Source of the DNA: Opitutaceae bacterium | GTDB lineage: Bacteria > Verrucomicrobiota > Verrucomicrobiia > Opitutales > Opitutaceae | DNA length: 64,000 bases | Reading direction: 5' to 3' | NCBI GenBank assembly: GCA_026125215.1 | Contig: JAHCLN010000001.1 | Location: 1 to 64,000, forward strand | In this document: positions 1 to 64,000 of the stretch, piece after piece | Position numbering within the stretch: the stretch's first letter is position 1 | Layout of the letters: every line of letters begins with the position of its first letter | The notes under the pieces: model-generated | Told to the model about the DNA's origin: nothing | The model's database searches: none | Seen by the model: the letters and a program-made list of their open reading frames with translations, nothing else | Translations under genes and position numbers: made by a program

Positions 1-168
1 ACAATATAGCGGCGGCACGTGAGTCCCCCCGCTCGTGCCTTCAGTCTGTCGCTAATGATGCGTTACATCATGGCTTTTGGGCTGCCGCACGACCGCGCCT
101 GGATCGAGTTGGGACGTGCCGCGCGGGGACGAATATTGAGCGCTCCCAACAAGACCAGCGATGCTCAC

Positions 169-2055
169 TTAAGCGGCTGGCGTGGCTGGTGAGTTGTTCG
201 GTCCCGCTACCGGAGGCGGCGGATTGTCGGGTTTTTCGGGCATAGGTCCAAAGATAGGCGCTCTCCAGAATTCTGGTGGAATGGGACAACGGTGTTTGAC
301 GCAGGCGAGAAAAAGCACAGGCAGCGGCAGGGGCGTCTCCCGCCGCAGGGGGTATTTCTCGCGCGACTGTTTGATGAAATCGACCAAGCAGTCGGCCAAG
401 CCCACCTCTTTCTGGTTGGGATAGCGCACGAAATTCCCGGTCGTGATGCAAATGCCGCTGTCGTCCTGCTCGAATAGCTTTCCTTCAAGCAGAAGCCTTT
501 CCCAGCCCACTGGTGGCGCCCAACTGGCGAGTTCAACGTCCTCCTCGTATTCAAGTGACTCGCCCTTCGAGTTCACGCCCAGCGCCAGGTGGTTGTGGAT
601 GGAATCGAGCAATTGGTCTCGAACCGGATTGCCGAACAACAAGCACATCTCTTCGAGCATGAGGAACAGATATGAAGTCCGGCCGTAGGACTTAGTCTGC
701 GGCGTCCCTTCGACAATCGTTTCAAACACGGACTCCCAGGTATTCTCGGTGGAAAGCACCCGCAAGGGCCCGGCGTCCCGGCGCCGAAGAGCGAGACGTT
801 TCGAGAGGTTATCGAGCCAAGCGTAGATTTCGTCCTGACGGTCCGCGCCAACAAGGGCTGCCCAAACGAGAAACAGCTCGATGTGATGGGAATCCATCGT
901 CGGCCGCCATGCGGCTGCGTTCGCCCGCTGGAGGCCGATGATCCAGTCGATGATTTTGGCCATCTCCTTCACGAAAAGCGCGTGCTCGGGCTTGCCTTCG
1001 GCCGGGCAAAGCACTGCAGCGCTCTGCCAGAGTAACCCGAGTCGAGCCAGATGCCAATATGCGAGGTAGCTTTCGGCTGCCGGTTCAAAGGAGGGGTCCA
1101 TGGCCAACGACAAGCTATCCTCAACCCCCAACGACGGCCCATGCGCCGTGTAGAATCGCTCTAGTTCCCCGACATAGACCGTCATCCAAATTTCGAGCAC
1201 CGCACCTGCGACATGCTTATCTGCACTGCGGAGAGCTGCGTCCCACAAGGCAAGAACGGCCCATTCGACCAGGTCGATCCAGCCTGTCTCGAAAGCGGGC
1301 TCCTTCTTCGCGTCCTTGGCAACAATCGCCATAGCGACCGCGACCATCCAAACCGACCGCTTCGACGGTTCGGCCAAAACCAATTGCAGGAATTCCTGCC
1401 AATCGGGAATCAACACTTCCTCCCACTGGGCTGAGCCATGGGAAAAGTCCTCCACCTGTAGACAGATGTAGGTGAACTTCCGGAAGAAATTCGATGGCAG
1501 GAGCGACGGATTGAAAATCTTCCGGTGGAACACATCGACCAAATGATCGAGGTTCCAGCGCTCGAACTTCAGCGCCACGGCATCGCCAATTTTGGTGCCC
1601 AACTTGGCGATGTGGTTGTTATATTCCTCCAAACCCTCCTCCTCCTCGTCCTTGTTGTAAGCGAGAATCACGCGCACCGTGTTCACTCCAGCAAGAACCG
1701 GGTCCGTTAGATTCGGCGATGCCGCCCGGCTCAGGTCGGTTCGGAAATTCTCGTGGTCGAAGTTATGATAGGTGAGCTTTTCGTCCTTCAGGACAAAGAT
1801 GATTAGCTCCTTTTGATCGCGGGTGAGGAAGGCGTAATCCACGCCATGCTCCGCCTCCTTTTTCGGCTGCGGCAAATCCTCGCTGGTAGCCGGCGGATGG
1901 GAAGGCGCGCGGTGCAGAATCCAATCCTCTTGCCGGCCGAGCTGCTCGATCAGGTGGTCGAAACCGTAGTGGTTAACCTCCTTGATGCGCCGCGTCTCCT
2001 CTTTGAGCGATGCGACGTATTGCCGCAGGAAGGTTTTTATCGAATCGTCCGTCAT
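169..2055 (-). CDS. unknown protein, second gene of a two-gene accessory operon
   Basis: About 628 aa from the ATG at 2055 (MTDDSIKTF...). That start is preferred over an upstream extension because it overlaps the stop of the preceding gene in an ATGA arrangement, implying translational coupling. I do not recognise the family with certainty. The first ~200 residues have a nuclease-like look: an Asp-Tyr followed by a strand ELIIFVLKDE, then a helix-rich stretch with an FERWNLDHLV segment. This could be a divergent PD-(D/E)XK fold, but the canonical E-x-K is not clear. The rest is helix-rich, and the tail is Pro/Ala-rich. Base composition is clearly less GC-rich than the genes after 5 kb, and an integrase scrap and a tRNA lie upstream, so lateral acquisition is likely. 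A defence role is a guess from context only. Confidence 0.75.
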   Translation of the reverse strand: MTDDSIKTFLRQYVASLKEETRRIKEVNHYGFDHLIEQLGRQEDWILHRAPSHPPATSEDLPQPKKEAEHGVDYAFLTRDQKELIIFVLKDEKLTYHNFDHENFRTDLSRAASPNLTDPVLAGVNTVRVILAYNKDEEEEGLEEYNNHIAKLGTKIGDAVALKFERWNLDHLVDVFHRKIFNPSLLPSNFFRKFTYICLQVEDFSHGSAQWEEVLIPDWQEFLQLVLAEPSKRSVWMVAVAMAIVAKDAKKEPAFETGWIDLVEWAVLALWDAALRSADKHVAGAVLEIWMTVYVGELERFYTAHGPSLGVEDSLSLAMDPSFEPAAESYLAYWHLARLGLLWQSAAVLCPAEGKPEHALFVKEMAKIIDWIIGLQRANAAAWRPTMDSHHIELFLVWAALVGADRQDEIYAWLDNLSKRLALRRRDAGPLRVLSTENTWESVFETIVEGTPQTKSYGRTSYLFLMLEEMCLLFGNPVRDQLLDSIHNHLALGVNSKGESLEYEEDVELASWAPPVGWERLLLEGKLFEQDDSGICITTGNFVRYPNQKEVGLADCLVDFIKQSREKYPLRRETPLPLPVLFLACVKHRCPIPPEFWRAPIFGPMPEKPDNPPPPVAGPNNSPATPAA

Positions 2056-3992
2056 TCGCCTGCCCCCTCGGTTTTCTCCAATCGCTTCAGCTCCGCCTGT
2101 GCGAACAGCCGGATGGCGCGGTAGCCTTCCGGGTCGATAAACACTTTTCGTGGAAATTCTGTCGCGATGGTAGATGTCTGCAAAGGTCCGGCATTGCTTA
2201 GGACCCCGCCGTTGAACGTGGCCCACCGACTACCGTAGAGGAGATAGGATTTTTTAGCAAACTGAGCGAACACGCTGTATTTCGCGGCATCCTCTTCCAT
2301 CTTTTCCCGATCACGCACGCGCTTGCGGCGAACGGCCCGCCAAAGTCCCGGAATGCGCATGGCTTTAATAGGACTCTTATCAAGTTTGGTCAGCGCCGCG
2401 AAATAATCGTCCGCCTCCTGTATCGACTTGGCGAGCACAGGAAATACGCCACCCCTTTCCTTGAGTTGGGCTAGGCAGAGTCCGGGAAGGTTTTTGCACT
2501 GATAGAGGACCTCCTTTTGAAAGGCATGAACCATGGCTTCATGGGACGGGTCGATCCGCGCTGCCGCGTTCAGCAACTGCTGGGCAACCGTCTTGTAAAC
2601 GATATTGAGGCGGAATTCCGCCAGCCAGATCGTGAACTCCTCTGCCGTGAAGGTGGTGCCGGGCTCTTTGGGCCCCGGTAATTGCAGGTCCTCGATCAAG
2701 AAAAAGCCAAAGCGCCGTTCGCCGGGGTGTGACGATGCGACTAATTTGGCTGCGAAGGCGGCCGTTTCTTCCCGGTTTTCGCTCAAGCGAACCATTACGC
2801 CGTAAAGCGGCCCGTTGTGATCGAGCGCTTTTTGCATCGCATTCCAATGATCACGTGCGAGCAACCCCAGCACCCGGTGAAGGCGGGCCACTTGGTGGTG
2901 TGAAACAGGGTAAAGCGCCGTTTCGATCTGTTGCCAGATTCCAGCGTGGGTCGGGTCAATGGGTTGGAGTTTTAGCAGTAGATCCAGCGGATCAAATCCG
3001 ACTTCTTCCGGCGTCACATGCTCAACGGCCAACCACACCGCGCTGGCAGTGTTGTATTGATGCATGGGTTGTCGCGCGGGCTGGGTAAACTGTTCGGCAA
3101 GCCACCTTAGGAGACGGATCGTTTGCGCTTTCGGTGTGGGCTCCCGCGCACCGTTAACCGCAAGTTGGAAGCCAACGTCATACTCCTCGGGTGATCGGGC
3201 GGTGGCCGCCAAGGCATTGTCGAGTTCGGCATCTGGCAGCCGACCGAGTTCCAAAGAACGGTTCATGGTGCGCCAGTAATGGGCACGCTCCACGGGCGAC
3301 GGACTTGTGCGCATCTCTTCCAGCAACGGAGCAAGTTGGTCATTTACCTTGGCCGACAAATCGCTGCGGAAGCGCAAGGAACCCAGTAGTGCGATTTGAA
3401 AGACTCGATTGTCATGTTCGCGCGCGAATGCTGGCATCCGCGCTAGGTCGAAGGCAAATTCTGGGGTCTTCTCGCCCAGCTTGTGCAGAAGCCCGAATAG
3501 TTCTCCGACCGCACGGTCTTCGCCATAGGCGGCGTGGCGCGACACCACCCAATTTGCGATAAAATCGACTGGGAAATATCCGGCAATCAACTCCGGTGTC
3601 AGCCATTGTGGGGCATTGAAAAACCATGATGCCTTACGGTCGTTCAGCCCTCTTAACAGGGTCTGGCGTGCCGTCGGTTCGAGACCCTGCACATGGCTGG
3701 CAGTGACGGTGCGAGTCAGCGATTTTACCGCTTTTATGAAACCGCCGCATAGCTGGACCGAAACCAGCCATCCCCAGAATTCTTCGCTGGTTGCCGGCGC
3801 GTAGTTCTTCAATATCTCAGCAATCGCCGCTTTATCGGTAACAACCGACGCCAATTCGTTCTCCCAATCCACCCGTTTGAGCTTTGTGGATTCCGGTTCG
3901 GTCCTCGGCTCCGCGCGTGCATTGCGCAGAACCTCTAGCAGAATCGGGTATTTGCTCAGGGCGGACATGTCTTGGTATCTAGGATGAATCAC
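2052..3992 (-). CDS. unknown protein, first gene of a two-gene accessory operon
   Basis: About 646 aa from a GTG at 3992; an ATG at 3968 (MSALSKYPILLEVLRN...) is an equally plausible start, 638 aa. No signal peptide or membrane segment is seen, so it should be cytoplasmic. The sequence is mainly alpha-helical with many Trp and Arg residues and ends in an acidic/basic helix before the stop. I recognise no catalytic motif. It overlaps the next gene by 4 bp (ATGA), so the pair is almost certainly co-expressed and may form a complex. Composition is lower in GC than the rest of the window. The pair sits between the window edge and a decayed tyrosine recombinase next to tRNA-Val, consistent with a genomic-island cargo. 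Confidence 0.75.
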   Translation of the reverse strand: MIHPRYQDMSALSKYPILLEVLRNARAEPRTEPESTKLKRVDWENELASVVTDKAAIAEILKNYAPATSEEFWGWLVSVQLCGGFIKAVKSLTRTVTASHVQGLEPTARQTLLRGLNDRKASWFFNAPQWLTPELIAGYFPVDFIANWVVSRHAAYGEDRAVGELFGLLHKLGEKTPEFAFDLARMPAFAREHDNRVFQIALLGSLRFRSDLSAKVNDQLAPLLEEMRTSPSPVERAHYWRTMNRSLELGRLPDAELDNALAATARSPEEYDVGFQLAVNGAREPTPKAQTIRLLRWLAEQFTQPARQPMHQYNTASAVWLAVEHVTPEEVGFDPLDLLLKLQPIDPTHAGIWQQIETALYPVSHHQVARLHRVLGLLARDHWNAMQKALDHNGPLYGVMVRLSENREETAAFAAKLVASSHPGERRFGFFLIEDLQLPGPKEPGTTFTAEEFTIWLAEFRLNIVYKTVAQQLLNAAARIDPSHEAMVHAFQKEVLYQCKNLPGLCLAQLKERGGVFPVLAKSIQEADDYFAALTKLDKSPIKAMRIPGLWRAVRRKRVRDREKMEEDAAKYSVFAQFAKKSYLLYGSRWATFNGGVLSNAGPLQTSTIATEFPRKVFIDPEGYRAIRLFAQAELKRLEKTEGAGE

Positions 3993-4143
3993 CCACCGGG
4001 GAAAGGCTGATTACACCCGGAAATAGGTGCCGGCTTTTCGGCAACCGTGCCGCTGTCCGCTGGCTTCGCTGTTGGAATTCGGTTGCAGCAAGCATCTCGC
4101 GGAGGAAAAAAGAGATGAGGCCCGCGCGGATGAGCGCGCTTCC

Positions 4144-4260
4144 TTAGCCGGTGGTTTTGGCCCGTTCGGTCCAGGTGTAGCGGTAGCTGTGCAGGCTGAC
4201 GCCCCGGATGCCGATGCCCCGGCAGCGCTCGCGGAGATAGCCTGAAATGGTTTCGCAGCG
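4144..4260 (-). pseudogene. tyrosine recombinase (phage-type integrase) C-terminal scrap
   Basis: On the minus strand one frame reads through about 38 codons between two stops and contains GIRGVSLHSYRYTWTERAKT. That is the characteristic H-x-x-R stretch (LHSYRY) of the catalytic domain of tyrosine recombinases, followed by the usual W-x-E-R-A. An in-frame TAA precedes it, and a TAA follows just before the part where the G-H and catalytic Tyr motifs would be expected. It is therefore a truncated, non-functional relic, about 150 bp from tRNA-Val, a common integration target. Confidence 0.72.
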
Positions 4261-4408
4261 TTAGCGGATGGATTGGTTCCCGTTACGTCCTGTTCCGGGC
4301 CAGCCTCTCCAAAATTCGCCGGTTACGCTGTTTGGAAATTAGAGGTGTGAGGCCAAAAATTGTGGTGGATTTTCCCCGGGGGTTGTGGCTTAACCCTCCC
4401 TCCCTGTC

Positions 4409-4485
4409 GGACGCTTAGCTCAGTTGGTTAGAGCACGTGCTTCACACGCACGGGGTCACTGGTTCGAGTCCAGTAGCGTCCACCA
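4409..4485 (+). tRNA. tRNA-Val (anticodon CAC)
   Basis: Complete cloverleaf: 7-bp acceptor stem GGACGCT / AGCGTCC, D-arm GCTC...GAGC, anticodon stem CGTGC / GCACG with loop TTCACAC (anticodon CAC, reads GUG), T-arm ACTGG TTCGAGT CCAGT, and an encoded CCA end (4483-4485). The gene separates the integrase relic and unknown operon on the left from hicBA on the right. Confidence 0.97.
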
Positions 4486-4567
4486 TCTTGATGGGTCGGA
4501 CCTGCACCAAATTCCATCCCCTGCATGAGGGTTGACGCTTGGTGACAGTTGGACTTGATTCCGGCCG

Positions 4568-4786
4568 GTGGAAATTGTCTTCCGAGTCAAATCCTGCACC
4601 GAGACCGGCGGCTTTGTGGCCCGGTGGGATGATCCTCGCGGCGGCGGCATCACCACACAGGGTGACACGCTTGCCGAGCTTCAGAGCATGGTTTCTGACG
4701 CCGTAACCGGATATTTTGATGCGGGCGAGGTTCCGGCAAAGATCCGCCTTCATTTCGAGCAAGATCCGGTGTTTGCGGTTGCGTGA
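4568..4786 (+). CDS. hicB: HicB-family antitoxin
   Basis: 72 aa from a GTG at 4568. An in-frame stop at 4556 rules out a longer protein. The fold signature is a small HicB-like/DUF1902-type domain: a strand with VARWDDPRGGGITTQGDTLAEL, then a helix leading to GYFDAGEVPAKIRLHFE. It lacks the DNA-binding C-terminal extension of long HicB proteins. As the antitoxin it should bind and neutralise HicA and may repress the operon. It overlaps hicA by 4 bp (GTGA), so the order is antitoxin then toxin. It starts only 82 bp after tRNA-Val and belongs to the accessory patch. Confidence 0.85.
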   Translation: MEIVFRVKSCTETGGFVARWDDPRGGGITTQGDTLAELQSMVSDAVTGYFDAGEVPAKIRLHFEQDPVFAVA

Positions 4787-4998
4787 AGACCCCGCGGGAT
4801 GTTTCGGGGCCGGAAGCGGTGCAGGCTCTGCTCCGACTTGGCTTCGAAAGGCGTCGGCAAACCGGATCGCATGTCATCCTCCGCAAGGACAGCCGGACCG
4901 TGGTTGTTCCCATGCACAAGCCGATCAAACCGGGCACCCTGCGCGGACTGATTGAACAGGCCGGCGTGGATGTGGAAACCTTTGGGCGGGCGCTCTGA
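4783..4998 (+). CDS. hicA: HicA-family mRNA interferase toxin
   Basis: 71 aa from a GTG that overlaps the hicB stop. It is a double-stranded-RNA-binding-like HicA fold with the hallmark G-S-H motif (TGSHVILRKD), where the His is the catalytic residue, followed by VVVPMHKPIKPGTLRGLIEQAG, the usual second half. Known HicA toxins cleave mRNA independently of the ribosome. Length matches the family and no damage is visible, so the module looks intact. Confidence 0.9.
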   Translation: MKTPRDVSGPEAVQALLRLGFERRRQTGSHVILRKDSRTVVVPMHKPIKPGTLRGLIEQAGVDVETFGRAL

Positions 4999-5066
4999 TC
5001 GCTATCGTTTGGATCTGATTTGTTTTGGTTTGCCCGGCAGGGCCTTCGGGATGCCAATCCGGCCGC

Positions 5067-6161
5067 ATGAGCGCCAACCGCATCACCCGGGTTGATTTCT
5101 TTGAGGCCGAGTCGCCGCTCTCGCGGCCCATTGCCGATGCGACGCATGCGATCCCGGCGATCAACTTTGTGGTCACGCGGGTGACGCTGGCCGACGGCAC
5201 GACGGGCGAAGGGTATTTGCTGGCCTTTCACTTTAACCCGGCGGCGATTCGCGGGGCGCTGGCCGACGTGCGGGCGCTGGCGATCGGTCACGAGGCGGAG
5301 GACACGCGGGGCTTCGACCGCAAATGCGACCGGGAATTCGAGTATTTCGGCGCGGTGGGGCTGCTGCGCTGGGCGCGGGGGATCGTGAACCTTGCGATGT
5401 GGGATGCACGCGGCCGGCAGGCCGGAAAACCGGTGTGGCAACTGGTGGGCGAGGGTCCCAAGGCCGCGCGGGTGCCGGTTTATGGCAGCGGCGGCTGGTT
5501 GTCCTACGGCGACGACGAGCTGCTGGCCGAAGTCACGGGTTATGTGCGGCGCGGTTTCCGCGCGGTGAAGCTGAAGGTCGGCGCGCGCGAGGGCATCGAA
5601 CGCGACCTGCACCGCATCGCTTTGGTGCGCGCGGCCGTGGGGCCGGAAGTGCGCATCATGATCGACGCCAACCAGGGGCTCGACCTGCCGCGCGCGCTGG
5701 CGCTGGCGGAGCAGGCGCGGGCGCACGGCATCGACTGGTTTGAGGAGCCGCTGGAGCACACGGATTTCGACGGCTATGCGCAGTTGAAGACGCGCGCCGG
5801 CATCAAGCTGGCGATGGGCGAGCGGGAGTTCGACTTCGTGGCGCTGCGCGCGCTGGCCGGGCGCAAGGCGCTCGATCTCTGGCAGCCCGACATCCTGCGG
5901 CTCGGCGGCGTCGAGGGCTGGCTCGACTCGGCGGCGCTGGCGAGCACGCACGGCCTGCCGGTGCTGCCCCACTACTACAAGGAATACGACGCGCCGCTGG
6001 CCTGCACCATCGCGGACGCCTACGGCGTGGAGTCGTTCGACTGGGTGGACGGGATCATCGACCACCCGCTGCGCATCGAGGGCGGCTTTGCCTACCCCTC
6101 GCAGCGGCCGGGCTGGGGGTTTAGTTTCAAACCGGAAGCGCTGCGCCCGCTCGGGGCTTGA
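5067..6161 (+). CDS. enolase-superfamily enzyme (mandelate racemase / muconate lactonizing type)
   Basis: 364 aa from the ATG at 5067 (MSANRITRVDFF). An upstream TTG extension would add only low-quality sequence. The N-terminal capping domain runs to about residue 110, then a TIM barrel carries the KxK base (VKLKVG), the metal ligands DANQ and EEP, a third acidic ligand in GERE, and a His in PHYYKEY near the C-terminus. These are the motifs of sugar-acid dehydratases and cycloisomerases of the MR/MLE group. The exact substrate cannot be read from the sequence, but the adjacent epimerase-like gene and the GH78-like glycosidase suggest sugar catabolism. No operon partner is closer than 86 bp downstream. 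Confidence 0.88.
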   Translation: MSANRITRVDFFEAESPLSRPIADATHAIPAINFVVTRVTLADGTTGEGYLLAFHFNPAAIRGALADVRALAIGHEAEDTRGFDRKCDREFEYFGAVGLLRWARGIVNLAMWDARGRQAGKPVWQLVGEGPKAARVPVYGSGGWLSYGDDELLAEVTGYVRRGFRAVKLKVGAREGIERDLHRIALVRAAVGPEVRIMIDANQGLDLPRALALAEQARAHGIDWFEEPLEHTDFDGYAQLKTRAGIKLAMGEREFDFVALRALAGRKALDLWQPDILRLGGVEGWLDSAALASTHGLPVLPHYYKEYDAPLACTIADAYGVESFDWVDGIIDHPLRIEGGFAYPSQRPGWGFSFKPEALRPLGA

Positions 6162-6247
6162 ACGGTGGTTTTGCCGCCTGTCCCGGGCTGGCAACCATTC
6201 GTCGCAGACGGCTTGGCGGGCGGAAAGACGCGTCATAGTGCTCGGTT

Positions 6248-7381
6248 ATGACCCGACGCGATTTGCTAAAACTCGGCGCGCTCGCCAGTGTCGCCCTCAT
6301 GACCGGCCGCGCCCAAATCCCCGCCGCGCCTGCGGCGCGCCCGTTGCGGATCCTCATCCTCGGCGGCACCGGTTTCACCGGACCGCATCAGGTGCGCTAT
6401 GCGCTGGCCCGCGGCCACCGGGTCACGCTGTTCAACCGCGGCCGCCGGCCGCAGGACTGGCCTGGCGAGGTCGAGGAACTCACCGGTGACCGCGACACCG
6501 GCGATCTGGCCTCGCTGGCCGGCCGCGAGTGGGATGTGTGCATCGACAATCCCACCTCGGTCCCGTTCTGGGTGCGTGATGCCGGGGTCGCGTTGCGCGG
6601 CCGCATCGGGCATTATGTTTTTATTTCCACGCTGTCGGTTTACGCCGACACCAGCCGGCCCGGCATGGATGAAGGCGGGTCGCTCGCCGTTTACCGCGGC
6701 CGCGAGGTCATGGCGGAGACGCGGGCGAGCCTGCAGGCCGACATGGGGCTTTACGGTCCGCTCAAGGCCGCCTGCGAGGCGGAGGCGGCGCGGCAGTTCC
6801 CGGACATCACGACCGTGATCCGGCCGGGCCTGATCGTGGGGCCGGGCGACGAGACCGACCGTTTCACCTACTGGCCGGTGCGGATCGCGCGGGGCGGCGA
6901 AGTGCTGCTGCCCGGCGATGGCACCGATCCGGTGCAGTTCATCGACGCACGCGACCTCGCGGAGTGGACGATCCGCGTGGCCGAGCAACGGGCGTTGGAT
7001 GTGTTCAACGCCATGGGGCCGGAGCACGAACTTACGGTGGCGCCGATGCTGGAGACCATCCGCTCTGCCGTCGGCGCGGATGCGCGCTTCACGGCGGTGC
7101 CGGTGGATTTTCTGCGGGCGCAACGTGTGGCACCGTGGAGCGACCTGCCCGTGTGGGTGCCGGCGCAGGGCGCCTATGCCGGCTTCGCCCGCCTCAGCAA
7201 CGCCCGCGCCCGCGAGGCCGGGCTCACCTTCCGTCCGCTGGCGGCGACCGCGGCAGACACCTTGGCGTGGTTCAACACTTTGCCGGAGGCGCGCCGCACC
7301 AAGCTGCGCGCCGGGTTGAGCGCGGAGCGCGAGGCCGAGGTCTTGCAGGCGTGGCGCGAGCAGCAGGCGGCCCGCGCCTGA
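6248..7381 (+). CDS. NAD-dependent epimerase/dehydratase family protein with Tat-like leader
   Basis: 377 aa. The start MTRRDLLKLGALASVALMTG looks like a twin-arginine export leader, unusual for this family and shared with some exported oxidoreductases. The Rossmann motif GGTGFTG follows at about residues 38-44, then a Ser-rich strand (FISTLSVYA) and an active-site-like YGPLK. This is an extended short-chain dehydrogenase/reductase organisation, possibly acting on a nucleotide sugar or related carbohydrate. The C-terminal half (PVQFIDARDLAEW...) supports the extended-SDR assignment. It converges on the glycosidase gene, 12 bp away. Confidence 0.85.
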   Translation: MTRRDLLKLGALASVALMTGRAQIPAAPAARPLRILILGGTGFTGPHQVRYALARGHRVTLFNRGRRPQDWPGEVEELTGDRDTGDLASLAGREWDVCIDNPTSVPFWVRDAGVALRGRIGHYVFISTLSVYADTSRPGMDEGGSLAVYRGREVMAETRASLQADMGLYGPLKAACEAEAARQFPDITTVIRPGLIVGPGDETDRFTYWPVRIARGGEVLLPGDGTDPVQFIDARDLAEWTIRVAEQRALDVFNAMGPEHELTVAPMLETIRSAVGADARFTAVPVDFLRAQRVAPWSDLPVWVPAQGAYAGFARLSNARAREAGLTFRPLAATAADTLAWFNTLPEARRTKLRAGLSAEREAEVLQAWREQQAARA

Positions 7382-7393
7382 GTTTGCTCCGGG

Positions 7394-9130
7394 TTACCCG
7401 AACACGTGGGTCCGACCGCCGGCCAAGGTCGTGGCGGGCCGGCCCGGCAGGTGCAGCGTGGCGGTGATGCCGGCCGGCAGCACGACTTCGCCGCGCAGGC
7501 CGTTTTGCAGTTTGATGCGGATGTCACCCTGCGGCGTGGGCACGATGCCTTCGGCTGCGCTGAGATCGCCGAGCGCGGGGCGGAGGTCCACGGTGCGGTA
7601 GCCGGGCGAGGTCGGCGTGAGCCCGAGAATGTGGGCGGGCAGAAGATGGGCCGGGCCGGCGGACCAGCCGTGGCAGTGGCTGCGACCGGCGGGCTGGATG
7701 TGGTCGATGCCGGGTTCGCGGCGGTCCACAAGTTCCCAGGTGGTGGTCGCACCGCTGCGCAGCATCTGGCCGTAGTAGGAACGCATTTCGTCGAGCGCCT
7801 CGCGCACAAGCCCGGCGCCGAGCCAGGCCTGCAGCAGGTAAAATTCCATGAAACCGGCCATCGGTCGCCGCACGGCCGGGTCCGATTGCAAGCGCGGATA
7901 AACCGCCCGCAACTGCGCCGGATCCAGCGCACCGGCAAGAAAAGCCGCGGCGTGGGCATGCCAGCTGCGCGTGGCATCGGCCGGCAGGTCGTCGCGCAAG
8001 GCGGCCTGCGCGGGGTTGCCGAATTTCTCCGCGGTTTCCTGCAGGCGGGCGTCCCGCCAAGTCCGGCATCGGGCGGCGAGGGCGGCATCACCGAGATGGG
8101 CCGCGAGCTTCGCGGCATCGCCGAAGGTCGCGGCGAGCTGGTAGCCGAGGGCGGCGCGGCTGCCCCACCAGTCCTTGGTCTCGGGTTGGTTGTCGGTGAT
8201 GAAGGTGCGTCCGGGCACGGCGGCGGCGAGGTCCACGCGGGCCAAATGGTCGAGCACGCCGCGGGTCACGGGCGCGAGTTCACGGGCGAGGGCGGTATCG
8301 CCGGTGTGAAGCACATATTCCCAGATGCCGCTCACAAAGTCCGCGCAGTAGTTGTCGAGCACCCACTCGTGCAGCCCGCCGTGGGTGCTGAGGTCGCCGA
8401 GGTAGGAAATGCGCGGGTAAAGATGTCCGCCTGCAGCGAGCGCGACGGCGGACAGGCTGCCGTTGGCGTGGTGGCATTGCGCAAACATTTCCAGGCTGCG
8501 GCGGGCGAGGGCGGTGTCGGCAAAGAGCGGCCACGCGCAGAGAAACTCCACGCGGTAGTCGCCGATCCAGAGCATGCCGTCGCGTTTCACGCCGTCCTCG
8601 TAGAACCCCTGCATGCACAGGCGCATCGTGCGCCGGCTGATGGCCCACGCATCGTTGAGCAGCGGGTCGCTGCAATGGAAATGCCCGCGGTCGGCGACCG
8701 GGGCGTGCTCCAGGATCGCGCGCGCGCCGCTCAGCCGCAGCGTGCCGGGGCCGTGCACGATGACGTTGACGTGGCGGAAGGCGCGGCGGCCTTGGTTGCG
8801 CAGGGTCTGGCGGCCGGGTTGCACGTGCAGGACATCGCGCGGCTGGTGATACCAGTGGTCCGGCGGGAACGGGTCTTGGGTGAGCAGGGCCTCCTCCAGG
8901 TCCTCGCCTTCGATGAGCTCGACGGTGGTGGCGCCGTCGGCCTCCGCCGTGAGTTCGATTACGCCGACGAGTTCCTCGCCGAAGTCGAGCACGAGGCTGG
9001 CGCCGGGCCGGAGCAGCGTCTCGCCGCCGGCCAGGCAGGCGGCGGGGTTGAGGGCGGCGACGGCATGGGCGATGGCCCGGGGTTCGCGTGGGGTGTAAAC
9101 GAGCGCGGCGGGGGTGATGGCTTGGGCCAT
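7394..9130 (-). CDS. alpha-L-rhamnosidase-like glycoside hydrolase (GH78-type)
   Basis: 578 aa from the ATG at 9130 ([12 protein letters not shown]). The open frame continues upstream antisense to clpB, but that part is a shadow. A beta-sandwich-like N-terminus is followed by an (alpha/alpha)6-type catalytic barrel with [17 protein letters not shown], the usual acid-rich stretch containing the presumed general acid, then [11 protein letters not shown] and [21 protein letters not shown], ending in a small beta domain. No signal peptide, so it probably acts in the cytoplasm on imported oligosaccharides. Substrate is inferred from family resemblance; another GH78/GH127-like specificity is possible. 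It is divergent from clpB with about 170 bp between. Confidence 0.8.
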
Positions 9131-9304
9131 GGGTTGGCGGAGCGTGGGCACGCGCCGGCCGGGGGCAACCCCGTTCCGCCAGAGTGTCCCGCGCTGGGAC
9201 AAGGGGATGGGCGGTTTGGCACAGGGGAGGACCGGACCGGACGGGCTCCCGAGGGAAGGACAGCCGGCGGCCTTGGCGCGCCGTATGCAAGGGGGGATGG
9301 CATC

Positions 9305-11887
<2,583 letters not shown>

Positions 11888-11900
11888 GCTCCGATAAAGC

Positions 11901-11973
11901 GACGCGGCGAGGGCGCCGCGTCCCCAGCTAAGGCGAACGATGCCACTGGAGCCGCGGCGCCCTCGCCGCGGTC
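11901..11973. repeat. REP-like palindrome, left copy flanking rayT
   Basis: A 73-bp unit whose ends form a GC-rich stem (GACGCGGCGAGGGCGCCGCG with CGCGGCGCCCTCGCCGCG) around a conserved centre containing AACGATGCCACTGGA. The same unit occurs as a direct repeat at 12484-12556. Position differences inside the stem are compensatory between the copies (GAGGGC/GCCCTC here, GTGGGC/GCCCAC there). Confidence 0.85.
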
Positions 11974-11979
11974 ATTGGT

Positions 11980-12444
11980 TCAGAAGCACAGATCATGCAG
12001 CCGCCCTCTCCACGGCCAGTCCTCTGGAAGAGCGCACAGTCCTTTGCGCACGGAATTCATGGCGACGTAGTTCCACTTCTCGGCGTAATTATCTGCCGAG
12101 CGCAGAAACCGGTCGAAGTAATCCCGCTGCCAAAGCGGAGGTTTGAGCCCGATTGAAGCTTTGAGCTGGCGTGCGCTGAGTGACTTCCATGTCTCCATCC
12201 ATCGCGCGAGTGGTTTGGCTTCTAACGCAGGGCGGGCGAAGAGGTGCACATGGTCTGGCATCAGCATGTAATCGCCAACAAACCAGCCGTCTCGGGTGGG
12301 TGATCGTTGCCAGATGGCGACGAGTGTAGCGAGGACTGTCCGGTCCGCCAGACAGGCCCGCCGGTCAAAAGTCACAACCGTCAAAAAAATGACCGGCTGG
12401 CCGGCGAACGGCTGCAAATGAGGCAGGCGGCGATGCTCGGGCAT
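11980..12444 (-). CDS. rayT: REP-associated tyrosine transposase (RayT, Y1/HUH family)
   Basis: 154 aa from the ATG at 12444 (MPEHRRLPHLQ). It carries the HUH metal motif (MLMPDHVHLF), a DYFDRFLR segment, and a conserved catalytic-tyrosine helix NYAEKWNYV. RayT proteins nick and rejoin REP palindromes and are usually single-copy residents next to a few REPs. Here one palindrome lies 7 bp past the stop and one about 40 bp before the start, the classic arrangement, so this is probably the resident transposase for that palindrome family. Confidence 0.9.
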   Translation of the reverse strand: MPEHRRLPHLQPFAGQPVIFLTVVTFDRRACLADRTVLATLVAIWQRSPTRDGWFVGDYMLMPDHVHLFARPALEAKPLARWMETWKSLSARQLKASIGLKPPLWQRDYFDRFLRSADNYAEKWNYVAMNSVRKGLCALPEDWPWRGRLHDLCF

Positions 12445-12483
12445 AGGCCGAGAGTGGCGATGAAGGGGAAACCTGGCAACCAA

Positions 12484-12556
12484 GACGCGGCGTGGGCGCC
12501 GCGTCCCCAGCAAGAGCGAACGATGCCACTGGAACCGCTGCGCCCACGCCGCGGTC
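12484..12556. repeat. REP-like palindrome, right copy flanking rayT
   Basis: Second 73-bp copy of the unit at 11901, in the same orientation and differing at about ten positions. Stem changes are paired (GTGGGC with GCCCAC), so the hairpin is preserved. It lies upstream of the rayT start. Confidence 0.85.
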
Positions 12557-12701
12557 GGCGCGCTAGCAGGAAATGCCGAATTTCCACACTATCGCGGCCT
12601 GTATCACCCCTTCGGGCTTGTGCTTCCGGATTTTGTGCGCACACTTTGTCACGTGAAACCGCTGCACCTAGTGCTGCCGAGCGCACAAGTGCTCACCTGA
12701 C

Positions 12702-12732
12702 GCGGTCGCCCTGAAATTTTTCCGGCGACCGC
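12702..12732. other. perfect 9-bp stem with 13-nt loop, upstream of rnk
   Basis: GCGGTCGCC at 12702-12710 pairs exactly with GGCGACCGC at 12724-12732. No T-run follows, so it is not a standard intrinsic terminator. It sits in the roughly 300-bp gap between the RayT locus and rnk, where I see no gene. Confidence 0.5.
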
Positions 12733-12861
12733 GCGCGCTTTGCGTGGTCCCGTCGCACGGGCCTCGATCTTCCCCGGAATGCTTTCCGGATTAGCCCTGC
12801 CCATTTCGCGGACTTTGTCCGCTTTTTAACCGAAACCCAGAACCCAAACCCCATCCTTGCC

Positions 12862-13278
12862 ATGAATACCATGACCGAAACCACCCTTCCTGTGCTCCGC
12901 CTTTCCAGCGCCGACCATCAGCGTCTGCGCCTGCTGGTGGACATGGTGATCAAGTCCCAGCCGCGCCTGCGCGCGACGTTGGAGCCGCTGCGCGCCGAAC
13001 TGGAGCGCGCCGACGTCCTGCCGCCCGAACTCCTGCCGCGCACCGTCGTGGCCATGGGTTCGACGGTCGAGGTCGAAGACCGCGAGAGCGGCGAAGTGGA
13101 CACCTACACGCTTGTCTATCCGGAGCACGCCGACGGTGCCGCGGGCCGGCTTTCGATCCTCGCGCCCCTGGGCATGGGGCTGATCGGCTTCGCCGAAGGC
13201 GATACGTTCGCGTGGCGCACCCCGGGCGGCACCCGCCAGCTGCTGATCCGCAAGGTCACGCCGCCGGCTTCGGCCTGA
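12862..13278 (+). CDS. rnk: Rnk-like regulator (GreA/GreB C-terminal-type domain)
   Basis: 138 aa. An N-terminal helical segment (LSSADHQRLRLLVDMVI...) is followed by an FKBP-like GreA/B C-terminal domain: VVAMGSTVEVEDRESGEVDTYTLVYPEHAD, ILAPLGMGLIGFAEGD, then a short tail. This matches the Rnk family of RNA-polymerase-interacting nucleoside diphosphate kinase regulators, which lack the long coiled coil of GreA. Start chosen at the first ATG; a second ATG three codons later is possible. It has its own upstream region with a strong stem-loop and no close operon partner. Confidence 0.85.
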   Translation: MNTMTETTLPVLRLSSADHQRLRLLVDMVIKSQPRLRATLEPLRAELERADVLPPELLPRTVVAMGSTVEVEDRESGEVDTYTLVYPEHADGAAGRLSILAPLGMGLIGFAEGDTFAWRTPGGTRQLLIRKVTPPASA

Positions 13279-13619
13279 GCCGGTCCAACCGGCGTTGACC
13301 CGGCGGGATCAGCGATCCCGCCCTACAGTCCGCCATGATATTTGGAAAGCGCTGCGGCGCTTCATAACCTCAATCCACCCAAGCTATGATTCACGCATTG
13401 ATCTTCGATGATGATGAGCCCCGGAGTCGGTCCGGGGCAAGGGGAGCGGTGTCCCGCGGCCGAAGCTGAAGTCCGGCGTCGGCGGAAGGACACGGCTCCG
13501 CCGTGCCCCGCGATTTCGGGGAGTTGATGCCCTCGCCACCGCTTCTGGCGGCGCAGAGGCCGGTGTGGTCGTGCCCGTGGCGCGGCCGCGACAGATCCAA
13601 CCCGTAACTTCCTTCCGTC
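13279..13619. other. intergenic region with palindromes, no gene seen
   Basis: About 340 bp. It contains the perfect palindrome GGCGGGATC-AGC-GATCCCGCC at 13302-13322, of the repetitive extragenic type, and CCCCGGA / TCCGGGG at 13421-13439. A short open frame beginning at 13386 (MIHALIFDDD) has no continuation or ribosome-binding site and is not called a gene. Confidence 0.6.
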
Positions 13620-14306
13620 ATGACTCTGCTTCACGTTTCCGATCTTCATTTCCGCCAGCCGTGGTTTCACTGGCTGCGCGACCAGGCGCCCGCTCACGAG
13701 GTGCTTGTTGTCAGCGGCGATCTTCTTGATCACCGCCTGCCCGATGTGCCCGCCCAGATGGCGTGGGTGGGTGCCTGGCTGCAGGCCAGCCCGGTGCCCG
13801 TGGTGGTGAGCAGCGGCAACCACGACCTGGAGTGGGACGCCGCGCGTTACCGCTGGCAGCCGGCCTACTGGCTGCGCGGCCTGCCGCCGCCGGTTTACCC
13901 AGACGGCGCCGTATTCGAGCATGACGGCCGGTCCTTCGCGCCGATCGCCTGCACGCAGCACCCGCGCAGCGCCGCGGCCGACAACTGGGTCGTGCATACA
14001 CCGCCGGCGGGCACGGGGACCGCGCGCACCGTGGCGGGATTCGACCGCGGGGACCGGCTGCTGGCCGAGGCGGTGCGCGGGCAGGAGCCGGCCTATGTTT
14101 TCAGCGGCCACGTGCATGAGCCCGAACGCTGGCACGACACGCTGGGAGCGACGACGGTCTTCAATCCCGGGTGCAATCCGCACGGCCGGTTTCCGAACCA
14201 CGTGCTGCTGGACGTCTCGTCCGGCGAAGCCCGCCGGTTCACCGACCGTCTGCATGGCGTCCATACCGAAAGGAGCATGACGGCCGCGCAACTGGTGCTC
14301 CAGTGA
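13620..14306 (+). CDS. metallophosphoesterase (calcineurin-like)
   Basis: 228 aa, cytoplasmic. It has all the dinuclear metal motifs in order: SDLHF at the N-terminus (D-x-H), VSGDLLDH (G-D-x-x-D), SSGNHDLEW (G-N-H-D/E) and FSGHVHEPERW (G-H-x-H). This is the small, compact architecture of single-domain phosphodiesterases/phosphatases, but the substrate cannot be assigned. A strong intrinsic terminator begins 11 bp after the stop, so it is likely monocistronic. Confidence 0.88.
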   Translation: MTLLHVSDLHFRQPWFHWLRDQAPAHEVLVVSGDLLDHRLPDVPAQMAWVGAWLQASPVPVVVSSGNHDLEWDAARYRWQPAYWLRGLPPPVYPDGAVFEHDGRSFAPIACTQHPRSAAADNWVVHTPPAGTGTARTVAGFDRGDRLLAEAVRGQEPAYVFSGHVHEPERWHDTLGATTVFNPGCNPHGRFPNHVLLDVSSGEARRFTDRLHGVHTERSMTAAQLVLQ

Positions 14307-14316
14307 AGGCATCGCG

Positions 14317-14354
14317 AACGCCGGGCGGGCCCGATAGGGTCCGCCCGGCGTTTT
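14317..14354 (+). terminator. intrinsic terminator after the metallophosphoesterase gene
   Basis: Stem AACGCCGGGCGG (14317-14328) pairs with CCGCCCGGCGTT (14341-14352), with further inner pairing and a GATA-centred loop. It is followed by TTTTCTCC. Confidence 0.85.
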
Positions 14355-14395
14355 CTCCTTTGCGCCGCAGCGGCTTTGCGTGAACCTGTGCGCTC

Positions 14396-15295
14396 ATGCC
14401 CGCCGCACCGATCCAGTTTTACAACCGCTACACGCGCCAGCTTGAGACCGAGCAGGTTTACGGGGAGAAGTGGCTGCGCTTCGCCTACGAAAACCCGGTG
14501 GGCGAAGCCTTCGTGTGGCTGCTCGTGCGGCGGCGTTTATTTTCGGCGTATTACGGCATGCGGATGTCGCGCCGCTACAGCGCGGCCAAGGTCCTGCCCT
14601 TCGTCCTCGACTACAATCTCGACTCCACCGAGTTCGCGAAATCGCCGCTGCTCTACCGCACTTTCAATCAATTTTTCTACCGGGCGCTCAAACCGGAGGC
14701 GCGGCCGATCGCCGCCGGGGATCGCGTGGCCGTGCTCCCGGCGGACGGCCGGCACCTGGCGTTTCCCGACGTGGACGCGGCGGAAGGTTTTTATGTGAAA
14801 GGGGCGAAGTTCACCCTGGCCGAGCTGCTGGGCGACGCGGCGCTGGCGGAAAAATTTGCCGGCGGCGCGATGCTCATCTCGCGGCTGTGTCCGGTGGATT
14901 ACCACCGGTTCCACTTTCCCGCGGCGGGCACGCCGGGCGAGCCCCGCTTGATCAACGGCTGGCTCTACTCGGTCAGCCCCATCGCGCTGCGACGCAACAT
15001 CCGCTATCTCGTGGAGAACAAGCGCGTGCTCACGCTGCATGAGACGCCGGCTTTCGGCACCGTGGCGATTCTTGAAGTGGGCGCCACCAACGTCGGGAGC
15101 ATAGAGCAGAGCCATGTGCCGGGCCGGCCGGTGGCCAAGGGCGAGGAGAAGGGCTACTTCAAGTTCGGCGGCTCCTGCGTGATCACGCTCTTCCAGCGCG
15201 GCCGTATCCGCTTCGAGTCCGACCTCGTGGAACAAAGCGCCCGCTGCGTGGAAACCTACGCGAAGATGGGCGACCGGCTGGGCGAGGCGGTGTGA
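14396..15295 (+). CDS. psd: phosphatidylserine decarboxylase
   Basis: 299 aa, typical of the longer bacterial type. It contains LPADGRHL, the CPVDYHRFHFP core motif, LFVENKR-like LVENKRVL, VGATNVGSIEQ, and near the C-terminus FKFGGSCVITLF. In the family the Gly-Ser in this position is the self-cleavage site whose Ser becomes the pyruvoyl group; here the motif is GGSC rather than LGST or GGST. The product makes phosphatidylethanolamine at the inner membrane. It follows a terminator and precedes tRNA-Leu. Confidence 0.92.
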   Translation: MPAAPIQFYNRYTRQLETEQVYGEKWLRFAYENPVGEAFVWLLVRRRLFSAYYGMRMSRRYSAAKVLPFVLDYNLDSTEFAKSPLLYRTFNQFFYRALKPEARPIAAGDRVAVLPADGRHLAFPDVDAAEGFYVKGAKFTLAELLGDAALAEKFAGGAMLISRLCPVDYHRFHFPAAGTPGEPRLINGWLYSVSPIALRRNIRYLVENKRVLTLHETPAFGTVAILEVGATNVGSIEQSHVPGRPVAKGEEKGYFKFGGSCVITLFQRGRIRFESDLVEQSARCVETYAKMGDRLGEAV

Positions 15296-15386
15296 GCCAG
15301 CGGCTGGGCGAAGACGGACGGCGGATCGGGTTTAGGCCTTGCGCAGGTCATTCCGAAATTCGCATTCTGCCCTCCGCAGTTCAACC

Positions 15387-15470
15387 GCCCGGGTGGTGGA
15401 ATGGCAGACACGCCGGTCTTAGAAGCCGGTGCCGCAAGGCGTGAAGGTTCGAGTCCTTTCCCGGGCACCA
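15387..15470 (+). tRNA. tRNA-Leu (anticodon TAG)
   Basis: 84 nt including the encoded CCA. Acceptor GCCCGGG / CCCGGGC, class II long variable arm (GTGCCGCAAGGCGTG), anticodon stem CCGGT / GCCGG with loop CTTAGAA (anticodon TAG, reads CUA), T-arm AAGG TTCGAGT CCTT. Its 3-prime end is the start of a partly duplicated segment. Confidence 0.96.
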
Positions 15471-15544
15471 TGCTTCGCTCCGTTGGAGCTTCGCAGGGCA
15501 CGGCCATGCATGATTTGCGGGTGGAAAGGACGAGAACCTGGGTT
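15452..15544 (+). repeat. direct repeat, copy 1, beginning inside tRNA-Leu
   Basis: 93 bp starting in the T-arm of tRNA-Leu, continuing through the CCA end and 74 bp beyond. It is repeated at 15626-15718, exactly 174 bp downstream, with only a few substitutions. The first 21 bases, covering the tRNA 3-prime end, are identical in both copies. Confidence 0.9.
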
Positions 15545-15625
15545 CGACGGAGTGAGCGCAAGCGAGCGGAGATGGGGCGGCGTTAACGCCGATCCCGCAC
15601 CGCGGGATTTCGCGTCAGCGAAACC

Positions 15626-15718
15626 AGTCCTTTCCCGGGCACCATGCTTCGCTCCGTTGGAGCTTCGCAGGGCACGGCCATGCATGACTTGCGGATGGAT
15701 AGGACGATAACCTGGGTT
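15626..15718 (+). repeat. direct repeat, copy 2 (tRNA-Leu 3-prime end plus flank)
   Basis: Second copy of the unit at 15452. It contains the acceptor/T-arm 3-prime portion of tRNA-Leu, including CCA, without the rest of the tRNA. This fits either a tandem duplication or an integration scar at the tRNA end. The surrounding region, 15471-15800, has no gene I can support. Confidence 0.9.
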
Positions 15719-15800
15719 AGGCGGAGCACGCCGCCATCGGTCGGAGCGGCCGGCGGGCTATCGGCTTGCGAAGCGCCTGAGGCGTGCATCCACTGGCGGA

Positions 15801-17735
15801 ATGCGTAATTCATTCCGTTGGTTGGCCGCCGCCGCACTGCTGGCGTCGGGGTTGCAGGGCGAAGTGCTCCGGCCGGGGGCGAACCTCGTGGTCGAGGGCA
15901 TTCCCGCGGTGCCGCTTTCGCTGGTGCAGGACGTCAAGCGCTACACCGAGGCACGCTCGGCCGGCTTCGGCGGCTGGCATCCCGAGAAGCTGGAGATGCT
16001 CGTCGGCACGCGTTTTGGCAACACCGCGCAAATCCACCACGTGACCGCCCCGCTGGGCATGCGCCGGCAACTGACGTTCTTCGAGGAACCGGTCAGCTCG
16101 TTGGGCTACGATCCGGTGGACGCGGCCTTCTTCCTTTTCAGCTGGGATGCCGGCGGCTCGGAGTTCCGCCAGCTCTACCGCCACGACTTCGCCACGGGCG
16201 AATACACGCTGCTGACCGACGGCGGGCGCAGCCAGAACGGCGGCGTGAGCTGGAGCACGGCCGGCGACCGCATCGTCTACGGCTCGACGCGGCGCAACGG
16301 CGCGGACCGCGATCTCTATGTGATGAATCCGCGCGATCCCGCCACCGACCGGTTGTTGCTGGAGGTGAAGGGCGGCGGCTGGGGAGCCGGCGACTGGTCG
16401 CCCGACGACCGCACGCTGCTGGTCTTCGAATACATATCCGTCAACGAGAGCCATCTGTGGCTGCTCGACGTGGCGACGGGAGCGCTGACGGAGTTCACGC
16501 CGCGGAGCAACCGCGGGATCGCCTACGGCGGGGCGGCTTTCGCCAAGGACGGACGCGGCGTCTTTGTGAGCACGGACGAGAATTTTGAATTCAAGCGCCT
16601 GGCCTACATCGACCTCGCCACGCGCCAGACGCGCTACCTGACCACCGACATCGCGGCCGATGTGGAGGGCTTCGCCCTTTCCGAGGATGGCCGGCACCTG
16701 TTGTTCGACGTTTCCGAGGCCGGGCTCGGCCGGCTCTACCTGATGGAGCTGGAGAACTTCACCTACCGGCGGCTCGACGGGCTGCCGGTGGGCGTGATCG
16801 GTGCCGTCTCGTGGCACAAGGACAACCGGCACGTGGCTGTGACCGTGAACTCCGCGCGTTCGCCGTCGGATGTCCATGTGCTCGATGTGCAGACGGGTGC
16901 GGTTGTGCGCTGGACCGAAAGCGAGCTGGGCGGGCTGGTGGCCGGCGAGTTGAGCGAGCCGGAGCTGATCCGCTGGAACAGCTTCGACGGGCTGGAAATC
17001 ACCGGCATCTACTACCGGCCGCACGCGAAATTCACGGGCAAGCGTCCGGTGATCATCAACATCCACGGCGGCCCCGAGTCGCAGTCGCGGCCCGGCTTTC
17101 AAGGGCGCAACAACTACTACCTCAACGAACTCGGCGTCGCGATCATCTACCCGAATGTCCGCGGCTCGACCGGCTTCGGCAAAACCTTCGTGACGCTGGA
17201 CAACGGCTTCAAGCGCGAGGACTCGGTGAAGGATATCGGCGCGCTGCTCGACTGGATCGCGCAGCAGCCGGAGCTCGACGCCGACCGCGTGATGGTGACC
17301 GGCGGCAGCTACGGCGGCTACATGACGCTGGCCGCGGCCATCCACTACAACGACCGCATCCGCTGCGCGCTCGACGTGGTGGGCATCAGCAATTTCGTGA
17401 CCTTCCTGCAGAACACCGAGGACTACCGGCGCGACCTGCGCCGCGTGGAATACGGCGACGAGCGCGATCCGGAGATGCACGCGCACCTGCTGAAAATCTC
17501 GCCGACCACGCGCGCGGCGGAGATCACCAAGCCGCTCTTCATCGTGCAGGGTGCCAACGATCCGCGCGTGCCGCGCACCGAGGCGATCCAGATGGTCGAG
17601 ACGGTGCGCAAGAACGGCTCCCCGGTGTGGTATCTCGAGGCGAAGGACGAGGGCCACGGCTTCCGCAAGAAGGCCAACGCCGACTTCCAGTTCTACGCCA
17701 CGGTGATGTTCATCCGCGAAAACCTGCTGCCCTGA
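15801..17735 (+). CDS. secreted S9-family serine peptidase (prolyl oligopeptidase / acylaminoacyl peptidase type)
   Basis: 644 aa with a signal peptide (MRNSFRWLAAAALLASGLQG). A beta-propeller with repeated strand motifs such as GGVSWSTAGDRIVY and AGDWSPDDRTLL (about 40-380) precedes an alpha/beta-hydrolase domain (about 395-644). Catalytic residues are visible: Ser in GGSYGGYMT, Asp in VQGANDPRVP and His in DEGHGF, with oxyanion-type NIHGGPESQ. All triad residues are present, so it should be an active periplasmic peptidase acting on short peptides. Confidence 0.93.
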   Translation: MRNSFRWLAAAALLASGLQGEVLRPGANLVVEGIPAVPLSLVQDVKRYTEARSAGFGGWHPEKLEMLVGTRFGNTAQIHHVTAPLGMRRQLTFFEEPVSSLGYDPVDAAFFLFSWDAGGSEFRQLYRHDFATGEYTLLTDGGRSQNGGVSWSTAGDRIVYGSTRRNGADRDLYVMNPRDPATDRLLLEVKGGGWGAGDWSPDDRTLLVFEYISVNESHLWLLDVATGALTEFTPRSNRGIAYGGAAFAKDGRGVFVSTDENFEFKRLAYIDLATRQTRYLTTDIAADVEGFALSEDGRHLLFDVSEAGLGRLYLMELENFTYRRLDGLPVGVIGAVSWHKDNRHVAVTVNSARSPSDVHVLDVQTGAVVRWTESELGGLVAGELSEPELIRWNSFDGLEITGIYYRPHAKFTGKRPVIINIHGGPESQSRPGFQGRNNYYLNELGVAIIYPNVRGSTGFGKTFVTLDNGFKREDSVKDIGALLDWIAQQPELDADRVMVTGGSYGGYMTLAAAIHYNDRIRCALDVVGISNFVTFLQNTEDYRRDLRRVEYGDERDPEMHAHLLKISPTTRAAEITKPLFIVQGANDPRVPRTEAIQMVETVRKNGSPVWYLEAKDEGHGFRKKANADFQFYATVMFIRENLLP

Positions 17736-17750
17736 AGGCCAGTGATTTTC

Positions 17751-17818
17751 CCGCGGATGGCGCGGATAGGCGCGGATTTCCCGACGGGCGATCTGCGTTG
17801 ATCTGGGTTATCCGCGGA
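17751..17818. repeat. short inverted-repeat element of the CGCGGAT type, no gene inside
   Basis: Left arm CCGCGGATGGCGCGGATA... (17751-17779) is built of three CGCGGAT iterations. The right arm (17789-17818) reads as a degenerate inverted counterpart ending CCGCGG. Only about 10 bp lies between. It resembles the arms that bracket the GxxExxY gene at 36483-36938. Confidence 0.65.
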
Positions 17819-17927
17819 GAGGCCTGACTGGACTCATGCAATCGATGTAGGTCAGCGCGCTGGCGCGCGCGCCGGGAAAGCGCCCGCAAGCGGGCTGCCT
17901 ACCCGGCATCATTTCAATCATAAGTCC

Positions 17928-18108
17928 CGTTAGAGCAGTTCAAAGAATATCATGGCCGCAGACAGCTGGGGCCTGACTCGCCAAAGGCGAGCGAGCCCTG
18001 GTGCGCCTCCGGTGTATCCGGGCAGGCCGCGGTCCGCTCGGAGAGCGGACCCTACCGGCGCTACCGCGCCTCAGTGCGATGGCCACAATTTTTTTAACCG
18101 CTCTAACG
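17928..18108. mobile_element. MITE-like element with 28-30 bp inverted ends
   Basis: Left end CGTTAGAGCAGTTCAAAGAA (from 17928) is matched by the inverted right end (18081-18108), whose complement begins CGTTAGAGCGGTTAAAAAAA; both continue to a TGGCC. The interior holds a GGTCCGCTC / GAGCGGACC palindrome and no open frame. The right end lies on the 3-prime end of the dehydratase gene and supplies its TAG stop codon. Confidence 0.65.
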
Positions 18109-19062
18109 CGCGGACTTTGCCGCCCACGGCAGGGCATCCAAATCCACGTTGCCGCCGGTCAGGATGATGCCGGTGCGCAGGCCGGTGACGTTCACCTGTT
18201 TTTCCAGGATCGCGGCGTAAGGCACGGCGCAGGAGGGCTCGATGAGGATTTTCAATTCCTCCCACAGCAGACGCATGGCGGCGACGATGCCGGCTTCGGA
18301 GACGGTCACGACCTCGTCCACATGCTTCCGGATCAGGGGGAAATTGAGCGGGCCGACGGTGGTCCGCAGGCCGTCGGCGATGGTGTCCACCTTTTCGGCG
18401 GGAATGATGCGGCCGGCGCGGAAAGAGCGGGCGGCATCGTCGGCGCCGGCCGGCTCGGTGGCGACAACCCGGATGCCGGGGCGCAGGGCCTTGGCGGCAA
18501 CGGCGGTGCCGCAGAGGAGGCCGCCGCCGCCGACCGGGCACAGGATAAGATCGAGATCGGGCACGTCCTCCAGCAGTTCAAGGGCGGCCGTGCCCTGGCC
18601 GGCCATGACCCGATAATCGTTGAAAGGATGGATCATCGCGGCGCCGGTGGCGGCGATGAGGCGGTCGCAGGCTTCCTGCCGGGCGCGGTCGTTGGGTTCG
18701 CAGAACGTGATGCGGCCGCCCTCGCGCTCGACATTGCGGATTTTGGATTTGGCGGAATTCGTCGGCATCACGATGTAGGCGGGAATGCCGCGGAGCCGGG
18801 CGGCGCGCGCGACGGCGGCGGCGTGGTTGCCGGAAGAGTGGGTGGCCACGCCGCGGGCAGCCTCGGGCTCGGTGAGCAAAAATACGGCGTTGGCAGCGCC
18901 ACGGGCCTTGAAGGCGCCGATTTTTTGGAGGTTCTCGCACTTGAAGAAGAGGGTGCCGCCGGTGGCGGCGTCGAGCGCCCCGCTGGTCAGCACCGGGGTG
19001 CGAACGATGTGCGGCCGGATGCGGTCGTGCGCGGCGCGGATGGCGGCGAGGTCGAGGGACAT
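18103..19062 (-). CDS. PLP-dependent threonine/serine dehydratase or serine racemase-like enzyme
   Basis: 319 aa, fold type II PLP enzyme. The Schiff-base lysine lies in IGAFKARGA, SSGNHAAAVA is the substrate-binding loop, GGGGLL is the phosphate-binding tetraglycine loop, and TGGNVDLD lies near the C-terminus. It lacks the C-terminal ACT-like regulatory domain of biosynthetic IlvA, so it is the short catabolic or racemase type. The last codons and the TAG stop coincide with the end of a MITE-like repeat, so the original C-terminus may have been slightly altered. A repeat arm of the four-helix-bundle element type lies 6 bp before the start. Confidence 0.88.
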   Translation of the reverse strand: MSLDLAAIRAAHDRIRPHIVRTPVLTSGALDAATGGTLFFKCENLQKIGAFKARGAANAVFLLTEPEAARGVATHSSGNHAAAVARAARLRGIPAYIVMPTNSAKSKIRNVEREGGRITFCEPNDRARQEACDRLIAATGAAMIHPFNDYRVMAGQGTAALELLEDVPDLDLILCPVGGGGLLCGTAVAAKALRPGIRVVATEPAGADDAARSFRAGRIIPAEKVDTIADGLRTTVGPLNFPLIRKHVDEVVTVSEAGIVAAMRLLWEELKILIEPSCAVPYAAILEKQVNVTGLRTGIILTGGNVDLDALPWAAKSAR

Positions 19063-19067
19063 GGGGG

Positions 19068-19097
19068 GATTTTCGATTTTTGAATCCCGATTTTCGA
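19068..19097. repeat. solitary arm of the GATTTTC-type repeat
   Basis: Reads as 7-base iterations (GATTTTC, GATTTTT, GAATCCC, GATTTTC). It is nearly identical to the arms that bracket the four-helix-bundle genes at 52672-53096 and 54356-54780. No partner arm is found nearby. Confidence 0.8.
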
Positions 19098-19130
19098 ACC
19101 TATTCCGAAGTCGGGTGGGCCGGGATTTTT

Positions 19131-19213
19131 CCGCGGATCACGCGGATGACCGCGGATTTTTGGACAGAAGGGATCGGAGGTTTGGTCATCTGCGCTTTCT
19201 GCGCTATCCGCGG
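19131..19213. repeat. short inverted-repeat element of the CGCGGAT type, no gene inside
   Basis: Left arm CCGCGGATCACGCGGATGAC... (19131-19159) and right arm (19186-19213), whose complement begins CCGCGGATAGCGCAGA, enclose about 26 bp. Same family as 17751-17818 and the arms of the GxxExxY element. Confidence 0.72.
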
Positions 19214-19263
19214 GCAGGATTGAGTTGTATTGCGGTGAGTCTGCAACCGGGCAATATGCCGCC

Positions 19264-19647
19264 ATGGTCAAAAAGCTCCTCCACACCCGCATGCGCGTGA
19301 ACGATCTGGCGCGCACCGTGAAGTTTTATCAGGACGCCCTCGGGCTGAAGCTGACGCGCCAGCACACCTCGCCGCGTGGGGCGCAACTCGCGTTTCTCGC
19401 GACGCCCAACAGCGACGAGGAAATCGAAATCTGCCAGATGCCGCCCGGCGCGCCGCCCGTGCAGGTGCAGCCGGACTTGATGCATTTGGCCTTCGAAGTC
19501 GAAGACATGGCGGCCTATGAGGCGGCCATCAAGGCGAAGGGTTATGCCCTGAGCGACGGGCCGACGAAAACCGGCAGCGGTTCGGTGATTGCTTTCATCG
19601 ACGCGCCCGAAGGTTACGAGGTGGAATTGATTCAGCGGGCGAAATGA
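19264..19647 (+). CDS. gloA: lactoylglutathione lyase / VOC-family protein
   Basis: 127 aa from the ATG at 19264 (MVKKLLHTRMRVNDL); a TTG further upstream is unlikely. Two beta-alpha-beta-beta-beta modules carry metal ligands in the usual places: His in LLHTRM, Glu in EEIEICQ, His in DLMHLAFEV and Glu in GYEVELI. This is consistent with glyoxalase I, which isomerises the methylglyoxal-glutathione hemithioacetal. Another metal-dependent VOC enzyme is possible since thiol cofactors vary. The gene stands alone. Confidence 0.82.
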   Translation: MVKKLLHTRMRVNDLARTVKFYQDALGLKLTRQHTSPRGAQLAFLATPNSDEEIEICQMPPGAPPVQVQPDLMHLAFEVEDMAAYEAAIKAKGYALSDGPTKTGSGSVIAFIDAPEGYEVELIQRAK

Positions 19648-19684
19648 ACCGGTCCGACACCACATTTCTGGACAGAAGTTCGGA

Positions 19685-20410
19685 ATGAGTGCTGCAACTT
19701 CCCGCTGGAACGAGGCCTGGTGGGATGCGCTGGCCTTTGCCATCGGGCTGGGGCTCGCGTGGTTCCTGCGCTGGGAGACGGCGGATCTGGTCTGGAGCCT
19801 GTGGCTGTCGAGCCTGGTGGTGGGGTATGCCACGATTGTGTGGACCATCACGCGCGGGCTGCGGGAGTTCGCCGTCAAAGCCGCCGCGGACGCAACGCCG
19901 GGGCGCACGGCGGGGAAGGCCGTGGTGGGCGGGGCGCTGCTGTTCGGCGCGTTGTTCATGCTGGCCTTTTTCACCGTGCACTTCGGCGGGTTTCATTTCG
20001 GGCACTCGGTTTTCCTGAGCTCGTTTTTCCCGGTGCAGGGGGAGGGCGCTTCCTCCGGGGGCTGGCCCGGCTGGGAAACCTATGCGGAGGTCGTGCAGCG
20101 CTACTGGGTTTTCCTGCCGGCCGCCTTCATCGCGGAGCGGGCGGGTTTCCGGTCAACGCCGGCGGTGAAGGACGACGGAGCGGTGACCGCCGAGGCGATC
20201 GCCCTGCGCAAGGCCCGGCAGACCTTTGGCGACGGCAGCGGACTCATGGCCCCCTACAGGAACGTGGTGCGCATGCACCTGTTGATCTTTTTCTTTGCGG
20301 GAGCGCACTTTGCCAAGGCGGACAACTTCCTCGTCTATGCCGTGGTCTATGCGGTGTATTTCTTCCCGTGGCGACTGCTGCGCCGCAAGGCGGCGAAGGA
20401 CCAATCTTAG
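19685..20410 (+). CDS. integral membrane protein of unknown function
   Basis: 241 aa with about five to six hydrophobic segments (ALAFAIGLGLAWFL, LWLSSLVVGYATIVWTI, AVVGGALLFGALFMLAFFTVH, YWVFLPAAFIAE, VRMHLLIFFFAGAHFA, LVYAVVYAVYFFPW). A conserved-looking YRNVVRMHLLIFFFAGAHFA stretch suggests a DUF6498-type protein, but I cannot confirm this. The stop codon overlaps the stop of the convergent glycosylase gene. Confidence 0.8.
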   Translation: MSAATSRWNEAWWDALAFAIGLGLAWFLRWETADLVWSLWLSSLVVGYATIVWTITRGLREFAVKAAADATPGRTAGKAVVGGALLFGALFMLAFFTVHFGGFHFGHSVFLSSFFPVQGEGASSGGWPGWETYAEVVQRYWVFLPAAFIAERAGFRSTPAVKDDGAVTAEAIALRKARQTFGDGSGLMAPYRNVVRMHLLIFFFAGAHFAKADNFLVYAVVYAVYFFPWRLLRRKAAKDQS

Positions 20411-21309
20411 GCCGAACCCCGGCGGGCTTCGGCGCGCTCCCAGGCGAAAAGATATTGCTGGGCGAGGCCGGCGAGAGGTCCGAAGTGGGTGCGGCCAAAA
20501 TGTGCGACCTGGGCGGGCGACCAGCCGTCGAGGTCGTAGTGCCGCACCATGGCCTTGAGGATCCACGTGTCCACGGGGAAGGCCTCGAGCTTGCCCGCGC
20601 CGAAGAGCAGCACGCAGTCCGCGACCTTTTCACCCACGCCGGGCAGCTCGAGCAGGCGCGCCTTCGCGGCCGGGTAAGGCAGATGCTCGGTTTCCTCCAG
20701 CCAGCCGGGGCGGGCGGCGAGGAAGCGGGCGGTCTCCTTGATGTAGCGGGCGCGGAAACCGAGCAGGCAGACGCGGAGTGCGGGTTCAGGAATTTCCGCG
20801 AGCTCGGCCCAGGTGGGCAGGCGGTGAAGCACGGTGTCGCCGGTCTGCGCAAAAACCTTGCCGTGCCGCTCCGCGAGCAGCGCTACCATCTGCTTAATCT
20901 GCACGATTTGCTTGGTCGCGCTGCACAGGAAGCACAGCAGGGTTTCGCCGAAAGGCTGGCGTGGGATGAGCAGGCCGGGAAACGCTCGCAGGCACCGGGC
21001 GAGGTGGGCGTCGCTGCGCCAGGGCAGGGTGTCGGCGAGCGCACCAAAATCGCGTCCACCGGCCAGGTAGCCGGGCAGCATTTTCTCCGCGCGCACGACG
21101 AGCTTGGCCGGAGCGGACCATAGCAGGCGGCCGTTGGCTTGCAGCTTAAGCCGGGCCACACAATCGGACCAAACACCCTGCCACGTTCCGTCCGTCCGGG
21201 CGGTCCAGCGGAAGGTTTGGCCGCCGTCGAGAATCTCGGCGAGCACCGGGGCCGTGAGCGGCGGCTGGCCGGCGAGCGGCTGCCAGTCGGACCAAGGGTC
21301 AGCGGGCAT
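20407..21309 (-). CDS. OGG-type 8-oxoguanine DNA glycosylase / lyase
   Basis: 300 aa. An N-terminal TBP-like domain (LDGGQTFRW) is followed by the helix-hairpin-helix GPD domain with LPGVGEKVADCVLLFG, where the Lys is the Schiff-base nucleophile, and FPVDTWI, where the Asp is the catalytic acid. This order matches the eukaryote-like Ogg1 branch, which excises 8-oxoguanine and cleaves the strand. It converges on the membrane-protein gene with overlapping stops. Confidence 0.9.
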   Translation of the reverse strand: MPADPWSDWQPLAGQPPLTAPVLAEILDGGQTFRWTARTDGTWQGVWSDCVARLKLQANGRLLWSAPAKLVVRAEKMLPGYLAGGRDFGALADTLPWRSDAHLARCLRAFPGLLIPRQPFGETLLCFLCSATKQIVQIKQMVALLAERHGKVFAQTGDTVLHRLPTWAELAEIPEPALRVCLLGFRARYIKETARFLAARPGWLEETEHLPYPAAKARLLELPGVGEKVADCVLLFGAGKLEAFPVDTWILKAMVRHYDLDGWSPAQVAHFGRTHFGPLAGLAQQYLFAWERAEARRGSA

Positions 21310-21327
21310 GCGGACGGTGGGCGCCGG

Positions 21328-21825
21328 TCACTCGCCGTCCGGCTTGGCCCACAGGAAGCTCTGCTTCACGGCGAGTTCACGGCCCCCGGCGTCGAGGAGC
21401 CGGAGCTGCCACGCGACAGGGTGGGTCTTCCGGTCGGGCCAATCCTCGCCGGTGAGCCCCAGGTTGAAGGCGTGGCGGCCGGCGGGGATGATCGAGGCAA
21501 ACAGGTGGGTGCGCGGATACGGCGAACCGGGCACAATGACCTTCAGCTCGAAACGCGCATCGGGAATGGCGGCGCCGTCGTTGTCGAGCCGCACGAGGAA
21601 ATAAAACCCGGCGCGCTCGCCCAGCCGGGTGCGCAGCACGGTTTGCCGGCCGGTGTTTTCGCTGCCGCCGAAATACTCCGAAATCCGCAGGAAGGAGTCC
21701 GCGTCCCGCCACGCCGGCCACACGCGCACGAAATCAATATCCGCCGCACCGGCGGATGAGGTCGCGATGAGCGCCAAACTGAGCATGCAGCCACGGATAG
21801 CACGGATAACCACGGAGGAAGTCAT
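21328..21825 (-). CDS. secreted protein of unknown function
   Basis: 165 aa from the ATG at 21825, or 152 aa from an internal ATG at 21786 (MLSLALIATSSAGAADIDF). Both give a plausible signal peptide. The extra N-terminal residues (VVIRAIRGC) are translated from a CACGGAT-type intergenic repeat, so the shorter form is more likely ancestral. The mature part, about 130 aa, has aromatic beta strands (ADSFLRISEYFGG, GFYFLVRLDNDG, WQLRLLDAGGREL) suggesting an Ig-like or beta-sandwich domain. It follows the glycosylase at 18 bp and may be expressed independently. Confidence 0.65.
   Translation of the reverse strand: MTSSVVIRAIRGCMLSLALIATSSAGAADIDFVRVWPAWRDADSFLRISEYFGGSENTGRQTVLRTRLGERAGFYFLVRLDNDGAAIPDARFELKVIVPGSPYPRTHLFASIIPAGRHAFNLGLTGEDWPDRKTHPVAWQLRLLDAGGRELAVKQSFLWAKPDGE
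21791..21816. repeat. solitary CACGGAT-type repeat arm overlapping a gene start
   Basis: Three iterations reading CCACGGATAGCACGGATAAC and CACGGA. Related to the CGCGGAT arms elsewhere in the window; it lies inside the extended N-terminus of the preceding feature. Confidence 0.65.
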
Positions 21826-21863
21826 TGGCCGGGGTGGCGGCGCAGGCAAGGGCGGATTGCCGC

Positions 21864-23468
21864 TCAAGGCTCGAGATAAAGGTGTTTGTAGCGGTGAAAA
21901 CCGAGCAGGGCGGGCTCCCAGCCGCGGACGGAGGGATGCACAAGGTGAATCTTGGTGCCAAAGAAGACCGGTGTCATCGGCGCGGCTTCGAGGAGGAGGG
22001 CCTCGGCTTGTTGGAAAAATTCCAGGCGCGCGGTCGGGTCGGTCTCGGCGGTGGCCGCGGCGATCAGCGCATCGTAGGCGGGGTCGTGCCAGCCGGTCCA
22101 GTTGTTGCCGCCGCCGCCGACAAACAGGTCGAGGAAGGTGAGCGGATCGGCGAAGTCGCCGATCCAGCCGGCGCCCGAGACCATGTAGTCGAGCGCCTGC
22201 TGGTTCTGGATCCAGGTCCTCTGCTCGAGGATGGTGATTTCCGTGCGCACGCCGAGTTCGCGCTGCCACTGGGCCTGCAGGACTTCGGCCATGGCGGGCT
22301 GGAGGGCGTCGGAGCGGACCTGCAGCGTGATCACGGGCAGCCCGCGTCCTTCCGGGAAACCGGCCGCGGCGAGCAGGCGGCGGGCCTCGGCGGCATCGGT
22401 GCCCACGGTGGCGCGGGCGGTGTAGCCGGCGAGGTCCGGCGGCGTGAAGTGCGGGGCGGGCCGGTTGGCGCCGCGCAGGACGCTGCCGGTGATGGCGGCA
22501 CGGTCAATCGCGAGGGCGAAGGCGCGACGAACCTCGGCGCGGTCGAACGGCGGGCGCGTGGTGTTGAAGCGCAGGAATATGGTCTGCAGGAACGGATCGA
22601 TGCGGAGCGCGGCGGTCTGATCCGCGCGGTAGGGCGCAATCTTGGTAACCGGCAGACCGTGGGTGATGTGCAACTGGCCGGCGCGGAAATTGCGTTCCTC
22701 GGTCTCGGGGCTTTCGACCGGATGGAAAACGAGCGTGTTGAGGCGCATGGCGGCGGCATCCCAGTAGTGCGGGTTGCGGCGGACACTCACGTGGGCGTTG
22801 GCCCGCCACTCGTGCAGGGCGAAGGGACCGTTGCCCACATGGCTCTCAGGCCGGCTCCAGGTGTTGCTGCGTTGATCGGGCGCGCCGCCGGCTGCGACCA
22901 CCCGCGGGTTGAGGGGAAACCAGACGGGATTGACCGTGAGCGCGGGAAGATAAGGCGTGGGTTGCGCGAGCGTTAGCCGCAGCGTGCGATCATCCACGGC
23001 TTCGGCCCCGAGTTGCGTGAAATCGGTGAGCTCGCCGGCGTTGAGTGCGGCGGCGTTTTTCAGCGGGAAAAGCAGGTAGGCGTATTCGGCGGCGAGCGCG
23101 GGCGAGAGCGCGCGCCGCCAGGCGAAGACGAAATCACCGGCGACCAGCGGATCACCGTTGGACCACTTCAGGTTTTCGCGCAGGTGAAAGGTGTAAACGA
23201 GGCCGTCGGCCGAAACTTCCCAGCGCGCGGCGGCGGCCGGCAACGGTTCGGAGGTGCGCTCGTCGAGCGCGCAGAGCCCCTCGAAGAGCGCCAGCATGAT
23301 GTTGGCGTCGGTGAGCGCGGTGACGAGGTGCGGATCGAGCGACTGCGGTTCGGCGCCGTTGCCGAGGTGGAGGGTCTGGGTGCGGATGCCGGCTTCGACC
23401 GGGGTTTCGCGCCGGGCGCAACCGACGACGAGCAGCAAGAGCAGGGCGGAGAGAAACAGACGGCGCAT
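21864..23468 (-). CDS. oligopeptide ABC transporter substrate-binding lipoprotein (OppA-like)
   Basis: 534 aa from the ATG at 23468, chosen because it gives a lipoprotein signal (MRRLFLSALLLLLVVGC) with a lipobox Cys. The mature protein has SBP family 5 features: EPQSLDPHLVTALTDANIM, YTFHLRENLKWSNGDPLVAGDFVFAWRR, VGNGPFALHEWR, RRAFALAIDRAAI and the final ALLGFHRYKHLYLEP. It should bind oligopeptides outside the inner membrane. No cognate permease or ATPase gene adjoins it; the downstream ABC genes are exporters. Confidence 0.9.
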   Translation of the reverse strand: MRRLFLSALLLLLVVGCARRETPVEAGIRTQTLHLGNGAEPQSLDPHLVTALTDANIMLALFEGLCALDERTSEPLPAAAARWEVSADGLVYTFHLRENLKWSNGDPLVAGDFVFAWRRALSPALAAEYAYLLFPLKNAAALNAGELTDFTQLGAEAVDDRTLRLTLAQPTPYLPALTVNPVWFPLNPRVVAAGGAPDQRSNTWSRPESHVGNGPFALHEWRANAHVSVRRNPHYWDAAAMRLNTLVFHPVESPETEERNFRAGQLHITHGLPVTKIAPYRADQTAALRIDPFLQTIFLRFNTTRPPFDRAEVRRAFALAIDRAAITGSVLRGANRPAPHFTPPDLAGYTARATVGTDAAEARRLLAAAGFPEGRGLPVITLQVRSDALQPAMAEVLQAQWQRELGVRTEITILEQRTWIQNQQALDYMVSGAGWIGDFADPLTFLDLFVGGGGNNWTGWHDPAYDALIAAATAETDPTARLEFFQQAEALLLEAAPMTPVFFGTKIHLVHPSVRGWEPALLGFHRYKHLYLEP

Positions 23469-23512
23469 AGAGCGGATGAGAAGCAGGCCGGGCCGGCGGC
23501 GCAAGGCCGGGG

Positions 23513-25330
23513 TCAGCCGCCCGATTCCAGCACGGCCTCTTCGCGCTCGCGGCGGAATTGGTTCGTGTAGAGCTCGTGGTAGTGGCCGCGGTGCCGGAGC
23601 AGTTCCTCGTGGGTGCCGCTCTCCTCGATTTTCCCGCCGGTGATGACGAGGATGCGGTCGGCGCGGCGGATGGTGCTGAGCCGGTGGGCGATGACGAAGC
23701 TGATGCGGCCGGCGAGCATGTTGGCCATGCCCTGCTGGATGAGCTGCTCGGTCCCGGTGTCGATGGACGAGGTGGCCTCGTCCATCACGAAGATCTGCGG
23801 GTCGGCCAGCAGGGCGCGCGCGAAGGACACGAGCTGCCGCTGGCCGGTCGAGAGGCGGTTGCCGCCTTCGCCGACGGGCGTGTCGTAGCCCTGCTCCAGT
23901 TGCAGGATGAAGTCGTGGGCGTTGACCATGCGGGCGGCGGTCTCGATCTCGGCGTCGGTCGCCGTCAGCCGCCCGTAGCGGATGTTTTCGCGGACGGTGC
24001 CCTTGAAGAGATGGGGCGTTTGCAGGACGATGCCGAGTTGGGCCTGCAGCCAGCCGAGGGGGAGTTCGCGGTAGTCGGTGCCGTTGATCAGGATTTCGCC
24101 GGCGACCGGTTCGTAGAAACGGCAGACGAGGGAGACGATGGTGCTCTTCCCGCCGCCGGAGGGACCGACGAGCGCGATGGTCTGGCCGGGTTGCACGGTC
24201 AGGTTGAAATTCTCCAAAACGACCGGACCGGTGCCGTAGCGGAAGGTAACGTTGCGAAACTCGATCGTGTCGATGCGGGCCGGATTGCCGGCCGCACCGC
24301 GGGCGAGGACGGCGGGGCGGTCCTTGATGGCCGGTTCGGTTTCAAGCAGGCCCATGACGCGCTCGCCGGCGGCCTGGGCGGCCTGGATTTCGGTGAGGCG
24401 CTGGGCGAGCTGGTTGATCGGGTTGAAGAACATGCCGGCGAAATTCACGAACGCGACGAGCGTGCCGAGGCTGATCTGGTCGTGGGCGGCCAGCCAGCCG
24501 CCGCGCCACAGGGCGAGGCCGGCGGCGAGACTGCCGAGGGTGATGACGATCGGGTAGTAAACGGCGTTCTGCCGGGCGTTGAGCACGGCGGCCGCGAACA
24601 TGCGGGAGGAGAGGGTCTGGAACTCGGCGAGGTTCCCGGCCTCGCGCACGAGGGTCTTGGTCGTGCGCACGCCCTGGATGGACTCGTTGTAGGCGGCGGT
24701 GATCTGCGAATTGTATTTGCGGATGTCGCGGGCGCTGAAGAGCAGCTTTTTCTGGAAGTAGCGCGAGACAAGGGCGAGCGGCGGCACGACGGCGAGGATG
24801 ATCAGCCCAAGCCGCCAGTTGAGGACGAGCAGGCTGACGGCGATCATGACCACGAGGCTCAGGCCCCAGACGATGTCGAGGAAGCCCCAGCCGATGGTGC
24901 GGGCGAGCCGGTCGCAGTCGCCGGTCAGCCGCGTGATGAGCCAGCCGACGGGCCGCGTGTCGAAGAACGCGAATTCAAGCTGCTGCAGCCGGTCGAAGCC
25001 GTCGCGCCGGATGTCGTGAGCGAGCCGGTTGGAGATGTTGCCGGCCAGCCAGATGAAGAGCCACACGCAGGCGCAAAGGACGAAGGTCACCGCAAAGTAA
25101 ACGGCGGCGTAGAGCGTGAAATTGGCGCCGGTGCCGTCGCGGACGACGCCGTCGATCACCCAGCGGGTGATCAAGGCGAAGCTGGCGTCGCACACGGCGA
25201 GAACCAGCGCCGCGAGGAAAAGCGGGATGAGGTAGCGCTTCAGATGGAACGCGCGACGGAGGAGTTTCCACCACAGGCCGGCGTCGAGCCGGGCCTTGAA
25301 ATCATCTTCCTGGTGAAAGGGTGCGGGCAT
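23513..25330 (-). CDS. ABC exporter half-transporter, second of a pair
   Basis: 605 aa. A six-helix type-1 exporter domain (about 30-330, with LIPLFLAALVLAVCDASFALITRWVIDGV) precedes a nucleotide-binding domain with Walker A GPSGGGKST, signature LSTGQRQLVSFARALL and Walker B IFVMDEATSSID. The signature Ser-Thr-Gly-Gln replaces the consensus LSGGQ, and a Glu follows the Walker B Asp, so it should hydrolyse ATP. Usual members of this heterodimer class export drugs, lipids or peptides. It is 39 bp downstream of the other half, in an apparent operon controlled by the attenuator at 27242-27389. Confidence 0.93.
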   Translation of the reverse strand: MPAPFHQEDDFKARLDAGLWWKLLRRAFHLKRYLIPLFLAALVLAVCDASFALITRWVIDGVVRDGTGANFTLYAAVYFAVTFVLCACVWLFIWLAGNISNRLAHDIRRDGFDRLQQLEFAFFDTRPVGWLITRLTGDCDRLARTIGWGFLDIVWGLSLVVMIAVSLLVLNWRLGLIILAVVPPLALVSRYFQKKLLFSARDIRKYNSQITAAYNESIQGVRTTKTLVREAGNLAEFQTLSSRMFAAAVLNARQNAVYYPIVITLGSLAAGLALWRGGWLAAHDQISLGTLVAFVNFAGMFFNPINQLAQRLTEIQAAQAAGERVMGLLETEPAIKDRPAVLARGAAGNPARIDTIEFRNVTFRYGTGPVVLENFNLTVQPGQTIALVGPSGGGKSTIVSLVCRFYEPVAGEILINGTDYRELPLGWLQAQLGIVLQTPHLFKGTVRENIRYGRLTATDAEIETAARMVNAHDFILQLEQGYDTPVGEGGNRLSTGQRQLVSFARALLADPQIFVMDEATSSIDTGTEQLIQQGMANMLAGRISFVIAHRLSTIRRADRILVITGGKIEESGTHEELLRHRGHYHELYTNQFRREREEAVLESGG

Positions 25331-25369
25331 GGGAAAAGTTGCGGAGGGGGTGGCGGGTGGAGGGAAGGG

Positions 25370-27217
25370 TCAGGCGGGAGCCCTGAGTTCTTTTTGGAAA
25401 TCGGTCTCGACGCTGGTCTGGATCTGCCAGAGGCGGCGGTAGAGGCCGTCCCGGGCGGCGAGTTCGGCGTGGGTGCCGCTCTGGATGATGCGGCCGTGAT
25501 CGAGGACGAGGATGCGGTCGGCGTGTGCGAGGGTGGCGAGCCGGTGGGCGATGACGAGGGTGGTGGACCGGCCGCGGCGGGCGCGGAGCGCGTCGATGAT
25601 CACGGTCTCGGTCTCCGCATCCACCGCGCTGAGGGCGTCGTCGAGGATGAGGACCGGCGCTTCCTTGAGGACGGCCCGCGCGATGGCCACGCGCTGGCGC
25701 TGTCCGCCGGAGAGGGTGATGCCGCGTTCGCCGATGACGGTTTCGTAGCCGTGTTCGAAGGTCAGGATGGTGTCGTGGATGCAGGCGGCGCGGGCGGCAT
25801 GCTCGATCTCCTGGTCGGGCGCGCCGCCGCGGCCGAGGCGCAGGTTGTCGCGCAGGCTCTTGGAGAAAAGGAAGGGCTCCTGCATGACGACGCCGATCTG
25901 CCGGCGCACCCACTGGCGCGGCAGGGAGGACAGCTCGCGGTCGTCGAGGCGGATGGAGCCGTGCCGGTAGTCGTAGAGCCGGAGCAGGAGGTGCATGAGC
26001 GTGCTCTTGCCGGCTCCGGAGGGGCCGAGGATGGCGAGGGTCTCGCCGGGGCGGACGTCGAACGATACGCCGTTGAGGGCGCCGCGGCCGTCGGCCGGCA
26101 GGTCGCTGGCGGCGTGGTGGAAGTGCAGGTCGCGCACGGTGATCCGCCCGGCCAGCGGGGCGGCGGTGAGCGCGGGGTCGGCGGGCGGATCGGGTTCGCG
26201 GGCCACGCCGAGAATTTCGTGGATGCGGCCAAGGGCGACCGTGGCCTTGCCGAGGTCGGTGAGGATGCGCCCCATCATCCGCACCGGCCACAGCATGATG
26301 CCGAGGTAGGCGAGGAAGGCGAAGAGCACGCCGACCGTGAGTTCGCCGGTGGCAACCCACCAGGCGCCGACGAGCAGGGTGAGGCCGAGCTGGCCGAGGG
26401 CGACGAAGTCGCTGACCGACCAATACCACGACATCAGCCGCAGCATGCGGAGGGCGCGGTCGCGGTAGAGGGCGTTGGGCCCGGCGAACTTGGCGCGCTC
26501 GTGGTCGTGGCGGGCGAAAGCCCGCACGACGCGGATGCCGGTCAGGTTTTCCTGCACGACGCCGGTCAGCAGGCCCTCGGCCTCGTCCACCTGCTTGAAG
26601 ACATGGCGCACCTGGCGGAAGTAAACGTAGCCGTAGACGACCAGCGGACCGATGAGGGCGAAGGAGACGAGCGTCATCGGCACGTGGAGCGCGAGCATCA
26701 GGGGCAGCGCGGTGCCGGCGAGGATGACGGCGTTGCCGATGTCCATCACCTGCGAGGCGAGAAAGAGCCGGGTGGTCTCGACATCGCTGGTGCAGCGCTG
26801 CACGAGGTCGCCGGTGTCCGTGCGGTCGTGGTGCCGGGCGGGCAGGTGGTTGAGATGGTCGTAAAGTTCTTCCTTGAGGCGGCGGGCGATGCCGTCGCTG
26901 GCGAGGGAGGCCTGCCAGCCCTTGAGGTAGCTGAACACGCCGCCGACGGCGCTGAGCAGCACCATGGCGACGGCCGCAAGCCAGAGGTTTTCGCGCAGGT
27001 GGTCGCCGCCGCCGAGCAGGCCCAGCAGCCAGCGCATGGGGGCGGAGGTGCCGGGGCCGGGTTCGCGGCCGCCAACGGCAAAATCTATGGTCACGCTGCC
27101 GACCAGCGGCACGCCGTAGTTGAGGAGGGTGGCGGCCAACAGGCAGGCGAGCGCGAACCCGTAGCGCAGGCGGTGGCCGCGCATGAGGGACCAGATAAGT
27201 TGAAAGTGGGAAGACAT
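25370..27217 (-). CDS. ABC exporter half-transporter, first of a pair
   Basis: 615 aa. Six-helix membrane domain (about 15-320) followed by an ATPase domain with Walker A GPSGAGKST, signature [16 protein letters not shown] and Walker B VLILDDALSAVD. The residue after the Walker B Asp is Asp rather than the catalytic Glu, so this half probably carries the degenerate ATP site, as in BmrCD/LmrCD-like heterodimers, while the partner gene carries the active one. The start follows a terminator-like structure and a small leader frame, which points to conditional expression. Confidence 0.93.
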   Translation of the reverse strand: MSSHFQLIWSLMRGHRLRYGFALACLLAATLLNYGVPLVGSVTIDFAVGGREPGPGTSAPMRWLLGLLGGGDHLRENLWLAAVAMVLLSAVGGVFSYLKGWQASLASDGIARRLKEELYDHLNHLPARHHDRTDTGDLVQRCTSDVETTRLFLASQVMDIGNAVILAGTALPLMLALHVPMTLVSFALIGPLVVYGYVYFRQVRHVFKQVDEAEGLLTGVVQENLTGIRVVRAFARHDHERAKFAGPNALYRDRALRMLRLMSWYWSVSDFVALGQLGLTLLVGAWWVATGELTVGVLFAFLAYLGIMLWPVRMMGRILTDLGKATVALGRIHEILGVAREPDPPADPALTAAPLAGRITVRDLHFHHAASDLPADGRGALNGVSFDVRPGETLAILGPSGAGKSTLMHLLLRLYDYRHGSIRLDDRELSSLPRQWVRRQIGVVMQEPFLFSKSLRDNLRLGRGGAPDQEIEHAARAACIHDTILTFEHGYETVIGERGITLSGGQRQRVAIARAVLKEAPVLILDDALSAVDAETETVIIDALRARRGRSTTLVIAHRLATLAHADRILVLDHGRIIQSGTHAELAARDGLYRRLWQIQTSVETDFQKELRAPA

Positions 27218-27241
27218 GGAAAGGGGATGGACAAGGACACG

Positions 27242-27268
27242 AAAAAACCCGCTCGGGCGGAGCGGGTT
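27242..27268 (-). terminator. intrinsic terminator 5-prime of the ABC exporter genes (attenuator candidate)
   Basis: On the minus strand the stem AACCCGCTC / GAGCGGGTT (9 bp, loop CGCCC) is followed by a run of T residues, and the exporter start codon lies 25 bp further on. A terminator directly before a gene implies conditional read-through. The 5-prime arm (27260-27266, CCCGCTC) can alternatively pair with GAGCGGG at 27297-27303. Confidence 0.85.
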
Positions 27269-27294
27269 CGGAGGATTGCTTTCGATGCTTCCGG

Positions 27295-27317
27295 GGCCCG
27301 CTCAGGATTCGCGGGCC
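27295..27317 (-). promoter_or_regulatory. anti-antiterminator hairpin (arms 1 and 2 of the attenuator)
   Basis: On the minus strand GGCCCGC (27311-27317) pairs with GCGGGCC (27295-27301) around GAATCCTGA. Its second arm overlaps GAGCGGG, which can pair with the 5-prime arm of the terminator. The three segments therefore form the mutually exclusive 1:2, 2:3 and 3:4 pairings of a classical attenuator. Confidence 0.65.
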
Positions 27318-27326
27318 GTGACCGGC

Positions 27327-27389
27327 TCAGGTGGCCGGGATGCCCGCGGGCGCGACGAGGTCGATGGGGAGGTATGCGCGGGTCATCAT
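27327..27389 (-). CDS. candidate 20-residue leader peptide of the ABC exporter attenuator
   Basis: Open frame starting ATG-ATG at 27389 and ending with TGA at 27327-27329; it begins MMTRAYLP and ends GIPAT. Its stop lies 10 nt upstream of hairpin arm 1. A ribosome held on the last codons or stop would cover arm 1, leaving arm 2 free to pair with the terminator arm and allowing read-through. No good Shine-Dalgarno sequence precedes it, but few genes here have one. It lacks runs of one regulatory amino acid, so antibiotic- or nascent-peptide-induced stalling is more likely than amino-acid attenuation. Translation is not proved. Confidence 0.5.
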   Translation of the reverse strand: MMTRAYLPIDLVAPAGIPAT

Positions 27390-27412
27390 GGAAAAAAGGG
27401 GTTAAACGAAGC

Positions 27413-27435
27413 GGGCGGAGCGAACGCTCCGCCCG
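27413..27435 (-). terminator. intrinsic terminator-like hairpin after the PEP-CTERM gene
   Basis: Perfect GGGCGGAGC / GCTCCGCCC stem with a 5-nt loop, 22 bp after the PEP-CTERM stop. On the minus strand it is followed by GCTTCGTTT, a weak T-tract. It separates that transcript from the exporter leader region. Confidence 0.65.
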
Positions 27436-27456
27436 TTGCCGAGGCAAGCAGGAATT

Positions 27457-30400
27457 TCAGGCGCGGCGCCGGCGCCACACGCTCCAGCCGACGAAGGCCA
27501 GGCCCAAGGCCATGAGCGCGTAGGTGGAGGGCTCGGGGACGGCGGTGAAGTTGAGCATCAGATTGTCGCCCGCAAGGGAGAGGGAGAAATCCCCGGCGGC
27601 GAGCCCGTCGCCCAGCGCGGTCTGGAACAGCGAGAGATCGAGCGCGAACTTCGCGGGATCGAAGCCGCCGCTGAGGGCGTCGAAGCTGAAGACCGTCCAG
27701 CTGTAGCTTTCCCCGGGGGTGAGGCCGGCCAGCAGGCCGGCGCTGCCGCCGGTGTTCAGGGAAATGATCTTGAGGGAGAAGGGGTCCCCGCTGGTGGCGT
27801 TGATCACGAGGGTCTCGGCGTGGTTGAAGATGTTGATGTGGTCGAAGCCTTCCCCGGGCGCGCCGGTGGGGTTCTGGATGTGCCATTCGAGGGTGCCGCC
27901 GGGGTCGAGCTCGAGGTGATGGAAGCCGAGCGAGCCGATCTCGTCCTTGCCGGGCAGACCGGGTGACAGCACGGCACCGGTGCCGATAGCGACGGTATCG
28001 AAGCTGCCGTGACCGGCCAGCCGGCCGCCGTTGTCCACCACGAGATCGTTGCCGAGGTGGCGGTTCTCCACGGCCAAGGTGCCGCCGTGGACCCAGATCG
28101 TGCTGTCGCCCTGAACGCAAAAATCATTGCTGATAACCAGCGTGCCGGCGTTGACCTGCAGCCCGATGCTGGTGCCGCCGAGGTCGGCATTGGCGACGCC
28201 GTAGGCATGGTAACCGCCGTTGTTCAGGCGCAGGGTGCCGGAACCGGCCTTTACGATCCGGAAACGTTCATCATAATCGTTCGAATAAAAGGCTCCGGAG
28301 AAGGTTGAGTCGAGGGACTGATTGATTGTGAGAATCGTGTCGGGCACCTCGGCGTCGAGATAGCTGTAATCCCCGGGGCCGCTGACGAGCCCGCCGATGA
28401 CGGGGTTGGCGGTTTCAAAATAGACATAGCTGTTGTTGCCGCCGCCGAAGGCCAGCGGGCCGGTGCCCGTGGCCTGGTCGGCGCCGACATACAGGTCGCT
28501 GTAGCTGCTGATATAGACGCCACCGGAGAAGCCGGGATTGTTGTTGGCAATGGAAACGGAGGCGTCTTCCCGCAGGTAAAGCTGGCCGGAGCCGCTCAAC
28601 TGACCGGTGAGTTCAAAACTGGCATAGTCGGATACATCCAGCCGGGAGTTCAGCACGATGTCGTTGGCGAGGGTCATGCTGCCGTAGGTGCTGAGGACCG
28701 GGGCGGGCGGATGGCCATCCTCAAACTGCCATTCCACGGGCAGCGTCATGCTGTTGACCACGAGGTCGCCGGTGCCAAGCGCGTTGGCATGGCCGAGAAA
28801 GAGCTCGCCAGCAAACAGGGTGACGTTGCCGGTGAGGCTGCTGTTGTCGCCCATCAGGGCCACGACGGACATCTGCTCATTCAGGTAATCGCCAAAGGTG
28901 GCGGGGGAATAGGGGTCGCCAACATGGACGCCGGCGCTGCCGGAGAGGATGCTTTCCACCCGCAGCATGGCGCCCTTGTAGGCGCCGAAGCGGTAGGGAT
29001 CGGTGCCGTCGTTGCCGGTGGTGATGGTGCCGGTAAGCCGCAGGCCGCCGTAAGGTGGGCCGTCGAACCCGCCCTGTTCGGTCGTGCCCAGATAGACGGG
29101 ACCAGTGAAGTTGCTCAGGTCCAAGGCGGCCGATATGGTGCCGCCGTTGAAACCGATCATACCGTGGGCGGTGTCTGTGGGAAAACGGTCGATGAAGGCC
29201 TGCGGGTCGGCGACGTCTTCCTGGCCGATGTAGCCGCCCTGCTGCAGTTCCAGGGTGGCGGCGGCCGGGAGGCTGGAGGAGCCGAAGATAAAGGCGGTGT
29301 GCGCGGCCCGGACGAAGCCGGAGAAGTCGTTGCCGCCATGGCCGAGATAAACAGTGAGAGGCAGGGCGGAAGGGGAGGCGCCGACGAGATTGCGGGCGGA
29401 TTCATTCGGGGCGTCGCCGAGATGTGCGCCCACGCTCAGGTAGCCGCCGCCGCCGCCGAAGCGGTAATCCGCACCCTGCGGTGTGATGGTGCTGTCGCTG
29501 CCGATCGCGGCATGGGTGGCGGAGCCCAGCCGGGCCGTGGCGGAAAAGCCGGTGAGGTCAATCGCACCCTCGAACACGTTGGTGCTGTCGTAAGGATCGG
29601 TGTCGAAACCGATCGTGCCGTGGGTGGCGGCGGGAGTAAACTTGGCGATGAAATTGGAGGTGCCGTAACCCGGGGCGGCCAGGCCGGCGTAACCGGTGTT
29701 GGCCACGGTGATGGCGCCGGTTTCAGGGATGGCGTCTTCGCTGCCGAAGATCAGCAGGCCGTTCTGCACATGGGTGCCACCGTCATAGGTGTTGGCGCTT
29801 TCGGTCGCGCCCGCATCCAACACGACCAAACCGGCTGCATTGATGGTAAGCGATTTTCCGCTGCCGGAGATACCGCCTTCGATGAAGAGCGGCCGGCCGA
29901 CGGTGGAGATGACCGCGCTGGACTGAAGCGCGACCGGGCCGGTGAGAAACAGCTGCGTGTGGTTTTCCGTTCGCATCGCGCCGATGATGGCGATCGGATT
30001 TTCGACGATCGCTTCGAAGCTGTAATCGCCGTAGTAATCGAACCGGCCGGCCACCAAGGTGGGAGTGCCCCCGCCGGAGGCGTCGAACGTCAGCGTGCCG
30101 GAGCCGAGCGAGCTGACAGGCATGACCGTTTCGTGATCCAAATTCACCTTGGACTGCACCACCACCCGGCCGTCCCTGATGACAAACCCGCCGCTGAAAG
30201 TGCTGTCATCATAATAACCCGGCTCCAACACGAGTGTCCCGGCGCCGGTCTTGGTCAGGGTCCGGGATGTTTCGTCTTCGTAGATGGCGCCCTGAATCGA
30301 GAGCCCTCCGCCCGTGATATTCCAAGTCTGGTTGGCGGTCAGGACGATGGAGTCGTCGATCTTGGAACGCACATCGCCGACGGGCGAATAAACAATGCCG

Positions 30401-30720
30401 CCGGCCCCGAGGTAAATGGTGGCACCGCCGAAGGCCTCCAGTTTATAGGGGCGAGTATGGCCGGTGAACTGGAGCTGGTGGGCCTTGATTGCGTCGTAGC
30501 GCACCAAGGTCTGCCGTGCGTTGCCGAAGATAATCGTGTCGTTGCCGGGGTTGCCCTCAAAGAGCGCCGGGCCAACGCCGCCCTGCCAATTGGCACCATC
30601 GTAGTAACCGTCGTAGAAGGACGTGCTGCCCAAGCCCGTCCAGACGTAGGTCTGGGCCTGCAACCCGACACCGCAACCGAGCAAGAGGGCGAACACCGTG
30701 GTCAAGGGGCGCAGTTTCAT
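27457..30720 (-). CDS. large surface protein with beta-strand repeats and PEP-CTERM sorting signal
   Basis: 1087 aa from the ATG at 30720, which begins a signal peptide (MKLRPLTTVFALLLGCGVG). The body is a long Gly/Thr/Asp-rich beta-helical region with several autotransporter-associated strand units (LTKTGAGTLVLE, AGSGTLRLNNGG, VNAGTLVISN). The C-terminus is a textbook PEP-CTERM signal: VPEPSTYALMALGLAFVGWS followed by a WRRRRA basic tail. Such proteins are cleaved by an exosortase and are linked to extracellular matrix; no exosortase gene is in the window. Base composition matches the host. Confidence 0.9.
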   Translation of the reverse strand: MKLRPLTTVFALLLGCGVGLQAQTYVWTGLGSTSFYDGYYDGANWQGGVGPALFEGNPGNDTIIFGNARQTLVRYDAIKAHQLQFTGHTRPYKLEAFGGATIYLGAGGIVYSPVGDVRSKIDDSIVLTANQTWNITGGGLSIQGAIYEDETSRTLTKTGAGTLVLEPGYYDDSTFSGGFVIRDGRVVVQSKVNLDHETVMPVSSLGSGTLTFDASGGGTPTLVAGRFDYYGDYSFEAIVENPIAIIGAMRTENHTQLFLTGPVALQSSAVISTVGRPLFIEGGISGSGKSLTINAAGLVVLDAGATESANTYDGGTHVQNGLLIFGSEDAIPETGAITVANTGYAGLAAPGYGTSNFIAKFTPAATHGTIGFDTDPYDSTNVFEGAIDLTGFSATARLGSATHAAIGSDSTITPQGADYRFGGGGGYLSVGAHLGDAPNESARNLVGASPSALPLTVYLGHGGNDFSGFVRAAHTAFIFGSSSLPAAATLELQQGGYIGQEDVADPQAFIDRFPTDTAHGMIGFNGGTISAALDLSNFTGPVYLGTTEQGGFDGPPYGGLRLTGTITTGNDGTDPYRFGAYKGAMLRVESILSGSAGVHVGDPYSPATFGDYLNEQMSVVALMGDNSSLTGNVTLFAGELFLGHANALGTGDLVVNSMTLPVEWQFEDGHPPAPVLSTYGSMTLANDIVLNSRLDVSDYASFELTGQLSGSGQLYLREDASVSIANNNPGFSGGVYISSYSDLYVGADQATGTGPLAFGGGNNSYVYFETANPVIGGLVSGPGDYSYLDAEVPDTILTINQSLDSTFSGAFYSNDYDERFRIVKAGSGTLRLNNGGYHAYGVANADLGGTSIGLQVNAGTLVISNDFCVQGDSTIWVHGGTLAVENRHLGNDLVVDNGGRLAGHGSFDTVAIGTGAVLSPGLPGKDEIGSLGFHHLELDPGGTLEWHIQNPTGAPGEGFDHINIFNHAETLVINATSGDPFSLKIISLNTGGSAGLLAGLTPGESYSWTVFSFDALSGGFDPAKFALDLSLFQTALGDGLAAGDFSLSLAGDNLMLNFTAVPEPSTYALMALGLAFVGWSVWRRRRA

Positions 30721-30891
30721 GCGCCAAGGCATGGCAGGCCGAAGGGCGGGCCACAAGACCAGATATGCAAACAAATGGCTAACTTGGAAATTTCCGGTCA
30801 CGGGCGTTTTGGTCGGGGAATGCCCGTTTATCCTCGGCGAAAGCGACTTAAGTGTTGCTGCCCGACAAAGTGCCCCCGCCCCGGCGGGAAT

Positions 30892-32649
30892 TCATCCTCC
30901 GTGGGTAAAATCCCTGGTCCGACCGATCGGCCCGTCCAGCGCGTGGATGGCGAGGGTGCCGGTGCGCCCTTTGACCACAACCGTGCCGAGCGGCCGCGTG
31001 GACCAAGGCCGGGCCGCGGCCTGCAAGGTGGCGGCGCTGAGAATGATGTCGGTGCCGTGCGCGGGATCGCGGGTGAGGGTCTGCAGGCGGGCGGCGATGT
31101 TCACCCCGTCGCCGATGACGGAGTAGTTGAGCCGGCGGTGGGAGCCGATGTTGCCGGCGATGACGCGGGCGGTGTTGAGCCCGATGCCGAAGGCCAGCGG
31201 CGGCCGGCCTTCCGCGGCGAACTCGGTGTTGAGTGCGGCCAGGGCATCGCGCATGGCCAGGGCGGCGGCCAACGCGCGGTCGGCCGAGTCGGGCTGGGCG
31301 ACGGGCGCGCCGAAGAGCGCCATGATTTCGTCGCCGATGAATTTGTCGATGACGCCGCCCTGCGCCTCGATGGCGGCGCTCATCCGGTCGAGGTAGCGGT
31401 TGAGGAGGGCGACGACTTCGCGCGGGGGCAGGGTTTCGCTGAGGGTGGTGAAGCCGCGCAGGTCGGCGAACAGGACGGTGACCTCGCGTTCCTCGCCGCC
31501 GAGGGCGGAGCCGTCGCGCATGAGCTGCGCGGCGACGGCGGGGGAGACGTTTTTGTCGAGCAGATCGCGCACGCGGTCGCGCTCGGCCAAACCTTCGCTC
31601 ATGCGGTTGAAACCTTTGGCGAGCTGGCCGAGTTCGTCGGTGCGGTCGAGCTGCAGGCGGGTTGCGTAATCGCCGCGGGCGATGACGGCGGTGTGGGCGG
31701 CGAGCTGTTGCACGGGCCGGCTGATACCGCGGGCCATGCCCAGAGCCGCGAGGGCGGCGGCCGCGAGGCTGGCGAGGGTCACGGCCAGGATGATGTTTTC
31801 CAGGGCCCGGGCCGGCGCCAGCTCGGCCGCGAGTGAACGCTGCAGCACGATCCAGACGGGTTCGCCGCCGGCTGTCGGCAGCCGGCGGAAGGTCGAGAGG
31901 TAGGGCTCGCCGTCGAGATCGAGTGCACGGCCAGCGGCGGCCGAGTCCGGGCCGGCGCGGAGCAGCTGCGCGGCCAGCGCGGGTGGCAGGGTCGAGGCAA
32001 TGAGCCGGGGCTCGGCGCCACCGCCGAGAAAGGAAACCTCGAGCGCGGAGTCCTGTTTCAGCTCGCGCGCGGTGGCTTCGTCGATCGAGAAGGCGAGGCC
32101 GACCCAGGCCACCACCTCGGGCGGCGGGGCGAGCAAGGGCACCATGACGAGCTGGCTGAAAGTGCCGTTGAGAAAGCCGTAGCCGGTGGCCTCCTGCAGG
32201 TCGCTTTCGTCGGCCCGCTGGCGGAGCACCTCGAAAGCGCTGCGCTGTTCCGGGGTGGTGCGGCCGCGGGTGTCGGCCAGCAACGCACCTTCCGGCGACA
32301 GCAGGACGATCACCGGCATCTGCAGGCGCTGGATGCGGTCCTGATAGGATTCGAGCGCGGAGCGGGCGGTGGCGGGGCTGAATTCGTCGATCAGGAAAAG
32401 CTGCCGCATGGCGTAGTCGGCGGCCATGAGCCTGGCGGCCAGCAGCAGGTCGGCCTCGCGCCGGGCGGAGATGGCCTCGAACTGCTGCACGCCGCGGGCG
32501 AGGGCGGCGTTGATGGCGGTGACGGCCGTGGTCCGGTTGGCCCGGGTGACGATGAGGTAGGTGACCGCCTGCGTGAGCCCGAGCAGGCCGAGCATCAGCA
32601 CCAGCAACCGGGTGCGAAAGCGCTGGAAGCGGAAAACTCCGGCGGCCAT
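30892..32649 (-). CDS. membrane-bound class III adenylate cyclase with sensory and HAMP domains
   Basis: 585 aa. First membrane segment about 12-32 (LLVLMLGLLGLTQAVTYLIV), a periplasmic double-CACHE-like sensor of about 230 residues, a second membrane segment (NIILAVTLASLAAAALAALGM), a HAMP domain (ISRPVQQLAAHTAVIARGDY) and a C-terminal cyclase. Metal-binding FADLRGFT and IGDEIMALFGAP, and the NYSVIGDGVNIAARL motif, are intact, so cAMP synthesis is expected. It is the last gene of the leftward operon, 11 bp after the cupredoxin gene, suggesting the copper protein or the outer-membrane proteins feed the sensor. Confidence 0.9.
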   Translation of the reverse strand: MAAGVFRFQRFRTRLLVLMLGLLGLTQAVTYLIVTRANRTTAVTAINAALARGVQQFEAISARREADLLLAARLMAADYAMRQLFLIDEFSPATARSALESYQDRIQRLQMPVIVLLSPEGALLADTRGRTTPEQRSAFEVLRQRADESDLQEATGYGFLNGTFSQLVMVPLLAPPPEVVAWVGLAFSIDEATARELKQDSALEVSFLGGGAEPRLIASTLPPALAAQLLRAGPDSAAAGRALDLDGEPYLSTFRRLPTAGGEPVWIVLQRSLAAELAPARALENIILAVTLASLAAAALAALGMARGISRPVQQLAAHTAVIARGDYATRLQLDRTDELGQLAKGFNRMSEGLAERDRVRDLLDKNVSPAVAAQLMRDGSALGGEEREVTVLFADLRGFTTLSETLPPREVVALLNRYLDRMSAAIEAQGGVIDKFIGDEIMALFGAPVAQPDSADRALAAALAMRDALAALNTEFAAEGRPPLAFGIGLNTARVIAGNIGSHRRLNYSVIGDGVNIAARLQTLTRDPAHGTDIILSAATLQAAARPWSTRPLGTVVVKGRTGTLAIHALDGPIGRTRDFTHGG

Positions 32650-32660
32650 GGCAGCGCGGT

Positions 32661-33308
32661 TCAGTAGCCGCCGGTTCTGTTCTCGGGGGCGCGCCGGATG
32701 CGGCGGTCGGGCCGGAGGTTGAGCTCCACGGCGACCGGCGCGTGACCGGCCGCGGACAATTCGAGCTCGCGGGTCTCGGTTTTCGCGAGGCGCGGATGCC
32801 AGATTTCCAGCCGGTAGCGGCCGGCGCCGGGGCCGGCCAGCCGGGCGCGGCCGGTGGCGTCGGTCTTGGCAAAATGCGGCGTGGGCAGGACCACGACGTA
32901 GGCGATCATCCAGTCGTGGATGTTGCAGCCGAGGACGACGACGCCGGGCTGGTCGAACACCACGGATTCCTCGGCGCCCCCGCCGTAGAGCGGTTTTTCA
33001 AAACGCTTCGGCCGCGAAACGGAGTAGATGTGGTGCTGAATGCTGTCGCGGTTGGGGAAGCGAACCTTGGTGCCGACGAGGACGGGGGTGACGTAGGGAT
33101 CGTATTCTTTGTCTTCCTGCGCGATGACGGCTTCTCCCGGCACCGCCGGCGCCGGTGCGGGGCCGAGCGGGTGCAGGGAGACGACGGCATCGGCGACCGG
33201 CCCGCCGCGCGCGTCGCGCACCGTGAAAGTCACGTCGGCCGCGGGCAGCGCGCCGGTGGTGACGAGCAAAAGGAGGCAGGACAAACCGGCCGGCACGGGC
33301 AGTTTCAT
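32661..33308 (-). CDS. secreted cupredoxin-like protein (methylamine-utilization type)
   Basis: 215 aa with a signal peptide (MKLPVPAGLSCLLLLVTTG). A carboxypeptidase-regulatory-like strand region is followed by a type-1 copper centre: His in QHHIYSVS, and C, H and M in LGCNIHDWM, the standard ligand set. The C-terminal part (ATGRARLAGPGAGRYRLEIWHP) is a second beta-sandwich. The protein overlaps the preceding gene by ATGA. It probably carries electrons or senses copper/redox in the periplasm, but no methylamine dehydrogenase genes are near, so the family name should not be read as function. Confidence 0.85.
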   Translation of the reverse strand: MKLPVPAGLSCLLLLVTTGALPAADVTFTVRDARGGPVADAVVSLHPLGPAPAPAVPGEAVIAQEDKEYDPYVTPVLVGTKVRFPNRDSIQHHIYSVSRPKRFEKPLYGGGAEESVVFDQPGVVVLGCNIHDWMIAYVVVLPTPHFAKTDATGRARLAGPGAGRYRLEIWHPRLAKTETRELELSAAGHAPVAVELNLRPDRRIRRAPENRTGGY

Positions 33309-34192
33309 AAGCGCAGGAGCAGGCCCAGGGTCCAGCGTTCCTGCCGGTATTTGATGCCGACCCGGTTGACGGCGTCGGCCCGTTCGTAACGCAATGTCAG
33401 GGTGCTCCGGGGGCCCAGGGCCGGAGCGAGTTCCAGCCACCAAAAATCGGCGTGGCCGCTCACGGGATAAGTGACCCAGCCCGGACCGTAGAGATCGGTG
33501 ATCCGCCAGGGGATCGAGTTGTAATACTCCTGCACCACCGGGCCGAGGGCGCCTCCCAGCGCCGCTCCCCACACGGGCCAGGAGGCGTTGGCCGCAAAAA
33601 CGCCATCCAGCCGCCCACCGCCCGCCGCGGCCTGCCAGCGATCGGTGATATCCCACGTCACGGCGCCATGCAGCCGGCGGTGGTGGACATCGAAAGCGGG
33701 GCTGCGCGCGGCGTGGTCCGACCAGTCGGTGGTGGCGGACACCCGCCAGGCGGGGTTGAGGCGTTTGGCGAGGGTGAGGCCGCCTTCCGTGGTGGTGCCC
33801 CGATCGCCCGGTGCGCGGGCGAAGCGTTGGGTTGCGCCGATTTCGGCCTGAAGCACAGGCGCGAGCGGGCCGAGCCCGAACTTATGCCGGGCCGACACGC
33901 GCGGGCCAAAGGTGCCGCGATTGTTGAGCGAGTGGCGGTCCACAACGAGCGCGGCAGCTTCCAGACCGGCGGTGGCCTGCACGCTGCCGCTCAACTGCCG
34001 GCTCCAGCCGGTCGCAGCGGTGACCTCGTAGAGCGCGGACGCTTTCTGGTCCGTGGGAATGACGGAGCGGCTGAGATTTTCCGCCCAGCCGGCGGTGGTC
34101 CGCACGCGGAGATCGCCGACGGGTCCGGCATGGCCGACGACAGGCAGCAAGGCCGCAAAGACGAACAGCAGGCGGTTGGGGGAAAAACTCAT
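33305..34192 (-). CDS. outer-membrane-type beta-barrel protein of unknown function
   Basis: 295 aa from the ATG at 34192, with signal peptide MSFSPNRLLFVFAALLPVVG. The mature part has alternating hydrophobic/polar strands rich in Trp, Arg, Gly and Tyr (LRVRTTAGWAENLSRS, WRVSATTDWSDHAA, STLTLRYERADAV, RWTLGLLLRL) and ends in a Leu-Arg-Leu strand, as outer-membrane barrels often do. It overlaps the cupredoxin gene by 4 bp. Paralogous in style to the upstream 34251-35099 protein; the two may form neighbouring barrels. No family recognised. Confidence 0.72.
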   Translation of the reverse strand: MSFSPNRLLFVFAALLPVVGHAGPVGDLRVRTTAGWAENLSRSVIPTDQKASALYEVTAATGWSRQLSGSVQATAGLEAAALVVDRHSLNNRGTFGPRVSARHKFGLGPLAPVLQAEIGATQRFARAPGDRGTTTEGGLTLAKRLNPAWRVSATTDWSDHAARSPAFDVHHRRLHGAVTWDITDRWQAAAGGGRLDGVFAANASWPVWGAALGGALGPVVQEYYNSIPWRITDLYGPGWVTYPVSGHADFWWLELAPALGPRSTLTLRYERADAVNRVGIKYRQERWTLGLLLRL

Positions 34193-34250
34193 CGGCCGGT
34201 CAAAGTTGTTCGCGCGGTGCCGGCCTGCAACCAGAACTTTCCCGCAATGC

Positions 34251-35099
34251 TCATCGTGCATGGCGGATTTCCAGACTTACGATGCGGTTGCGGTAAGGCA
34301 CCACGCCCTGGCGGGTGAGACGGTGTTCCCAGCCCAGGGCCAGGCGTGTGGCGGAGGAGAACCGGTGCACCAGCCCCACGCGCCCGCTGCGGGTCACGGC
34401 GTCAAAATAATACGCGACCAGTTTTTCCGCCCGGTCGAAGGTCGCGACCTTGAACGGCGTCTGGCTCTTGTCCACCAGCGCCGGGTGCGAGGCCGGCAGG
34501 TAGGAAACGACATCACCATGCCGATGGCGGACTTCCAGTTCCACGCTCCAACGGTCGCGCCACGCATGGTGCAAGGTAAGCGCTGACTCATGCGCCGTGC
34601 GGTCGAAGGCCAGTTGCCGCGCATCATGCCGGCTGATTTCATGCTGCAAGCGCGCCCGCCAGTGGGCGGCCAGGCGTTGCTCGGCCAGGAGCCACATGCG
34701 TCCCTCCGGTCCGCTGCGGGCGGATTCGCGGGCCGAGGTGAATCCCGCCGCCAGTCCGGCGCCCAGGACCGGCCGGTAGGGTCCCAGCCCGAACTTGTAG
34801 GTCCACTCCGCCTCGCCGCCCAAGTGCAGCTGGTCCAGCCCGTCGTAACGCGGCCAGACCTCGGCCTGCACGTGGAAACCGGCGCGCCACCGATGCGGCG
34901 AGGTGGCCGCCGCGAGCCGGTTGTAGTGCAGCCCGACGAGAGTCTGGGCGGCGGGTAGGACCTCGCCGCGCGCATCGGCGTTGGTGGCATTGTCATGCCA
35001 GTGCAGCCCGGTGTGCCGTTCCCAGCTTGCGCCGGCGGCGACCGGCAGGAGCAGAAAGAGCAGCGGGGTGCAGCGGCTCACAGGACGGTTTGCAACCAT
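34251..35099 (-). CDS. outer-membrane-type beta-barrel protein of unknown function
   Basis: 282 aa from the ATG at 35099; an upstream GTG adds two residues. Signal peptide MVANRPVSRCTPLLFLLLPV. Strand pattern and a KFGLGPYRPVLGAGLAAGF stretch closely resemble KFGLGPLAPVLQAEIGA in the next gene, so these two genes are distant tandem paralogues. The C-terminal strand (NRIVSLEIRHAR) could close a barrel. It overlaps the end of the esterase gene by 22 bp, keeping the operon tightly packed. Confidence 0.72.
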   Translation of the reverse strand: MVANRPVSRCTPLLFLLLPVAAGASWERHTGLHWHDNATNADARGEVLPAAQTLVGLHYNRLAAATSPHRWRAGFHVQAEVWPRYDGLDQLHLGGEAEWTYKFGLGPYRPVLGAGLAAGFTSARESARSGPEGRMWLLAEQRLAAHWRARLQHEISRHDARQLAFDRTAHESALTLHHAWRDRWSVELEVRHRHGDVVSYLPASHPALVDKSQTPFKVATFDRAEKLVAYYFDAVTRSGRVGLVHRFSSATRLALGWEHRLTRQGVVPYRNRIVSLEIRHAR

Positions 35100-35692
35100 G
35101 GCCACACGTTGTCGGCGATGCGTTTTTGCCCCTCGGCGGTGGGGTGGATGAGATCCGGCTGGTTGAGGGCGGGATCGGCGCCGACGCCTTCGAGCAGGAA
35201 GGGGATGAGCGCGATATTGTTGGCCTTGGCGAGCTCGGGAAAAATTTCCCGGTAGGTGCGGGTGAAATCCTCGCTCATGTTGGCGGGCATCTGCATGCCG
35301 GCGAGGACGAGCCGGGCGGCCGGGTATTTCGCGCGCGTGCGGTCGATGATGCCCTGCAGGTTTGCGCGGGTGACGGCGGGGTCGAGGCCGCGCAGGCCGT
35401 CGTTGCCCCCGAGCGCGATCACCAGCACGTCCACCGGCTGCCGGAGCAGCCAGTTGAGCCGGCGCAGGCCGCCGGCGGTGGTGTCGCCGCTGATGCCGGC
35501 GTTGACGACCCGGTGGGGGAGGCCCGCGGCATGCAGCTTTTCCTGGATCAGCGCGGGGTAGGCCTCGGCCGCGGGATTCTGCAGGCCGTAGCCGGCGGTG
35601 AGGCTGTCGCCGAGAAACACGATCGTGGGCCCGGCGGCGGCCAGCCCGCCGCCGCAGGCGAGGAAGAGGAAAAGGAGGCGAAGACGATTCAT
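35078..35692 (-). CDS. tesA: periplasmic SGNH-type esterase / thioesterase I
   Basis: 204 aa with a signal peptide (MNRLRLLFLFLACGGGLAAA). SGNH motifs: GDSLTAGYG (nucleophile Ser), NAGISGDTT (Gly), LGGNDGLRG (Asn) and DLIHPTAEGQ (Asp, His). This is the TesA multifunctional acyl-CoA thioesterase/protease I/lysophospholipase family. It is divergent from ybbA, with ybbP beyond, reproducing the E. coli tesA-ybbA-ybbP neighbourhood. It also heads a leftward operon with two barrel proteins, the cupredoxin and the cyclase. Confidence 0.93.
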   Translation of the reverse strand: MNRLRLLFLFLACGGGLAAAGPTIVFLGDSLTAGYGLQNPAAEAYPALIQEKLHAAGLPHRVVNAGISGDTTAGGLRRLNWLLRQPVDVLVIALGGNDGLRGLDPAVTRANLQGIIDRTRAKYPAARLVLAGMQMPANMSEDFTRTYREIFPELAKANNIALIPFLLEGVGADPALNQPDLIHPTAEGQKRIADNVWPWLQTVL

Positions 35693-35757
35693 GGTGAAAA
35701 TCGACCGCTCAAACTGGAGTTCGTGCCAATTCGCGGTTTGTGTGAAGGCTTTGCCTT

Positions 35758-36450
35758 ATGAGTGATGACATCATGCTGAAAGTCGAGCGGCTCACCAAAA
35801 CATACGCTTCGCACGCCCCGACGGGTGCGCTGACCGTCCTGCGGGAGGTCAGTTTTTCCCTGCCGGCGGGCGCGAGCCTGGCGATCGTGGGACCCAGCGG
35901 CAGCGGCAAGACCACGCTCCTCGGCCTGTGCGCCGGTCTCGACACGCCGACGGCCGGCGAGGTTGTGCTGGCCGGGCGGAGCCTCGGGACGCTCGACGAG
36001 GACGCGCGGGCCCGGGTGCGCAACGACCATGTCGGGTTCGTGTTCCAGAATTTCCAGCTCATCCCGACGCTGACGGCTTTGGAAAACGTGCTCGTGCCGC
36101 TGGAGCTGCGCGGCGAGGGCGGCCGGGAGGAGAAGGCGCGCGCGCTGCTCACCCGGGTCGGCCTCGGCGAGCGCTGCGATCATTATCCGGTGCAGCTCTC
36201 GGGCGGCGAACAGCAGCGGGTGGCGCTGGCCCGGGCGTTCATGAACCGGCCGAAGCTGCTGTTTTGCGACGAGCCGACCGGCAATCTGGACGGGGAGACG
36301 GCCGCGGCCATGGCCGAGCTGGTCTTCGGCCTCAACCGCGAACACGGCGCGACGCTGGTGCTCGTGACGCACGACCTGGAGCTGGCGAAACGCTGCCAGC
36401 GCATCATCCGCCTGAAGAGCGGCGCGGTGGTCAGCGACGAAACGACATGA
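35758..36450 (+). CDS. ybbA: ABC transporter ATP-binding protein, YbbA/LolD type
   Basis: 230 aa. Walker A GPSGSGKTT, Q-loop VFQNFQLIP, signature LSGGEQQRVALARAF, Walker B LLFCDEPTGNLD and H-loop VTHDLELA. The QLSGGEQQR signature and short length mark the LolD/MacB/YbbA group working with FtsX-type permeases. The partner is the ybbP permease, now separated from it by a GxxExxY insertion. The stop is embedded in an ATGA, where the old overlap with the permease start probably was. Confidence 0.9.
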   Translation: MSDDIMLKVERLTKTYASHAPTGALTVLREVSFSLPAGASLAIVGPSGSGKTTLLGLCAGLDTPTAGEVVLAGRSLGTLDEDARARVRNDHVGFVFQNFQLIPTLTALENVLVPLELRGEGGREEKARALLTRVGLGERCDHYPVQLSGGEQQRVALARAFMNRPKLLFCDEPTGNLDGETAAAMAELVFGLNREHGATLVLVTHDLELAKRCQRIIRLKSGAVVSDETT

Positions 36451-36464
36451 GTTTTGTCGTCTGA
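36447..36464 (+). other. five-codon frame overlapping the ybbA stop, possible relic of the old ybbP start
   Basis: ATG at 36447 overlaps the ybbA TGA and reads M-S-F-V-V then stop. The present ybbP start, 498 bp on, reads M-N-F-I-L, and relatives would be expected to begin directly after ybbA. The inverted-repeat element lies between. Interpretation as a remnant is inference. Confidence 0.4.
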
Positions 36465-36482
36465 AAAACAACCAACCCCACT

Positions 36483-36938
36483 GCCCGCGAATAACGCGAA
36501 TACACGCAAATAAGGAGGGAGTCATGAGTGAATTGATCCACGCCAAGGAGTGCTATCAAATCGTCGGAGCCTGCTTTGAAGTTTATAACGAAAAGGGATG
36601 CGGCTTTCTGGAGCCGGTCTATCACGACTGCCTGGAGCGGGAGTTCGGCCTGCAGGCCATTCCGCATCGGCACGAACCTCCGTTGCGGCTTACCTACAAG
36701 GGACAACCTATCAAGCACACCTATTCTCCCGATTTCACCTGTTGGGACAAAATCGTGGTTGAGTTGAAAGCGGTGGAGAAGTTGACCGATGAACACACGG
36801 CCCAGGTGCTGAATTATCTGCATGCCACGGGCTATGAACTCGGCGTGCTGGTTAATTTCGGGCACCATCCGGGCTTGGAGTGGAAACGCATTGTGAGGAC
36901 GGGGAAATGATTCGCGTTTATTCGCGTCATTGGCGGGC
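36483..36938 (+). mobile_element. 456-bp inverted-repeat element carrying a GxxExxY gene, inserted between ybbA and ybbP
   Basis: Left end 36483-36511 (GCCCGCGAATAACGCGAATA...) and right end 36910-36938, whose complement begins GCCCGCCAATGACGCGAATA, are inverted copies agreeing at about 24 of 29 positions. Each arm has three CGCGAAT-like iterations and belongs to the CGCGGAT family seen gene-less at 17751 and 19131. The single gene inside has a strong ribosome-binding site and fills nearly the whole space. No transposase motif is visible. Confidence 0.75.
36524..36910 (+). CDS. GxxExxY protein (PDDEXK-like fold)
   Basis: 128 aa, preceded by AAGGAGG, the best Shine-Dalgarno site in the neighbourhood. 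The family motif is in GFLEPVYHDCLEREF; HTYSPDFTCWDKIVVELKAVEKL follows, with the PD..(D/E)xK core (PDF...ELK), then QVLNYLHATGYELGVLVNFG. GxxExxY proteins are common, often multi-copy, in Verrucomicrobia and relatives, and no biochemical role is established as far as I know. The TGA stop touches the right inverted repeat. It sits in the middle of an otherwise conserved ABC-transporter gene pair, in the same direction. Confidence 0.9.
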   Translation: MSELIHAKECYQIVGACFEVYNEKGCGFLEPVYHDCLEREFGLQAIPHRHEPPLRLTYKGQPIKHTYSPDFTCWDKIVVELKAVEKLTDEHTAQVLNYLHATGYELGVLVNFGHHPGLEWKRIVRTGK

Positions 36939-36944
36939 AAAACC

Positions 36945-39476
36945 ATGAACTTCATCCTCAAAATGGCCTGGCGGGATTCGCGTGCCTCGCGGCGGCGGCT
37001 CGCGTTGTTTTCCCTGAGCGTGGTGCTCGGCATCGCGGCGCTCGTCGCCATCGGCTCGTTCAGCGCGAACCTGCGCGTGGCGATCGACGGCCAGGCCCGC
37101 GGGCTGCTGGGGGCGGATTTGGTCATCACCTCGCGGCAGGCGATTACGACCGAGGTGCAGGCGCACCTTGACGGCCTCGGCGGCGAGCAGGCGCGGGAGG
37201 CGTCGTTTTCCTCCATGATGGTGTTTCCCTCGCCCGGGGGCGACCGCACGCGGCTGGTGCAGGTGCGCGCCGTGGAGGGCCGCTTTCCGTTTTACGGCGA
37301 ATTTCTCACGCGGCCCGGCGACGGCCCGGAGCGGCTGGCCGCCGGCGGCCCGGTCGTGCTGCTCGAGGAGACGCTGCTCAGCCAGTTTGGACTCAACCCG
37401 GGCGACACCGTGCGGCTGGGCAAGGTCACCTTCACCGTCATCGGCGCCGTGCTCAAGGTGCCGGGGGATTCCGTGGCCATCACCCAGCTGGCGCCGCGGG
37501 CCTTCATTCCGCTGGAGCAGCTGCCGGCGACGGAGCTGGCCGGTCCCGGCAGCTTCGTGCGGCACCGCATCGCGCTCAAGCTGCCGCCGACGGTGGACCC
37601 GCTCGCGGTCGAGCGCGAGATGCGGCAGAAGTTCATCACCGAGCGGATGGGCTACGACACCGTCGAGGAGCGCAAGCGCGACCTCGGCCGCGCGCTCGAC
37701 AACGTTTACGGCTTCCTGAGCCTGGTTGGTTTTGTGGCCCTCTTCCTCGGGGCGATCGGGGTGGCGAGCGCGATCCACGTCTACATCCGCCAGAAGATCA
37801 CCACGGTGGCGGTGCTGCGCTGCCTCGGGGCCAGCGCCCGGCAGAGCTTTGCGGTTTATCTGGTGCAAGGTTTGGGGCTCGGTCTGCTTGGGGCCGTGCT
37901 TGGGGCCGTGCTCGGCATCGCGGTGCAGCTGGCGCTGCCGCAGCTGGTGGCGGGCCTGCTGCCTTTTGACGTGGAGTTCTTTGTATCCTGGGCGGCGGTT
38001 GCGCGGGGCATGGGGGCGGGTCTGGTGATCTGCCTGCTTTTCACCCTGCTGCCCCTGCTGGCCGTGCGGCGGGTTTCACCGCTGGTGGCCCTGCGTTCCT
38101 CCTTTGCGGAGCAACCGGCCGGGCCGGACTTCTGGCGCATCACCCTCGGCGTGGTGATTGTGGCCGCGATTGCCGGCTTTGCCGTGGCGCAGACGGGCAG
38201 TCTCCGCCTCGGGCTCGGTTTCACCGGGGCGCTGGCGGTCGGCTTTGCGGTGCTCGCCGGGCTGGCCCGCGCCGTGGCCTGGGCGGCCCGGCGCTGGCTG
38301 CCGCGGGGGTTGCCCTATGTCGTGCGGCAGGGCGTGGCCAACCTGCACCGGCCCAACAACCGCACCGTGCTGCTGCTGCTCGCGCTCGGGCTCGGCACCT
38401 TCCTGGTCACCACGCTCTATCTCACCCGCACGACGCTGCTCGCGCAGATCCGGGACACCGGCGGCGCCGGCCGGCCGAACCTGCTGTTCTTCGACATCCA
38501 GGACGACCAGATCGGGCCGCTCAACGCCCTGCTGGCGCGGGAGGGCCGCCCGGCGGACCAGCAGGCCGCGATCGTGACCATGCGCGTGCGCTCCCTGAAG
38601 GGACGCGCCGTCGAGGACATCCTGCGCGAGCCGGGCAACCGGATCCCCGGCTGGACGTTGCGGCGCGAATACCGCTCCACCTACCGGGCGGGACTCACCG
38701 ACACCGAGGTCCTGCTGAGCGGGGAAATGGTGCCGCGCGTCGCGCCCGGAACCGAGCCCGTCCCGATCACCATCGAGGAAGGGCTGGCCCGCGACATGCA
38801 GCTGCAGCCCGGCGACGAGGTGGAGTTCGACGTGCAGGGCGTGGCGGTGCCCACCCGCGTGGCCGGCATCCGCAAGGTGGACTGGCAGCGGTTGCAGCCG
38901 AATTTCTTCATCGTGTTTCCCGAAGGCGTGCTGGAGGAGGCGCCGCAGTTCTTCGTCACCGCGCTGCGGACGGACACGCCGGCCGAGTCGGCCCGGCTGC
39001 AGCAGGCGGTGGTGCGGGAGTTTCCCAACGTCTCCGCGATCGACCTCACGCTGCTGCTGGAAAGCTTCGACACGATTTTCTCCAAGGTCGCGCTCGTCGT
39101 GCAGTTCATGGCCTTCTTCACCGTGGCGACGGGCATCATCGTGCTGGCGGGTGCCGTGCTGACCGGCCGGTTTCAGCGCATCCGCGAGACGGTGCTGCTG
39201 CGCACGCTCGGCGCCACGCGGCGGCAGCTCGTGCAGATCCAGCTCGTGGAATATGCTATCCTCGGCGTGCTGGCGGCGTTCGTGGGCTGCCTGCTGGCCG
39301 TGGGCGGCAACCTCATGCTGGCGAAATTTGTCTTCAAGACCGCCGCCACGGCCGATCCGCTCACGCTCGGCCTGGCCGTGCTGGCGGTCAGCGCGATCAC
39401 CCTGCTCACGGGCTTGCTTTCCAACCGCGGCGTCACCGACCATCCGCCGCTCGAAGTCCTCCGTCAGGAAACATGA
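36945..39476 (+). CDS. ybbP: FtsX-type ABC permease, YbbP family
   Basis: 843 aa from the ATG at 36945 (MNFILKMAWRDSRASRRRL); a TTG further up lies in the inserted repeat. Two FtsX domains with the family layout: membrane segment about 21-41, periplasmic MacB-like region, three helices around 255-380, a central 4-helix block about 405-505, a second periplasmic domain, and three last helices about 715-835 ending DHPPLEVLRQET. It should form a transporter with YbbA; substrate is unknown, though such systems handle lipophilic or peptide cargo. Its stop overlaps slyD by ATGA. Confidence 0.9.
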   Translation: MNFILKMAWRDSRASRRRLALFSLSVVLGIAALVAIGSFSANLRVAIDGQARGLLGADLVITSRQAITTEVQAHLDGLGGEQAREASFSSMMVFPSPGGDRTRLVQVRAVEGRFPFYGEFLTRPGDGPERLAAGGPVVLLEETLLSQFGLNPGDTVRLGKVTFTVIGAVLKVPGDSVAITQLAPRAFIPLEQLPATELAGPGSFVRHRIALKLPPTVDPLAVEREMRQKFITERMGYDTVEERKRDLGRALDNVYGFLSLVGFVALFLGAIGVASAIHVYIRQKITTVAVLRCLGASARQSFAVYLVQGLGLGLLGAVLGAVLGIAVQLALPQLVAGLLPFDVEFFVSWAAVARGMGAGLVICLLFTLLPLLAVRRVSPLVALRSSFAEQPAGPDFWRITLGVVIVAAIAGFAVAQTGSLRLGLGFTGALAVGFAVLAGLARAVAWAARRWLPRGLPYVVRQGVANLHRPNNRTVLLLLALGLGTFLVTTLYLTRTTLLAQIRDTGGAGRPNLLFFDIQDDQIGPLNALLAREGRPADQQAAIVTMRVRSLKGRAVEDILREPGNRIPGWTLRREYRSTYRAGLTDTEVLLSGEMVPRVAPGTEPVPITIEEGLARDMQLQPGDEVEFDVQGVAVPTRVAGIRKVDWQRLQPNFFIVFPEGVLEEAPQFFVTALRTDTPAESARLQQAVVREFPNVSAIDLTLLLESFDTIFSKVALVVQFMAFFTVATGIIVLAGAVLTGRFQRIRETVLLRTLGATRRQLVQIQLVEYAILGVLAAFVGCLLAVGGNLMLAKFVFKTAATADPLTLGLAVLAVSAITLLTGLLSNRGVTDHPPLEVLRQET

Positions 39477-39952
39477 ACCGCCGCGTCGTCACCTTCCACT
39501 ACACCCTCCGCGATCCCGCCGGCCGCGTGCTCGACACGTCCGCCGGGGCCGACCCCATCGTTTATCTCGAAGGCGCGGGGCAGATCATCGACGGGCTCGA
39601 CGAGCAGCTGCGCGCCCTGGCGGCCGGCGCGAAGTCCCGCGTGCAGGTGCCGGCGGCCCGGGCCTACGGCGAACGCGACCCGGCGCAGGTGCAGCAGATC
39701 CGGCGCGACCAGCTGCCGGTGGACGGCGAACTCAAGATCGGCGACCAGTTCCAGACCGACCGCGACCAGCACGCCCCCATCGTCACCGTGGTCGCCATCG
39801 ACGGCGACCACGTGACGCTCGACGCCAACCACCCGCTCGCCGGGGTGGACCTGACGTTCGACGTCGAGATCGTGGCCGCGCGCCCGGCCACCGCGCCCGA
39901 GCTGGCCCACGGCCACGCCCACGGCGCGGACGGAACCGGACATTGCCAATAA
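39473..39952 (+). CDS. slyD: FKBP-type peptidyl-prolyl isomerase SlyD
   Basis: 159 aa, starting inside the ybbP stop (ATGA). The SlyD fold is split by an insert-in-flap domain: VTFHYTLRDPAGRVLDTS, VYLEGAGQIIDGLDEQLRAL, then the flap insert with AYGERDPAQVQQIRRDQLP, and LTFDVEIVAARP. The C-terminal tail has His residues (HGHAHGADGTGHCQ), consistent with metal binding. It acts as a cytoplasmic chaperone and prolyl isomerase. Coupling to a permease gene is unusual and may be coincidental. Confidence 0.92.
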   Translation: MNRRVVTFHYTLRDPAGRVLDTSAGADPIVYLEGAGQIIDGLDEQLRALAAGAKSRVQVPAARAYGERDPAQVQQIRRDQLPVDGELKIGDQFQTDRDQHAPIVTVVAIDGDHVTLDANHPLAGVDLTFDVEIVAARPATAPELAHGHAHGADGTGHCQ

Positions 39953-39979
39953 CGCGGCCGTCTGCTGGGCTGCCGGCGC

Positions 39980-40717
39980 ATGAACGCACTCGGCATCGAC
40001 ATCGGCGGCTCGGCGCTCAAGGGCGCCCCCGTGGACACGAAGACCGGCCGGCTCCTCGCGGAGCGGCACCGCATCGCGACGCCGGAGCGGTTCACCCCGG
40101 CGCGGATGGCGCGCGCGGTGGCCGCGATCGTGCGGCATTTCGACTGGAACGGTCCGGTCGGCATCGGTTTCCCGGGCGTGATTCAGGGCGGGCGCATCCG
40201 CACGGCGGCCAACCTGCACCCGGCCTTTGTCGGCCGCGACGGCCGCGCGCTTTTCGGCCGGGCCAGCGGTTGTCCGGTCGCGCTCATCAACGATGCGGCG
40301 GCGGCGGCCCACGCGGAGATGAAATTTGGCGCCGGGCGCGGCTTTGCGGGCAAGACGCTGCTGCTGACGCTCGGCACCGGCGTGGGTTCGGCCCTCGCGC
40401 AGGACGGCGTCATCATCCCCGCCGAGCTGGGTCATTTGCCGTGGAAGGGCGGCCGGCCGGCGGAGAAGCATGTCGCCTCCTCGGTGAAGGAGCGCAAGGA
40501 CCTCTCGTGGCCCAAATGGAGCCGGCGGCTGGACCGTTATCTCGCCGTGCTGGAAACCGTGTTCTGGCCCGAACTCATCATCATCGGCGGCGGGGTGAGC
40601 GCGAAGCACGCGAAGTTTTTCCCGCACCTGCGCACGCGCGCGAAGCTCGTCCCGGCGGAGTTTTTCAACGAGGCCGGGATTGTCGGGGCCGCCCTGCACG
40701 GGGCCGCGCAGCGCTGA
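39980..40717 (+). CDS. ppgK: polyphosphate glucokinase (ROK family)
   Basis: 245 aa. ATP/polyphosphate fold with [15 protein letters not shown] at the N-terminus, [24 protein letters not shown] and, diagnostic for PPGKs, [10 protein letters not shown]...[16 protein letters not shown]. It ends with [13 protein letters not shown]. Phosphorylates glucose using polyphosphate (or ATP). It is 27 bp after slyD and 15 bp before the FAD enzyme, so probably co-transcribed. Confidence 0.93.
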
Positions 40718-40732
40718 CGGTCCGCGGGTCCG

Positions 40733-41719
40733 GTGAACACGCCGATCCTTATCGTCGGACAGGGACTGGCGGGCACGGTGCTGGGCCTGGCCTTGGAGCA
40801 GGCGGGGATCGGTTTTCGCATCGTGGACGCCGGGCATGCCGGTGCCGCCTCGGCCGCGGCCGCCGGGATCATCAACCCCATCGCCGGCCGGCGGTTGGTG
40901 CGCACCCCGCGGATCGGGGAACTGCTGCCGCTGGCGCGGACCGCCTACCGCGAGCTGGAAGTGCGGCTGGGCGTCCCGCTTTGGCGCGAGCTCCGGGTGC
41001 GGCGGCTGTTTCGGGATGAGCGCGAACGGAGGATTTTTTTGGCCAAGCAGGCGGGCGGGGAACTCGCGCCGTTTGCCGGCGAGGCGGATGCGGCGGGCTT
41101 TTGGATCGCGCCCGCGGCGCGCGTGGATGTGCCCGCCCTGCTGGCGGCGGCGCGGGCGCGCTGGCTCAAGGCCGGCCTCCTGCGGGAGGCCGCGTTTGAC
41201 TGGGCGCGACGGGATCCGGCCCATGAGCTGGTGATTGACTGCACCGGTGCCGCGGCGCGCCGCGGGCCGTTTGCCGGCCTGAAGTTCGAATGGAGCAAGG
41301 GCGAAACCCTGCAAATCGCGCTGCCGGGGCTTGATCCCGATGTGATTGTGAACCGGGGCCACTGGCTCCTGCCGCTCACCGCCGAGACTGCCTGGGTGGG
41401 CGCGACGCACGAACCGGGCGTGGACGATACGGCCCCGCCCGCGGCGGCCCGCGCCCTGCTGCTGGATGCGGCCGCCGGACTGGCGGCCGCACCGGTGCAG
41501 CCGCGGGCCCAGTTTGCCGGCGTGCGCCTGACCACACGCGACAAGCTCCCGGTGGCCGGCCGGCATCCCGCCGATCCGCGCCGGGGAATTTGCGCCGCCC
41601 TCGGCGGACGGGGCGCACTCTTCGCGCCCTGGCTGGCCCGGCAGTGGGTGGAGCATCTGCGCCATGGCCGGGACTTCGATCCCGCGGTTGCGGTGGTCCG
41701 ACCCGTGGCGGCGGGTTGA
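40733..41719 (+). CDS. FAD-dependent oxidoreductase (DAO family)
   Basis: 328 aa from a GTG at 40733. Dinucleotide-binding fold ILIVGQGLAGTVLGLALEQAG at the N-terminus, substrate-domain segments in the middle (HELVIDCTGAAARRG), and a second FAD contact GVRLTTRDKLPVAGRHP followed by ALGGRGALFAPWLA near the C-terminus. This is the DadA/glycine-oxidase-like group of amine-oxidising or tRNA-modifying (MnmC-C-like) enzymes; the substrate is not evident. Close spacing after ppgK suggests one transcript. Confidence 0.85.
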   Translation: MNTPILIVGQGLAGTVLGLALEQAGIGFRIVDAGHAGAASAAAAGIINPIAGRRLVRTPRIGELLPLARTAYRELEVRLGVPLWRELRVRRLFRDERERRIFLAKQAGGELAPFAGEADAAGFWIAPAARVDVPALLAAARARWLKAGLLREAAFDWARRDPAHELVIDCTGAAARRGPFAGLKFEWSKGETLQIALPGLDPDVIVNRGHWLLPLTAETAWVGATHEPGVDDTAPPAAARALLLDAAAGLAAAPVQPRAQFAGVRLTTRDKLPVAGRHPADPRRGICAALGGRGALFAPWLARQWVEHLRHGRDFDPAVAVVRPVAAG

Positions 41720-41831
41720 CGGAAGAAGCGGCCGGGATTGGTCGCGGCCGAAGCCCCGTTCGTCGCACCAAAACCGCCTTTCATCGAAAATATCCGCACC
41801 CGGGGGCGGCCGGCGGTGTTAAAGGAGCAAG

Positions 41832-42944
41832 GTGTTGTTCAAGCCAGACCAGGGCCGTTGGAACCGGGTGCTGCTCATCGCCGCCGGCTGGATGCTGGTG
41901 GGGTTGATGCTGGCGCTGGAGCTTTATTTCAACGAGCGGGCCTGGATTCACCGCACGGGCGTGACGGGCGAGGTGGATGTGCTGGGGCTCGCGTGGCCGC
42001 AGTTTGTGCGGACGCTGATGTGGGCGGCGCTCGCGCCGCTGATTCTCAAGCTGCGGGAGCGGGTGTCCCTGCGCAGCGGCCGTTGGGTTGGCGGCGTGGC
42101 CTTTCACCTGACCTTCAGCTTTGTGGTGATGGCGGTGTATTACAGCGGCCGCTGGCTGGGTTATTTCCTGTGGATCAAGCAGGCCTGGCCGCCCGACGGT
42201 TTCTGGGTCGAGCTGGTCCACGGGTTTTACGGGCGCAACCTGATCGACATGGTTTACTACTGGGGGGTCCTGGCCTTCGGTCACACCCTGGAGATTCACC
42301 AGCGCTACCGGCACCAGGAACTGCGGAGCGCGCAGCTGGAAGCGCGTCTGACCGAGCTGGAGCTGAAGACCCTGCGGCAGCAGCTGCACCCGCATTTTCT
42401 GTTCAACACCCTGAACACCGTCGCCGTCCTCGTGCGCGAAAAACGCAACGACGAGGCCGTGGGCCTGCTCTCGCGGCTCGGCGGGCTGCTGCGCATGGCG
42501 CTGGACCCCGCCCGCAAGGCCGAGGTCACCCTGCAGCAGGAGATGGAGTTTCTCGAGGCCTACATCGGCATCCAGCGGCTGCGCTTTGCCGACCGCCTTG
42601 CGGTGCACATCGACATCACCGAGGAAGCGCGCCGGGCGCTGATCCCGAGCCTGCTGCTCCAGCCCATCGTCGAAAACGCCGTGCTGCACGGCGTGGCGCC
42701 CAAGGCCGGGCCGGGCCGGCTGGAAATCCGCGGCTGGGTGCGGAACGATGTCCTGTATCTCGAGGTCCGCGATGATGGCGCCGGACTGCCCCGGTCCGGT
42801 CCCGACCGGGTGCGCGAGGGCGTCGGCCTGACCAACACCCGTGACCGGCTGGTGAAACTCTACGGCGCCCGCAGCCAGCTCACGCTCCGCAGCGAACCCG
42901 GCCGCGGAGTTGCCGTGCAAATTTTCCTTCCTTACCGCTCATGA
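41832..42944 (+). CDS. LytS-type sensor histidine kinase
   Basis: 370 aa from a GTG preceded by AAAGGAG. Four membrane helices (about 13-30, 58-76, 95-110, 130-155) form a small sensor with no large extracellular part. The His-kinase signature LRQQLHPHFLFNTLNTVAVL carries the phospho-accepting His, with N-box LLQPIVENAVLHGV and G-box GVGLTNTRDRL. It phosphorylates the LytTR regulator encoded next, which it overlaps by ATGA. Confidence 0.92.
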   Translation: MLFKPDQGRWNRVLLIAAGWMLVGLMLALELYFNERAWIHRTGVTGEVDVLGLAWPQFVRTLMWAALAPLILKLRERVSLRSGRWVGGVAFHLTFSFVVMAVYYSGRWLGYFLWIKQAWPPDGFWVELVHGFYGRNLIDMVYYWGVLAFGHTLEIHQRYRHQELRSAQLEARLTELELKTLRQQLHPHFLFNTLNTVAVLVREKRNDEAVGLLSRLGGLLRMALDPARKAEVTLQQEMEFLEAYIGIQRLRFADRLAVHIDITEEARRALIPSLLLQPIVENAVLHGVAPKAGPGRLEIRGWVRNDVLYLEVRDDGAGLPRSGPDRVREGVGLTNTRDRLVKLYGARSQLTLRSEPGRGVAVQIFLPYRS

Positions 42945-43750
42945 ACCCCGCCCCGCTGCCGCCGTCCCGCCCCATCCGCACCCTGATCGTCGACGACGAA
43001 CCCGCCGCGCGCCGCGGCGTCCGCCTCCTGCTGCAGCAGGACGGTGACATCGACATCATCGGCGAGGCCGGCGACGGCCCGCAGGCGGCGGAGTGGATCC
43101 GCCGCGAACGGCCCGAGCTGGTCTTCCTCGACGTGCAGATGCCGGGGTGCGACGCGTTCGAGACCCTGCAACGGGCGGGCCCGCCGCCGCTGCCCGTCGT
43201 GGTCTTCGTGACCGCCTACAACGAACACGCGCTGCGGGCCTTCGAGGTGCACGCGGTTGATTACCTGCTCAAGCCCTACGACGACCAGCGTTTCCTCTCC
43301 GCCCTGCAGCGCGCGAAGGAGGCCGTGCGCCAGCGGCACCACGAGGCGGCCGGCTCGCGGCTCAGCCGGCTGCTCGACTACCTCCAGTCGCGCGTGGACC
43401 AGCCGGCGGACGCCGCGGCGGACCGCATCTTCATCAAGTCCTCGGGGGAGATTTTTTTCCTGCGGACGACGGAGATCGACTGGATCGAGGCCGAGGGCGA
43501 CTACATGAAATTCCACGCGGCGGGCCGCTCGCATCTCATGCGCGAGACGATGGCGCGCCTGGAGGCGCGGCTCGATCCGCGGCGCTTCATCCGCATCCAC
43601 CGCTCGACCATCGTGAACATCGACCGGGTGCGGAAGCTGAGCCCCGTTTTCGGCGGCGACTACGTGGTCATCCTGCAGGACGGCACGAAACTGAAGCTGA
43701 GCCGCGGCTATCAGGACCGCATCACGCCGCTCCTGCGCGACCAAGGCTGA
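42941..43750 (+). CDS. LytTR response regulator
   Basis: 269 aa. Receiver domain with acidic pocket (LIVDDEP), phosphorylation Asp in VFLDVQMPG, Thr in FVTAYNEHA and Lys in YLLKPYD. The LytTR DNA-binding domain (about 160-265) has WIEAEGDYMKFHA and RIHRSTIVNIDRVRKLSP. Translationally coupled to the kinase. A hairpin (43809-43836) follows the gene without a T-run. Confidence 0.93.
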   Translation: MNPAPLPPSRPIRTLIVDDEPAARRGVRLLLQQDGDIDIIGEAGDGPQAAEWIRRERPELVFLDVQMPGCDAFETLQRAGPPPLPVVVFVTAYNEHALRAFEVHAVDYLLKPYDDQRFLSALQRAKEAVRQRHHEAAGSRLSRLLDYLQSRVDQPADAAADRIFIKSSGEIFFLRTTEIDWIEAEGDYMKFHAAGRSHLMRETMARLEARLDPRRFIRIHRSTIVNIDRVRKLSPVFGGDYVVILQDGTKLKLSRGYQDRITPLLRDQG

Positions 43751-43844
43751 GCCAGGTCGCGCCCCGGCGTGAGTTCGGCGCAAAGTTGGCGCGCTTCATC
43801 GCATAACCGAAACCCGCGGGGCGCCGCGTGGGTTTCAGGCGGTG

Positions 43845-44570
43845 ATGAGACGCCTCCTGGTCCTGGGTTTTCTGCTGGGATTCGCGTCCGCCACCGATGC
43901 TTCACCGGCGGCGGCGCGGCAGGCGCGCGCGTTGCTCGGCCCCGAGGTCTGGTCGCGGGTGATCCGCATCGAGAACGAACGGCCGGGCGCCTACCCGGCC
44001 GAGGTTTATGCGACGGTCTTCGCCTTCGACGGCATCCTGTGGTTCTACACCGGACTGGAAGGCACCCAGAGTCTTTCGTTGCGCCGGGGGCGGCTCGAAC
44101 GCGATCAGGCCGATCTGGCGCCCCTGCTCGCGGCGATTGATCCCGGTTTTGTGCGGCACGAAATCCTGCCGGAGCAGAACGGGAACGCGGACTCGCCGGA
44201 TGCACCGCTGCCGCACGGGTGTTTCGTCAACAGCGTGGTCGCGTTGCACCGGCTGCTGGCCGGGGACCGGCCGCTCACCGGAGCCACGCTGCTCAGCTAT
44301 TACTTTGACGGCGGCCGCCGGGTGAAGGGTCACACGGTCCTCGTCTATGCCACGCCGGAGGGCTGGTTTTATCAGGATGCGGATCTCGGGCCCGGACCGC
44401 GGCCCCTGGCCGGGATGCCGGGGGAGCCGCCCGCCCTGCTGGCGGCGCGGGAAATCCAGCGCACCGGCCCCGGGCGGTCGCGGGTGACCGGTGCGCGCTG
44501 GGTGGGGGAGCCGCCGGCCCTGTGGCGGTATGCCGGGGAGCCGCCGGCCCGGGCGGATGGCCCGGGCTGA
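43845..44570 (+). CDS. secreted protein with possible papain-like Cys-His-Asp arrangement
   Basis: 241 aa from the ATG at 43845; a GTG one codon earlier is possible. Signal peptide MRRLLVLGFLLGFASATDAS. I do not recognise the family. In the mature part a Cys in HGCFVNSVVAL, a His in VKGHTVLVYATPEGWFYQDAD and a following Asp are ordered and spaced as in C39/transglutaminase-like cysteine peptidases, which is suggestive only. The C-terminus repeats GEPPA three times (positions about 200-240). It follows the first LytTR regulator by 94 bp. Confidence 0.7.
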   Translation: MRRLLVLGFLLGFASATDASPAAARQARALLGPEVWSRVIRIENERPGAYPAEVYATVFAFDGILWFYTGLEGTQSLSLRRGRLERDQADLAPLLAAIDPGFVRHEILPEQNGNADSPDAPLPHGCFVNSVVALHRLLAGDRPLTGATLLSYYFDGGRRVKGHTVLVYATPEGWFYQDADLGPGPRPLAGMPGEPPALLAAREIQRTGPGRSRVTGARWVGEPPALWRYAGEPPARADGPG

Positions 44571-44638
44571 GACATCCCGCCCATCCGCCCTACAATCGAC
44601 GCTTTCTCTTACTACGTTTTGGTGGATTCCATTCCCGA

Positions 44639-45148
44639 TCACTTGACGGACTTGCGACGGTATAGGCCGTCAAAAACCGGAGTCCAAGTGAGGCCTCCAT
44701 CGTTGGAGCTTTCCCAGAATTGGCGGACGTTGCCATCTGACCGGGGCGTCCAAGTGATGCGATGGCGCCGCACGGTCCCGTCGTGCCCTGTGGTTTCACC
44801 GCTCAAAACCATGTTGCCTAGTAGGTCCAAACCACCTTTCAACTCTAGCACGCCTCCGGCTCCGACCCAAAACTGCCGCCAGACGCCGCCGGATGCTTGG
44901 TAAGTGTTGAGGCTATGGCCGGTGACGCCGTTGGCCCCGGTCCAATTCTCCAGCAGACCCCAGCCGCCGGAGATTTTCACGACACGGTTTGTGCCCGCGT
45001 TTTTGCCGTCAGGCGCCATGACAATCCATTCGCCCAACCAGAAGTCGAATTGCGAGGCTTCGGGCGGTGGGAGTGGTGAGGCTGACAGTGAGAGCCCTAG
45101 GCCAAGGAAAAGCAGCGGGCGGACGTTGAGTTTCAACGTCCTCAACAT
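44639..45148 (-). CDS. secreted lipocalin-like protein of unknown function (DUF1579-type)
   Basis: 169 aa with signal peptide MLRTLKLNVRPLLFLGLGLS. FDFWLGEWIVMAPDGKNAG near the N-terminus, followed by repeated aromatic strands (GGVWRQFWVGAGGVLELKG, DGTVRRHRITWTPRSDGN, WTPVFDGLYRR), resembles the beta-barrel DUF1579 family. Its function is unknown. Lower GC than its neighbours. Oriented against both two-component loci. Confidence 0.72.
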   Translation of the reverse strand: MLRTLKLNVRPLLFLGLGLSLSASPLPPPEASQFDFWLGEWIVMAPDGKNAGTNRVVKISGGWGLLENWTGANGVTGHSLNTYQASGGVWRQFWVGAGGVLELKGGLDLLGNMVLSGETTGHDGTVRRHRITWTPRSDGNVRQFWESSNDGGLTWTPVFDGLYRRKSVK

Positions 45149-45394
45149 GGCGGAACCGGTCGTGAATAGCGAGCACTAGACGGCAAACCGTGCTAATCTG
45201 AGTTTATAACCAACGGTGCCGCGCCAAGCCGTGCGAGAGCCGATTTCATCGCGACGCAGAGCGGTTGGGCGCGGCTGGGAACATCTGGGCGCGGGCGACT
45301 CGCTCGGTGTTGGAGGGAACATACTGCTGGCCTGGCTCCGCTCCCTTTCTTAGCCGCCGCTTGCCCCGGATTGATACTATCTCATCATCCCTTC

Positions 45395-46528
45395 ATGTCT
45401 CCAACCCTACCGGTTGTCCCAGCGGCCCGAGACTTTGATGGTCCGCCTCGGGTGGCCTGGCGGCTTTTGCTGCTGGTCTGGGCTGTGGCCATGGGCTTGC
45501 TGCTGTTTCAGGTGCTGACCATGTTGCCGCCCGGGCTCAGCGGGCGCCAGCAGGTCTGGGTAATGGGACAGCAGATCATGCGCGCGATTTATTGGGCGCT
45601 GCTGACCCCGCTGGTCCTGCGGCTGTTGTGGCGATGGCCGATGCGGGGCGCTTGGCGCTTCGCCCATGTGTTGGGGCACCTGGTGGCGGCGGTTTTTGGC
45701 ATGGCCCTGTTTGTTGGGGTGCGCGTGCCGGTTTTTAAGCTGCAGTTGGATCTGCCAGACCATCAGAGCATCTGGCTGATTACGATCGCGCGTATGCACC
45801 CGCGCAACCTTATCGATATTCCAATATACGCTGCGATTGTGTTTGTGGGCCTGGTGATCCGGTCTCACCGCCGTCGGCAATACTTGGAACTGGCGGCGGC
45901 GCAGTCGCGCGAGCAGGCGGCGTTGGCGGAGTTGCATGCGCTGCGACAGCAGGTGCAGCCACACTTCCTTTACAATTCGCTCAACGCCGTGGCCAACCTC
46001 GTGCGGGCCGGCCGGCAGGAGCAGGCCGTGCGCACGCTCGGCCATCTGGGGGCCATGCAGCGCCGCCTGGTGGAGGACAGCGGTCGGGCCGAACGCACCC
46101 TCGCGGAGGAAGTGGCTTTTCTGCGCGATTACCTGGCGGTGGAACAGATCAGGTTTGGCGATCGCCTGCGCACGGAATTGGAGCTGCCGGCACCGTTGCA
46201 GGCTGCGTGGGTGCCGGCCCTGATCTTGCAGCCCTTGGTGGAGAACGCTGTTAAGCACGCGGTGGCCCGCTGCGTCAACGGTGGGACCATCCGCTTGCAC
46301 GTCACCGCGGCAAACGGCCGGTTGCAGCTCGCGCTCACTAATGATCTACCGCTCGCGGAGCCGCAGCCGCCTACAGCCGGCACTGGCTCGGGTCTACGCC
46401 TTACACGTGAACGACTGAGTCGACACTTCGGCGACGCCGCGCGGCTTGACGTGGCACGCACACTGCGGACTTTCACGGTCACACTTAACCTGCCGCTACG
46501 ACTGGCGGCTATGTCCCATGCCGATTGA
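45395..46528 (+). CDS. LytS-type sensor histidine kinase, second pair
   Basis: 377 aa from the ATG at 45395 (MSPTLPVVPA); an upstream TTG is less likely. Four membrane segments (about 25-47, 70-90, 95-115, 135-160). Kinase core LRQQVQPHFLYNSLNAVANL with the phospho-His, LILQPLVENAVKHAVA and GSGLRLTRERLSRHFG. Composition is slightly less GC-rich than the first pair. It overlaps its regulator gene by 11 bp. Paralogous to the 41832 kinase but clearly diverged in the sensor part. Confidence 0.9.
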   Translation: MSPTLPVVPAARDFDGPPRVAWRLLLLVWAVAMGLLLFQVLTMLPPGLSGRQQVWVMGQQIMRAIYWALLTPLVLRLLWRWPMRGAWRFAHVLGHLVAAVFGMALFVGVRVPVFKLQLDLPDHQSIWLITIARMHPRNLIDIPIYAAIVFVGLVIRSHRRRQYLELAAAQSREQAALAELHALRQQVQPHFLYNSLNAVANLVRAGRQEQAVRTLGHLGAMQRRLVEDSGRAERTLAEEVAFLRDYLAVEQIRFGDRLRTELELPAPLQAAWVPALILQPLVENAVKHAVARCVNGGTIRLHVTAANGRLQLALTNDLPLAEPQPPTAGTGSGLRLTRERLSRHFGDAARLDVARTLRTFTVTLNLPLRLAAMSHAD

Positions 46529-47285
46529 CACGCTGATCATCGACGACGAACCCCTTGCCCGCGAGGGCCTGCGGCTGCTGCTGGCGGCGGATCCTGAGAT
46601 CCGGCTGGTCGGCGAGGCAGGGGACTCGCGGACTGCGAGCCGCCTTTTGCGGCAGCACCGGCCGGCCCTCATTTTTGTGGATGTGCAGATGCCGGACCGC
46701 AGCGGCGTCGAACTCGTCGCCGCGCTGGATCCGGTGGCCCGGCCGGTCGTGGTCTTTGTCACCGCGCACGAGGAGCACGCCCTGCGCGCATTCGACCTTC
46801 ATGCGACGGACTATCTCCTAAAGCCTTTTACCGACGAGCGTTTCCGGGAAGCGCTCTACCGTGCCAAGGCGGCTGTCGCCGGTCGTCGCGAACGGCGCGT
46901 AGAAGACCGCCTCGAGGACTTGGTCAAACATCTCGATGCCGCGCCGTCTGGAGCAGCGGCGCGCGCGCTGGTCGCATTTCGCAGCGGCGGTGAATACCAT
47001 GTCTTCCGCCCCGCCGAGATTCGTTGGGTTGAGGCGCAAGGCGATTACCTGAAGCTTCATGCCGAGTCGGGACCGCGGCTGGTGCGGGAAACCCTGCAGG
47101 ATTTCCTGCGGCGCCTGCCGGACGAGGGATTCGTCCGCGTGCACAAGTCCGCCATCGTCAATCTGGTTTGGATCAAGCGGCTCGAGCATGTGTGCGCCGG
47201 GGACTATTTGGTGGAGCTGCTCGATGGTGCGCGGGTGCGCGTGAGCCGGCAATACCGCGACGCGCTGCTGGCCCGGCTGGGCTGA
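46518..47285 (+). CDS. LytTR response regulator, second pair
   Basis: 255 aa from the ATG at 46518 (MPIDTLIIDDEPLAREGL). Receiver with IIDDEP, phospho-Asp in IFVDVQMPD, Thr in FVTAHEEHA and Lys in YLLKPFT. The LytTR domain contains WVEAQGDYLKLHA and RVHKSAIVNLVWIKRLE. It lies directly before a TonB-dependent receptor gene, which it may control. Confidence 0.92.
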   Translation: MPIDTLIIDDEPLAREGLRLLLAADPEIRLVGEAGDSRTASRLLRQHRPALIFVDVQMPDRSGVELVAALDPVARPVVVFVTAHEEHALRAFDLHATDYLLKPFTDERFREALYRAKAAVAGRRERRVEDRLEDLVKHLDAAPSGAAARALVAFRSGGEYHVFRPAEIRWVEAQGDYLKLHAESGPRLVRETLQDFLRRLPDEGFVRVHKSAIVNLVWIKRLEHVCAGDYLVELLDGARVRVSRQYRDALLARLG

Positions 47286-47415
47286 ACGACGGTAGGCGCG
47301 GGTGGGCGCACTATAGGACGCCTCATCGCCAAGCGGTTGGCGTGAGGGCGTGTGGGGGGCTGCTTATGTCAAAACGCGGATTCACCGCGCACCGAACACC
47401 AAACCGATCCACCCT

Positions 47416-50181
47416 ATGAACCTGACTGACCTCCTCACGATCCGCGACGCGGGTCGGCGCGGCCTGCCCACTTGGGCGGTCGCTTGTCTGCTGCTTGTCA
47501 CGGGCCTCACCGCCCAGACCAATCCTGAGCGGGTTGACGACGAAGAGACCGTGACATTGGAAAAGTTCACTGTCACCGGTTCCCTCATTCCAATAGCGGC
47601 CGACACACCGGCCATACCCGTCTCGGTCATCTCTGCGCTCGACATCCGGCAATCCGGCGTAGCCGGGGACCTCTTGCAGGTTCTCAAGAAGACCGAACCG
47701 TTCTTCTATGGTGCGAACAACATCGGTTCTGAGAACGGTAACATCGGTTCCGGTGCTTCCATCGGTGGCTCGGCTGTGGCGCTGCGCAACCGAGCCACGC
47801 TTGTCCTGATCAACGGTCGGCGCGCCGCCGTCTCCCCGGTTACTGCCTCCGGCGGGGCCACCTTTGTGGATGTGAGCCTCATCCCCGTCTCAGCAGTCGA
47901 GCGCATCGAGGTGCTTTCAGACGGCGCCTCTGCCACCTACGGATCGGATGCTGTATCCGGTGTGGTCAACGTTATTCTCAAGACCAACTACCGTGGTGCG
48001 GAAATCGGCGGTCGCTACGGCTTCAGTCCCAATGACGGCGACTACGCGGAGCGCAGCTACCATGGCGTGTTTGGTGCAGGCACCGACAAGACCCAGATTA
48101 CCCTTTCCACCGAGTGGAAGCGTAGCGACCCGCTGATCCAGAAGGACCGGCCTTTTTCTACGCCGGTCTTTGTCTCCCCGACCTTTGCCGGCTCGGTTAA
48201 CATCGGGAATGATTTTTACTTGCTTAACCCGAGCCTCAATGCGCCTCCGGCTAACCTCAATCTGACACCTTCGGAGCTGGTCGTCCAAGGCATTTACCAG
48301 GGGCCGATGGGGCAGGGTGACATCCAAAACTTCTTCGATGTGTCCCAGTATCCGACAATGCTCATCGACGCCCAGCGCCGTAGTATTGTGGCCGCCATCG
48401 ATCACCGGTTCACCGACACAATCTCACTCTTCGGGGATTATATCTTTACCACCACACGCACCAAGTCCGTGCTCAACGCGCAGCCGTTGGCGCTGGCGGC
48501 GGCCGCGACCAACCCGAACAATCCCTTTAACGGCACCGTCATCGCCCGCAACCGCCTGCTGCCCTTTCCGCGTATCTTCGACACCGAAAACTTCGCCCAG
48601 CGTGGCGTGGTCGGGGCCAAGGGCGCGCTAAATGAAAAGTGGGCCTTTGAGGCTGCGGCCAATTTCAACCGCACTGTTACCAAACTGCGCACATTCAACC
48701 TCATCGACGCGGCGGCCTACACGGCAGCGATTAACAATCTCACCTTCAACCCATTCGCCCGCACCCAGGCTCCAGGCGTAGTCGAGAGCTTCGTGGGCGT
48801 TAGCTTCCGCGATTATGTGAGCGAGCTGATCGGCTTCGATCTGCGTGTGACCGGCGAACTGCTTGATCTCCCCGGCGGACCCCTCACCGCCGCTTTCGGG
48901 GCGGATACCCGGCGCGAGGCGCTCGACTTTAAGAATGACCGCTTCGACTCGGCCGGCGGCTGGCTTGGTGCCACTCCTCGGCAGCCCTACGCGGCTACCT
49001 CCACAACTGATGGATTCTTTGCAGAGTTTCGCGTGCCGGTCTTCGACCGGGCTAACGCCATCTCCGGATTTCACCGGCTCGAGCTCTCGATTGCCGCGCG
49101 CAAGGAACTCTACAATCTCACCACCGACCCTTTTGTGCCCAAATACAGCCTGCGCTGGCTGCCCTTCAGCGACGAGTTTGCGCTTCGCGGCACTGTCTCC
49201 GAGTCGTTTAGTGCGCCTACGCTGTTCAGTCTTACCGGCCCTGTCGCCGTGGGATTTAGCGCGCAAACGAACATCTTCCGCTTCGACTACAATGGCAACC
49301 CCCTCAACGTGCAGACTGGTCCGCGCCAGTATCGCACCCAGTCCGGCTCCAACCCCAATCTGCGGCCATCGGAGTCCCGCAACTGGACGGCGGGCGTCGT
49401 GTGGTCGCCAGCCGGCAAGCTGCGTGGCTTGGAACTCTCGGTGGACTGGTTTGAAGTGGATGAGCGCGACCTGATCGGCAACATCCCCGTGGGTATAATC
49501 ATCAACTCGGTCGAGCAGCTCGGCCCGGCCTCGCCCTACGCTTCGCAGGTGCGCTTCGGCGTGAGCCAAGCAGGCGAGACCTACTTTGGCACCGGCACAC
49601 CGGTCACCACCCCCGGACAGATGTCGGATCGGGCTTCGGATTCGGTGTGGATTACTAATCAATTCACCAACATTGCCGGGGTCTGGCAATCTGGCGCCGA
49701 CCTCAAGGTTGGCTACAGCCACGACACCGGATCTTGGGGAGCGCTGAGCGGCCGGCTGTCTCTGATTTACCTCAACGAATATTTTATTCAAACACTTCCA
49801 ACCTCCGCCCCATTTGATTTTGCGGGTTCATATTCGGGCACGAGCCTATACCCGCGCTGGCGGGCATTTTTAAACTTGGGCTGGCGCTATAAGGGCTGGA
49901 CTGTGGGTCTGAACGGCTCCTTTGTGCCGGGCCTAGACGATGTCGCCTCTCCTGGCACCCCGCGGGTGGCATCTTACCGTGCCTTTGATGCCCGCGTGGG
50001 CTACGACTTCGGGGGGTCGGCCAACCGTTGGCTGGCCGGGCTCTCGCTCAATCTTGGTGTGAACAACGCCTTCAACAAGTTCCCGCCTTTCATCGCGTCG
50101 GAGGCGGACCAGCAGGCCGACATCAATTCCTACGATCCCATCGGCCGATTCCTCTACGTCGAGGCGAATTACAAGTTCTGA
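47416..50181 (+). CDS. TonB-dependent outer-membrane receptor
   Basis: 921 aa from the ATG at 47416 (MNLTDLLTIRDAGRRGL) with a signal peptide. The TonB box-like region precedes LEKFTVTGSLIP. Plug domain with RNRATLVLINGRR, VERIEVLSDGASATYGSDAVSGVVNVILKTNY, then a 22-strand barrel ending FLYVEANYKF. FTVTGSLIP and a C-terminal Phe are standard for the Opitutaceae-type receptors that take up large nutrients, possibly carbohydrates. A terminator follows. Composition of this and the neighbouring pair is slightly lower in GC, so it may be acquired. Confidence 0.94.
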   Translation: MNLTDLLTIRDAGRRGLPTWAVACLLLVTGLTAQTNPERVDDEETVTLEKFTVTGSLIPIAADTPAIPVSVISALDIRQSGVAGDLLQVLKKTEPFFYGANNIGSENGNIGSGASIGGSAVALRNRATLVLINGRRAAVSPVTASGGATFVDVSLIPVSAVERIEVLSDGASATYGSDAVSGVVNVILKTNYRGAEIGGRYGFSPNDGDYAERSYHGVFGAGTDKTQITLSTEWKRSDPLIQKDRPFSTPVFVSPTFAGSVNIGNDFYLLNPSLNAPPANLNLTPSELVVQGIYQGPMGQGDIQNFFDVSQYPTMLIDAQRRSIVAAIDHRFTDTISLFGDYIFTTTRTKSVLNAQPLALAAAATNPNNPFNGTVIARNRLLPFPRIFDTENFAQRGVVGAKGALNEKWAFEAAANFNRTVTKLRTFNLIDAAAYTAAINNLTFNPFARTQAPGVVESFVGVSFRDYVSELIGFDLRVTGELLDLPGGPLTAAFGADTRREALDFKNDRFDSAGGWLGATPRQPYAATSTTDGFFAEFRVPVFDRANAISGFHRLELSIAARKELYNLTTDPFVPKYSLRWLPFSDEFALRGTVSESFSAPTLFSLTGPVAVGFSAQTNIFRFDYNGNPLNVQTGPRQYRTQSGSNPNLRPSESRNWTAGVVWSPAGKLRGLELSVDWFEVDERDLIGNIPVGIIINSVEQLGPASPYASQVRFGVSQAGETYFGTGTPVTTPGQMSDRASDSVWITNQFTNIAGVWQSGADLKVGYSHDTGSWGALSGRLSLIYLNEYFIQTLPTSAPFDFAGSYSGTSLYPRWRAFLNLGWRYKGWTVGLNGSFVPGLDDVASPGTPRVASYRAFDARVGYDFGGSANRWLAGLSLNLGVNNAFNKFPPFIASEADQQADINSYDPIGRFLYVEANYKF

Positions 50182-50203
50182 GCAGGCAGTTGCGACCTTT
50201 CCA

Positions 50204-50232
50204 AGCCGGGCTCCTCGGGAGCCCGGCTTTTG
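50204..50232 (+). terminator. intrinsic terminator after the TonB-dependent receptor
   Basis: AGCCGGGCTC (50204-50213) pairs with GAGCCCGGCT (50219-50228) around CTCGG, followed by TTTTGTTT. Confidence 0.88.
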
Positions 50233-50456
50233 TTTCCACCTATCCCCCGGTCCCGCCGTTCATCCAAGTTTGGTGTAACTTTTCTCCCATCGCTGTGTTG
50301 TGGGTTCATGTGCGCTCCTTGCTGGCACCTGTCACGTCTTGCCGCTCTCTGGCTGCGATTTATCGTCGCTGGACAGCGTTTGGTCGCAAACCGGTTTTCA
50401 GCTCCGCGGACACCGTTAGTTGTCAGCACCGTTAGTAGTTATCAGTTGTTGTGTTG

Positions 50457-50491
50457 TGGAGGGGCCGTTGTGGGCCCCTCCACGTTTTTTT
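50457..50491 (+). terminator. intrinsic terminator lying before the macA-like gene
   Basis: GGAGGGGCC (50458-50466) pairs with GGCCCCTCC (50473-50481), followed by ACGTTTTTTT. It is 78 bp upstream of the macA-like start and about 225 bp after the receptor terminator. The stretch 50233-50456 has no recognisable gene, so it may be the end of a small RNA or an attenuator. Confidence 0.75.
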
Positions 50492-50568
50492 GGCGCGGCC
50501 CGGCTGGCTGCTTGCCAACGCGGTGCTGAATCCGAAGCCTCCCCGTTTTGAACCCAGCATCGCGTCCC

Positions 50569-51930
50569 ATGAACCAAGCCAATCCCTCCGCCGCCGCGCC
50601 CCGCAAGAAATCCAAGCTGAAATGGATCATCATCGGCGGCACCGCCTTCTTCGTCGTGCTCGTCGCCGTCGGCGTGGCCACCAACCGCAACAAGGACCGC
50701 GGCATCGCGGTCACCACCGAGAAGGCGGTCGTCAGGACGATCACCCAGATCGTCACCGCCACCGGCAAGATCCAGCCCGAGGTCGAGGTGAAGATCTCCC
50801 CCGAGGTCGCCGGTGAAATCATCGAGTTGCCCGTGAAGGAGGGCCAGGCGGTGCGGCGGGGCGACCTGCTCGTGCGCATCAAGCCGGACTTCTACCAGGC
50901 CCAGTTGGAGCAGCAGGAGGCCGCGCTCAGCTCCGCCCGCGCCGCCAGCCTCCTCAGCCAGGCCCGGCTCACCAAGGCCGAGCAGGATTTCCGTCAGGCC
51001 CAGGACCTCTACGCGAAGAAGCTGCTTTCCGACGCCGACTTCCTCAACGCCAAGACCAATTTCGAGGTGGCCGGCGCCGATTTTGCCTCCTCGCAGGCCC
51101 AGATCCGCCGCGCCGAGGGCTCGCTCAGCCAGGCCGCCGACCAGCTCAGCAAGACCGCGATCTATGCGCCGATGGACGGCACCGTGAGCTCGCTCTCCAG
51201 CGAGGTGGGCGAGCGCGTGGTGGGCACCGGCCAGTTTGCCGGCACCGAGATCATGCGCGTGGCCAACCTCGACAGCATGGAGGTCCGCGTGAAGGTGAAC
51301 GAGAACGACATCGTCAACGTCAAGGCCGGCAACGCCGCGCGCATCACCATCGACGCCTTCCCCGGCCGGCGTTTCGCGGGCGACGTCAAGGAGATCGCCT
51401 CCGCCGCGCTCACGACCGGCATGAACACCCAGGAGGAAGTCACCAATTTCGAGGTCCGCGTCCGCATCCTCGACAAGGATGCCCGCATCCGGCCCGGCAT
51501 GAGCGCCAACACCGACATCGAGACCCAGACCGTGGAAAACGTCATCGCGGTGCCCATCCAGGCGGTGACCGTGCGCTCGCGCGAGGGCGACAAGACCATC
51601 GAGCAACTCGCCCAGGACCGGGAAAAGAAGGCCCGCGAAACCAAGGGCGAGGGCGCCGCCGCGGCCATCAACGAGCGCCAGCAGCGCGAGGACGAGCGGG
51701 CCGACCGCGCCGCGCTCCAGCGCGTGGTGTTCGTGCGCGACGGCTCCAAGGTCAAGCAGGTGCCAGTCGAGACCGGCATCGCCGACTCCACGCACATGGA
51801 AATCAAGTCCGGCCTCAGCGAGGGCGACGAGGTGGTGAGCGGCAGCTTCAGCGTCATCACCCGCACCCTCAAGGACGGTTCGGCCATCCGCATCGAGCGT
51901 CCGCGCGGCGGCGACCAGGCCAAGAAATAA
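50569..51930 (+). CDS. macA: MacA-like periplasmic adaptor (HlyD/RND membrane fusion protein)
   Basis: 453 aa from the ATG at 50569 ([18 protein letters not shown]); an upstream TTG seems less likely. One N-terminal membrane segment ([19 protein letters not shown]), lipoyl half-motifs around [22 protein letters not shown], a long coiled coil (about 110-195), the second lipoyl part [20 protein letters not shown], and beta-barrel and membrane-proximal domains. The insert at about 345-385 is Glu/Arg/Ala-rich and coiled, longer than usual. It feeds the MacB-type transporter encoded downstream. Confidence 0.93.
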
Positions 51931-51935
51931 CCGCC

Positions 51936-52673
51936 ATGACGCCGCCCGCCCCCGCCGCGGCCACGCCGCGGACCCTGCGCCCGCCCGGCCCCCTCGTCAT
52001 CGAGATCGAGGGCGTCACCAAGCTCTACAAGATGGGCGCCGAGACCATCCACGCCCTGCGGGGCGTGGACCTGCGGATCCGCCGCAACGAATACCTCGCC
52101 ATCATGGGCCCGTCGGGCTCCGGCAAGTCCACCCTCATGAACATGCTGGGCTGCCTCGATACGCCCACCGCCGGCCGCTACGAGTTTGCCGGCAAGAACG
52201 TCGCCGGCATGGACGACGACGAGCTGGCCGACATCCGCAACCGCGAGATCGGCTTTGTCTTCCAGAGTTTCAATCTCCTGCCGCGGTCCGACGCGCTGCA
52301 CAACGTCGAGCTGCCGCTCATCTACGGCGGCGTGCCCGCCGCCGAGCGCCACGAACGCGCCCGCACCGCGTTGGAGAACGTGGGCCTGGGCGACCGCGTG
52401 CACCACCGGCCGAACGAGCTTTCCGGCGGCCAGCGCCAGCGCGTGGCCATCGCCCGCGCCCTGGTCAACCGGCCCTCCATCATCCTGGCCGACGAGCCCA
52501 CCGGCGCGCTCGATACGAAGACCGGCATCGAAATCATGGCCCTCTTCGAGCAGCTTTACGAGCAGGGCAACACCCTCATCATCGTCACGCACGAGGAGGA
52601 CGTGGCCCGCCACGCCCGCCGCATCGTCCGCCTGCGCGACGGCCTGATCGAGTCGGATGCGACCGCATCCTGA
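51936..52673 (+). CDS. MacB-like ABC ATPase
   Basis: 245 aa, stand-alone nucleotide-binding protein. Walker [20 protein letters not shown], signature [16 protein letters not shown], Walker [13 protein letters not shown] and [13 protein letters not shown]. In E. coli MacB is one fused polypeptide; here ATPase and permease are separate. An inserted element begins at the TGA stop (its left arm starts at 52672). Confidence 0.92.
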
Positions 52674-53096
52674 TTTTCGATTTTGGATTCTGGATTTTCG
52701 ATTTCCGTCATGACTGAAAAGGAGCTCAAACAACGGACGAAGGCATTTGCGCTGCGAATGCTGAAGTTGATTGATTCCCTGCCGGAAACGCGATCCGGGC
52801 GCGTGTTGGCCGGGCAGTTGGGACGCTCGGGCACATCGGTCGGGGCGAATTATCGGGCCGCTTGCCGCTCACGTTCCACGGCAGAGATGATTTCCAAGTT
52901 GGCGGTGGTGGAGGAAGAGGCCGACGAATCGGCCTTCTGGTTGGAATTGGTGACGGAGCACGGCCTGATGACCCCGGCTCAAACCGCGCCGCTGAGCCGG
53001 GAAGCGGAGGAACTTACGGCCATCATGGTGGCGTCCCGGCGGACGCTGGCGCGCCGCGGGTTCCAATCGAAAATCGGGAATCAAAAATCGAAAATC
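52672..53096 (+). mobile_element. 425-bp inverted-repeat element carrying a four-helix-bundle gene, copy 1
   Basis: Left arm 52672-52704 and right arm 53065-53096 are inverted copies made of 7-base iterations (GATTTTC, GATTTTG, GATTCTG, GATTTTC...). The element starts in the ATPase stop codon and ends 2 bp before the GTG start of the permease. It carries one gene and no transposase. The second copy at 54356-54780 has exactly the same length. Confidence 0.78.
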
Positions 53097-53102
53097 CCGT
53101 GA
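52710..53102 (+). CDS. four-helix-bundle protein (S23 / rRNA-intervening-sequence family), copy 1
   Basis: 130 aa from the ATG at 52710 (MTEKELKQRTKAFALRML). Four amphipathic helices with LAGQLGRSGTSVGANYRAACRS, AEMISKLAVVEEEADESAFWLEL and AEELTAIMVASRRTLAR, the hallmarks of the TIGR02436-type family related to proteins encoded in 23S rRNA intervening sequences. The last residues (QSKIGNQKSKIP) are translated from the right repeat arm. The TGA stop overlaps the permease GTG, so translation of the host operon remains coupled. It differs from copy 2 at 6 of 130 residues. Confidence 0.92.
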   Translation: MTEKELKQRTKAFALRMLKLIDSLPETRSGRVLAGQLGRSGTSVGANYRAACRSRSTAEMISKLAVVEEEADESAFWLELVTEHGLMTPAQTAPLSREAEELTAIMVASRRTLARRGFQSKIGNQKSKIP

Positions 53103-54346
53103 GGCGCATTCTCTACGAGTTCAACGAGTCGGTGCGCATCGCGGCATCGCAGATCCGCGCGAACAAGATGCGCTCGGCGCTCACCGCCCTCGGCGTGGTC
53201 ATCGGCATCGTGGCCGTCACGCTCATGGGCACCGCGATCAAGGGCATCGACGTCGGCGTGGACCGCAGCATGGCCGGCTTCGGCGACGACGTGCTCTACG
53301 TGGGCAAGTGGCCGTGGCGCGACGTCGACGACTGGTGGAACTACCGCAACCGCCGGCCCATCCAAACCACCTACGCGGCGCAGATCAACCAGTGGATCGC
53401 CGCCCACCCCGACGGGCCGCTCAAGCTGGCGGTGCCCACGGCCAACCGCGCGAGCAACATCGTGCGCGGGGAATACCGGGTGAACAACATCTGGACCCTC
53501 GGCACCTCGGCCGACTACCCGCGCATGTCGAAGTCCGACATGAAGGAGGGCCGCTTCTTCAGCGAGTTCGAGGCCCAGTCCGGCCGCAATGTGATCGTGC
53601 TCGGGTTCGACGTGGCCGACGCGCTTTTTCCCAACGAGTCCCCGATGGGCAAGACCGTGCGCATCCAGGGCCAGAGCTTCGAGGTCATCGGCGTCGCGGC
53701 CAAGCAGGGCAGTTTTCTCGGGCTGTTCAGCTGGGATTCGATGGTGGCCATGCCGCTGACGACCTTCCGCCGCTATTTTTCATCGCGGGATGACGGCGAA
53801 ATCCGCGTGCAATACGACGGCACCCGCATGGCCGCGGCCAAGGACGAACTGCGCGGGCTGATGCGCCGCATCCGCCAACTCGGTCCCGAGCAGCGCGACG
53901 ACTTTGAAATCAACGAACAGGGCACCATCCGCGAGCAGCTCGACCCCATCAAGAACGGCATCGCGCTGGCCGGCCTGTTCATCACGGGGCTGGCGCTCTT
54001 CGTCGGCGCCATCGGCATCATGAACATCACCTATGTGAGCGTGAAGGAGCGCACCCGCGAAATCGGCACCCGCAAGGCGCTCGGCGCGCGCCGCCGCACC
54101 ATCCTCCTGCAGTTCCTCATCGAGGCCGTGTGCATCTGCTTCATCGGCGGCCTGGCGGGCCTCGGGCTGGCTGGCGGCCTGTCCGCGGCGGTCGGCGCCA
54201 TGGCGCCCTCGTTCCCGCTCGTTTTTTCCGGCGGCCTGGTGGTCACCGGCCTGGTGATCTCGGTGCTGACCGGCGTCTTCAGCGGCTTCGCTCCCGCCTG
54301 GCAGGCCAGCAAACTCGATCCGGTGGAAGCTTTGCGCTATGAGTAG
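53099..54346 (+). CDS. MacB-like FtsX permease, first of two
   Basis: 415 aa from the GTG at 53099, which overlaps the four-helix-bundle stop. Membrane helix about 25-48 (MRSALTALGVVIGIVAVTLM), a periplasmic MacB core domain of about 220 residues with NVIVLGFDVADALFPNESPMGKTVRI, then three helices (about 285-305, 330-360, 375-400) and the typical end ASKLDPVEALRYE. It forms a transporter with the upstream ATPase and adaptor. The last codons lie in a perfect 11-bp palindrome (54329-54354) and use codons less GC-rich than the rest. Confidence 0.92.
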   Translation: MRRILYEFNESVRIAASQIRANKMRSALTALGVVIGIVAVTLMGTAIKGIDVGVDRSMAGFGDDVLYVGKWPWRDVDDWWNYRNRRPIQTTYAAQINQWIAAHPDGPLKLAVPTANRASNIVRGEYRVNNIWTLGTSADYPRMSKSDMKEGRFFSEFEAQSGRNVIVLGFDVADALFPNESPMGKTVRIQGQSFEVIGVAAKQGSFLGLFSWDSMVAMPLTTFRRYFSSRDDGEIRVQYDGTRMAAAKDELRGLMRRIRQLGPEQRDDFEINEQGTIREQLDPIKNGIALAGLFITGLALFVGAIGIMNITYVSVKERTREIGTRKALGARRRTILLQFLIEAVCICFIGGLAGLGLAGGLSAAVGAMAPSFPLVFSGGLVVTGLVISVLTGVFSGFAPAWQASKLDPVEALRYE

Positions 54347-54354
54347 CGCAAAGC
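54329..54354. repeat. perfect 11-bp palindrome across the permease stop codon
   Basis: GCTTTGCGCTA (54329-54339), loop TGAG, TAGCGCAAAGC (54344-54354). It includes the final codons and the TAG stop and abuts the left arm of the second four-helix-bundle element. There is no T-run, so it is not an obvious terminator. Confidence 0.85.
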
Positions 54355-54355
54355 T

Positions 54356-54780
54356 GATTTTCGATTTTGGATTCTGGATTTTCGATTTCCGTCATGACTG
54401 AGAAGGAACTCAAACAACGGACGAAGGCATTCGCGCTGCGAATGCTGAAGTTGATTGATGCCCTGCCGGAAACGCGTTCCGGGCGTGTGTTGGCCGGGCA
54501 GTTGGGTCGCTCGGGGACATCGGTGGGGGCCAATTATCGCGCCGCCTGCCGCTCACGTTCCACGGCGGAGATGATTTCCAAATTGGCGGTGGTGGAGGAA
54601 GAGGCGGATGAATCGGCCTTCTGGTTGGAGTTGGTGACGGCGCACGGCCTGATGAGCCCTGCTCAAACCGCGCCGCTGAGCCGGGAAGCGGAAGAACTTA
54701 CGGCCATCATGGTGGCGTCCCGGCGGACGTTGGCGCGCCGCGGGCTTCAATCGAAAATCGAGAATCAAAAATCGAAAATC
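54356..54780 (+). mobile_element. 425-bp inverted-repeat element carrying a four-helix-bundle gene, copy 2
   Basis: Left arm 54356-54388 is identical to the left arm of copy 1; right arm 54749-54780 differs from that of copy 1 at one or two positions. It lies between two permease genes and ends 2 bp before the ATG of the second, preserving the ATGA overlap. Confidence 0.78.
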
Positions 54781-54786
54781 CGATGA
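54394..54786 (+). CDS. four-helix-bundle protein (S23 / rRNA-intervening-sequence family), copy 2
   Basis: 130 aa, 6 substitutions from copy 1, with the same start context (GTCATGACTGA) and helices. C-terminal QSKIENQKSKIR again comes from the repeat arm. The TGA overlaps the second permease ATG (54783). Both copies look intact, and most nucleotide differences fall at third positions or are conservative, suggesting the protein is under selection. Confidence 0.92.
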   Translation: MTEKELKQRTKAFALRMLKLIDALPETRSGRVLAGQLGRSGTSVGANYRAACRSRSTAEMISKLAVVEEEADESAFWLELVTAHGLMSPAQTAPLSREAEELTAIMVASRRTLARRGLQSKIENQKSKIR

Positions 54787-56009
54787 ATTTCCTCGAGACC
54801 ATCAAGCTGGCCTTGGCCGCGCTCAAGTCGAACAAGCTGCGTTCCAGCCTCACCATGCTGGGCATTGCGGTGGGCGTCTTTTCCGTGATCGGCGTGATGA
54901 CGGTGATCAGCGGCCTGCGCGCCAACATCGAGTCGGGGCTGAACGTCCTCGGGGCGAATTCCTTCCAGTTCTCGAAATACCCCGCCATCAACTTCAGCGA
55001 CCCGCGGGCGCGCTTCGCGAACCGGCGCGACATCAGCTTTGCCCAGGCCACCCGCTTCAAGGAGCTGATGGGCGATGATGCGACCGTGGCGCTCACCATG
55101 GCGCGCCGTGGCGTGCGCGCCTTCTACGCCGACCGCTCGACCAATCCGAACGTGCTGCTCGGCGGTGCCGACGAGAACTTCCTCAGCGCGCGCAACTTTG
55201 AGATCGGCGCGGGCCGCAACATCGGCACGACCGACGTCGAGCTGGGCCGACCGCTGTGCATCATCGGCGACGACATCGTGAAGCGGCTGTTCATCAACGA
55301 GGATCCCCTCGGCAAGCAGATCCGCATCGCCGGGCAGAGCTTCACCATCATCGGCATCACCAAGTCCAAGGGCTCCTCGTTCGGCCAGAGCCAGGACAAC
55401 ATCGTCATCATCCCCATCACGCGGTGGCTGCAGACCTTCGGCAGTGCCGGCCGCTCCATCGGCATCAACGTGCAGGCGCCCAGCCAGGAGCTGCTGTCCG
55501 CCGTGCAGGACCAGGCCATCGGGGCGATGCGGCTTGTGCGCGGCCTCGATCCGGAGGACCCGAACGACTTCGAGATCTTCTCCAACGAGTCGCTGATCGA
55601 GGCCTTCAACAACATCGCCGGCGTCGTGGCCGTCGGTGCCTTCGTGATCAGCGCCATCGCGCTGCTGGCCTCGGGCGTCGGCGTGATGAACATCATGCTC
55701 GTGAGCGTGACGGAGCGCACCAAGGAGATCGGCATCCGCAAGAGCATCGGCGCGAAGAAGCGCAACATCCTGCAGCAGTTCCTGCTCGAGGCCGTCGTCC
55801 TTTCGCTCATCGGCGGGCTGGGCGGCGTGCTCGTGGGCATCCTCGGCGGCAACGCCGCGGGCATGATTCTCAACGCCGCGGTGGTGTTCCCGCTCGGCTG
55901 GGCCGTCACCGGGCTCGTCGTCTGCAGCGCCATCGGGATCGGCTTCGGCCTCTATCCCGCGTGGAAGGCCGCCTCGCTCGACCCGATCGAGGCGCTGCGT
56001 TACGAATAA
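54783..56009 (+). CDS. MacB-like FtsX permease, second of two
   Basis: 408 aa. N-terminal membrane helix (LGIAVGVFSVIGVMTVISGL), MacB periplasmic core with CIIGDDIVKRLFINEDPLGKQIRI, and three C-terminal helices with FVISAIALLASGVGVMNIMLVSVTERTKEIGIRKSIGAKK, ending PIEALRYE. It is clearly related to the first permease but diverged, so the transporter may be a heterodimer of two permeases with one ATPase. A bidirectional hairpin overlaps the end of the gene. Confidence 0.93.
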   Translation: MNFLETIKLALAALKSNKLRSSLTMLGIAVGVFSVIGVMTVISGLRANIESGLNVLGANSFQFSKYPAINFSDPRARFANRRDISFAQATRFKELMGDDATVALTMARRGVRAFYADRSTNPNVLLGGADENFLSARNFEIGAGRNIGTTDVELGRPLCIIGDDIVKRLFINEDPLGKQIRIAGQSFTIIGITKSKGSSFGQSQDNIVIIPITRWLQTFGSAGRSIGINVQAPSQELLSAVQDQAIGAMRLVRGLDPEDPNDFEIFSNESLIEAFNNIAGVVAVGAFVISAIALLASGVGVMNIMLVSVTERTKEIGIRKSIGAKKRNILQQFLLEAVVLSLIGGLGGVLVGILGGNAAGMILNAAVVFPLGWAVTGLVVCSAIGIGFGLYPAWKAASLDPIEALRYE

Positions 56010-56036
56010 AAAACCGCGCACCGGGTGGGTGCGCGG
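56007..56036 (-). terminator. intrinsic terminator for the leftward DUF5684-type gene
   Basis: CCGCGCACC (56014-56022) pairs with GGTGCGCGG (56028-56036). On the minus strand it is followed by a run of T residues (the AATAAAAAA of the plus strand). It overlaps the stop of the permease gene. Confidence 0.8.
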
Positions 56037-56060
56037 TCGGGCAGGGAGTCAACGGCAGGA

Positions 56061-56405
56061 TCAGGCCGTCCGCACCGGTTGGGTGTAGGTGGCGCTGCCG
56101 AAGCCGAGGATGGGGTAGAAGATGAAGCCGAGCAGCGCGAGACCGATGCCGAAGCCCGCGCCCTTGCCAAACGCCTTGGCCACATCGATGGCGACGATGA
56201 TCGCGATCACGAGGTTCACGAGCGGGATCAACATCAGCAGCAGCCACCACCACGGCCGGTTGGCGATCTTCAGCAGGATGTAGACGTTGTAGATCGGGAT
56301 GATGGCGGCCCAGCCGGGCTGGCCGGCCTTGGCGAAGGTTTTCCAGACGCCGGCAATGACGGCGACAACGATGGCGAGCTGAATCAGCAGGATGATGATT
56401 TCCAT
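56061..56405 (-). CDS. small membrane protein (DUF5684-type)
   Basis: 114 aa with three hydrophobic segments (IIILLIQLAIVVAVIAGVW, WWWLLLMLIPLVNLVIAIIVAIDVA, GFGIGLALLGFIFYPILGFG) and the family motif AGQPGWAAIIPIYNVYILLKIANRPWWW. No function is known. It has its own terminator. Confidence 0.82.
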   Translation of the reverse strand: MEIIILLIQLAIVVAVIAGVWKTFAKAGQPGWAAIIPIYNVYILLKIANRPWWWLLLMLIPLVNLVIAIIVAIDVAKAFGKGAGFGIGLALLGFIFYPILGFGSATYTQPVRTA

Positions 56406-56518
56406 GGGTGGTATGGGGTTGGAGTTGGACCTAAGACCCGGTGACCCCGGGCAGAGGGAGGGTTAGGCGGTTTGCCGGGGCTCGACAAGCGCGCAGTCTG
56501 CCCGGCAGGCTGCGGGGC

Positions 56519-57061
56519 ATGGGCAAGGTTTACGACCGGATCACCCCCGAACTGCAGGCCTGGCTGGGCCGGCAACGGATGTTTACCGTGGCGACCGCGC
56601 CGCTGGCGGCGGAGGGGCATGTGAACTGCTCGCCGAAGGGCGGCGACACCTTCCGCGTGCTGGGGCCGCATGAGGTGGCCTATGCCGATCTCACCGGCAG
56701 CGGCATCGAGACCGTGGCCCACCTGCGGGAGAACGGCCGCATCGTCCTGATGTTCTGCGCCTACGAAGGCGCGCCGCAGATCGTGCGGCTGCACGGCCGC
56801 GGCGAGATCGTGGAGCCGGCGGCGGCGGACTTTGCCGCGCTGCGGGCGCATTTTCCGGCGCTGGTCGGCCTGCGCTCGATCATCCGGGTGCGGGTGACGC
56901 GCATCGCCGACTCCTGCGGTTTTGCTGTGCCGCAGTATGAATTCGTGGCCCCGCGCGACGTGTTGGACCGCTACAGCGAAAAGTTGGGTCCGGCAGGTCT
57001 GGCCGAATACCGTGCGAAAAAGAACCGCACCAGCATCGACGGCCTGCCGGGTTTGTCGTGA
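56519..57061 (+). CDS. pyridoxamine 5-phosphate oxidase-family flavoprotein
   Basis: 180 aa from the ATG at 56519 (MGKVYDRITPELQAWLG); upstream extension lacks conservation. A split-barrel FMN-binding fold: FTVATAPLAAEGHVNCSPKGGDTFRVL, VAYADLTGSGIETVAHLRENGRIVLMFCAYEG and IVRLHGRGEIVEPAAADF. Biochemical role is unassigned; related proteins bind FMN or F420 or have lost the cofactor. Separated from the accessory patch downstream by about 160 bp. Confidence 0.86.
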   Translation: MGKVYDRITPELQAWLGRQRMFTVATAPLAAEGHVNCSPKGGDTFRVLGPHEVAYADLTGSGIETVAHLRENGRIVLMFCAYEGAPQIVRLHGRGEIVEPAAADFAALRAHFPALVGLRSIIRVRVTRIADSCGFAVPQYEFVAPRDVLDRYSEKLGPAGLAEYRAKKNRTSIDGLPGLS

Positions 57062-57225
57062 ACGGGGTCATTTTGGTAGCATGAGATACAGCTCTGCTCA
57101 AATGCCCCTAATTTGCCTCACCTTACGGCCTTGTTCTCATGGGATTGTGTGTTGAGACCGAGTGTCATGCTACGGCCTGTGTATGAATTCTTGTCTACCA
57201 TAAACTGCTTCCCCAATCTGCTTCT

Positions 57226-58128
57226 ATGTCTTTACCGCCACCGCCTACTACCGCGCAGCTTGCCGTGGCATTTCCCGAGGTGGTTAATCCCCAGCAAATC
57301 GCGGTAGGCGGTTTCAAGTATGTTTATCGTGCTACGGTCAACGGCGCCATAGAGGCCTTCAAATTATTAGCCTTGCCTGCTGTCGGGGTAACCGAAGCCG
57401 AGAAAGCTGCACGGCAGGAATACATTGGACGCGCCCAGCGAGAGGTCGAGTTGTTGGGAAAATGTGCCGCGCCAGAGCTGGTGAAATTGGGCTCTCTTGC
57501 TCCGCGGGAAGTGAACATCGGTGGTTTGGACTTTCTAGGCTACAGTGAGGAATTTCTGGCGGGAGAGGGCCTCCACCAATATATTCAACGTAAAGGACCG
57601 CCTCCGACGGAAAGGGAGGCCAAGATGTTATTTCTGTCTTTGTTGCGAGCGATCAAGCAGCTCTGGCAGTTCGAGACAGTCCACCGCGACATTAAGCCGC
57701 TCAACGTGGTCATGCTGGGCTCCGCGGGTCGTCCGTTTGTTTTGCTCGATCTGGGCATCGCTTATCAAACGCGCGAGCCGGGCCTTACCGTCGATCCGGC
57801 AATTCGTCCTGCGACATTGCCCTATATGGCGCCAGAGATGCTCCAAGCTAACTTCCGGCAAGCGCTCGATTACCGGGCGGACATCTACACAGCGGGCATC
57901 ACCACATTCGAATACGCCACCTTTGTTCATCCGCTCCAATATCAACCGGAGCACCCCGCTAAGACCCTCAGTCGCGTTTTGCGGCAATCCCCAACGCCAC
58001 TGCGGTCGTTGCGGGCAGACTATTCTGAGGCGTTCTGTCGCCTTATCGACCAAACGCTGAAGAAATCACCGCCGTTGCGGCCGGGAAATCTCGACGCCAT
58101 CATCAAACGGTTGGAGGCTGAAGTATGA
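57226..58128 (+). CDS. serine/threonine protein kinase
   Basis: 300 aa, a bare kinase domain with no membrane segment. Gly-rich loop IAVGGFKYVYRATV, the beta-3 Lys in EAFKLL, an alpha-C Glu in QREVELL, catalytic loop VHRDIKPLNVVM, metal motif DLG (replacing DFG) in LLDLGIAYQT, and APE in MAPEML. All key catalytic residues are present. It overlaps the next gene by ATGA. Lower GC and different codon use from the neighbours mark it as acquired. Context (unknown partner, nearby nuclease) suggests a defence or stress module, which is inference. Confidence 0.88.
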   Translation: MSLPPPPTTAQLAVAFPEVVNPQQIAVGGFKYVYRATVNGAIEAFKLLALPAVGVTEAEKAARQEYIGRAQREVELLGKCAAPELVKLGSLAPREVNIGGLDFLGYSEEFLAGEGLHQYIQRKGPPPTEREAKMLFLSLLRAIKQLWQFETVHRDIKPLNVVMLGSAGRPFVLLDLGIAYQTREPGLTVDPAIRPATLPYMAPEMLQANFRQALDYRADIYTAGITTFEYATFVHPLQYQPEHPAKTLSRVLRQSPTPLRSLRADYSEAFCRLIDQTLKKSPPLRPGNLDAIIKRLEAEV

Positions 58129-59339
58129 AGCTCTTCGTACAACATGGGTATGGCGAAGGTCAGAAAGTTCAGGCTGGTATCGATGCCGGTTACATCGACG
58201 GTGTGATCTATAGTCCCAAGGATATTGGATTGGGGCGCCTTCAAGGTTCGCTGGATGACTTAGCGAAAAGAAAACCAGCGGCGGAGCGGCTGTTTGATCC
58301 GCAGTATTACGCCACATTGGTAGCCAATGCTCCTAATTCGCGTTGCGGACTACTGATGTCGGAATACGCCGAATATTTTTCGGCTCGGCGGCGTGGCCAA
58401 TTGGAACAGGAAGGGCGAGTGCGTGATGATTTGAGAGACACCTTGCGATTCACAAAGAAGCTGAATCTTTCTTCAGTAATCACCCCCGGAATCTTTGTGC
58501 CGCGGTCGCTCAATTCTATTGAGGCGGTGATCGCGAAGAATTTTATTCGGTTTTCCAAGACCACCGCAAAGGAGGTGGGCGAGAGCCGCCCTGTTCTAGC
58601 AACCCTTGCGATCAGTTGTGAGGCCTTACGACGACACCAAGAGTTGATCGAATTTCTGACTGACCTGACTCTCCTCGAGAATCCGCCAGATGGTTTTTAC
58701 TTGCTGGTTGGAACGTCGGGAACGGATGGGCGCCAGGAAATTTATCACGCAGATACGATTGCGGGCTGGCTCTTCCTCACTCACACCTTGGCCCTGAATG
58801 GATTGAGAGCCGTCAACGGCTATTCAGATCGGCTGACGCCGTTTCTAGGCGCATGTGGGGCCGCGGCGGGAGCAAGCGGTTGGTGGTCCAATCTGCGTAA
58901 TTTTGGCTTGGGGCGTTTCGCCCCAGAGGCATCCGGTGGACGACTACCCACACCGCGTTATCTTAGCTGCGCTTTGCTCAATCGCATTACTTTTGACGAG
59001 TTGGAGCGGCTGCGTGGAGTCGTTCCGGATGTGCTCAACGGTCTTCCAACCGATAAGCTTTACCCGGTTGAGGATGGTTCGGAACCCGAACGCAACCAAG
59101 AGGTGTTGCAAAGCTGGGATGCAATCCGAGAACTAAACCGACGCTTGGTTGCGGAGGGGGACACGGAGGCGAGTCTCGCGAATTGTCGGAAGGGCATTGC
59201 TGACGCTGCCGGGCTCTACCTCGAAGTTCAGGGGGCACTGTTTTCTCCGCTGGACTCCAAATCGGATGACAGCCACCTCGCGCCGTTGAGCGACGGCTTA
59301 GAGCTTTTTGCGGAGCTGGCTGAACTTGATTCGCCGTAG
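58125..59339 (+). CDS. unknown protein coupled to the kinase
   Basis: 404 aa starting inside the kinase stop (MKLFVQHGYGEGQKVQAG). The alternation of strands and helices with stretches such as DAGYIDGVIYSPKDIG, SSVITPGIFVPRS, RPVLATLAISCEALRRH and DGFYLLVGTSGTDGRQ suggests an alpha/beta barrel, and a distant resemblance to tRNA-guanine transglycosylase-type barrels is possible, but I see no catalytic motif that proves it. Cytoplasmic. It overlaps the convergent nuclease-like gene by 42 bp. It is an obvious candidate substrate, effector or regulator partner of the kinase. Confidence 0.78.
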   Translation: MKLFVQHGYGEGQKVQAGIDAGYIDGVIYSPKDIGLGRLQGSLDDLAKRKPAAERLFDPQYYATLVANAPNSRCGLLMSEYAEYFSARRRGQLEQEGRVRDDLRDTLRFTKKLNLSSVITPGIFVPRSLNSIEAVIAKNFIRFSKTTAKEVGESRPVLATLAISCEALRRHQELIEFLTDLTLLENPPDGFYLLVGTSGTDGRQEIYHADTIAGWLFLTHTLALNGLRAVNGYSDRLTPFLGACGAAAGASGWWSNLRNFGLGRFAPEASGGRLPTPRYLSCALLNRITFDELERLRGVVPDVLNGLPTDKLYPVEDGSEPERNQEVLQSWDAIRELNRRLVAEGDTEASLANCRKGIADAAGLYLEVQGALFSPLDSKSDDSHLAPLSDGLELFAELAELDSP

Positions 59340-59891
59340 GATAAGCTGAACCGCTCGTGCCTTCGCTTTTTCGTTTCGCGCCTTGAGAATGCGTGGCGTA
59401 TAGACGCGCCGGATTCTTCCGCTGTCGGAGTCAAAGCCCCACAGTCCAATCCGTAATCTTTTGAAAAGGTCCAGATGCACTCGTGCCAAGCGCAAAGCCT
59501 GCGGAGGAATCACCACGATCGCCCTATCCGCAAAATAGCTATAGCGGAAAGCCTGTGAGAGAGCCCTTCTCCAATCCGAGATCTTAAGCTCGAAAGCATG
59601 TATCCGTAGCGACGGAGGCAATTTCTCCAAGGAATAGGCGGTGGCATCTTCACCGGTCGCACGACGTCGCCAGCCAATCCATACCCAATCGGCGATACCA
59701 TAGCCCGAAACCTCCAGGTCACGGCCGACAATACCACCCGGGTTGACCGAGGTGCGGTAAGCGCGTTCAAAAGCACAAAGGAAATTCGATTCCGTCCGCT
59801 TCCGAGAGAATCGTGGCGGTAAATTACGGCGTGGGTTCGCTCCACGGATAACTAGCCCTGAGTTAACCATTTCCATAATTTGGTAATTCAC
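59298..59891 (-). CDS. PD-(D/E)XK nuclease-like protein
   Basis: 197 aa from a GTG at 59891; an ATG at 59876 gives 192 aa. The core reads DLEVSGYGIADWVWIGW, then RIHAFELKISDWRRALSQA, i.e. a D...E-x-K pair (IADW and FELK) with the following helix and the strand ADRAIVVIPP, as in PD-(D/E)XK restriction-like nucleases. Basic C-terminal tail. It converges on and overlaps the kinase-linked unknown gene by 42 bp. Low GC. It may be an effector or an independent restriction-like gene. Confidence 0.75.
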   Translation of the reverse strand: MNYQIMEMVNSGLVIRGANPRRNLPPRFSRKRTESNFLCAFERAYRTSVNPGGIVGRDLEVSGYGIADWVWIGWRRRATGEDATAYSLEKLPPSLRIHAFELKISDWRRALSQAFRYSYFADRAIVVIPPQALRLARVHLDLFKRLRIGLWGFDSDSGRIRRVYTPRILKARNEKAKARAVQLILRRIKFSQLRKKL

Positions 59892-60016
59892 ATTTGTGAG
59901 CTTTGCGAGCCTATACTGTGCCGTAGTTTCTTATGGCCAGAGTTACTGGAGTCGAAGAATGAAGGGTTGTCGCAGCGAATAATTTAGGACGGTGCGTAAA
60001 ATAATGGCGTGGTCGT

Positions 60017-61234
60017 TCACCCGCGGCGGATCTCCGAGCCTTGGAAGCGGATCTGGATGCGGAAGACTTTTTTGAAGCGGCAGGTGATGGCGCCGGTCTT
60101 GAGGTCGAACTTTTCGGGCACCTCGATGCGGTGGATGTCCACGACGGCATGGTAGCCGCGCTCGGAGAACACGTCGATGAGCATGGCGAGGGCGAGGGCG
60201 TCGTCGAGGAGCGGGTGCTCGGTGTTGATGAGCGCGACGCCGGAGATGGCGTGCTTGATGACGATGGGCATCACCTTGCCCTCGATGAAGGCGGTGACCT
60301 TGGCGAAGAGTTCGTTGTGCTCGAGCTCGTAGCTGTCGAGCCGTTTCACGAGTTCCTGGCGGGCGTGGATGATGATCTCGCTGGCGACCGGGATGCTGCG
60401 GAGGCGGTCGTGGGTTCGGGGGTCGAGCTCGAGGGTGCTCTGGTATTGGAGCTCGTTGAGGATGTTCTGCTCGACCTCGGCGAAGGAGCCCTGCGCATCA
60501 ATGAAGTGGTAGTGGAAAATCTCCTTCAGCGACTGGAGGGCGTCCCAGGTCTGCTCCTTGAAGACCCGGTAGCGGCGGCGGGCGAGGGCCTCGTCGTGGT
60601 CGGTGGGCCGGTCTTCGCGCGGCTGGCCGATGCCGGTGCGTTTGACCTCTTCGTTGTGGGCGCGGGTTTCCCGGCCGCGCTTCAGCTGGCGCGCGACGGA
60701 CTCTTTCTCGTCCACGAAGAGCACCATGATGTGCACGGTGGGCTGGCGGAAATGGATGCTGAGCGGGGTGTCGTAAAATTCGCGGCGCAGCTGGTGCATC
60801 TTGCCGACGAGGAGCTTGAGGCACTCGACCTGCACCTGGGTGCGCGGGAAGCCGTCGAGGATGACGCCGTCGCGGTAAACGGGCTTCAACAGCTCGCGGA
60901 GGAGGAGGCCGACGACCTCGCGGTCGCCGACCATGTTGCCCGCGTCCTTCAGCCGCTTGGCCTCGGGAGAATCGAGCAGGGCGCTCATGACGATGGGCGG
61001 GCAGGTGAGCCCGCGGGAGCGGGCGATGAAGGCGGTGTTGGTGCCCTTGCCGGCGCCGGGGGCGCCGCCGAGCAGGATGATTTCCTTGGGAAAGCGCAGG
61101 TTTTCGCGGCCAAAATCCGCCTCCAGGTCATCCCAAGCCGAGTTGAAGATCAGCTGGGCATCCTTGATCTCCAGGTCGGTGATTTTGGGGGATTGGCCGT
61201 TACCGGCCGGGGGCGTGGGGGTGGCGGTGGACAT
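60017..61234 (-). CDS. adenylate kinase-like nucleotide kinase with a long C-terminal extension
   Basis: 405 aa from the ATG at 61234 (MSTATPTPPAGNGQSPK). The Adk-like part has P-loop GGAPGAGKGT, VILDGFPRTQVQVE, LFVDEKESVARQLKRGRE, a LID-like region with TGIGQPREDRPTDHDEALARRRYRVF, and then a further ~165 residues (EIIIHARQELVKRLDSYELEHNE... to the end) not found in standard 215-aa Adk. That extension looks like a mixed alpha/beta domain with HPLLDDALALAML. It may be a dual-function nucleotide enzyme; eukaryotic-type fusions exist, but I cannot name this one. Divergent from the NtrC regulator. Confidence 0.8.
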   Translation of the reverse strand: MSTATPTPPAGNGQSPKITDLEIKDAQLIFNSAWDDLEADFGRENLRFPKEIILLGGAPGAGKGTNTAFIARSRGLTCPPIVMSALLDSPEAKRLKDAGNMVGDREVVGLLLRELLKPVYRDGVILDGFPRTQVQVECLKLLVGKMHQLRREFYDTPLSIHFRQPTVHIMVLFVDEKESVARQLKRGRETRAHNEEVKRTGIGQPREDRPTDHDEALARRRYRVFKEQTWDALQSLKEIFHYHFIDAQGSFAEVEQNILNELQYQSTLELDPRTHDRLRSIPVASEIIIHARQELVKRLDSYELEHNELFAKVTAFIEGKVMPIVIKHAISGVALINTEHPLLDDALALAMLIDVFSERGYHAVVDIHRIEVPEKFDLKTGAITCRFKKVFRIQIRFQGSEIRRG

Positions 61235-61480
61235 GAAAGTTACGGGCTTATGACGGTGGTTGGAGCGGGTCGCGACAACAGAATTCGGCGCGGCCGGCGG
61301 TGCGCCGGGGCGGAACCTGACGGTGCAGGGCGGGTCGGTGAAGCCGGGACAGGCGCGTCGGCCAAGCCGGCGCGAATGTCCGTTGAAGCTGGACCTGGCG
61401 GGGTCGCGCGAGCGGCCCCGCCTTGGCTTTGAGACTGGCCCTGAATCCCGGGGCCGGGCATATCCCAACCCATCGAAACC

Positions 61481-62815
<1,335 letters not shown>

Positions 62816-62819
62816 GCCC

Positions 62820-64000
62820 ATGCTGCGCACCCGCCTGCTGCTCGGTTTCCTCGCGGTTCTCGCCCTGCTGGCGGCGGTGGGAGCGCACGCCCTGTGGACC
62901 ACCCGGCAGCTCGGCCGGACGGTCGCGGACACCATCACGGTGAGCGCCCGCGGCCTGCTGGCCGCCGAGCAGCTCAAACAGGCGGCCAACCGGCTCGGCA
63001 ACGGACTGCGGCAGCTGCGCAGCGTCGAAAGTTTTGCCCACCGCGAGGAATTCCAGCGGTCCCGCGATGCGCTCCAACGCTTGCTCCAGGCCGAGGCGGA
63101 GCTCACGCCCGCGGCTGCCGAGCGCGCCCGGCGGCTGGAAGACATCGAGACGGCGGTCGCCCGGCTCGCGGCGCGGGCGGAACAGCTCGATGCGACGGGC
63201 CGTCCCCTGGAAACCCTGCAGGCCGACGAGGCGGCGCTGTTTGCCGTGCTGCAGGCGGTGGAGCAGCTGGCCGGCTACGATGCGCGGTTGCTGCGCGAGG
63301 CCGAGACCCGGACGGCGCTGCTGACCGAACGCTCGACCGCGATTTTTTCGCTGGGCCTCGGCGCGGCGGTGCTGTTGACGCTGGCCCTGGCCTGGATCCT
63401 CGGCGGCCTGTTGCTGCGTCCCATCCGGGCGCTGACCGCCTCGGCGACGGCGCTGGGCGAGGGCCGGCTGGAGCAGGACGTGCCCGTGACCTCGCGGGAC
63501 GAGCTCGGCGAGCTCGCGCGCACCTTCAACACGATGGCGGCGAGCCTGCGCGCCTACCGCGATGCGATGACGGCGAGGGCGCAGCGGGCGCAACGCACGA
63601 TGGAGGCGACGCTGACTTCCGCACCGGATCCGCTGTTCGTGATCGGCCGCGACGGCACCCAGGAAGTGCGCAACCCGGCCGCCGAGGCGCTGGCCGCCGG
63701 CCCGGAGTTCGCCGCAGGCCTGCCCGAGGAGCTGGCGGTGCCTTTGCAGCAGGTGCTGACGACGGGCCAGCATTACCTGCCGACGGATTTCTCCCGCGTC
63801 GTCACGCTGCGCGACCGGCACTACCTCCCGCGCATCCTGGCCATCGGCGACAAGCTGACGGATTTCCGCGGCGCGGCCATCGTGCTGCAGGATGTCACGA
63901 AGCTCCGGCTGCTCGACGATGCGAAGAGCAACCTCGTCGGCACGGTGAGCCACGAGCTGAAGACGCCGCTCACGAGCCTGCGCCTGTCGGTTTACCTGCT
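62820..64000 (+). CDS. sensor histidine kinase, partial (runs off the window)
   Basis: 393 codons visible from the ATG at 62820. Membrane helix about 7-29 (LLLGFLAVLALLAAVGAHA), a periplasmic helical sensor, a second membrane helix about 175-197 (FSLGLGAAVLLTLALAWILGG), HAMP, a PAS-like domain about 250-375 and the start of the dimerization/phosphoacceptor domain (GTVSHELKTPLTSLRLSV), where the His is visible. The ATPase domain lies beyond the window. It is the partner of the preceding NtrC-type regulator. Confidence 0.92.
   Translation, partial: MLRTRLLLGFLAVLALLAAVGAHALWTTRQLGRTVADTITVSARGLLAAEQLKQAANRLGNGLRQLRSVESFAHREEFQRSRDALQRLLQAEAELTPAAAERARRLEDIETAVARLAARAEQLDATGRPLETLQADEAALFAVLQAVEQLAGYDARLLREAETRTALLTERSTAIFSLGLGAAVLLTLALAWILGGLLLRPIRALTASATALGEGRLEQDVPVTSRDELGELARTFNTMAASLRAYRDAMTARAQRAQRTMEATLTSAPDPLFVIGRDGTQEVRNPAAEALAAGPEFAAGLPEELAVPLQQVLTTGQHYLPTDFSRVVTLRDRHYLPRILAIGDKLTDFRGAAIVLQDVTKLRLLDDAKSNLVGTVSHELKTPLTSLRLSVYL

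Follow-up and report, generated by a model that had tools for sequence, protein, structure and literature searches.

A probable divergent Olokun anti-phage system in an Opitutaceae genome

Gene pair and genomic setting

The window, a 64,000-nucleotide stretch of an Opitutaceae genome, begins at a contig end, and close to that end lies a minus-strand gene pair, oloA-like then oloB-like, with an ATGA overlap at 2052-2055. The features of the locus are as follows.

1 to 4355, no strand: variable stretch with operon and recombinase relic, no longer matching congener G003
169 to 2055, minus strand: oloB-like gene, 628 aa
250 to 1512, minus strand: OloB residues 182-602, C-terminal part predicted to be mainly helical (AlphaFold model)
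1516 to 2055, minus strand: OloB residues 1-180, predicted PD-(D/E)XK-type nuclease domain (helix and strand order of the model, fold matches)
1786 to 1839, minus strand: OloB D73 to K90, candidate active-site pair, including ELIIFVLKDE (16-protein alignment)
2052 to 3968, minus strand: oloA-like gene, probably starting at ATG 3968 (638 aa); the frame reaches GTG 3992 (646 aa)
4145 to 4239, minus strand: tyrosine recombinase relic around the HxxR box, 33 residues matching a 351-aa ORF of genome G027 at 67% (amino acids)
4409 to 4485, plus strand: tRNA-Val(CAC), marking the core-side edge of the variable stretch

The two large reading frames (646 codons and 628 aa) that a preliminary description had reported as overlapping by ATGA are both present on the minus strand, and the low GC it ascribed to them is borne out: 57%, compared with 66% across most of the window (0.569 in 169-3992, 0.664 in 5025-64000). 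Judging from the alignments, the start of the oloA-like gene is more likely ATG 3968 (638 aa) than GTG 3992, because codon 9 is an invariant methionine in a nine-row alignment (A6) and the nearest relative (G669) begins at the same position. Measured against the G669 homologues, differences at second and third codon positions were 0.286 and 0.644 for the first gene and 0.197 and 0.531 for the second. This codon-position constraint, together with homologues in several phyla, ruled out chance open reading frames, and by these sequence comparisons both genes are intact and constrained at the protein level. Within oloA, just 5' of the oloB ATG, is a G-rich stretch (GAGGGGG), and scans for promoters and terminators gave no excess over shuffles within error.

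Relative to tRNA-Val, the operon is on the 5' side. The window is collinear with congener G003 over 4356-4490, resuming from 5063, and the match breaks off at 4356, which is 53 bp short of the tRNA gene. Since window base 1 is the contig end, the far flank of the operon is hidden, and the true far end of the variable stretch may lie past it. The truncated tyrosine recombinase and tRNA reported earlier are real, but the recombinase relic amounts to 31 codons only (4147-4239, minus strand). Its DNA matches the gene for an intact 351-aa recombinase in G027 at 82% over 91 bp; the intact protein has a weak Pfam match to Phage_integrase (E 4e-5, 23.9 bits, cut-off 27.1), and the relic itself has no Pfam match. 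Insertion into the tRNA with direct repeats was considered and none was found in 1-4400, where the longest exact match to the tRNA was 8 bases (mean of shuffles, 9.06).

Relationship to Olokun and distribution

The absence of recognised domains from both proteins, as first described, holds for Pfam and NCBIfam (HTH_21 on the OloA-like protein fell far below the cut-off), but not for PADLOC, whose Olokun profiles (PDLC03925, PDLC03926) matched both. The oloA-like protein matched OloA with E 2.4e-16 and 58.1 bits over profile positions 224-592 of 596, and the oloB-like protein matched OloB with E 1e-23 and 82.3 bits over positions 37-552 of 556. These matches ruled out a wholly unknown system; the earlier proposal of an unknown defence system keeps its defence component, for which the Olokun profiles, patchiness and defence-gene neighbours argue, but the system is one already known. 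Olokun was reportedly described by Millman et al. in 2022.

Profile-profile comparison (hhalign) of the window branch with typical copies gave probabilities of 98.7 over 521 columns for OloB, 96.8 over 538 columns for OloA and 96.7 over 156 columns for the nuclease domain alone, at an identity of about 18-22%. The window genes adjoin on one strand in Olokun order, as they do in G669. For most of their length both proteins are thus homologues of OloA and OloB, encoded in the same order by overlapping genes. They fall on a deep separate branch that is split from typical copies with support 100/100 (OloB) and 100/99 (OloA); for OloB, the 100/100 branch separates the window protein from six typical ones, in an unrooted tree without experimentally tested Olokun proteins. 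Window-branch OloB further differs from typical OloB in insertions ahead of the GVD motif, roughly 9 and 12 residues long, in L-K-D-E in place of [ST]-[VI]-K, and in N-K-D-E in place of G-G. We propose, with a probability of roughly 0.7, that these two genes make up a divergent Olokun anti-phage system with a predicted OloB nuclease and a predicted OloA solenoid, most likely acquired horizontally. Olokun is listed with unknown mechanism in a passage of one recent paper (PMC12926258) and, in a passage of another, is described as not thoroughly characterised (PMC12592470).

Relatives were found using a two-sequence alignment (A3), a single-sequence search having failed. Branch members occur in planctomycetes, verrucomicrobia, Chloroflexota and a few other phyla, which extends the range of Olokun. 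The pair was present in 1 of 57 near genomes, in none of the four congeners searched and in 3 of 372 genomes of the order, a distribution that ruled out a core or metabolic operon; with both branches counted, Olokun occurred in 4 of 387 genomes of the phylum. Neither window protein had a match in plasmids or phages, protein P0004 had none in plasmids, and degenerate patterns for the window branch found none in viral contigs, as was also the case for typical OloB. Phage or plasmid carriage of the window branch was rejected on these searches of plasmids, phages and viral contigs. Typical OloB was found on 34 plasmid records.

Predicted folds and candidate active site

The AlphaFold model of OloB (pLDDT 81.0, pTM 0.82) supports an N-terminal nuclease domain of PD-(D/E)XK fold on a helical C-terminal region, with the alpha/beta core of that fold present in the predicted structure. 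Foldseek comparison of the model with the PDB returned nothing at E <= 0.001 (best 0.12) and no nuclease among the top rows, so the fold call rests on structural re-alignment (VIA). By this method, in which Z under 8 can be ordinary, the domain aligned with the FokI cleavage domain (residues 395-559; Z 9.2, rmsd 3.5, 141 aligned), MspJI (Z 8.6) and EcoT38I (Z 7.6), and OloB residues 15-191 also matched AF1548, VC1899, Cdn1, LmuA and EndoMS (Z 6.2 to 7.8), which we take to be PD-(D/E)XK proteins. PDB sequence searches gave nothing credible: the nuclease-domain profiles A8 (best E 0.12) and A9 found no nuclease, and the best A9 match, ketol-acid reductoisomerase (E 4e-4), was judged spurious, consisting of two pieces of 10.7 bits each. 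A PDC-S13 match on OloB covered residues 37-165 with E 0.033. The segment ELIIFVLKDE, earlier singled out as nuclease-like, matches the predicted nuclease fold.

Among 16 OloB proteins, just 11 of about 628 columns are invariant, and those in the nuclease domain besides M1 are E19, D33, G71, D73 and K90. In the predicted model D73 stands just before strand 74-77 and K90 ends strand 83-90, so that the candidate catalytic aspartate and lysine occupy the expected PD-(D/E)XK strands; both residues are identical in 16 of 16 proteins. An acidic residue or glutamine two before K90 is absent from all 16, position 88 being V or A in 10 of 10 and S or T in 6 of 6. OloB hence shares with the restriction endonucleases FokI, MspJI and EcoT38I the predicted fold of residues 1-180 and the conserved D and K, and differs from them in lacking the (D/E)-X-K acid, in its fusion to a helical region and in its constant neighbour, OloA. 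The [ST]-x-K of typical Olokun resembles the layout of Cfr10I and NgoMIV. In these enzymes, as a passage of PMC551604 describes, the carboxylate is relocated (PD-XXK-E), the lysine being in its usual place and the half-motif acid absent, as in OloB; unlike them, OloB has candidate residues only for a relocated acid, and no sequence similarity between them was found in the PDB.

The missing acid bears on a different reading, in which the protein is Olokun-related with a catalytically dead PD-(D/E)XK domain that binds DNA or a partner, action coming through OloA or sequestration. OloB is placed in the PD-(D/E)XK group by predicted fold only, and with the catalytic acid absent throughout it could be a binding-only relic of that fold. 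We nevertheless consider this unlikely: D73, K90, E19 and D33 are identical in every sequence where so few columns are kept, and the missing half-motif acid does not settle catalytic membership, since relocated-acid members exist. On the divergent-Olokun reading, the OloB active site is probably unorthodox, comprising D73 and K90 and perhaps E19 and D33; because the (D/E)-X-K acid is missing, the second carboxylate would be supplied from elsewhere, with D91, E92, D107, D136 and E137 as candidates in the window branch. The far-diverged second branch isolates what cannot change, namely four charged residues within a predicted nuclease domain, so the Olokun mechanism is testable with few point mutants.

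The OloA model is all-helical (pLDDT 77.8, pTM 0.64) and supports a helical-repeat solenoid. As for a HEAT-repeat solenoid of stacked helix pairs, its alignment with the PP2A A subunit (Z 13.2, rmsd 15.8, 403 residues) is within the range that chance gives for helical models. On our best reading, OloB is the nuclease effector and OloA its solenoid sensor or scaffold. The two proteins would act as a complex whose solenoids recognise a phage product or attach to incoming DNA, an event that would unleash the OloB nuclease to cut phage nucleic acid, or that of the cell as abortive infection. A comparable arrangement occurs in Lamassu, a defence system whose PD-(D/E)XK-type effector LmuA, in the OloB fold list at Z 6.3, acts with a partner; that partner is the SMC-like LmuB, in contrast to the predicted solenoid OloA.

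Neighbourhoods of relatives

OloA lies directly upstream of OloB with a 4-14 nt overlap in eight of nine relative loci; in the ninth (L019), the 269 bases before oloB hold no OloA trace. Known defence genes are often near relatives, including Gabija, Azaca, DISARM-like, type I and III restriction, and IetAS. Six of the nine loci have defence neighbours in a raw count (five by PADLOC, one by Pfam): a DrmD/DpdE-like helicase and DrmMI at L017, ZacABC at L018, DrmMI and ZacB-ZacC at L020, GajA-GajB at L021, type I restriction-modification, SoFic and IetAS at L025, and AbiEii (Pfam) at L019. At the other three (L022, L023, L024), none of the 11 neighbours tested matched PADLOC. Homologues were patchy and often had defence genes close by, rather than sitting in conserved core loci away from defence genes, the arrangement that the preliminary description had held would count against a defence role.

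Some relatives link Olokun with Azaca and with DISARM-like genes. L018 and L020 both read OloA-OloB-ZacA-ZacB-ZacC, tightly packed, most of the genes being separated by few bases or none; both L017 and L020 have DrmMI (68% identical) upstream together with a helicase, and several other relatives are beside or within restriction-modification operons. OloAB could be read from this as the restriction arm or helper of a larger composite (DrmMI, helicase, Azaca ZacABC), the lone pair of the window being a remnant. We regard this as distinctly improbable, given that PADLOC recognised no partner among the tested neighbours of the pair in L022, L023 and L024, that the L050 pair is among conjugation genes only, and that both window genes are intact and constrained, with one flank hidden by the contig end. 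We give equally little credence to the proposal that, in this branch, methylase-helicase machines take up OloAB as a portable nuclease module. On that view OloB, with a relocated carboxylate, would cut within a planctomycete composite with DrmMI, a helicase and ZacABC, and window-like copies would act alone. A two-gene system of Olokun ancestry serving another function, such as DNA repair or element maintenance, and not phage defence, would accord with the low identity to typical copies and the three of nine loci without recognised defence neighbours, but is very improbable against the recurrent defence neighbours elsewhere and the patchy distribution in the order. Among typical copies, type III restriction-modification stands beside L013, L014 and L049, and Thoeris and LmuB are near L052.

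An Olokun-like gene pair and its relatives

The draft genome measures 3.46 Mb, and the window covers the beginning of its contig C1. It opens with two ORFs joined by an ATGA overlap, the first gene probably starting at the ATG at 3968:

2052-3992, minus strand, oloA-like ORF
169-2055, minus strand, oloB-like gene

GC content of the pair is 0.569, versus 0.664 in the comparison stretch of the window. Pfam and NCBIfam searches matched neither protein, and PADLOC assigned the first to OloA (E 2.4e-16) and the second to OloB (E 1e-23). Homology to OloA and OloB, overlapping genes and patchy occurrence characterize the pair, and we put the probability that it is related to Olokun at 0.92.

The OloB profile was positive in 4 of 387 sampled genomes of the phylum, strongly in G240 (439 bits) and G370 (391 bits) and weakly in the window genome and G102. 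When the two weak OloB proteins were aligned and the alignment was scanned against genome contigs, nine relatives (30-39% identity) emerged. They come from four planctomycetes, a member of the Verrucomicrobia, a Puniceicoccaceae entry (once more the G102 contig), a deltaproteobacterium, a dehalococcoid and one bin, locus L017, whose Nealsonbacteria label is doubtful and which may be contaminated. Trees of 16 OloB and 14 OloA proteins separated this branch from the typical copies (100/100 and 100/99, respectively), several branches of the OloA tree being long, and profile comparison links both branches across most of OloA and of OloB.

Left out of the trees was a further relative from another genus of the same family, G669 (OloB 65%, OloA 53% identical). 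About 2.8 kb separate this closest pair (L055:3542-10274) from a tRNA-Leu(CAA) upstream of it; of the two intervening genes, the first begins like a protein kinase, as judged from the sequence by eye.

The tRNA-Val locus

Between the operon and a nearby tRNA gene is a 31-codon tyrosine recombinase relic. Over 91 bp it shares 82% identity with an intact recombinase-like ORF of 351 aa in another genome (G027); that ORF lies about 0.2 kb from a tRNA-Cys. Beyond the relic follow:

4409-4485, strand opposite to the operon, tRNA-Val(CAC)
4783-4998, plus strand, HicA toxin gene (Pfam E 8.2e-18)

The tRNA-Val locus was found in three of four congeners (G002, G003, G004), and OloB in none of the four; G001 yielded no orthologue of the adjacent mandelate-racemase-like gene. 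The congener G003 is collinear with the window at 4356-4490 and again from 5063 onward, so that neither the 4.36 kb toward the contig end nor about 0.5 kb past tRNA-Val, including the HicA gene, is common to it. Integration into tRNA-Val itself is not borne out, because the operon lies 5' of this tRNA and a search for a tRNA-Val repeat found none.

A 72-aa ORF with no Pfam match occupies the HicB position beside HicA; together the two span 4568-4998 (plus strand) and sit between tRNA-Val and the racemase-like gene, in a stretch absent from G003. In G004 (L046:10251-10531), tRNA-Val and its racemase-like neighbour are on opposite strands, unlike in the window and G003, which indicates local rearrangement.

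Predicted folds and candidate active site

The predicted OloB model (10 alignment rows; pLDDT 81.0, pTM 0.82) has the helix and strand order of a PD-(D/E)XK core at residues 1-180. Its best VIA match was the FokI cleavage domain (Z 9.2, rmsd 3.5, 141 residues), followed by MspJI (Z 8.6, rmsd 8.4) and, over another range, a designed protein (Z 8.3); the C-terminal region draws helical proteins, which occupy much of the list. Foldseek alone gave no match to this model at E <= 0.001. The OloA model (9 rows; pLDDT 77.8, pTM 0.64) is all helices. It is similar to HEAT solenoids, for example the A subunit of PP2A (Z 13.2, rmsd 15.8), but such a likeness proves little for a helical repeat. A nuclease fold in OloB is predicted alongside a solenoid in OloA.

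Eleven columns are invariant across the 16 OloB proteins: M1, E19, D33, G71, D73, K90, W271, G340, S461, W512 and P514. In the model, D73 directly precedes a strand and K90 ends the next, where the catalytic Asp and Lys of the PD-(D/E)XK fold sit. That fold has Asp, Glu or Gln at the place of residue 88, which is V (nine) or A (one) in the window branch and S (four) or T (two) in typical copies. For this non-acidic residue, Cfr10I and NgoMIV offer a precedent, their carboxylate being relocated ('PD-XXK-E') according to an excerpt of PMC551604. As a candidate for such a relocated acid in OloB, D107 aligns to D, E or Q of typical copies, but within a gapped stretch.

OloA and OloB would act as a complex of two parts, its solenoids sensing infection and OloB cutting nucleic acid; we lean towards nuclease action. 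Olokun was reportedly first described by Millman et al. 2022. Excerpts of later sources list its mechanism as unknown (PMC12926258), call it not thoroughly characterised (PMC12592470) and place it mainly in one Pseudomonas island hotspot (PMC12629846); no Olokun mechanism, domain or second branch appears in the excerpts of these three or of PMC10121019, PMC551604 and PMC548270.

Defence genes around the relatives

PADLOC defence genes lie near the pair in five of nine loci of relatives, and a Pfam match adds a sixth locus:

L017, DpdE/DrmD-like helicase, DrmMI (PADLOC)
L018, ZacA, ZacB, ZacC (PADLOC)
L020, DrmMI, ZacB, ZacC (PADLOC)
L021, GajA, GajB (PADLOC)
L025, type I R-M, SoFic, IetAS (PADLOC)
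L019, AbiEii gene (Pfam)

For L022, L023 and L024, PADLOC matched none of the 11 neighbour proteins checked, a part of their neighbours. ZacA was also found in L020 by tblastn (45% identical), so the order OloA-OloB-ZacA-ZacB-ZacC is common to two planctomycetes (L018:2413-12697 and L020:1164-18245), whose Zac proteins are about 40-45% identical; DrmMI and a helicase are upstream in L017 and L020. Six typical copies were examined: type III R-M genes neighbour three of them (L013, L014, L049), and Thoeris and LmuB a fourth (L052). Of the other two, L051 has a NACHT NTPase and an integrase nearby, and L050 is surrounded by conjugation genes only. These neighbourhoods speak for recurrence and are no measure of enrichment.

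The DrmMI gene of L017, in a record titled Candidatus Nealsonbacteria, is 68% identical to a planctomycete's. In the window, a second low-GC spot (about 0.54; 57226-59339, plus strand) holds a protein kinase gene (Pfam Pkinase E 1.3e-23; PADLOC PD-T4-6 E 3e-27) and, joined by an ATG overlap, the gene of a 404-aa protein that neither Pfam nor PADLOC matched; the two are possibly another defence pair.

Follow-up and report, generated by a model that had tools for sequence, protein, structure and literature searches.

The analysed window, a 64-kb stretch of DNA from a member of the family Opitutaceae (class Opitutia, phylum Verrucomicrobiota), was found to encode on its minus strand two ABC exporter halves, P0001 and P0002, preceded by a short open reading frame and a series of mutually complementary segments (Table 1). 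The degenerate motifs of the two exporter subunits complement each other, a pattern typical of heterodimeric exporters, and both proteins match the solved BmrCD (YheI/YheH) chains, with TM287/288 also among the matches. The nearest named relatives of the exporter were from Opitutaceae UBA2377 (94%), Cephaloticoccus and other Opitutaceae MAGs. The ATG of P0001 (position 27217) is situated 24 bases beyond the T6 run of the predicted terminator. Directly upstream of the leader lies a gene specifying a PEP-CTERM protein with a weak match to PATR (autotransporter-type repeat), and a further gene encodes an adenylate/guanylate cyclase with a HAMP domain and a weak dCache sensory match.

Table 1. Features of the exporter locus and of its leader in the 64-kb window
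Feature	Position	Strand	Remarks
Adenylate/guanylate cyclase gene	30892..32649	-	
PEP-CTERM protein gene	27457..30801	-	
Predicted promoter	27419..27447	-	TTGCCT-N17-TTCGCT; TTGC-type -35 kept before all 28 leaders
Leader frame	27327..27389	-	20 codons and TGA; peptide MMTRAYLPIDLVAPAGIPAT
Segment Z	27377..27387	-	GATGACCCGCG; codons 1-5; partner of A in naked RNA (10-bp helix in the window)
Segment A	27342..27347	-	GCGGGC; leader codons 15-16; A:B paired in 94.6% of cells (28 leaders)
P0 hairpin	27322..27338	-	CCGGC-CACCTGA-GCCGG, around the stop codon
Segment B	27311..27316	-	GCCCGC; pairs with A or C; B:C 99.4% paired
Segment C	27296..27303	-	GAGCGGGC; pairs with B or D; C:D 97.4% paired
C-D spacer	27267..27295	-	GGAAA..UUUCC inner hairpin in most leaders, lengthening the antiterminator
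Segment D	27260..27266	-	CCCGCTC; forms the antiterminator with C or the terminator with E; D:E 98.0% paired
Segment E and T6	27242..27254	-	GAGCGGG; predicted intrinsic terminator (stem with D, then T-run)
Exporter subunit 1 (P0001)	25370..27217	-	ABC exporter half; degenerate Walker B (LILDD), canonical LSGGQ
Exporter subunit 2 (P0002)	23513..25330	-	Canonical Walker B (FVMDE), degenerate signature LSTGQ

A first-pass annotation of this locus had described a 20-codon frame, three pairings, a T-run and an exporter pair, all of which were present where it had placed them. On the minus strand, GGCCCGC (27317-27311) is complementary to GCGGGCC (27301-27295), the GAGCGGG at 27303-27297 has an alternative partner in CCCGCTC (27266-27260), and the latter forms with a second GAGCGGG (27254-27248) a terminator stem of 9 bp, including flanking AA/TT, followed by T6 (27247-27242). 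The 1:2, 2:3 and 3:4 layout deduced from these pairings was, however, incomplete, as the element actually consists of six segments and a hairpin around the stop codon (P0); segments Z and A, as well as P0, had been missed. Segment A sits 18 nt before the stop codon, the distance between the stop codon and segment B is 11-17 nt (mode 14) across the 28 leaders described below, and the terminator is located ~60 nt or more beyond the leader stop. The six segments are predicted to act as a relay, in which the combination of Z:A, B:C and D:E would lead to termination, and that of A:B and C:D to read-through. The A-B-C pattern was observed once in the 64 kb and in none of 100 shuffles, while the D-E stem also occurred once (expected number, 0.03).

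The exporter was searched in 150 genomes of the family, and its relatives in a set of genomes representing 84,980 species. Upstream regions were recovered from many genera, yielding 28 distinct, alignable leaders of the window's type in Opitutaceae. Each is located before an orthologous exporter, and in each the elements follow one another as A, P0 (enclosing the stop codon), B, C, D, E and the T-run. Both alternative structures were shown to be 92-94% paired, a level reached by none of 500 shuffles. A covariance model produced 28 matches (E < 1e-10) in 200 family genomes, every one of them directly before the exporter, and among 286 genomes of the class its strong matches were limited to Opitutaceae. 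Weaker matches (25-45 bits) elsewhere in the family were set aside, the twelve that were inspected being plain 3' terminators or similar. No Rfam family matched at gathering score, and a scan extended to E 10 returned sub-threshold chance matches only. At the sequence level, conservation before 28 orthologous exporters settles the observation as real, in that the device is conserved beyond chance.

A TTGC[CGA] motif (predicted -35) was present at the same place before all 28 leaders, and in most of them a spacer of exactly 17 nt separates it from a TTTTCT-like hexamer. One conceivable explanation for the element is a constitutive limiter of read-through, or merely the tail of the transcript of the gene upstream. 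It is contradicted by this conserved promoter motif and the frame, both of which separate the upstream gene from the terminator. GAGCGGG-type terminators are indeed common at gene ends in these genomes, but A, P0, B and C would have no role in such an element, and this explanation is therefore deemed most improbable.

The frame and the position of its stop codon were kept in 28/28 orthologous leaders, at a length of 18-22 codons, while the encoded peptide is not under detectable selection. Differences between pairs of equal-length leaders were distributed as 78/77/78 over the three codon positions, and the synonymous share was 17% in the leader frame, compared with 24% and 18% in false frames. 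Since conservation extends to the start, the frame and the position of the stop but not to the peptide, the frame probably serves to report translation progress. No Shine-Dalgarno sequence precedes the leader, and the same applies to other genes of the window. In the 64-kb window, on which such usage was assessed, Shine-Dalgarno-like 4-mers were found before the ATG of 3 of 34 long ORFs, compared with 5 of 34 in a control stretch (no enrichment), so that their absence before the leader is no argument against its translation, which we infer from the sequence to take place.

The absence of purifying selection disfavours the guess of the first-pass annotation that the nascent chain stalls the ribosome. 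A peptide-specific arrest at a late codon or at the stop codon, of the kind seen in ErmCL or TnaC and either aided by a bound drug or not, would be in line with the conserved-looking LVAxAGxP end and M-x-T-R start of the Opitutaceae peptides, and with an R-x-x-W-x-x-G-x-G end in other families. These residues, however, fall on paired segments (AG corresponding to GCGGGC, and the W..G codons to CCUGG..CCAGG), the even spread over codon positions and a synonymous share no higher than in false frames speak against it, and constrained folding (see below) predicts that a late stall would cause termination rather than induction. Arrest by the peptide itself is accordingly considered unlikely, while stalling by a drug, the other trigger that had been put forward, would be a plausible candidate. 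The synonymous pattern on which the first-pass annotation had staked its reading is thus missing from the peptide, whereas the frame and the hairpins, on which it had likewise relied, are in place.

The 28 leaders were also devoid of a shared codon run or a run of one amino acid, the latter as previously noted for the window's peptide. This, together with the lack of a shared codon set, the free variation of residues in codons 4-9 and the nature of the controlled genes, which encode exporters and not biosynthetic enzymes, makes it very unlikely that the leader is an amino-acid (charged-tRNA) attenuator of the trp or his kind, even though its six-segment topology resembles that of the his leader and an Arg codon is frequent near the start.

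Strong covariation was observed in P0, where four of the five pairs exhibited changes on both sides, with 26 double-changed cells compared with 11.8 in shuffles (0/500 as high); P0 accounts for all double changes counted in the structure to which it belongs. In swap tests, from which near-duplicates were removed but which sequence kinship can inflate, the arms of P0 paired far better with each other than with swapped arms (0/2000), segment A paired with codons 1-9 at 0.449 for its own and 0.309 for swapped N-termini (0/2000 permutations as high), and the inner hairpin of the C-D spacer (CD5:CD3) scored 6/2000. The changes in P0 are compensatory yet alter the encoded residues (PA to ST to LT), indicating that the RNA and not the peptide is selected. 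A single compensatory change was observed in A:B, GCGGAC being matched with GTCCGC in L043. A stretch of the 5'UTR, AACCCCGC, was also considered as a covarying partner of A, for which no support was obtained (utr:A swap test, 1311/2000). B:C, C:D and D:E were found to be almost invariant and offer little independent covariation, as is expected where one segment must pair with two others.

Strong conservation of the RNA would also be compatible with a regulator that operates independently of ribosomes (a riboswitch, or an antiterminator bound by a protein or sRNA) and to which the short frame is incidental. The ability of the naked RNA to take either state, and an unexplained pyrimidine stretch in a diverged group of leaders, fit such a regulator. 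Nevertheless, it corresponds to no Rfam family, almost every one of the 28 leaders has its stop codon within the loop of P0, and the start, the frame and the length of ~20 codons are kept even where RNA segments have been replaced, all of which render this option improbable.

The effect of ribosome position was modelled by constrained folding of 26 leaders, in which 31 nt were masked around each P-site at three RNA lengths, and which relies on an assumed footprint and on equilibrium rather than kinetics. When the P-site was 1-10 codons short of the stop codon, B:C reached ~1.0 once C had been made, and D:E attained 0.8-0.96 in the complete RNA. When it was at least 13 codons short of the stop codon, A:B and C:D were mostly at 0.96-0.99 before E had been made, placing the boundary of the switch at 11-12 codons before the stop. 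Naked RNA was ambiguous, as B:C was slightly favoured when C had been made, and the combination of A:B and C:D was favoured before E had been made. In the window's leader, the terminator was predicted (0.99-1.0) both for naked RNA and with a ribosome placed on the stop codon, while early stalls gave A:B/C:D at 0.98-0.99 before E had been made and a mixture at equilibrium thereafter. A simple logic in which absence of translation equals ON was dropped, given the ambiguous folding of naked RNA and the support for Z:A. The models thus suggest that the position of the ribosome on the frame decides between terminator and antiterminator.

In the first-pass annotation, the stop of the frame was taken to be so placed that a stalled ribosome would mask segment 1 (segment B here) and thereby permit read-through, which needs correction. 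Segment B starts 13 bases after the first base of the stop codon, mostly outside the footprint of a terminating ribosome; such a ribosome would mask A, not B, favouring termination, whereas a ribosome would have to stall ~12 codons or more ahead of the stop for read-through to be expected. The broader proposal of an attenuator controlled by a leader frame, in front of a BmrCD-type heterodimeric exporter, is nonetheless upheld by the layout common to the 28 leaders and by the LILDD/LSTGQ pattern of the subunits.

Taken together, the sequence data support the mechanism well and make it probable, at roughly three chances in four, that the heterodimeric exporter is preceded by a ribosome-controlled transcription attenuator. 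Transcription would start from the nearby promoter, and the 20-codon leader would be translated. Once it is on any of the final ten codons or on the stop codon, the ribosome would cover A and melt P0, upon which B:C would form and leave D free to pair with E, causing termination before the exporter. Conversely, a ribosome held in roughly codons 1-9 would cover Z and leave A free, allowing A:B to form, braced by P0, and releasing C. C:D, braced by the inner hairpin, would then keep E single-stranded and permit read-through into both exporter genes. Where no ribosome is present, A could be held by Z or by the 5'UTR, favouring termination, although predictions conflict for this naked state. Both termination at the element and the direction of the switch are predictions. 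The inducers would most likely be compounds that the pump exports and that impede translation at an early stage, by slowing or stalling it, which is a guess; translation-targeting drugs would be the likeliest candidates.

Exporters with 54-62% identity were shown to be preceded by ~20-codon frames, after which the segments, although different in sequence, come in unchanged order, both within Opitutaceae (L054, L059-L067 and L181) and in at least three further Opitutia families (f21, f24 and f47; L200-L202, L204, L205, L213 and L215). The rule separating early from late ribosomes was followed by 12 of 19 diverged leaders, including L070, L200 and L213, while folding of the diverged Opitutaceae group did not separate the two. 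In L051 and L070, from two genomes, two segments have been lost, resulting in a three-segment form in which A:D alternates with D:E; its predicted direction is unchanged, a free A leading to read-through.

Several of the diverged Opitutaceae leaders (L060-L065 and L067) carry a conserved pyrimidine stretch, TTTCCCTCCCATCCC, between C and D, in the loop of the antiterminator. The R-x-x-W-x-x-G-x-G sequence is common to the L200, L201, L202, L204, L205 and L213 peptides near their end; as its W and G codons coincide with the CCUGG..CCAGG hairpin, RNA pairing may explain the residues shared in the other families. No leader was found before the orthologues L035, L052, L072, L203, L214 and L217-L220, and no clear leader before the Phycisphaerae orthologues L101, L102 and L105. 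Upstream of a 51%-identical exporter from Phycisphaera (L104), which belongs to another phylum, a short frame occurs ahead of a terminator of the GAGCGGG type and one more hairpin, and a leader may exist there.

It is possible, though somewhat short of probable, that these leaders represent a sensor of translation progress common to the class Opitutia, of which only the ~20-codon frame, the hairpin near the stop codon and the order of pairings are kept, while its sequences have been rewritten several times with preservation of the sign.

Ribosome-mediated attenuation itself is well known. The his operon leader of enterobacteria comprises six segments, of which 1:2, 3:4 and 5:6 cause termination, and 2:3 and 4:5 read-through, as decided by the position of the ribosome. 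The Z-A-B-C-D-E chain has the same topology, with ribosome position predicted to decide, but the Opitutaceae leader lacks a run of histidine or other codons, has an exporter and not biosynthetic genes downstream, and possesses P0 in addition. The nearest analogue is BmrB/BmrCD of Bacillus subtilis, where BmrB, a 53-codon frame with its own terminator inside, is located upstream of the heterodimeric exporter BmrCD; bmrBCD responds to lincomycin, erythromycin and chloramphenicol, and abolishing leader translation lowered expression (PMC4191407). Control of a terminator by a short frame before a heterodimeric ABC multidrug exporter is what is likewise predicted for the Opitutaceae element, the rate of leader translation being of importance for BmrB (PMC4191407). 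However, the Opitutaceae leader has only ~20 codons, with segments B to E downstream of a stop codon that is itself enclosed in a hairpin, and constitutes a six-segment relay of unrelated sequence in another phylum.

For patAB of Streptococcus pneumoniae, the part of the report drawn on here presents a predicted attenuator of three hairpins (PMC4319486), which differs in having three structures only and no leader peptide described there, and in belonging to Firmicutes. For vmlR (PMC9226507), msrD (PMC10314930) and HflXr (PMC6310831), stalling of the ribosome by drugs is reported to govern the attenuation of a resistance gene, at the level of transcription or translation, these leaders controlling ribosome-protection or splitting factors (ABC-F/HflXr) rather than exporters. 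No Verrucomicrobiota attenuator of comparable kind was found in a search of the open-access literature or in Rfam.

The existence of two relay lengths, with six and three segments, opens the evolution of attenuator parity to study. The element offers a ready bioassay, as the identity of its inducer would show the purpose of this exporter family, in a phylum of which few drug pumps have been characterised. If the class-wide sensor is real, it would render the exporter responsive to any compound that stalls early translation.

Follow-up and report, generated by a model that had tools for sequence, protein, structure and literature searches.

The element at the ybbA-ybbP junction

The window analysed here is a stretch of 64,000 nucleotides from an Opitutaceae bacterium (contig JAHCLN010000001.1). 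Within it, the two host genes of an ABC-transporter operon, ybbA and ybbP, are separated by an element of about 450 bp, which consists of an iterated arm, a gene and an inverted arm (table 1). The gene belongs to the GxxExxY family, is the only open reading frame (ORF) of the element and lies, like both of its neighbours, on the + strand. The preliminary description had placed a GxxExxY gene between inverted CGCGAAT-type arms at this position, in operon direction and with no transposase. Arms, ORF and strands bear out this picture, and the element coordinates given there are correct to within 1-2 bases. The two arms are 30 nt each, with a complementarity of 87% and a separation of 398 nt. Aligned with each other they score 40, whereas the highest value among 200 shuffles is 24. 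The left arm holds CGCGAAT units at 36486-36492 and 36495-36501 and a CGCAAAT unit at 36505-36511, spaced 9 and 10 nt apart. Read inward, the right arm holds CGCCAAT at 36929-36935 and CGCGAAT at 36920-36926 and 36910-36916. The stop codon of the GxxExxY gene overlaps this arm, so that the gene ends on its first base (36910).

The stop codon of ybbA is the TGA within an ATGA, and the same ATGA doubles as the ybbP start in relatives in which the junction is empty. Together with this ATGA, the spacer at 36451-36481 reads ATGAGTTTTGTC. It resembles the start of ybbP and is possibly the relic of a target duplication, to judge from the likeness of the two sequences. Within ybbP, the codons for WRDSR include ATTCGCG (36976-36982), which is the arm unit in reverse complement; the same holds for several carriers of CGCGAAT elements. 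This motif may be a landing signal or may be due to chance.

Table 1. Features of the ybbA-ybbP element, its host operon and sister elements in the window.
Feature	Position	Strand	Basis or remark
ybbA, ABC-transporter ATPase (YbbA/LolD-like)	35758-36450	+	host operon, upstream of element
Spacer from ybbA stop to left arm, 31 nt	36451-36481	+	sequence
Left arm, outer end TGCC	36482-36511	+	inverted-repeat alignment
Shine-Dalgarno-like AAGGAGGGAG of GxxExxY gene, directly inside left arm	36512-36521	+	by eye
GxxExxY / PDDEXK_3 gene, 128 aa, sole ORF of element	36524-36910	+	TIGR04256, PF13366
Right arm, inverted	36910-36939	+	inverted-repeat alignment
ybbP, ABC-transporter permease	36945-39476	+	host operon, downstream of element
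Four-helix-bundle (TIGR02436) element, GATTTTC-type iterated arms	52672-53096	+	sister class in same window
Second, near-identical four-helix-bundle element, same GATTTTC arms	54356-54780	+	1.7 kb from first

The encoded protein

The window protein matches TIGR04256 with 133 bits (cut-off 35) and PF13366 with 138 bits (cut-off 22). Its AF2 model has a pLDDT of 94 and a pTM of 0.86. The best PDB match to this model is the Cas4 protein SSO0001 (4ic1; Foldseek E 1.8e-4), which gives a VIA Z of 10.0 over 103 residues with an rmsd of 4.5; the next match listed has a Z of 7.7. In an alignment of 47 sequences, E30, D70, E80-x-K82 and Q94xxxY98 are invariant, meaning that the D-ExK-QxxxY site is intact. 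A RecB/Cas4-type PD-(D/E)XK nuclease fold is confidently predicted from the model for the window protein. Cas4 proper has four conserved cysteines for an Fe-S cluster. These were sought in the GxxExxY alignment, and no cysteine occupies an invariant or nearly invariant column. The protein is predicted to be of RecB/Cas4 type yet is not a Cas4, because the defining cysteines are absent; Cas4 proper is ruled out on this ground. A PDB sequence search with the window protein returned T7 endonuclease I matches only, all of them non-significant. Close relatives in plasmid records number only eight, and the phage records searched hold none. Residues 7, 10, 11 and 14, together with 97 and 114-119, covary most with positions 4/5 and 7 of the arm unit, a pattern that phylogeny confounds. 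The first four line the N-terminal helix, which is a candidate for the recognition helix.

Distribution and structure of the arms

This genome carries five GxxExxY genes and ten four-helix-bundle genes, most of them between inverted arms of iterated units, and the arm unit differs from element to element. The four-helix-bundle elements follow the same plan as the GxxExxY elements with an unrelated protein; the corresponding domain, PF05635, resembles Avd (PMC10053308). To sample many phyla, 80 GxxExxY loci were taken from genome contigs, of which 76 were testable, with other ORFs of the same loci as controls and an alignment score of at least 26 as the threshold for an arm call. Arms flank 59 of the 76 genes (78%, about 18 phyla), compared with 4 of 283 control ORFs (1.4%; Fisher 7e-47). 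In the bacterial family of the window the fraction is 76/92. The prospect that GxxExxY genes would prove generally armless, with the arms of this locus shared by no other, is thereby removed. Genes with no detectable arms amount to 17/76 in the many-phyla sample and 16/92 in the window's family, where several of the armless calls reflect arms that are read into the N-terminus of the protein (e.g. NHEGHKEHEG).

The arm unit of GxxExxY elements is a CRCRRAN heptamer, usually present three times per arm at a spacing of 9 +/- 1 nt. In 148 of 208 arms a C stands before the outermost unit; inner units mostly follow an A, and the outer cap is CC. Nested forms also occur (L058, L093, L094, L104, L106, L111 and L131), in which a complete hairpin of arm and reversed arm stands on each side of the GxxExxY gene. 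These look like composites of two gene-less elements.

Co-evolution of arms and protein

Among 129 GxxExxY elements, protein similarity predicts arm similarity. The Mantel r is 0.48 over all pairs, 0.40 over pairs from different sites and 0.36 over pairs from different phyla, against a permutation maximum of 0.08, and correction for flank composition barely alters it. Proteins of the GPGLLESAYE type pair with CACAGAG/CACGGAG arms, those of the ESYxIxGACFEVY type with CACGAAA, CACGGAA or CGCGAAT arms, and the remaining types with CACTAAT or CACAGAT arms. Four-helix-bundle elements use other units and exhibit the same link (r 0.43, n=29, p<1/5000); 2 of these 29 proteins are probably in the wrong frame, which could only lower it. 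Such a relationship, read from sequences, is what would be expected if the encoded protein specifically recognized the arms, unlike a passenger gene.

Gene-less hairpins

In 61 genomes of the family, which hold 231 GxxExxY genes, 1625 three-unit arms were counted; the reversed control pattern gave 22. The median per genome is 2 where the gene is lacking and 21 where it is present (p 1.9e-4; Spearman 0.54; values uncorrected for phylogeny). Gene-less arm hairpins are thus abundant only in genomes that carry GxxExxY genes. In G024, all nine neighbouring pairs of opposite arms face inward, and eight of the nine are gene-less. The preliminary description held that movement, with no transposase encoded, would rely on something else. 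The first part stands, but the encoded protein is now the best candidate for mobility because of the arm-protein link and because gene-less arms depend on the gene.

Genome G057 offers further forms. A repeat of about 270 bp with TTAACC...GGTTAA ends occupies many sites (L283, L284, L285, L287, L290, L291 and L296) and holds an embedded 80-bp CACAGAG hairpin; it is apparently a MITE that captured an arm hairpin. Three other loci (L288 400-650, L289 400-571 and L292 400-571) have near-identical 25-nt CACAGAG arms around unrelated interiors of 170-250 bp, with different flanks and, in L292, weak GxxExxY remnants. The arms there may carry arbitrary cargo or, as the sequences might also be read, decayed genes. 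A separate 68-bp GC-rich hairpin (CGCGGCGAGGGCGCCGCG...) is found twice in the window, at 11903-11970 and 12486-12553, about 580 bp apart.

Movement and re-use of junctions

Uninterrupted ybbA-ybbP junctions, which the preliminary description had proposed to look for, are present in relatives of the same genus. In G001, G003 and G004 the element is absent and the two genes are joined by the ATGA stop/start overlap; in G002 there is a short gap only. The junction is occupied by a GxxExxY element in 16 genomes including this one, with CGCGAAT, CACGAAA or CACGGAA arms. Across these carriers the identity of the element protein is hardly correlated with that of YbbP (r 0.11, 120 pairs). Between G000 and G031 the element proteins are 85% identical and the YbbP proteins 55%. 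Between L041 and L085, YbbP is 81% identical, the element protein 58%, and the arms differ. The YbbP tree requires 10 gains or losses of the element. Vertical descent of the ybbA-ybbP elements as a single clade is at odds with the discordant trees and weakly rejected (AU test of a single origin for all 16, p 0.021). Element and host trees are discordant, and therefore the element reached one junction horizontally and repeatedly. Horizontal acquisition at a specific intact site, a trait of homing endonuclease elements, is attested by the discordant trees and precise empty junctions. Sequence comparison establishes mobility, horizontal transfer and the link between arms and protein.

Two copies within one genome (L060 and L224) share homology that is confined to the element, their flanks being unlike. 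Element proteins with 88% identity occur in Bacteroidales and Treponema assemblies, where contamination is possible. Comparison of element edges with empty sites for target duplications gave suggestive ATGA/ATGAGTTT repeats and no clear duplication, and no strand-transfer signature was resolved at these edges. At the ybbA-ybbP junctions of other genomes, gene-less or decayed arm pairs are seen in L034 (1204-1500, 297 bp) and L043 (1297-1500, 204 bp).

Other junctions were found with the joined flanks of further G000 elements as queries. At the junction before ftsY, G000 and G002 carry a GxxExxY element and G003 a gene-less CGCGGAT hairpin; G001 has a GTAGCGAG hairpin there, and G004 retains a remnant of 11-13 bp. 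At another junction, taken from its ORFs to be that of gyrase, G000 has a four-helix-bundle element and G004 a GxxExxY element; the hairpins of G001 and G003 at this site contain no gene. The occupancy of the ftsY and gyrase junctions is mixed, and therefore both families share insertion sites. A general mechanism common to two gene families, as first suspected for this window, gains support from both observations: each family has iterated arms that co-evolve with its protein, and both appear at the same junction in sister species. Neighbours of elements are co-directional in 29 cases versus 4, a strong same-direction bias in operons that selection for transcription and for intact genes can explain. 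An arm unit in the host flank, as a landing signal, occurs in 16 of 89 cases against 5.5 expected; this is a lead only, since non-independent ybbA-ybbP loci account for part of the excess.

Proposed mechanism and alternatives

The best explanation, to which we assign a probability of roughly 0.6, is that the junction holds a copy of a small selfish element without a transposase; the element's nuclease would recognize its own iterated arms, and insertion would be homing-like. (i) The GxxExxY nuclease would recognize its own arm unit, CRCRRAN, about three of which make up an arm. (ii) It would bind and cut DNA at the arms, the junction or both. (iii) Host recombination or repair would then copy the element into the cut, as in homing. 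A host or other trans-acting factor would be needed because the nuclease alone cannot account for insertion at a new site. (iv) The insertions that persist would be only intergenic ones in operon direction, because the host transcribes these and no gene is broken. A wider proposal is advanced tentatively, at somewhat less than even odds: one small protein, either a Cas4-like nuclease or an Avd/S23-like four-helix bundle, may define a new class of element by recognizing co-evolving inverted arms, moving its own element as well as gene-less hairpins in trans, and targeting operon junctions. The intervening sequences (IVSs) of rRNA would be a specialized outpost of this class.

An element that acts at the RNA level, like the 23S IVS, is unlikely. 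Its arms would pair in the transcript, RNase III would trim them, and spread would proceed via reverse transcription in trans. The architecture matches the Coxiella IVS (PMC4990558), the four-helix-bundle family is akin to Avd, a partner of the reverse transcriptases of diversity-generating retroelements (PMC10053308), the window transcript folds with its arms paired (z -2.34), and the co-directional bias in operons points the same way. Substitutions in one arm are, however, unmirrored in the partner (8/54 at pairing versus 13/108 at non-pairing positions, a small test), a k-mer scan of the fetched loci found no rRNA host and one chance-level 12-mer match, and the sole gene encodes a nuclease with DNA-processing relatives. 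Within an element the two arms have spacers of equal length in 93% of cases, compared with 57% for arms of different elements with the same unit, and their three outermost bases agree. This agreement, with no mirrored substitutions, appears to suit recognition of defined ends of DNA better than the maintenance of an RNA stem.

Two further readings have to be weighed against the homing-like one. Movement by a transposase encoded elsewhere, with the element as a non-autonomous, MITE-like unit and GxxExxY as a passenger or a defence/toxin-like gene, is improbable. Size, terminal inverted repeats and the plentiful gene-less hairpins speak for it, as does the CACAGAG hairpin of G057 embedded in a larger TTAACC/GGTTAA-ended repeat. 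Against it, arms co-evolve with the encoded protein across phyla, gene-less arms are scarce where the GxxExxY gene is absent, and each of the two unrelated gene families comes with arms of a family of its own; the PADLOC match of GxxExxY, which bears on a defence role, is weak (E 0.0017). A vertically inherited host operon gene, with arms that serve as attenuators or processing sites and with absences due to loss, is very improbable indeed. Such a gene would be suited by the junction being occupied in 16 relatives, by the possible scars that L040 and L042 show, and by the single clade that seven CGCGAAT elements form at ybbA-ybbP. The discordance of element and YbbP trees contradicts it, as do the ectopic copies and the AU-test result for a single origin (p 0.021), and repeated losses are not expected to restore the exact ATGA overlap common to several empty relatives.

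Many bacterial phyla commonly encode GxxExxY and four-helix-bundle proteins. If these proteins mobilize elements with hairpin arms, a single idea would account for many 'hypothetical' genes, for abundant intergenic palindromes of the CACGAAT/CACAGAG type and for the long-open origin of 23S rRNA IVSs. It would also provide a family of nucleases for which the arms directly disclose the sequence specificity. The open literature searched, with paywalled papers and bioRxiv outside its scope, contains no description of such elements; it mentions the GxxExxY family by name in two papers and its Pfam domain in one more, each time incidentally. GxxExxY elements are apparently a widespread, undescribed class of mobile element.

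Relationship to known systems

Nucleases of the Cas4, RecB and lambda-exonuclease-like groups (4ic1, 3syy) have the fold and the D-ExK-QxxxY site in common with GxxExxY proteins, whereas the latter are a minimal 125-aa form and lie outside CRISPR or recombination operons. We know of no iterated arms in association with Rpn/YhgA proteins. These are likewise PD-(D/E)XK nucleases, of a different family, and are tied to RecA-independent DNA transfer in the accessible text of PMC5350276.

An insertion sequence or transposon is ruled out, as no transposase is encoded. MITEs and the REP/REPIN-RAYT system likewise consist of short intergenic palindromes that a trans-acting protein spreads, and REP/RAYT combines a Y1 transposase with GTAG/CGTC-tagged hairpins. 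The gene-less forms described here are short and multi-copy with inverted ends, as MITEs are; the gene-bearing form has a coding gene, which MITEs lack. In contrast to both systems, the GxxExxY element has no Y1 or DDE transposase, its three-unit arms co-vary with a nuclease, and its gene-bearing form is only about 450 bp. Homing endonuclease genes, including those of PD-(D/E)XK type, likewise consist of a lone nuclease gene; they too are re-acquired horizontally at a single exact site, have empty alleles and are patchily distributed. GxxExxY elements differ from them in having no intron or intein splicing, and in their inverted iterated arms and gene-less derivatives.

The nearest relative known is the IVS of 23S rRNA, a hairpin with an S23 gene. 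The accessible text of PMC4990558 gives the Coxiella IVS as 428 nt with a 28-bp terminal repeat stem and one S23p ORF. IVSs of Coxiella and Leptospira thus share with the window element a length of about 430 nt, terminal inverted repeats of about 28-30 bp and one small ORF. They likewise have no transposase and are suspected of being mobile or selfish (PMC4990558); their S23 four-helix-bundle family is the sister gene family here. Iterated units, arm-protein co-evolution and gene-less derivatives characterize GxxExxY elements and are not described for the IVS in that part of the source. The IVS sits in rRNA helices and its ORF is an S23p four-helix bundle, whereas the window element lies at the protein-operon junction ybbA-ybbP and encodes a PDDEXK_3 nuclease.
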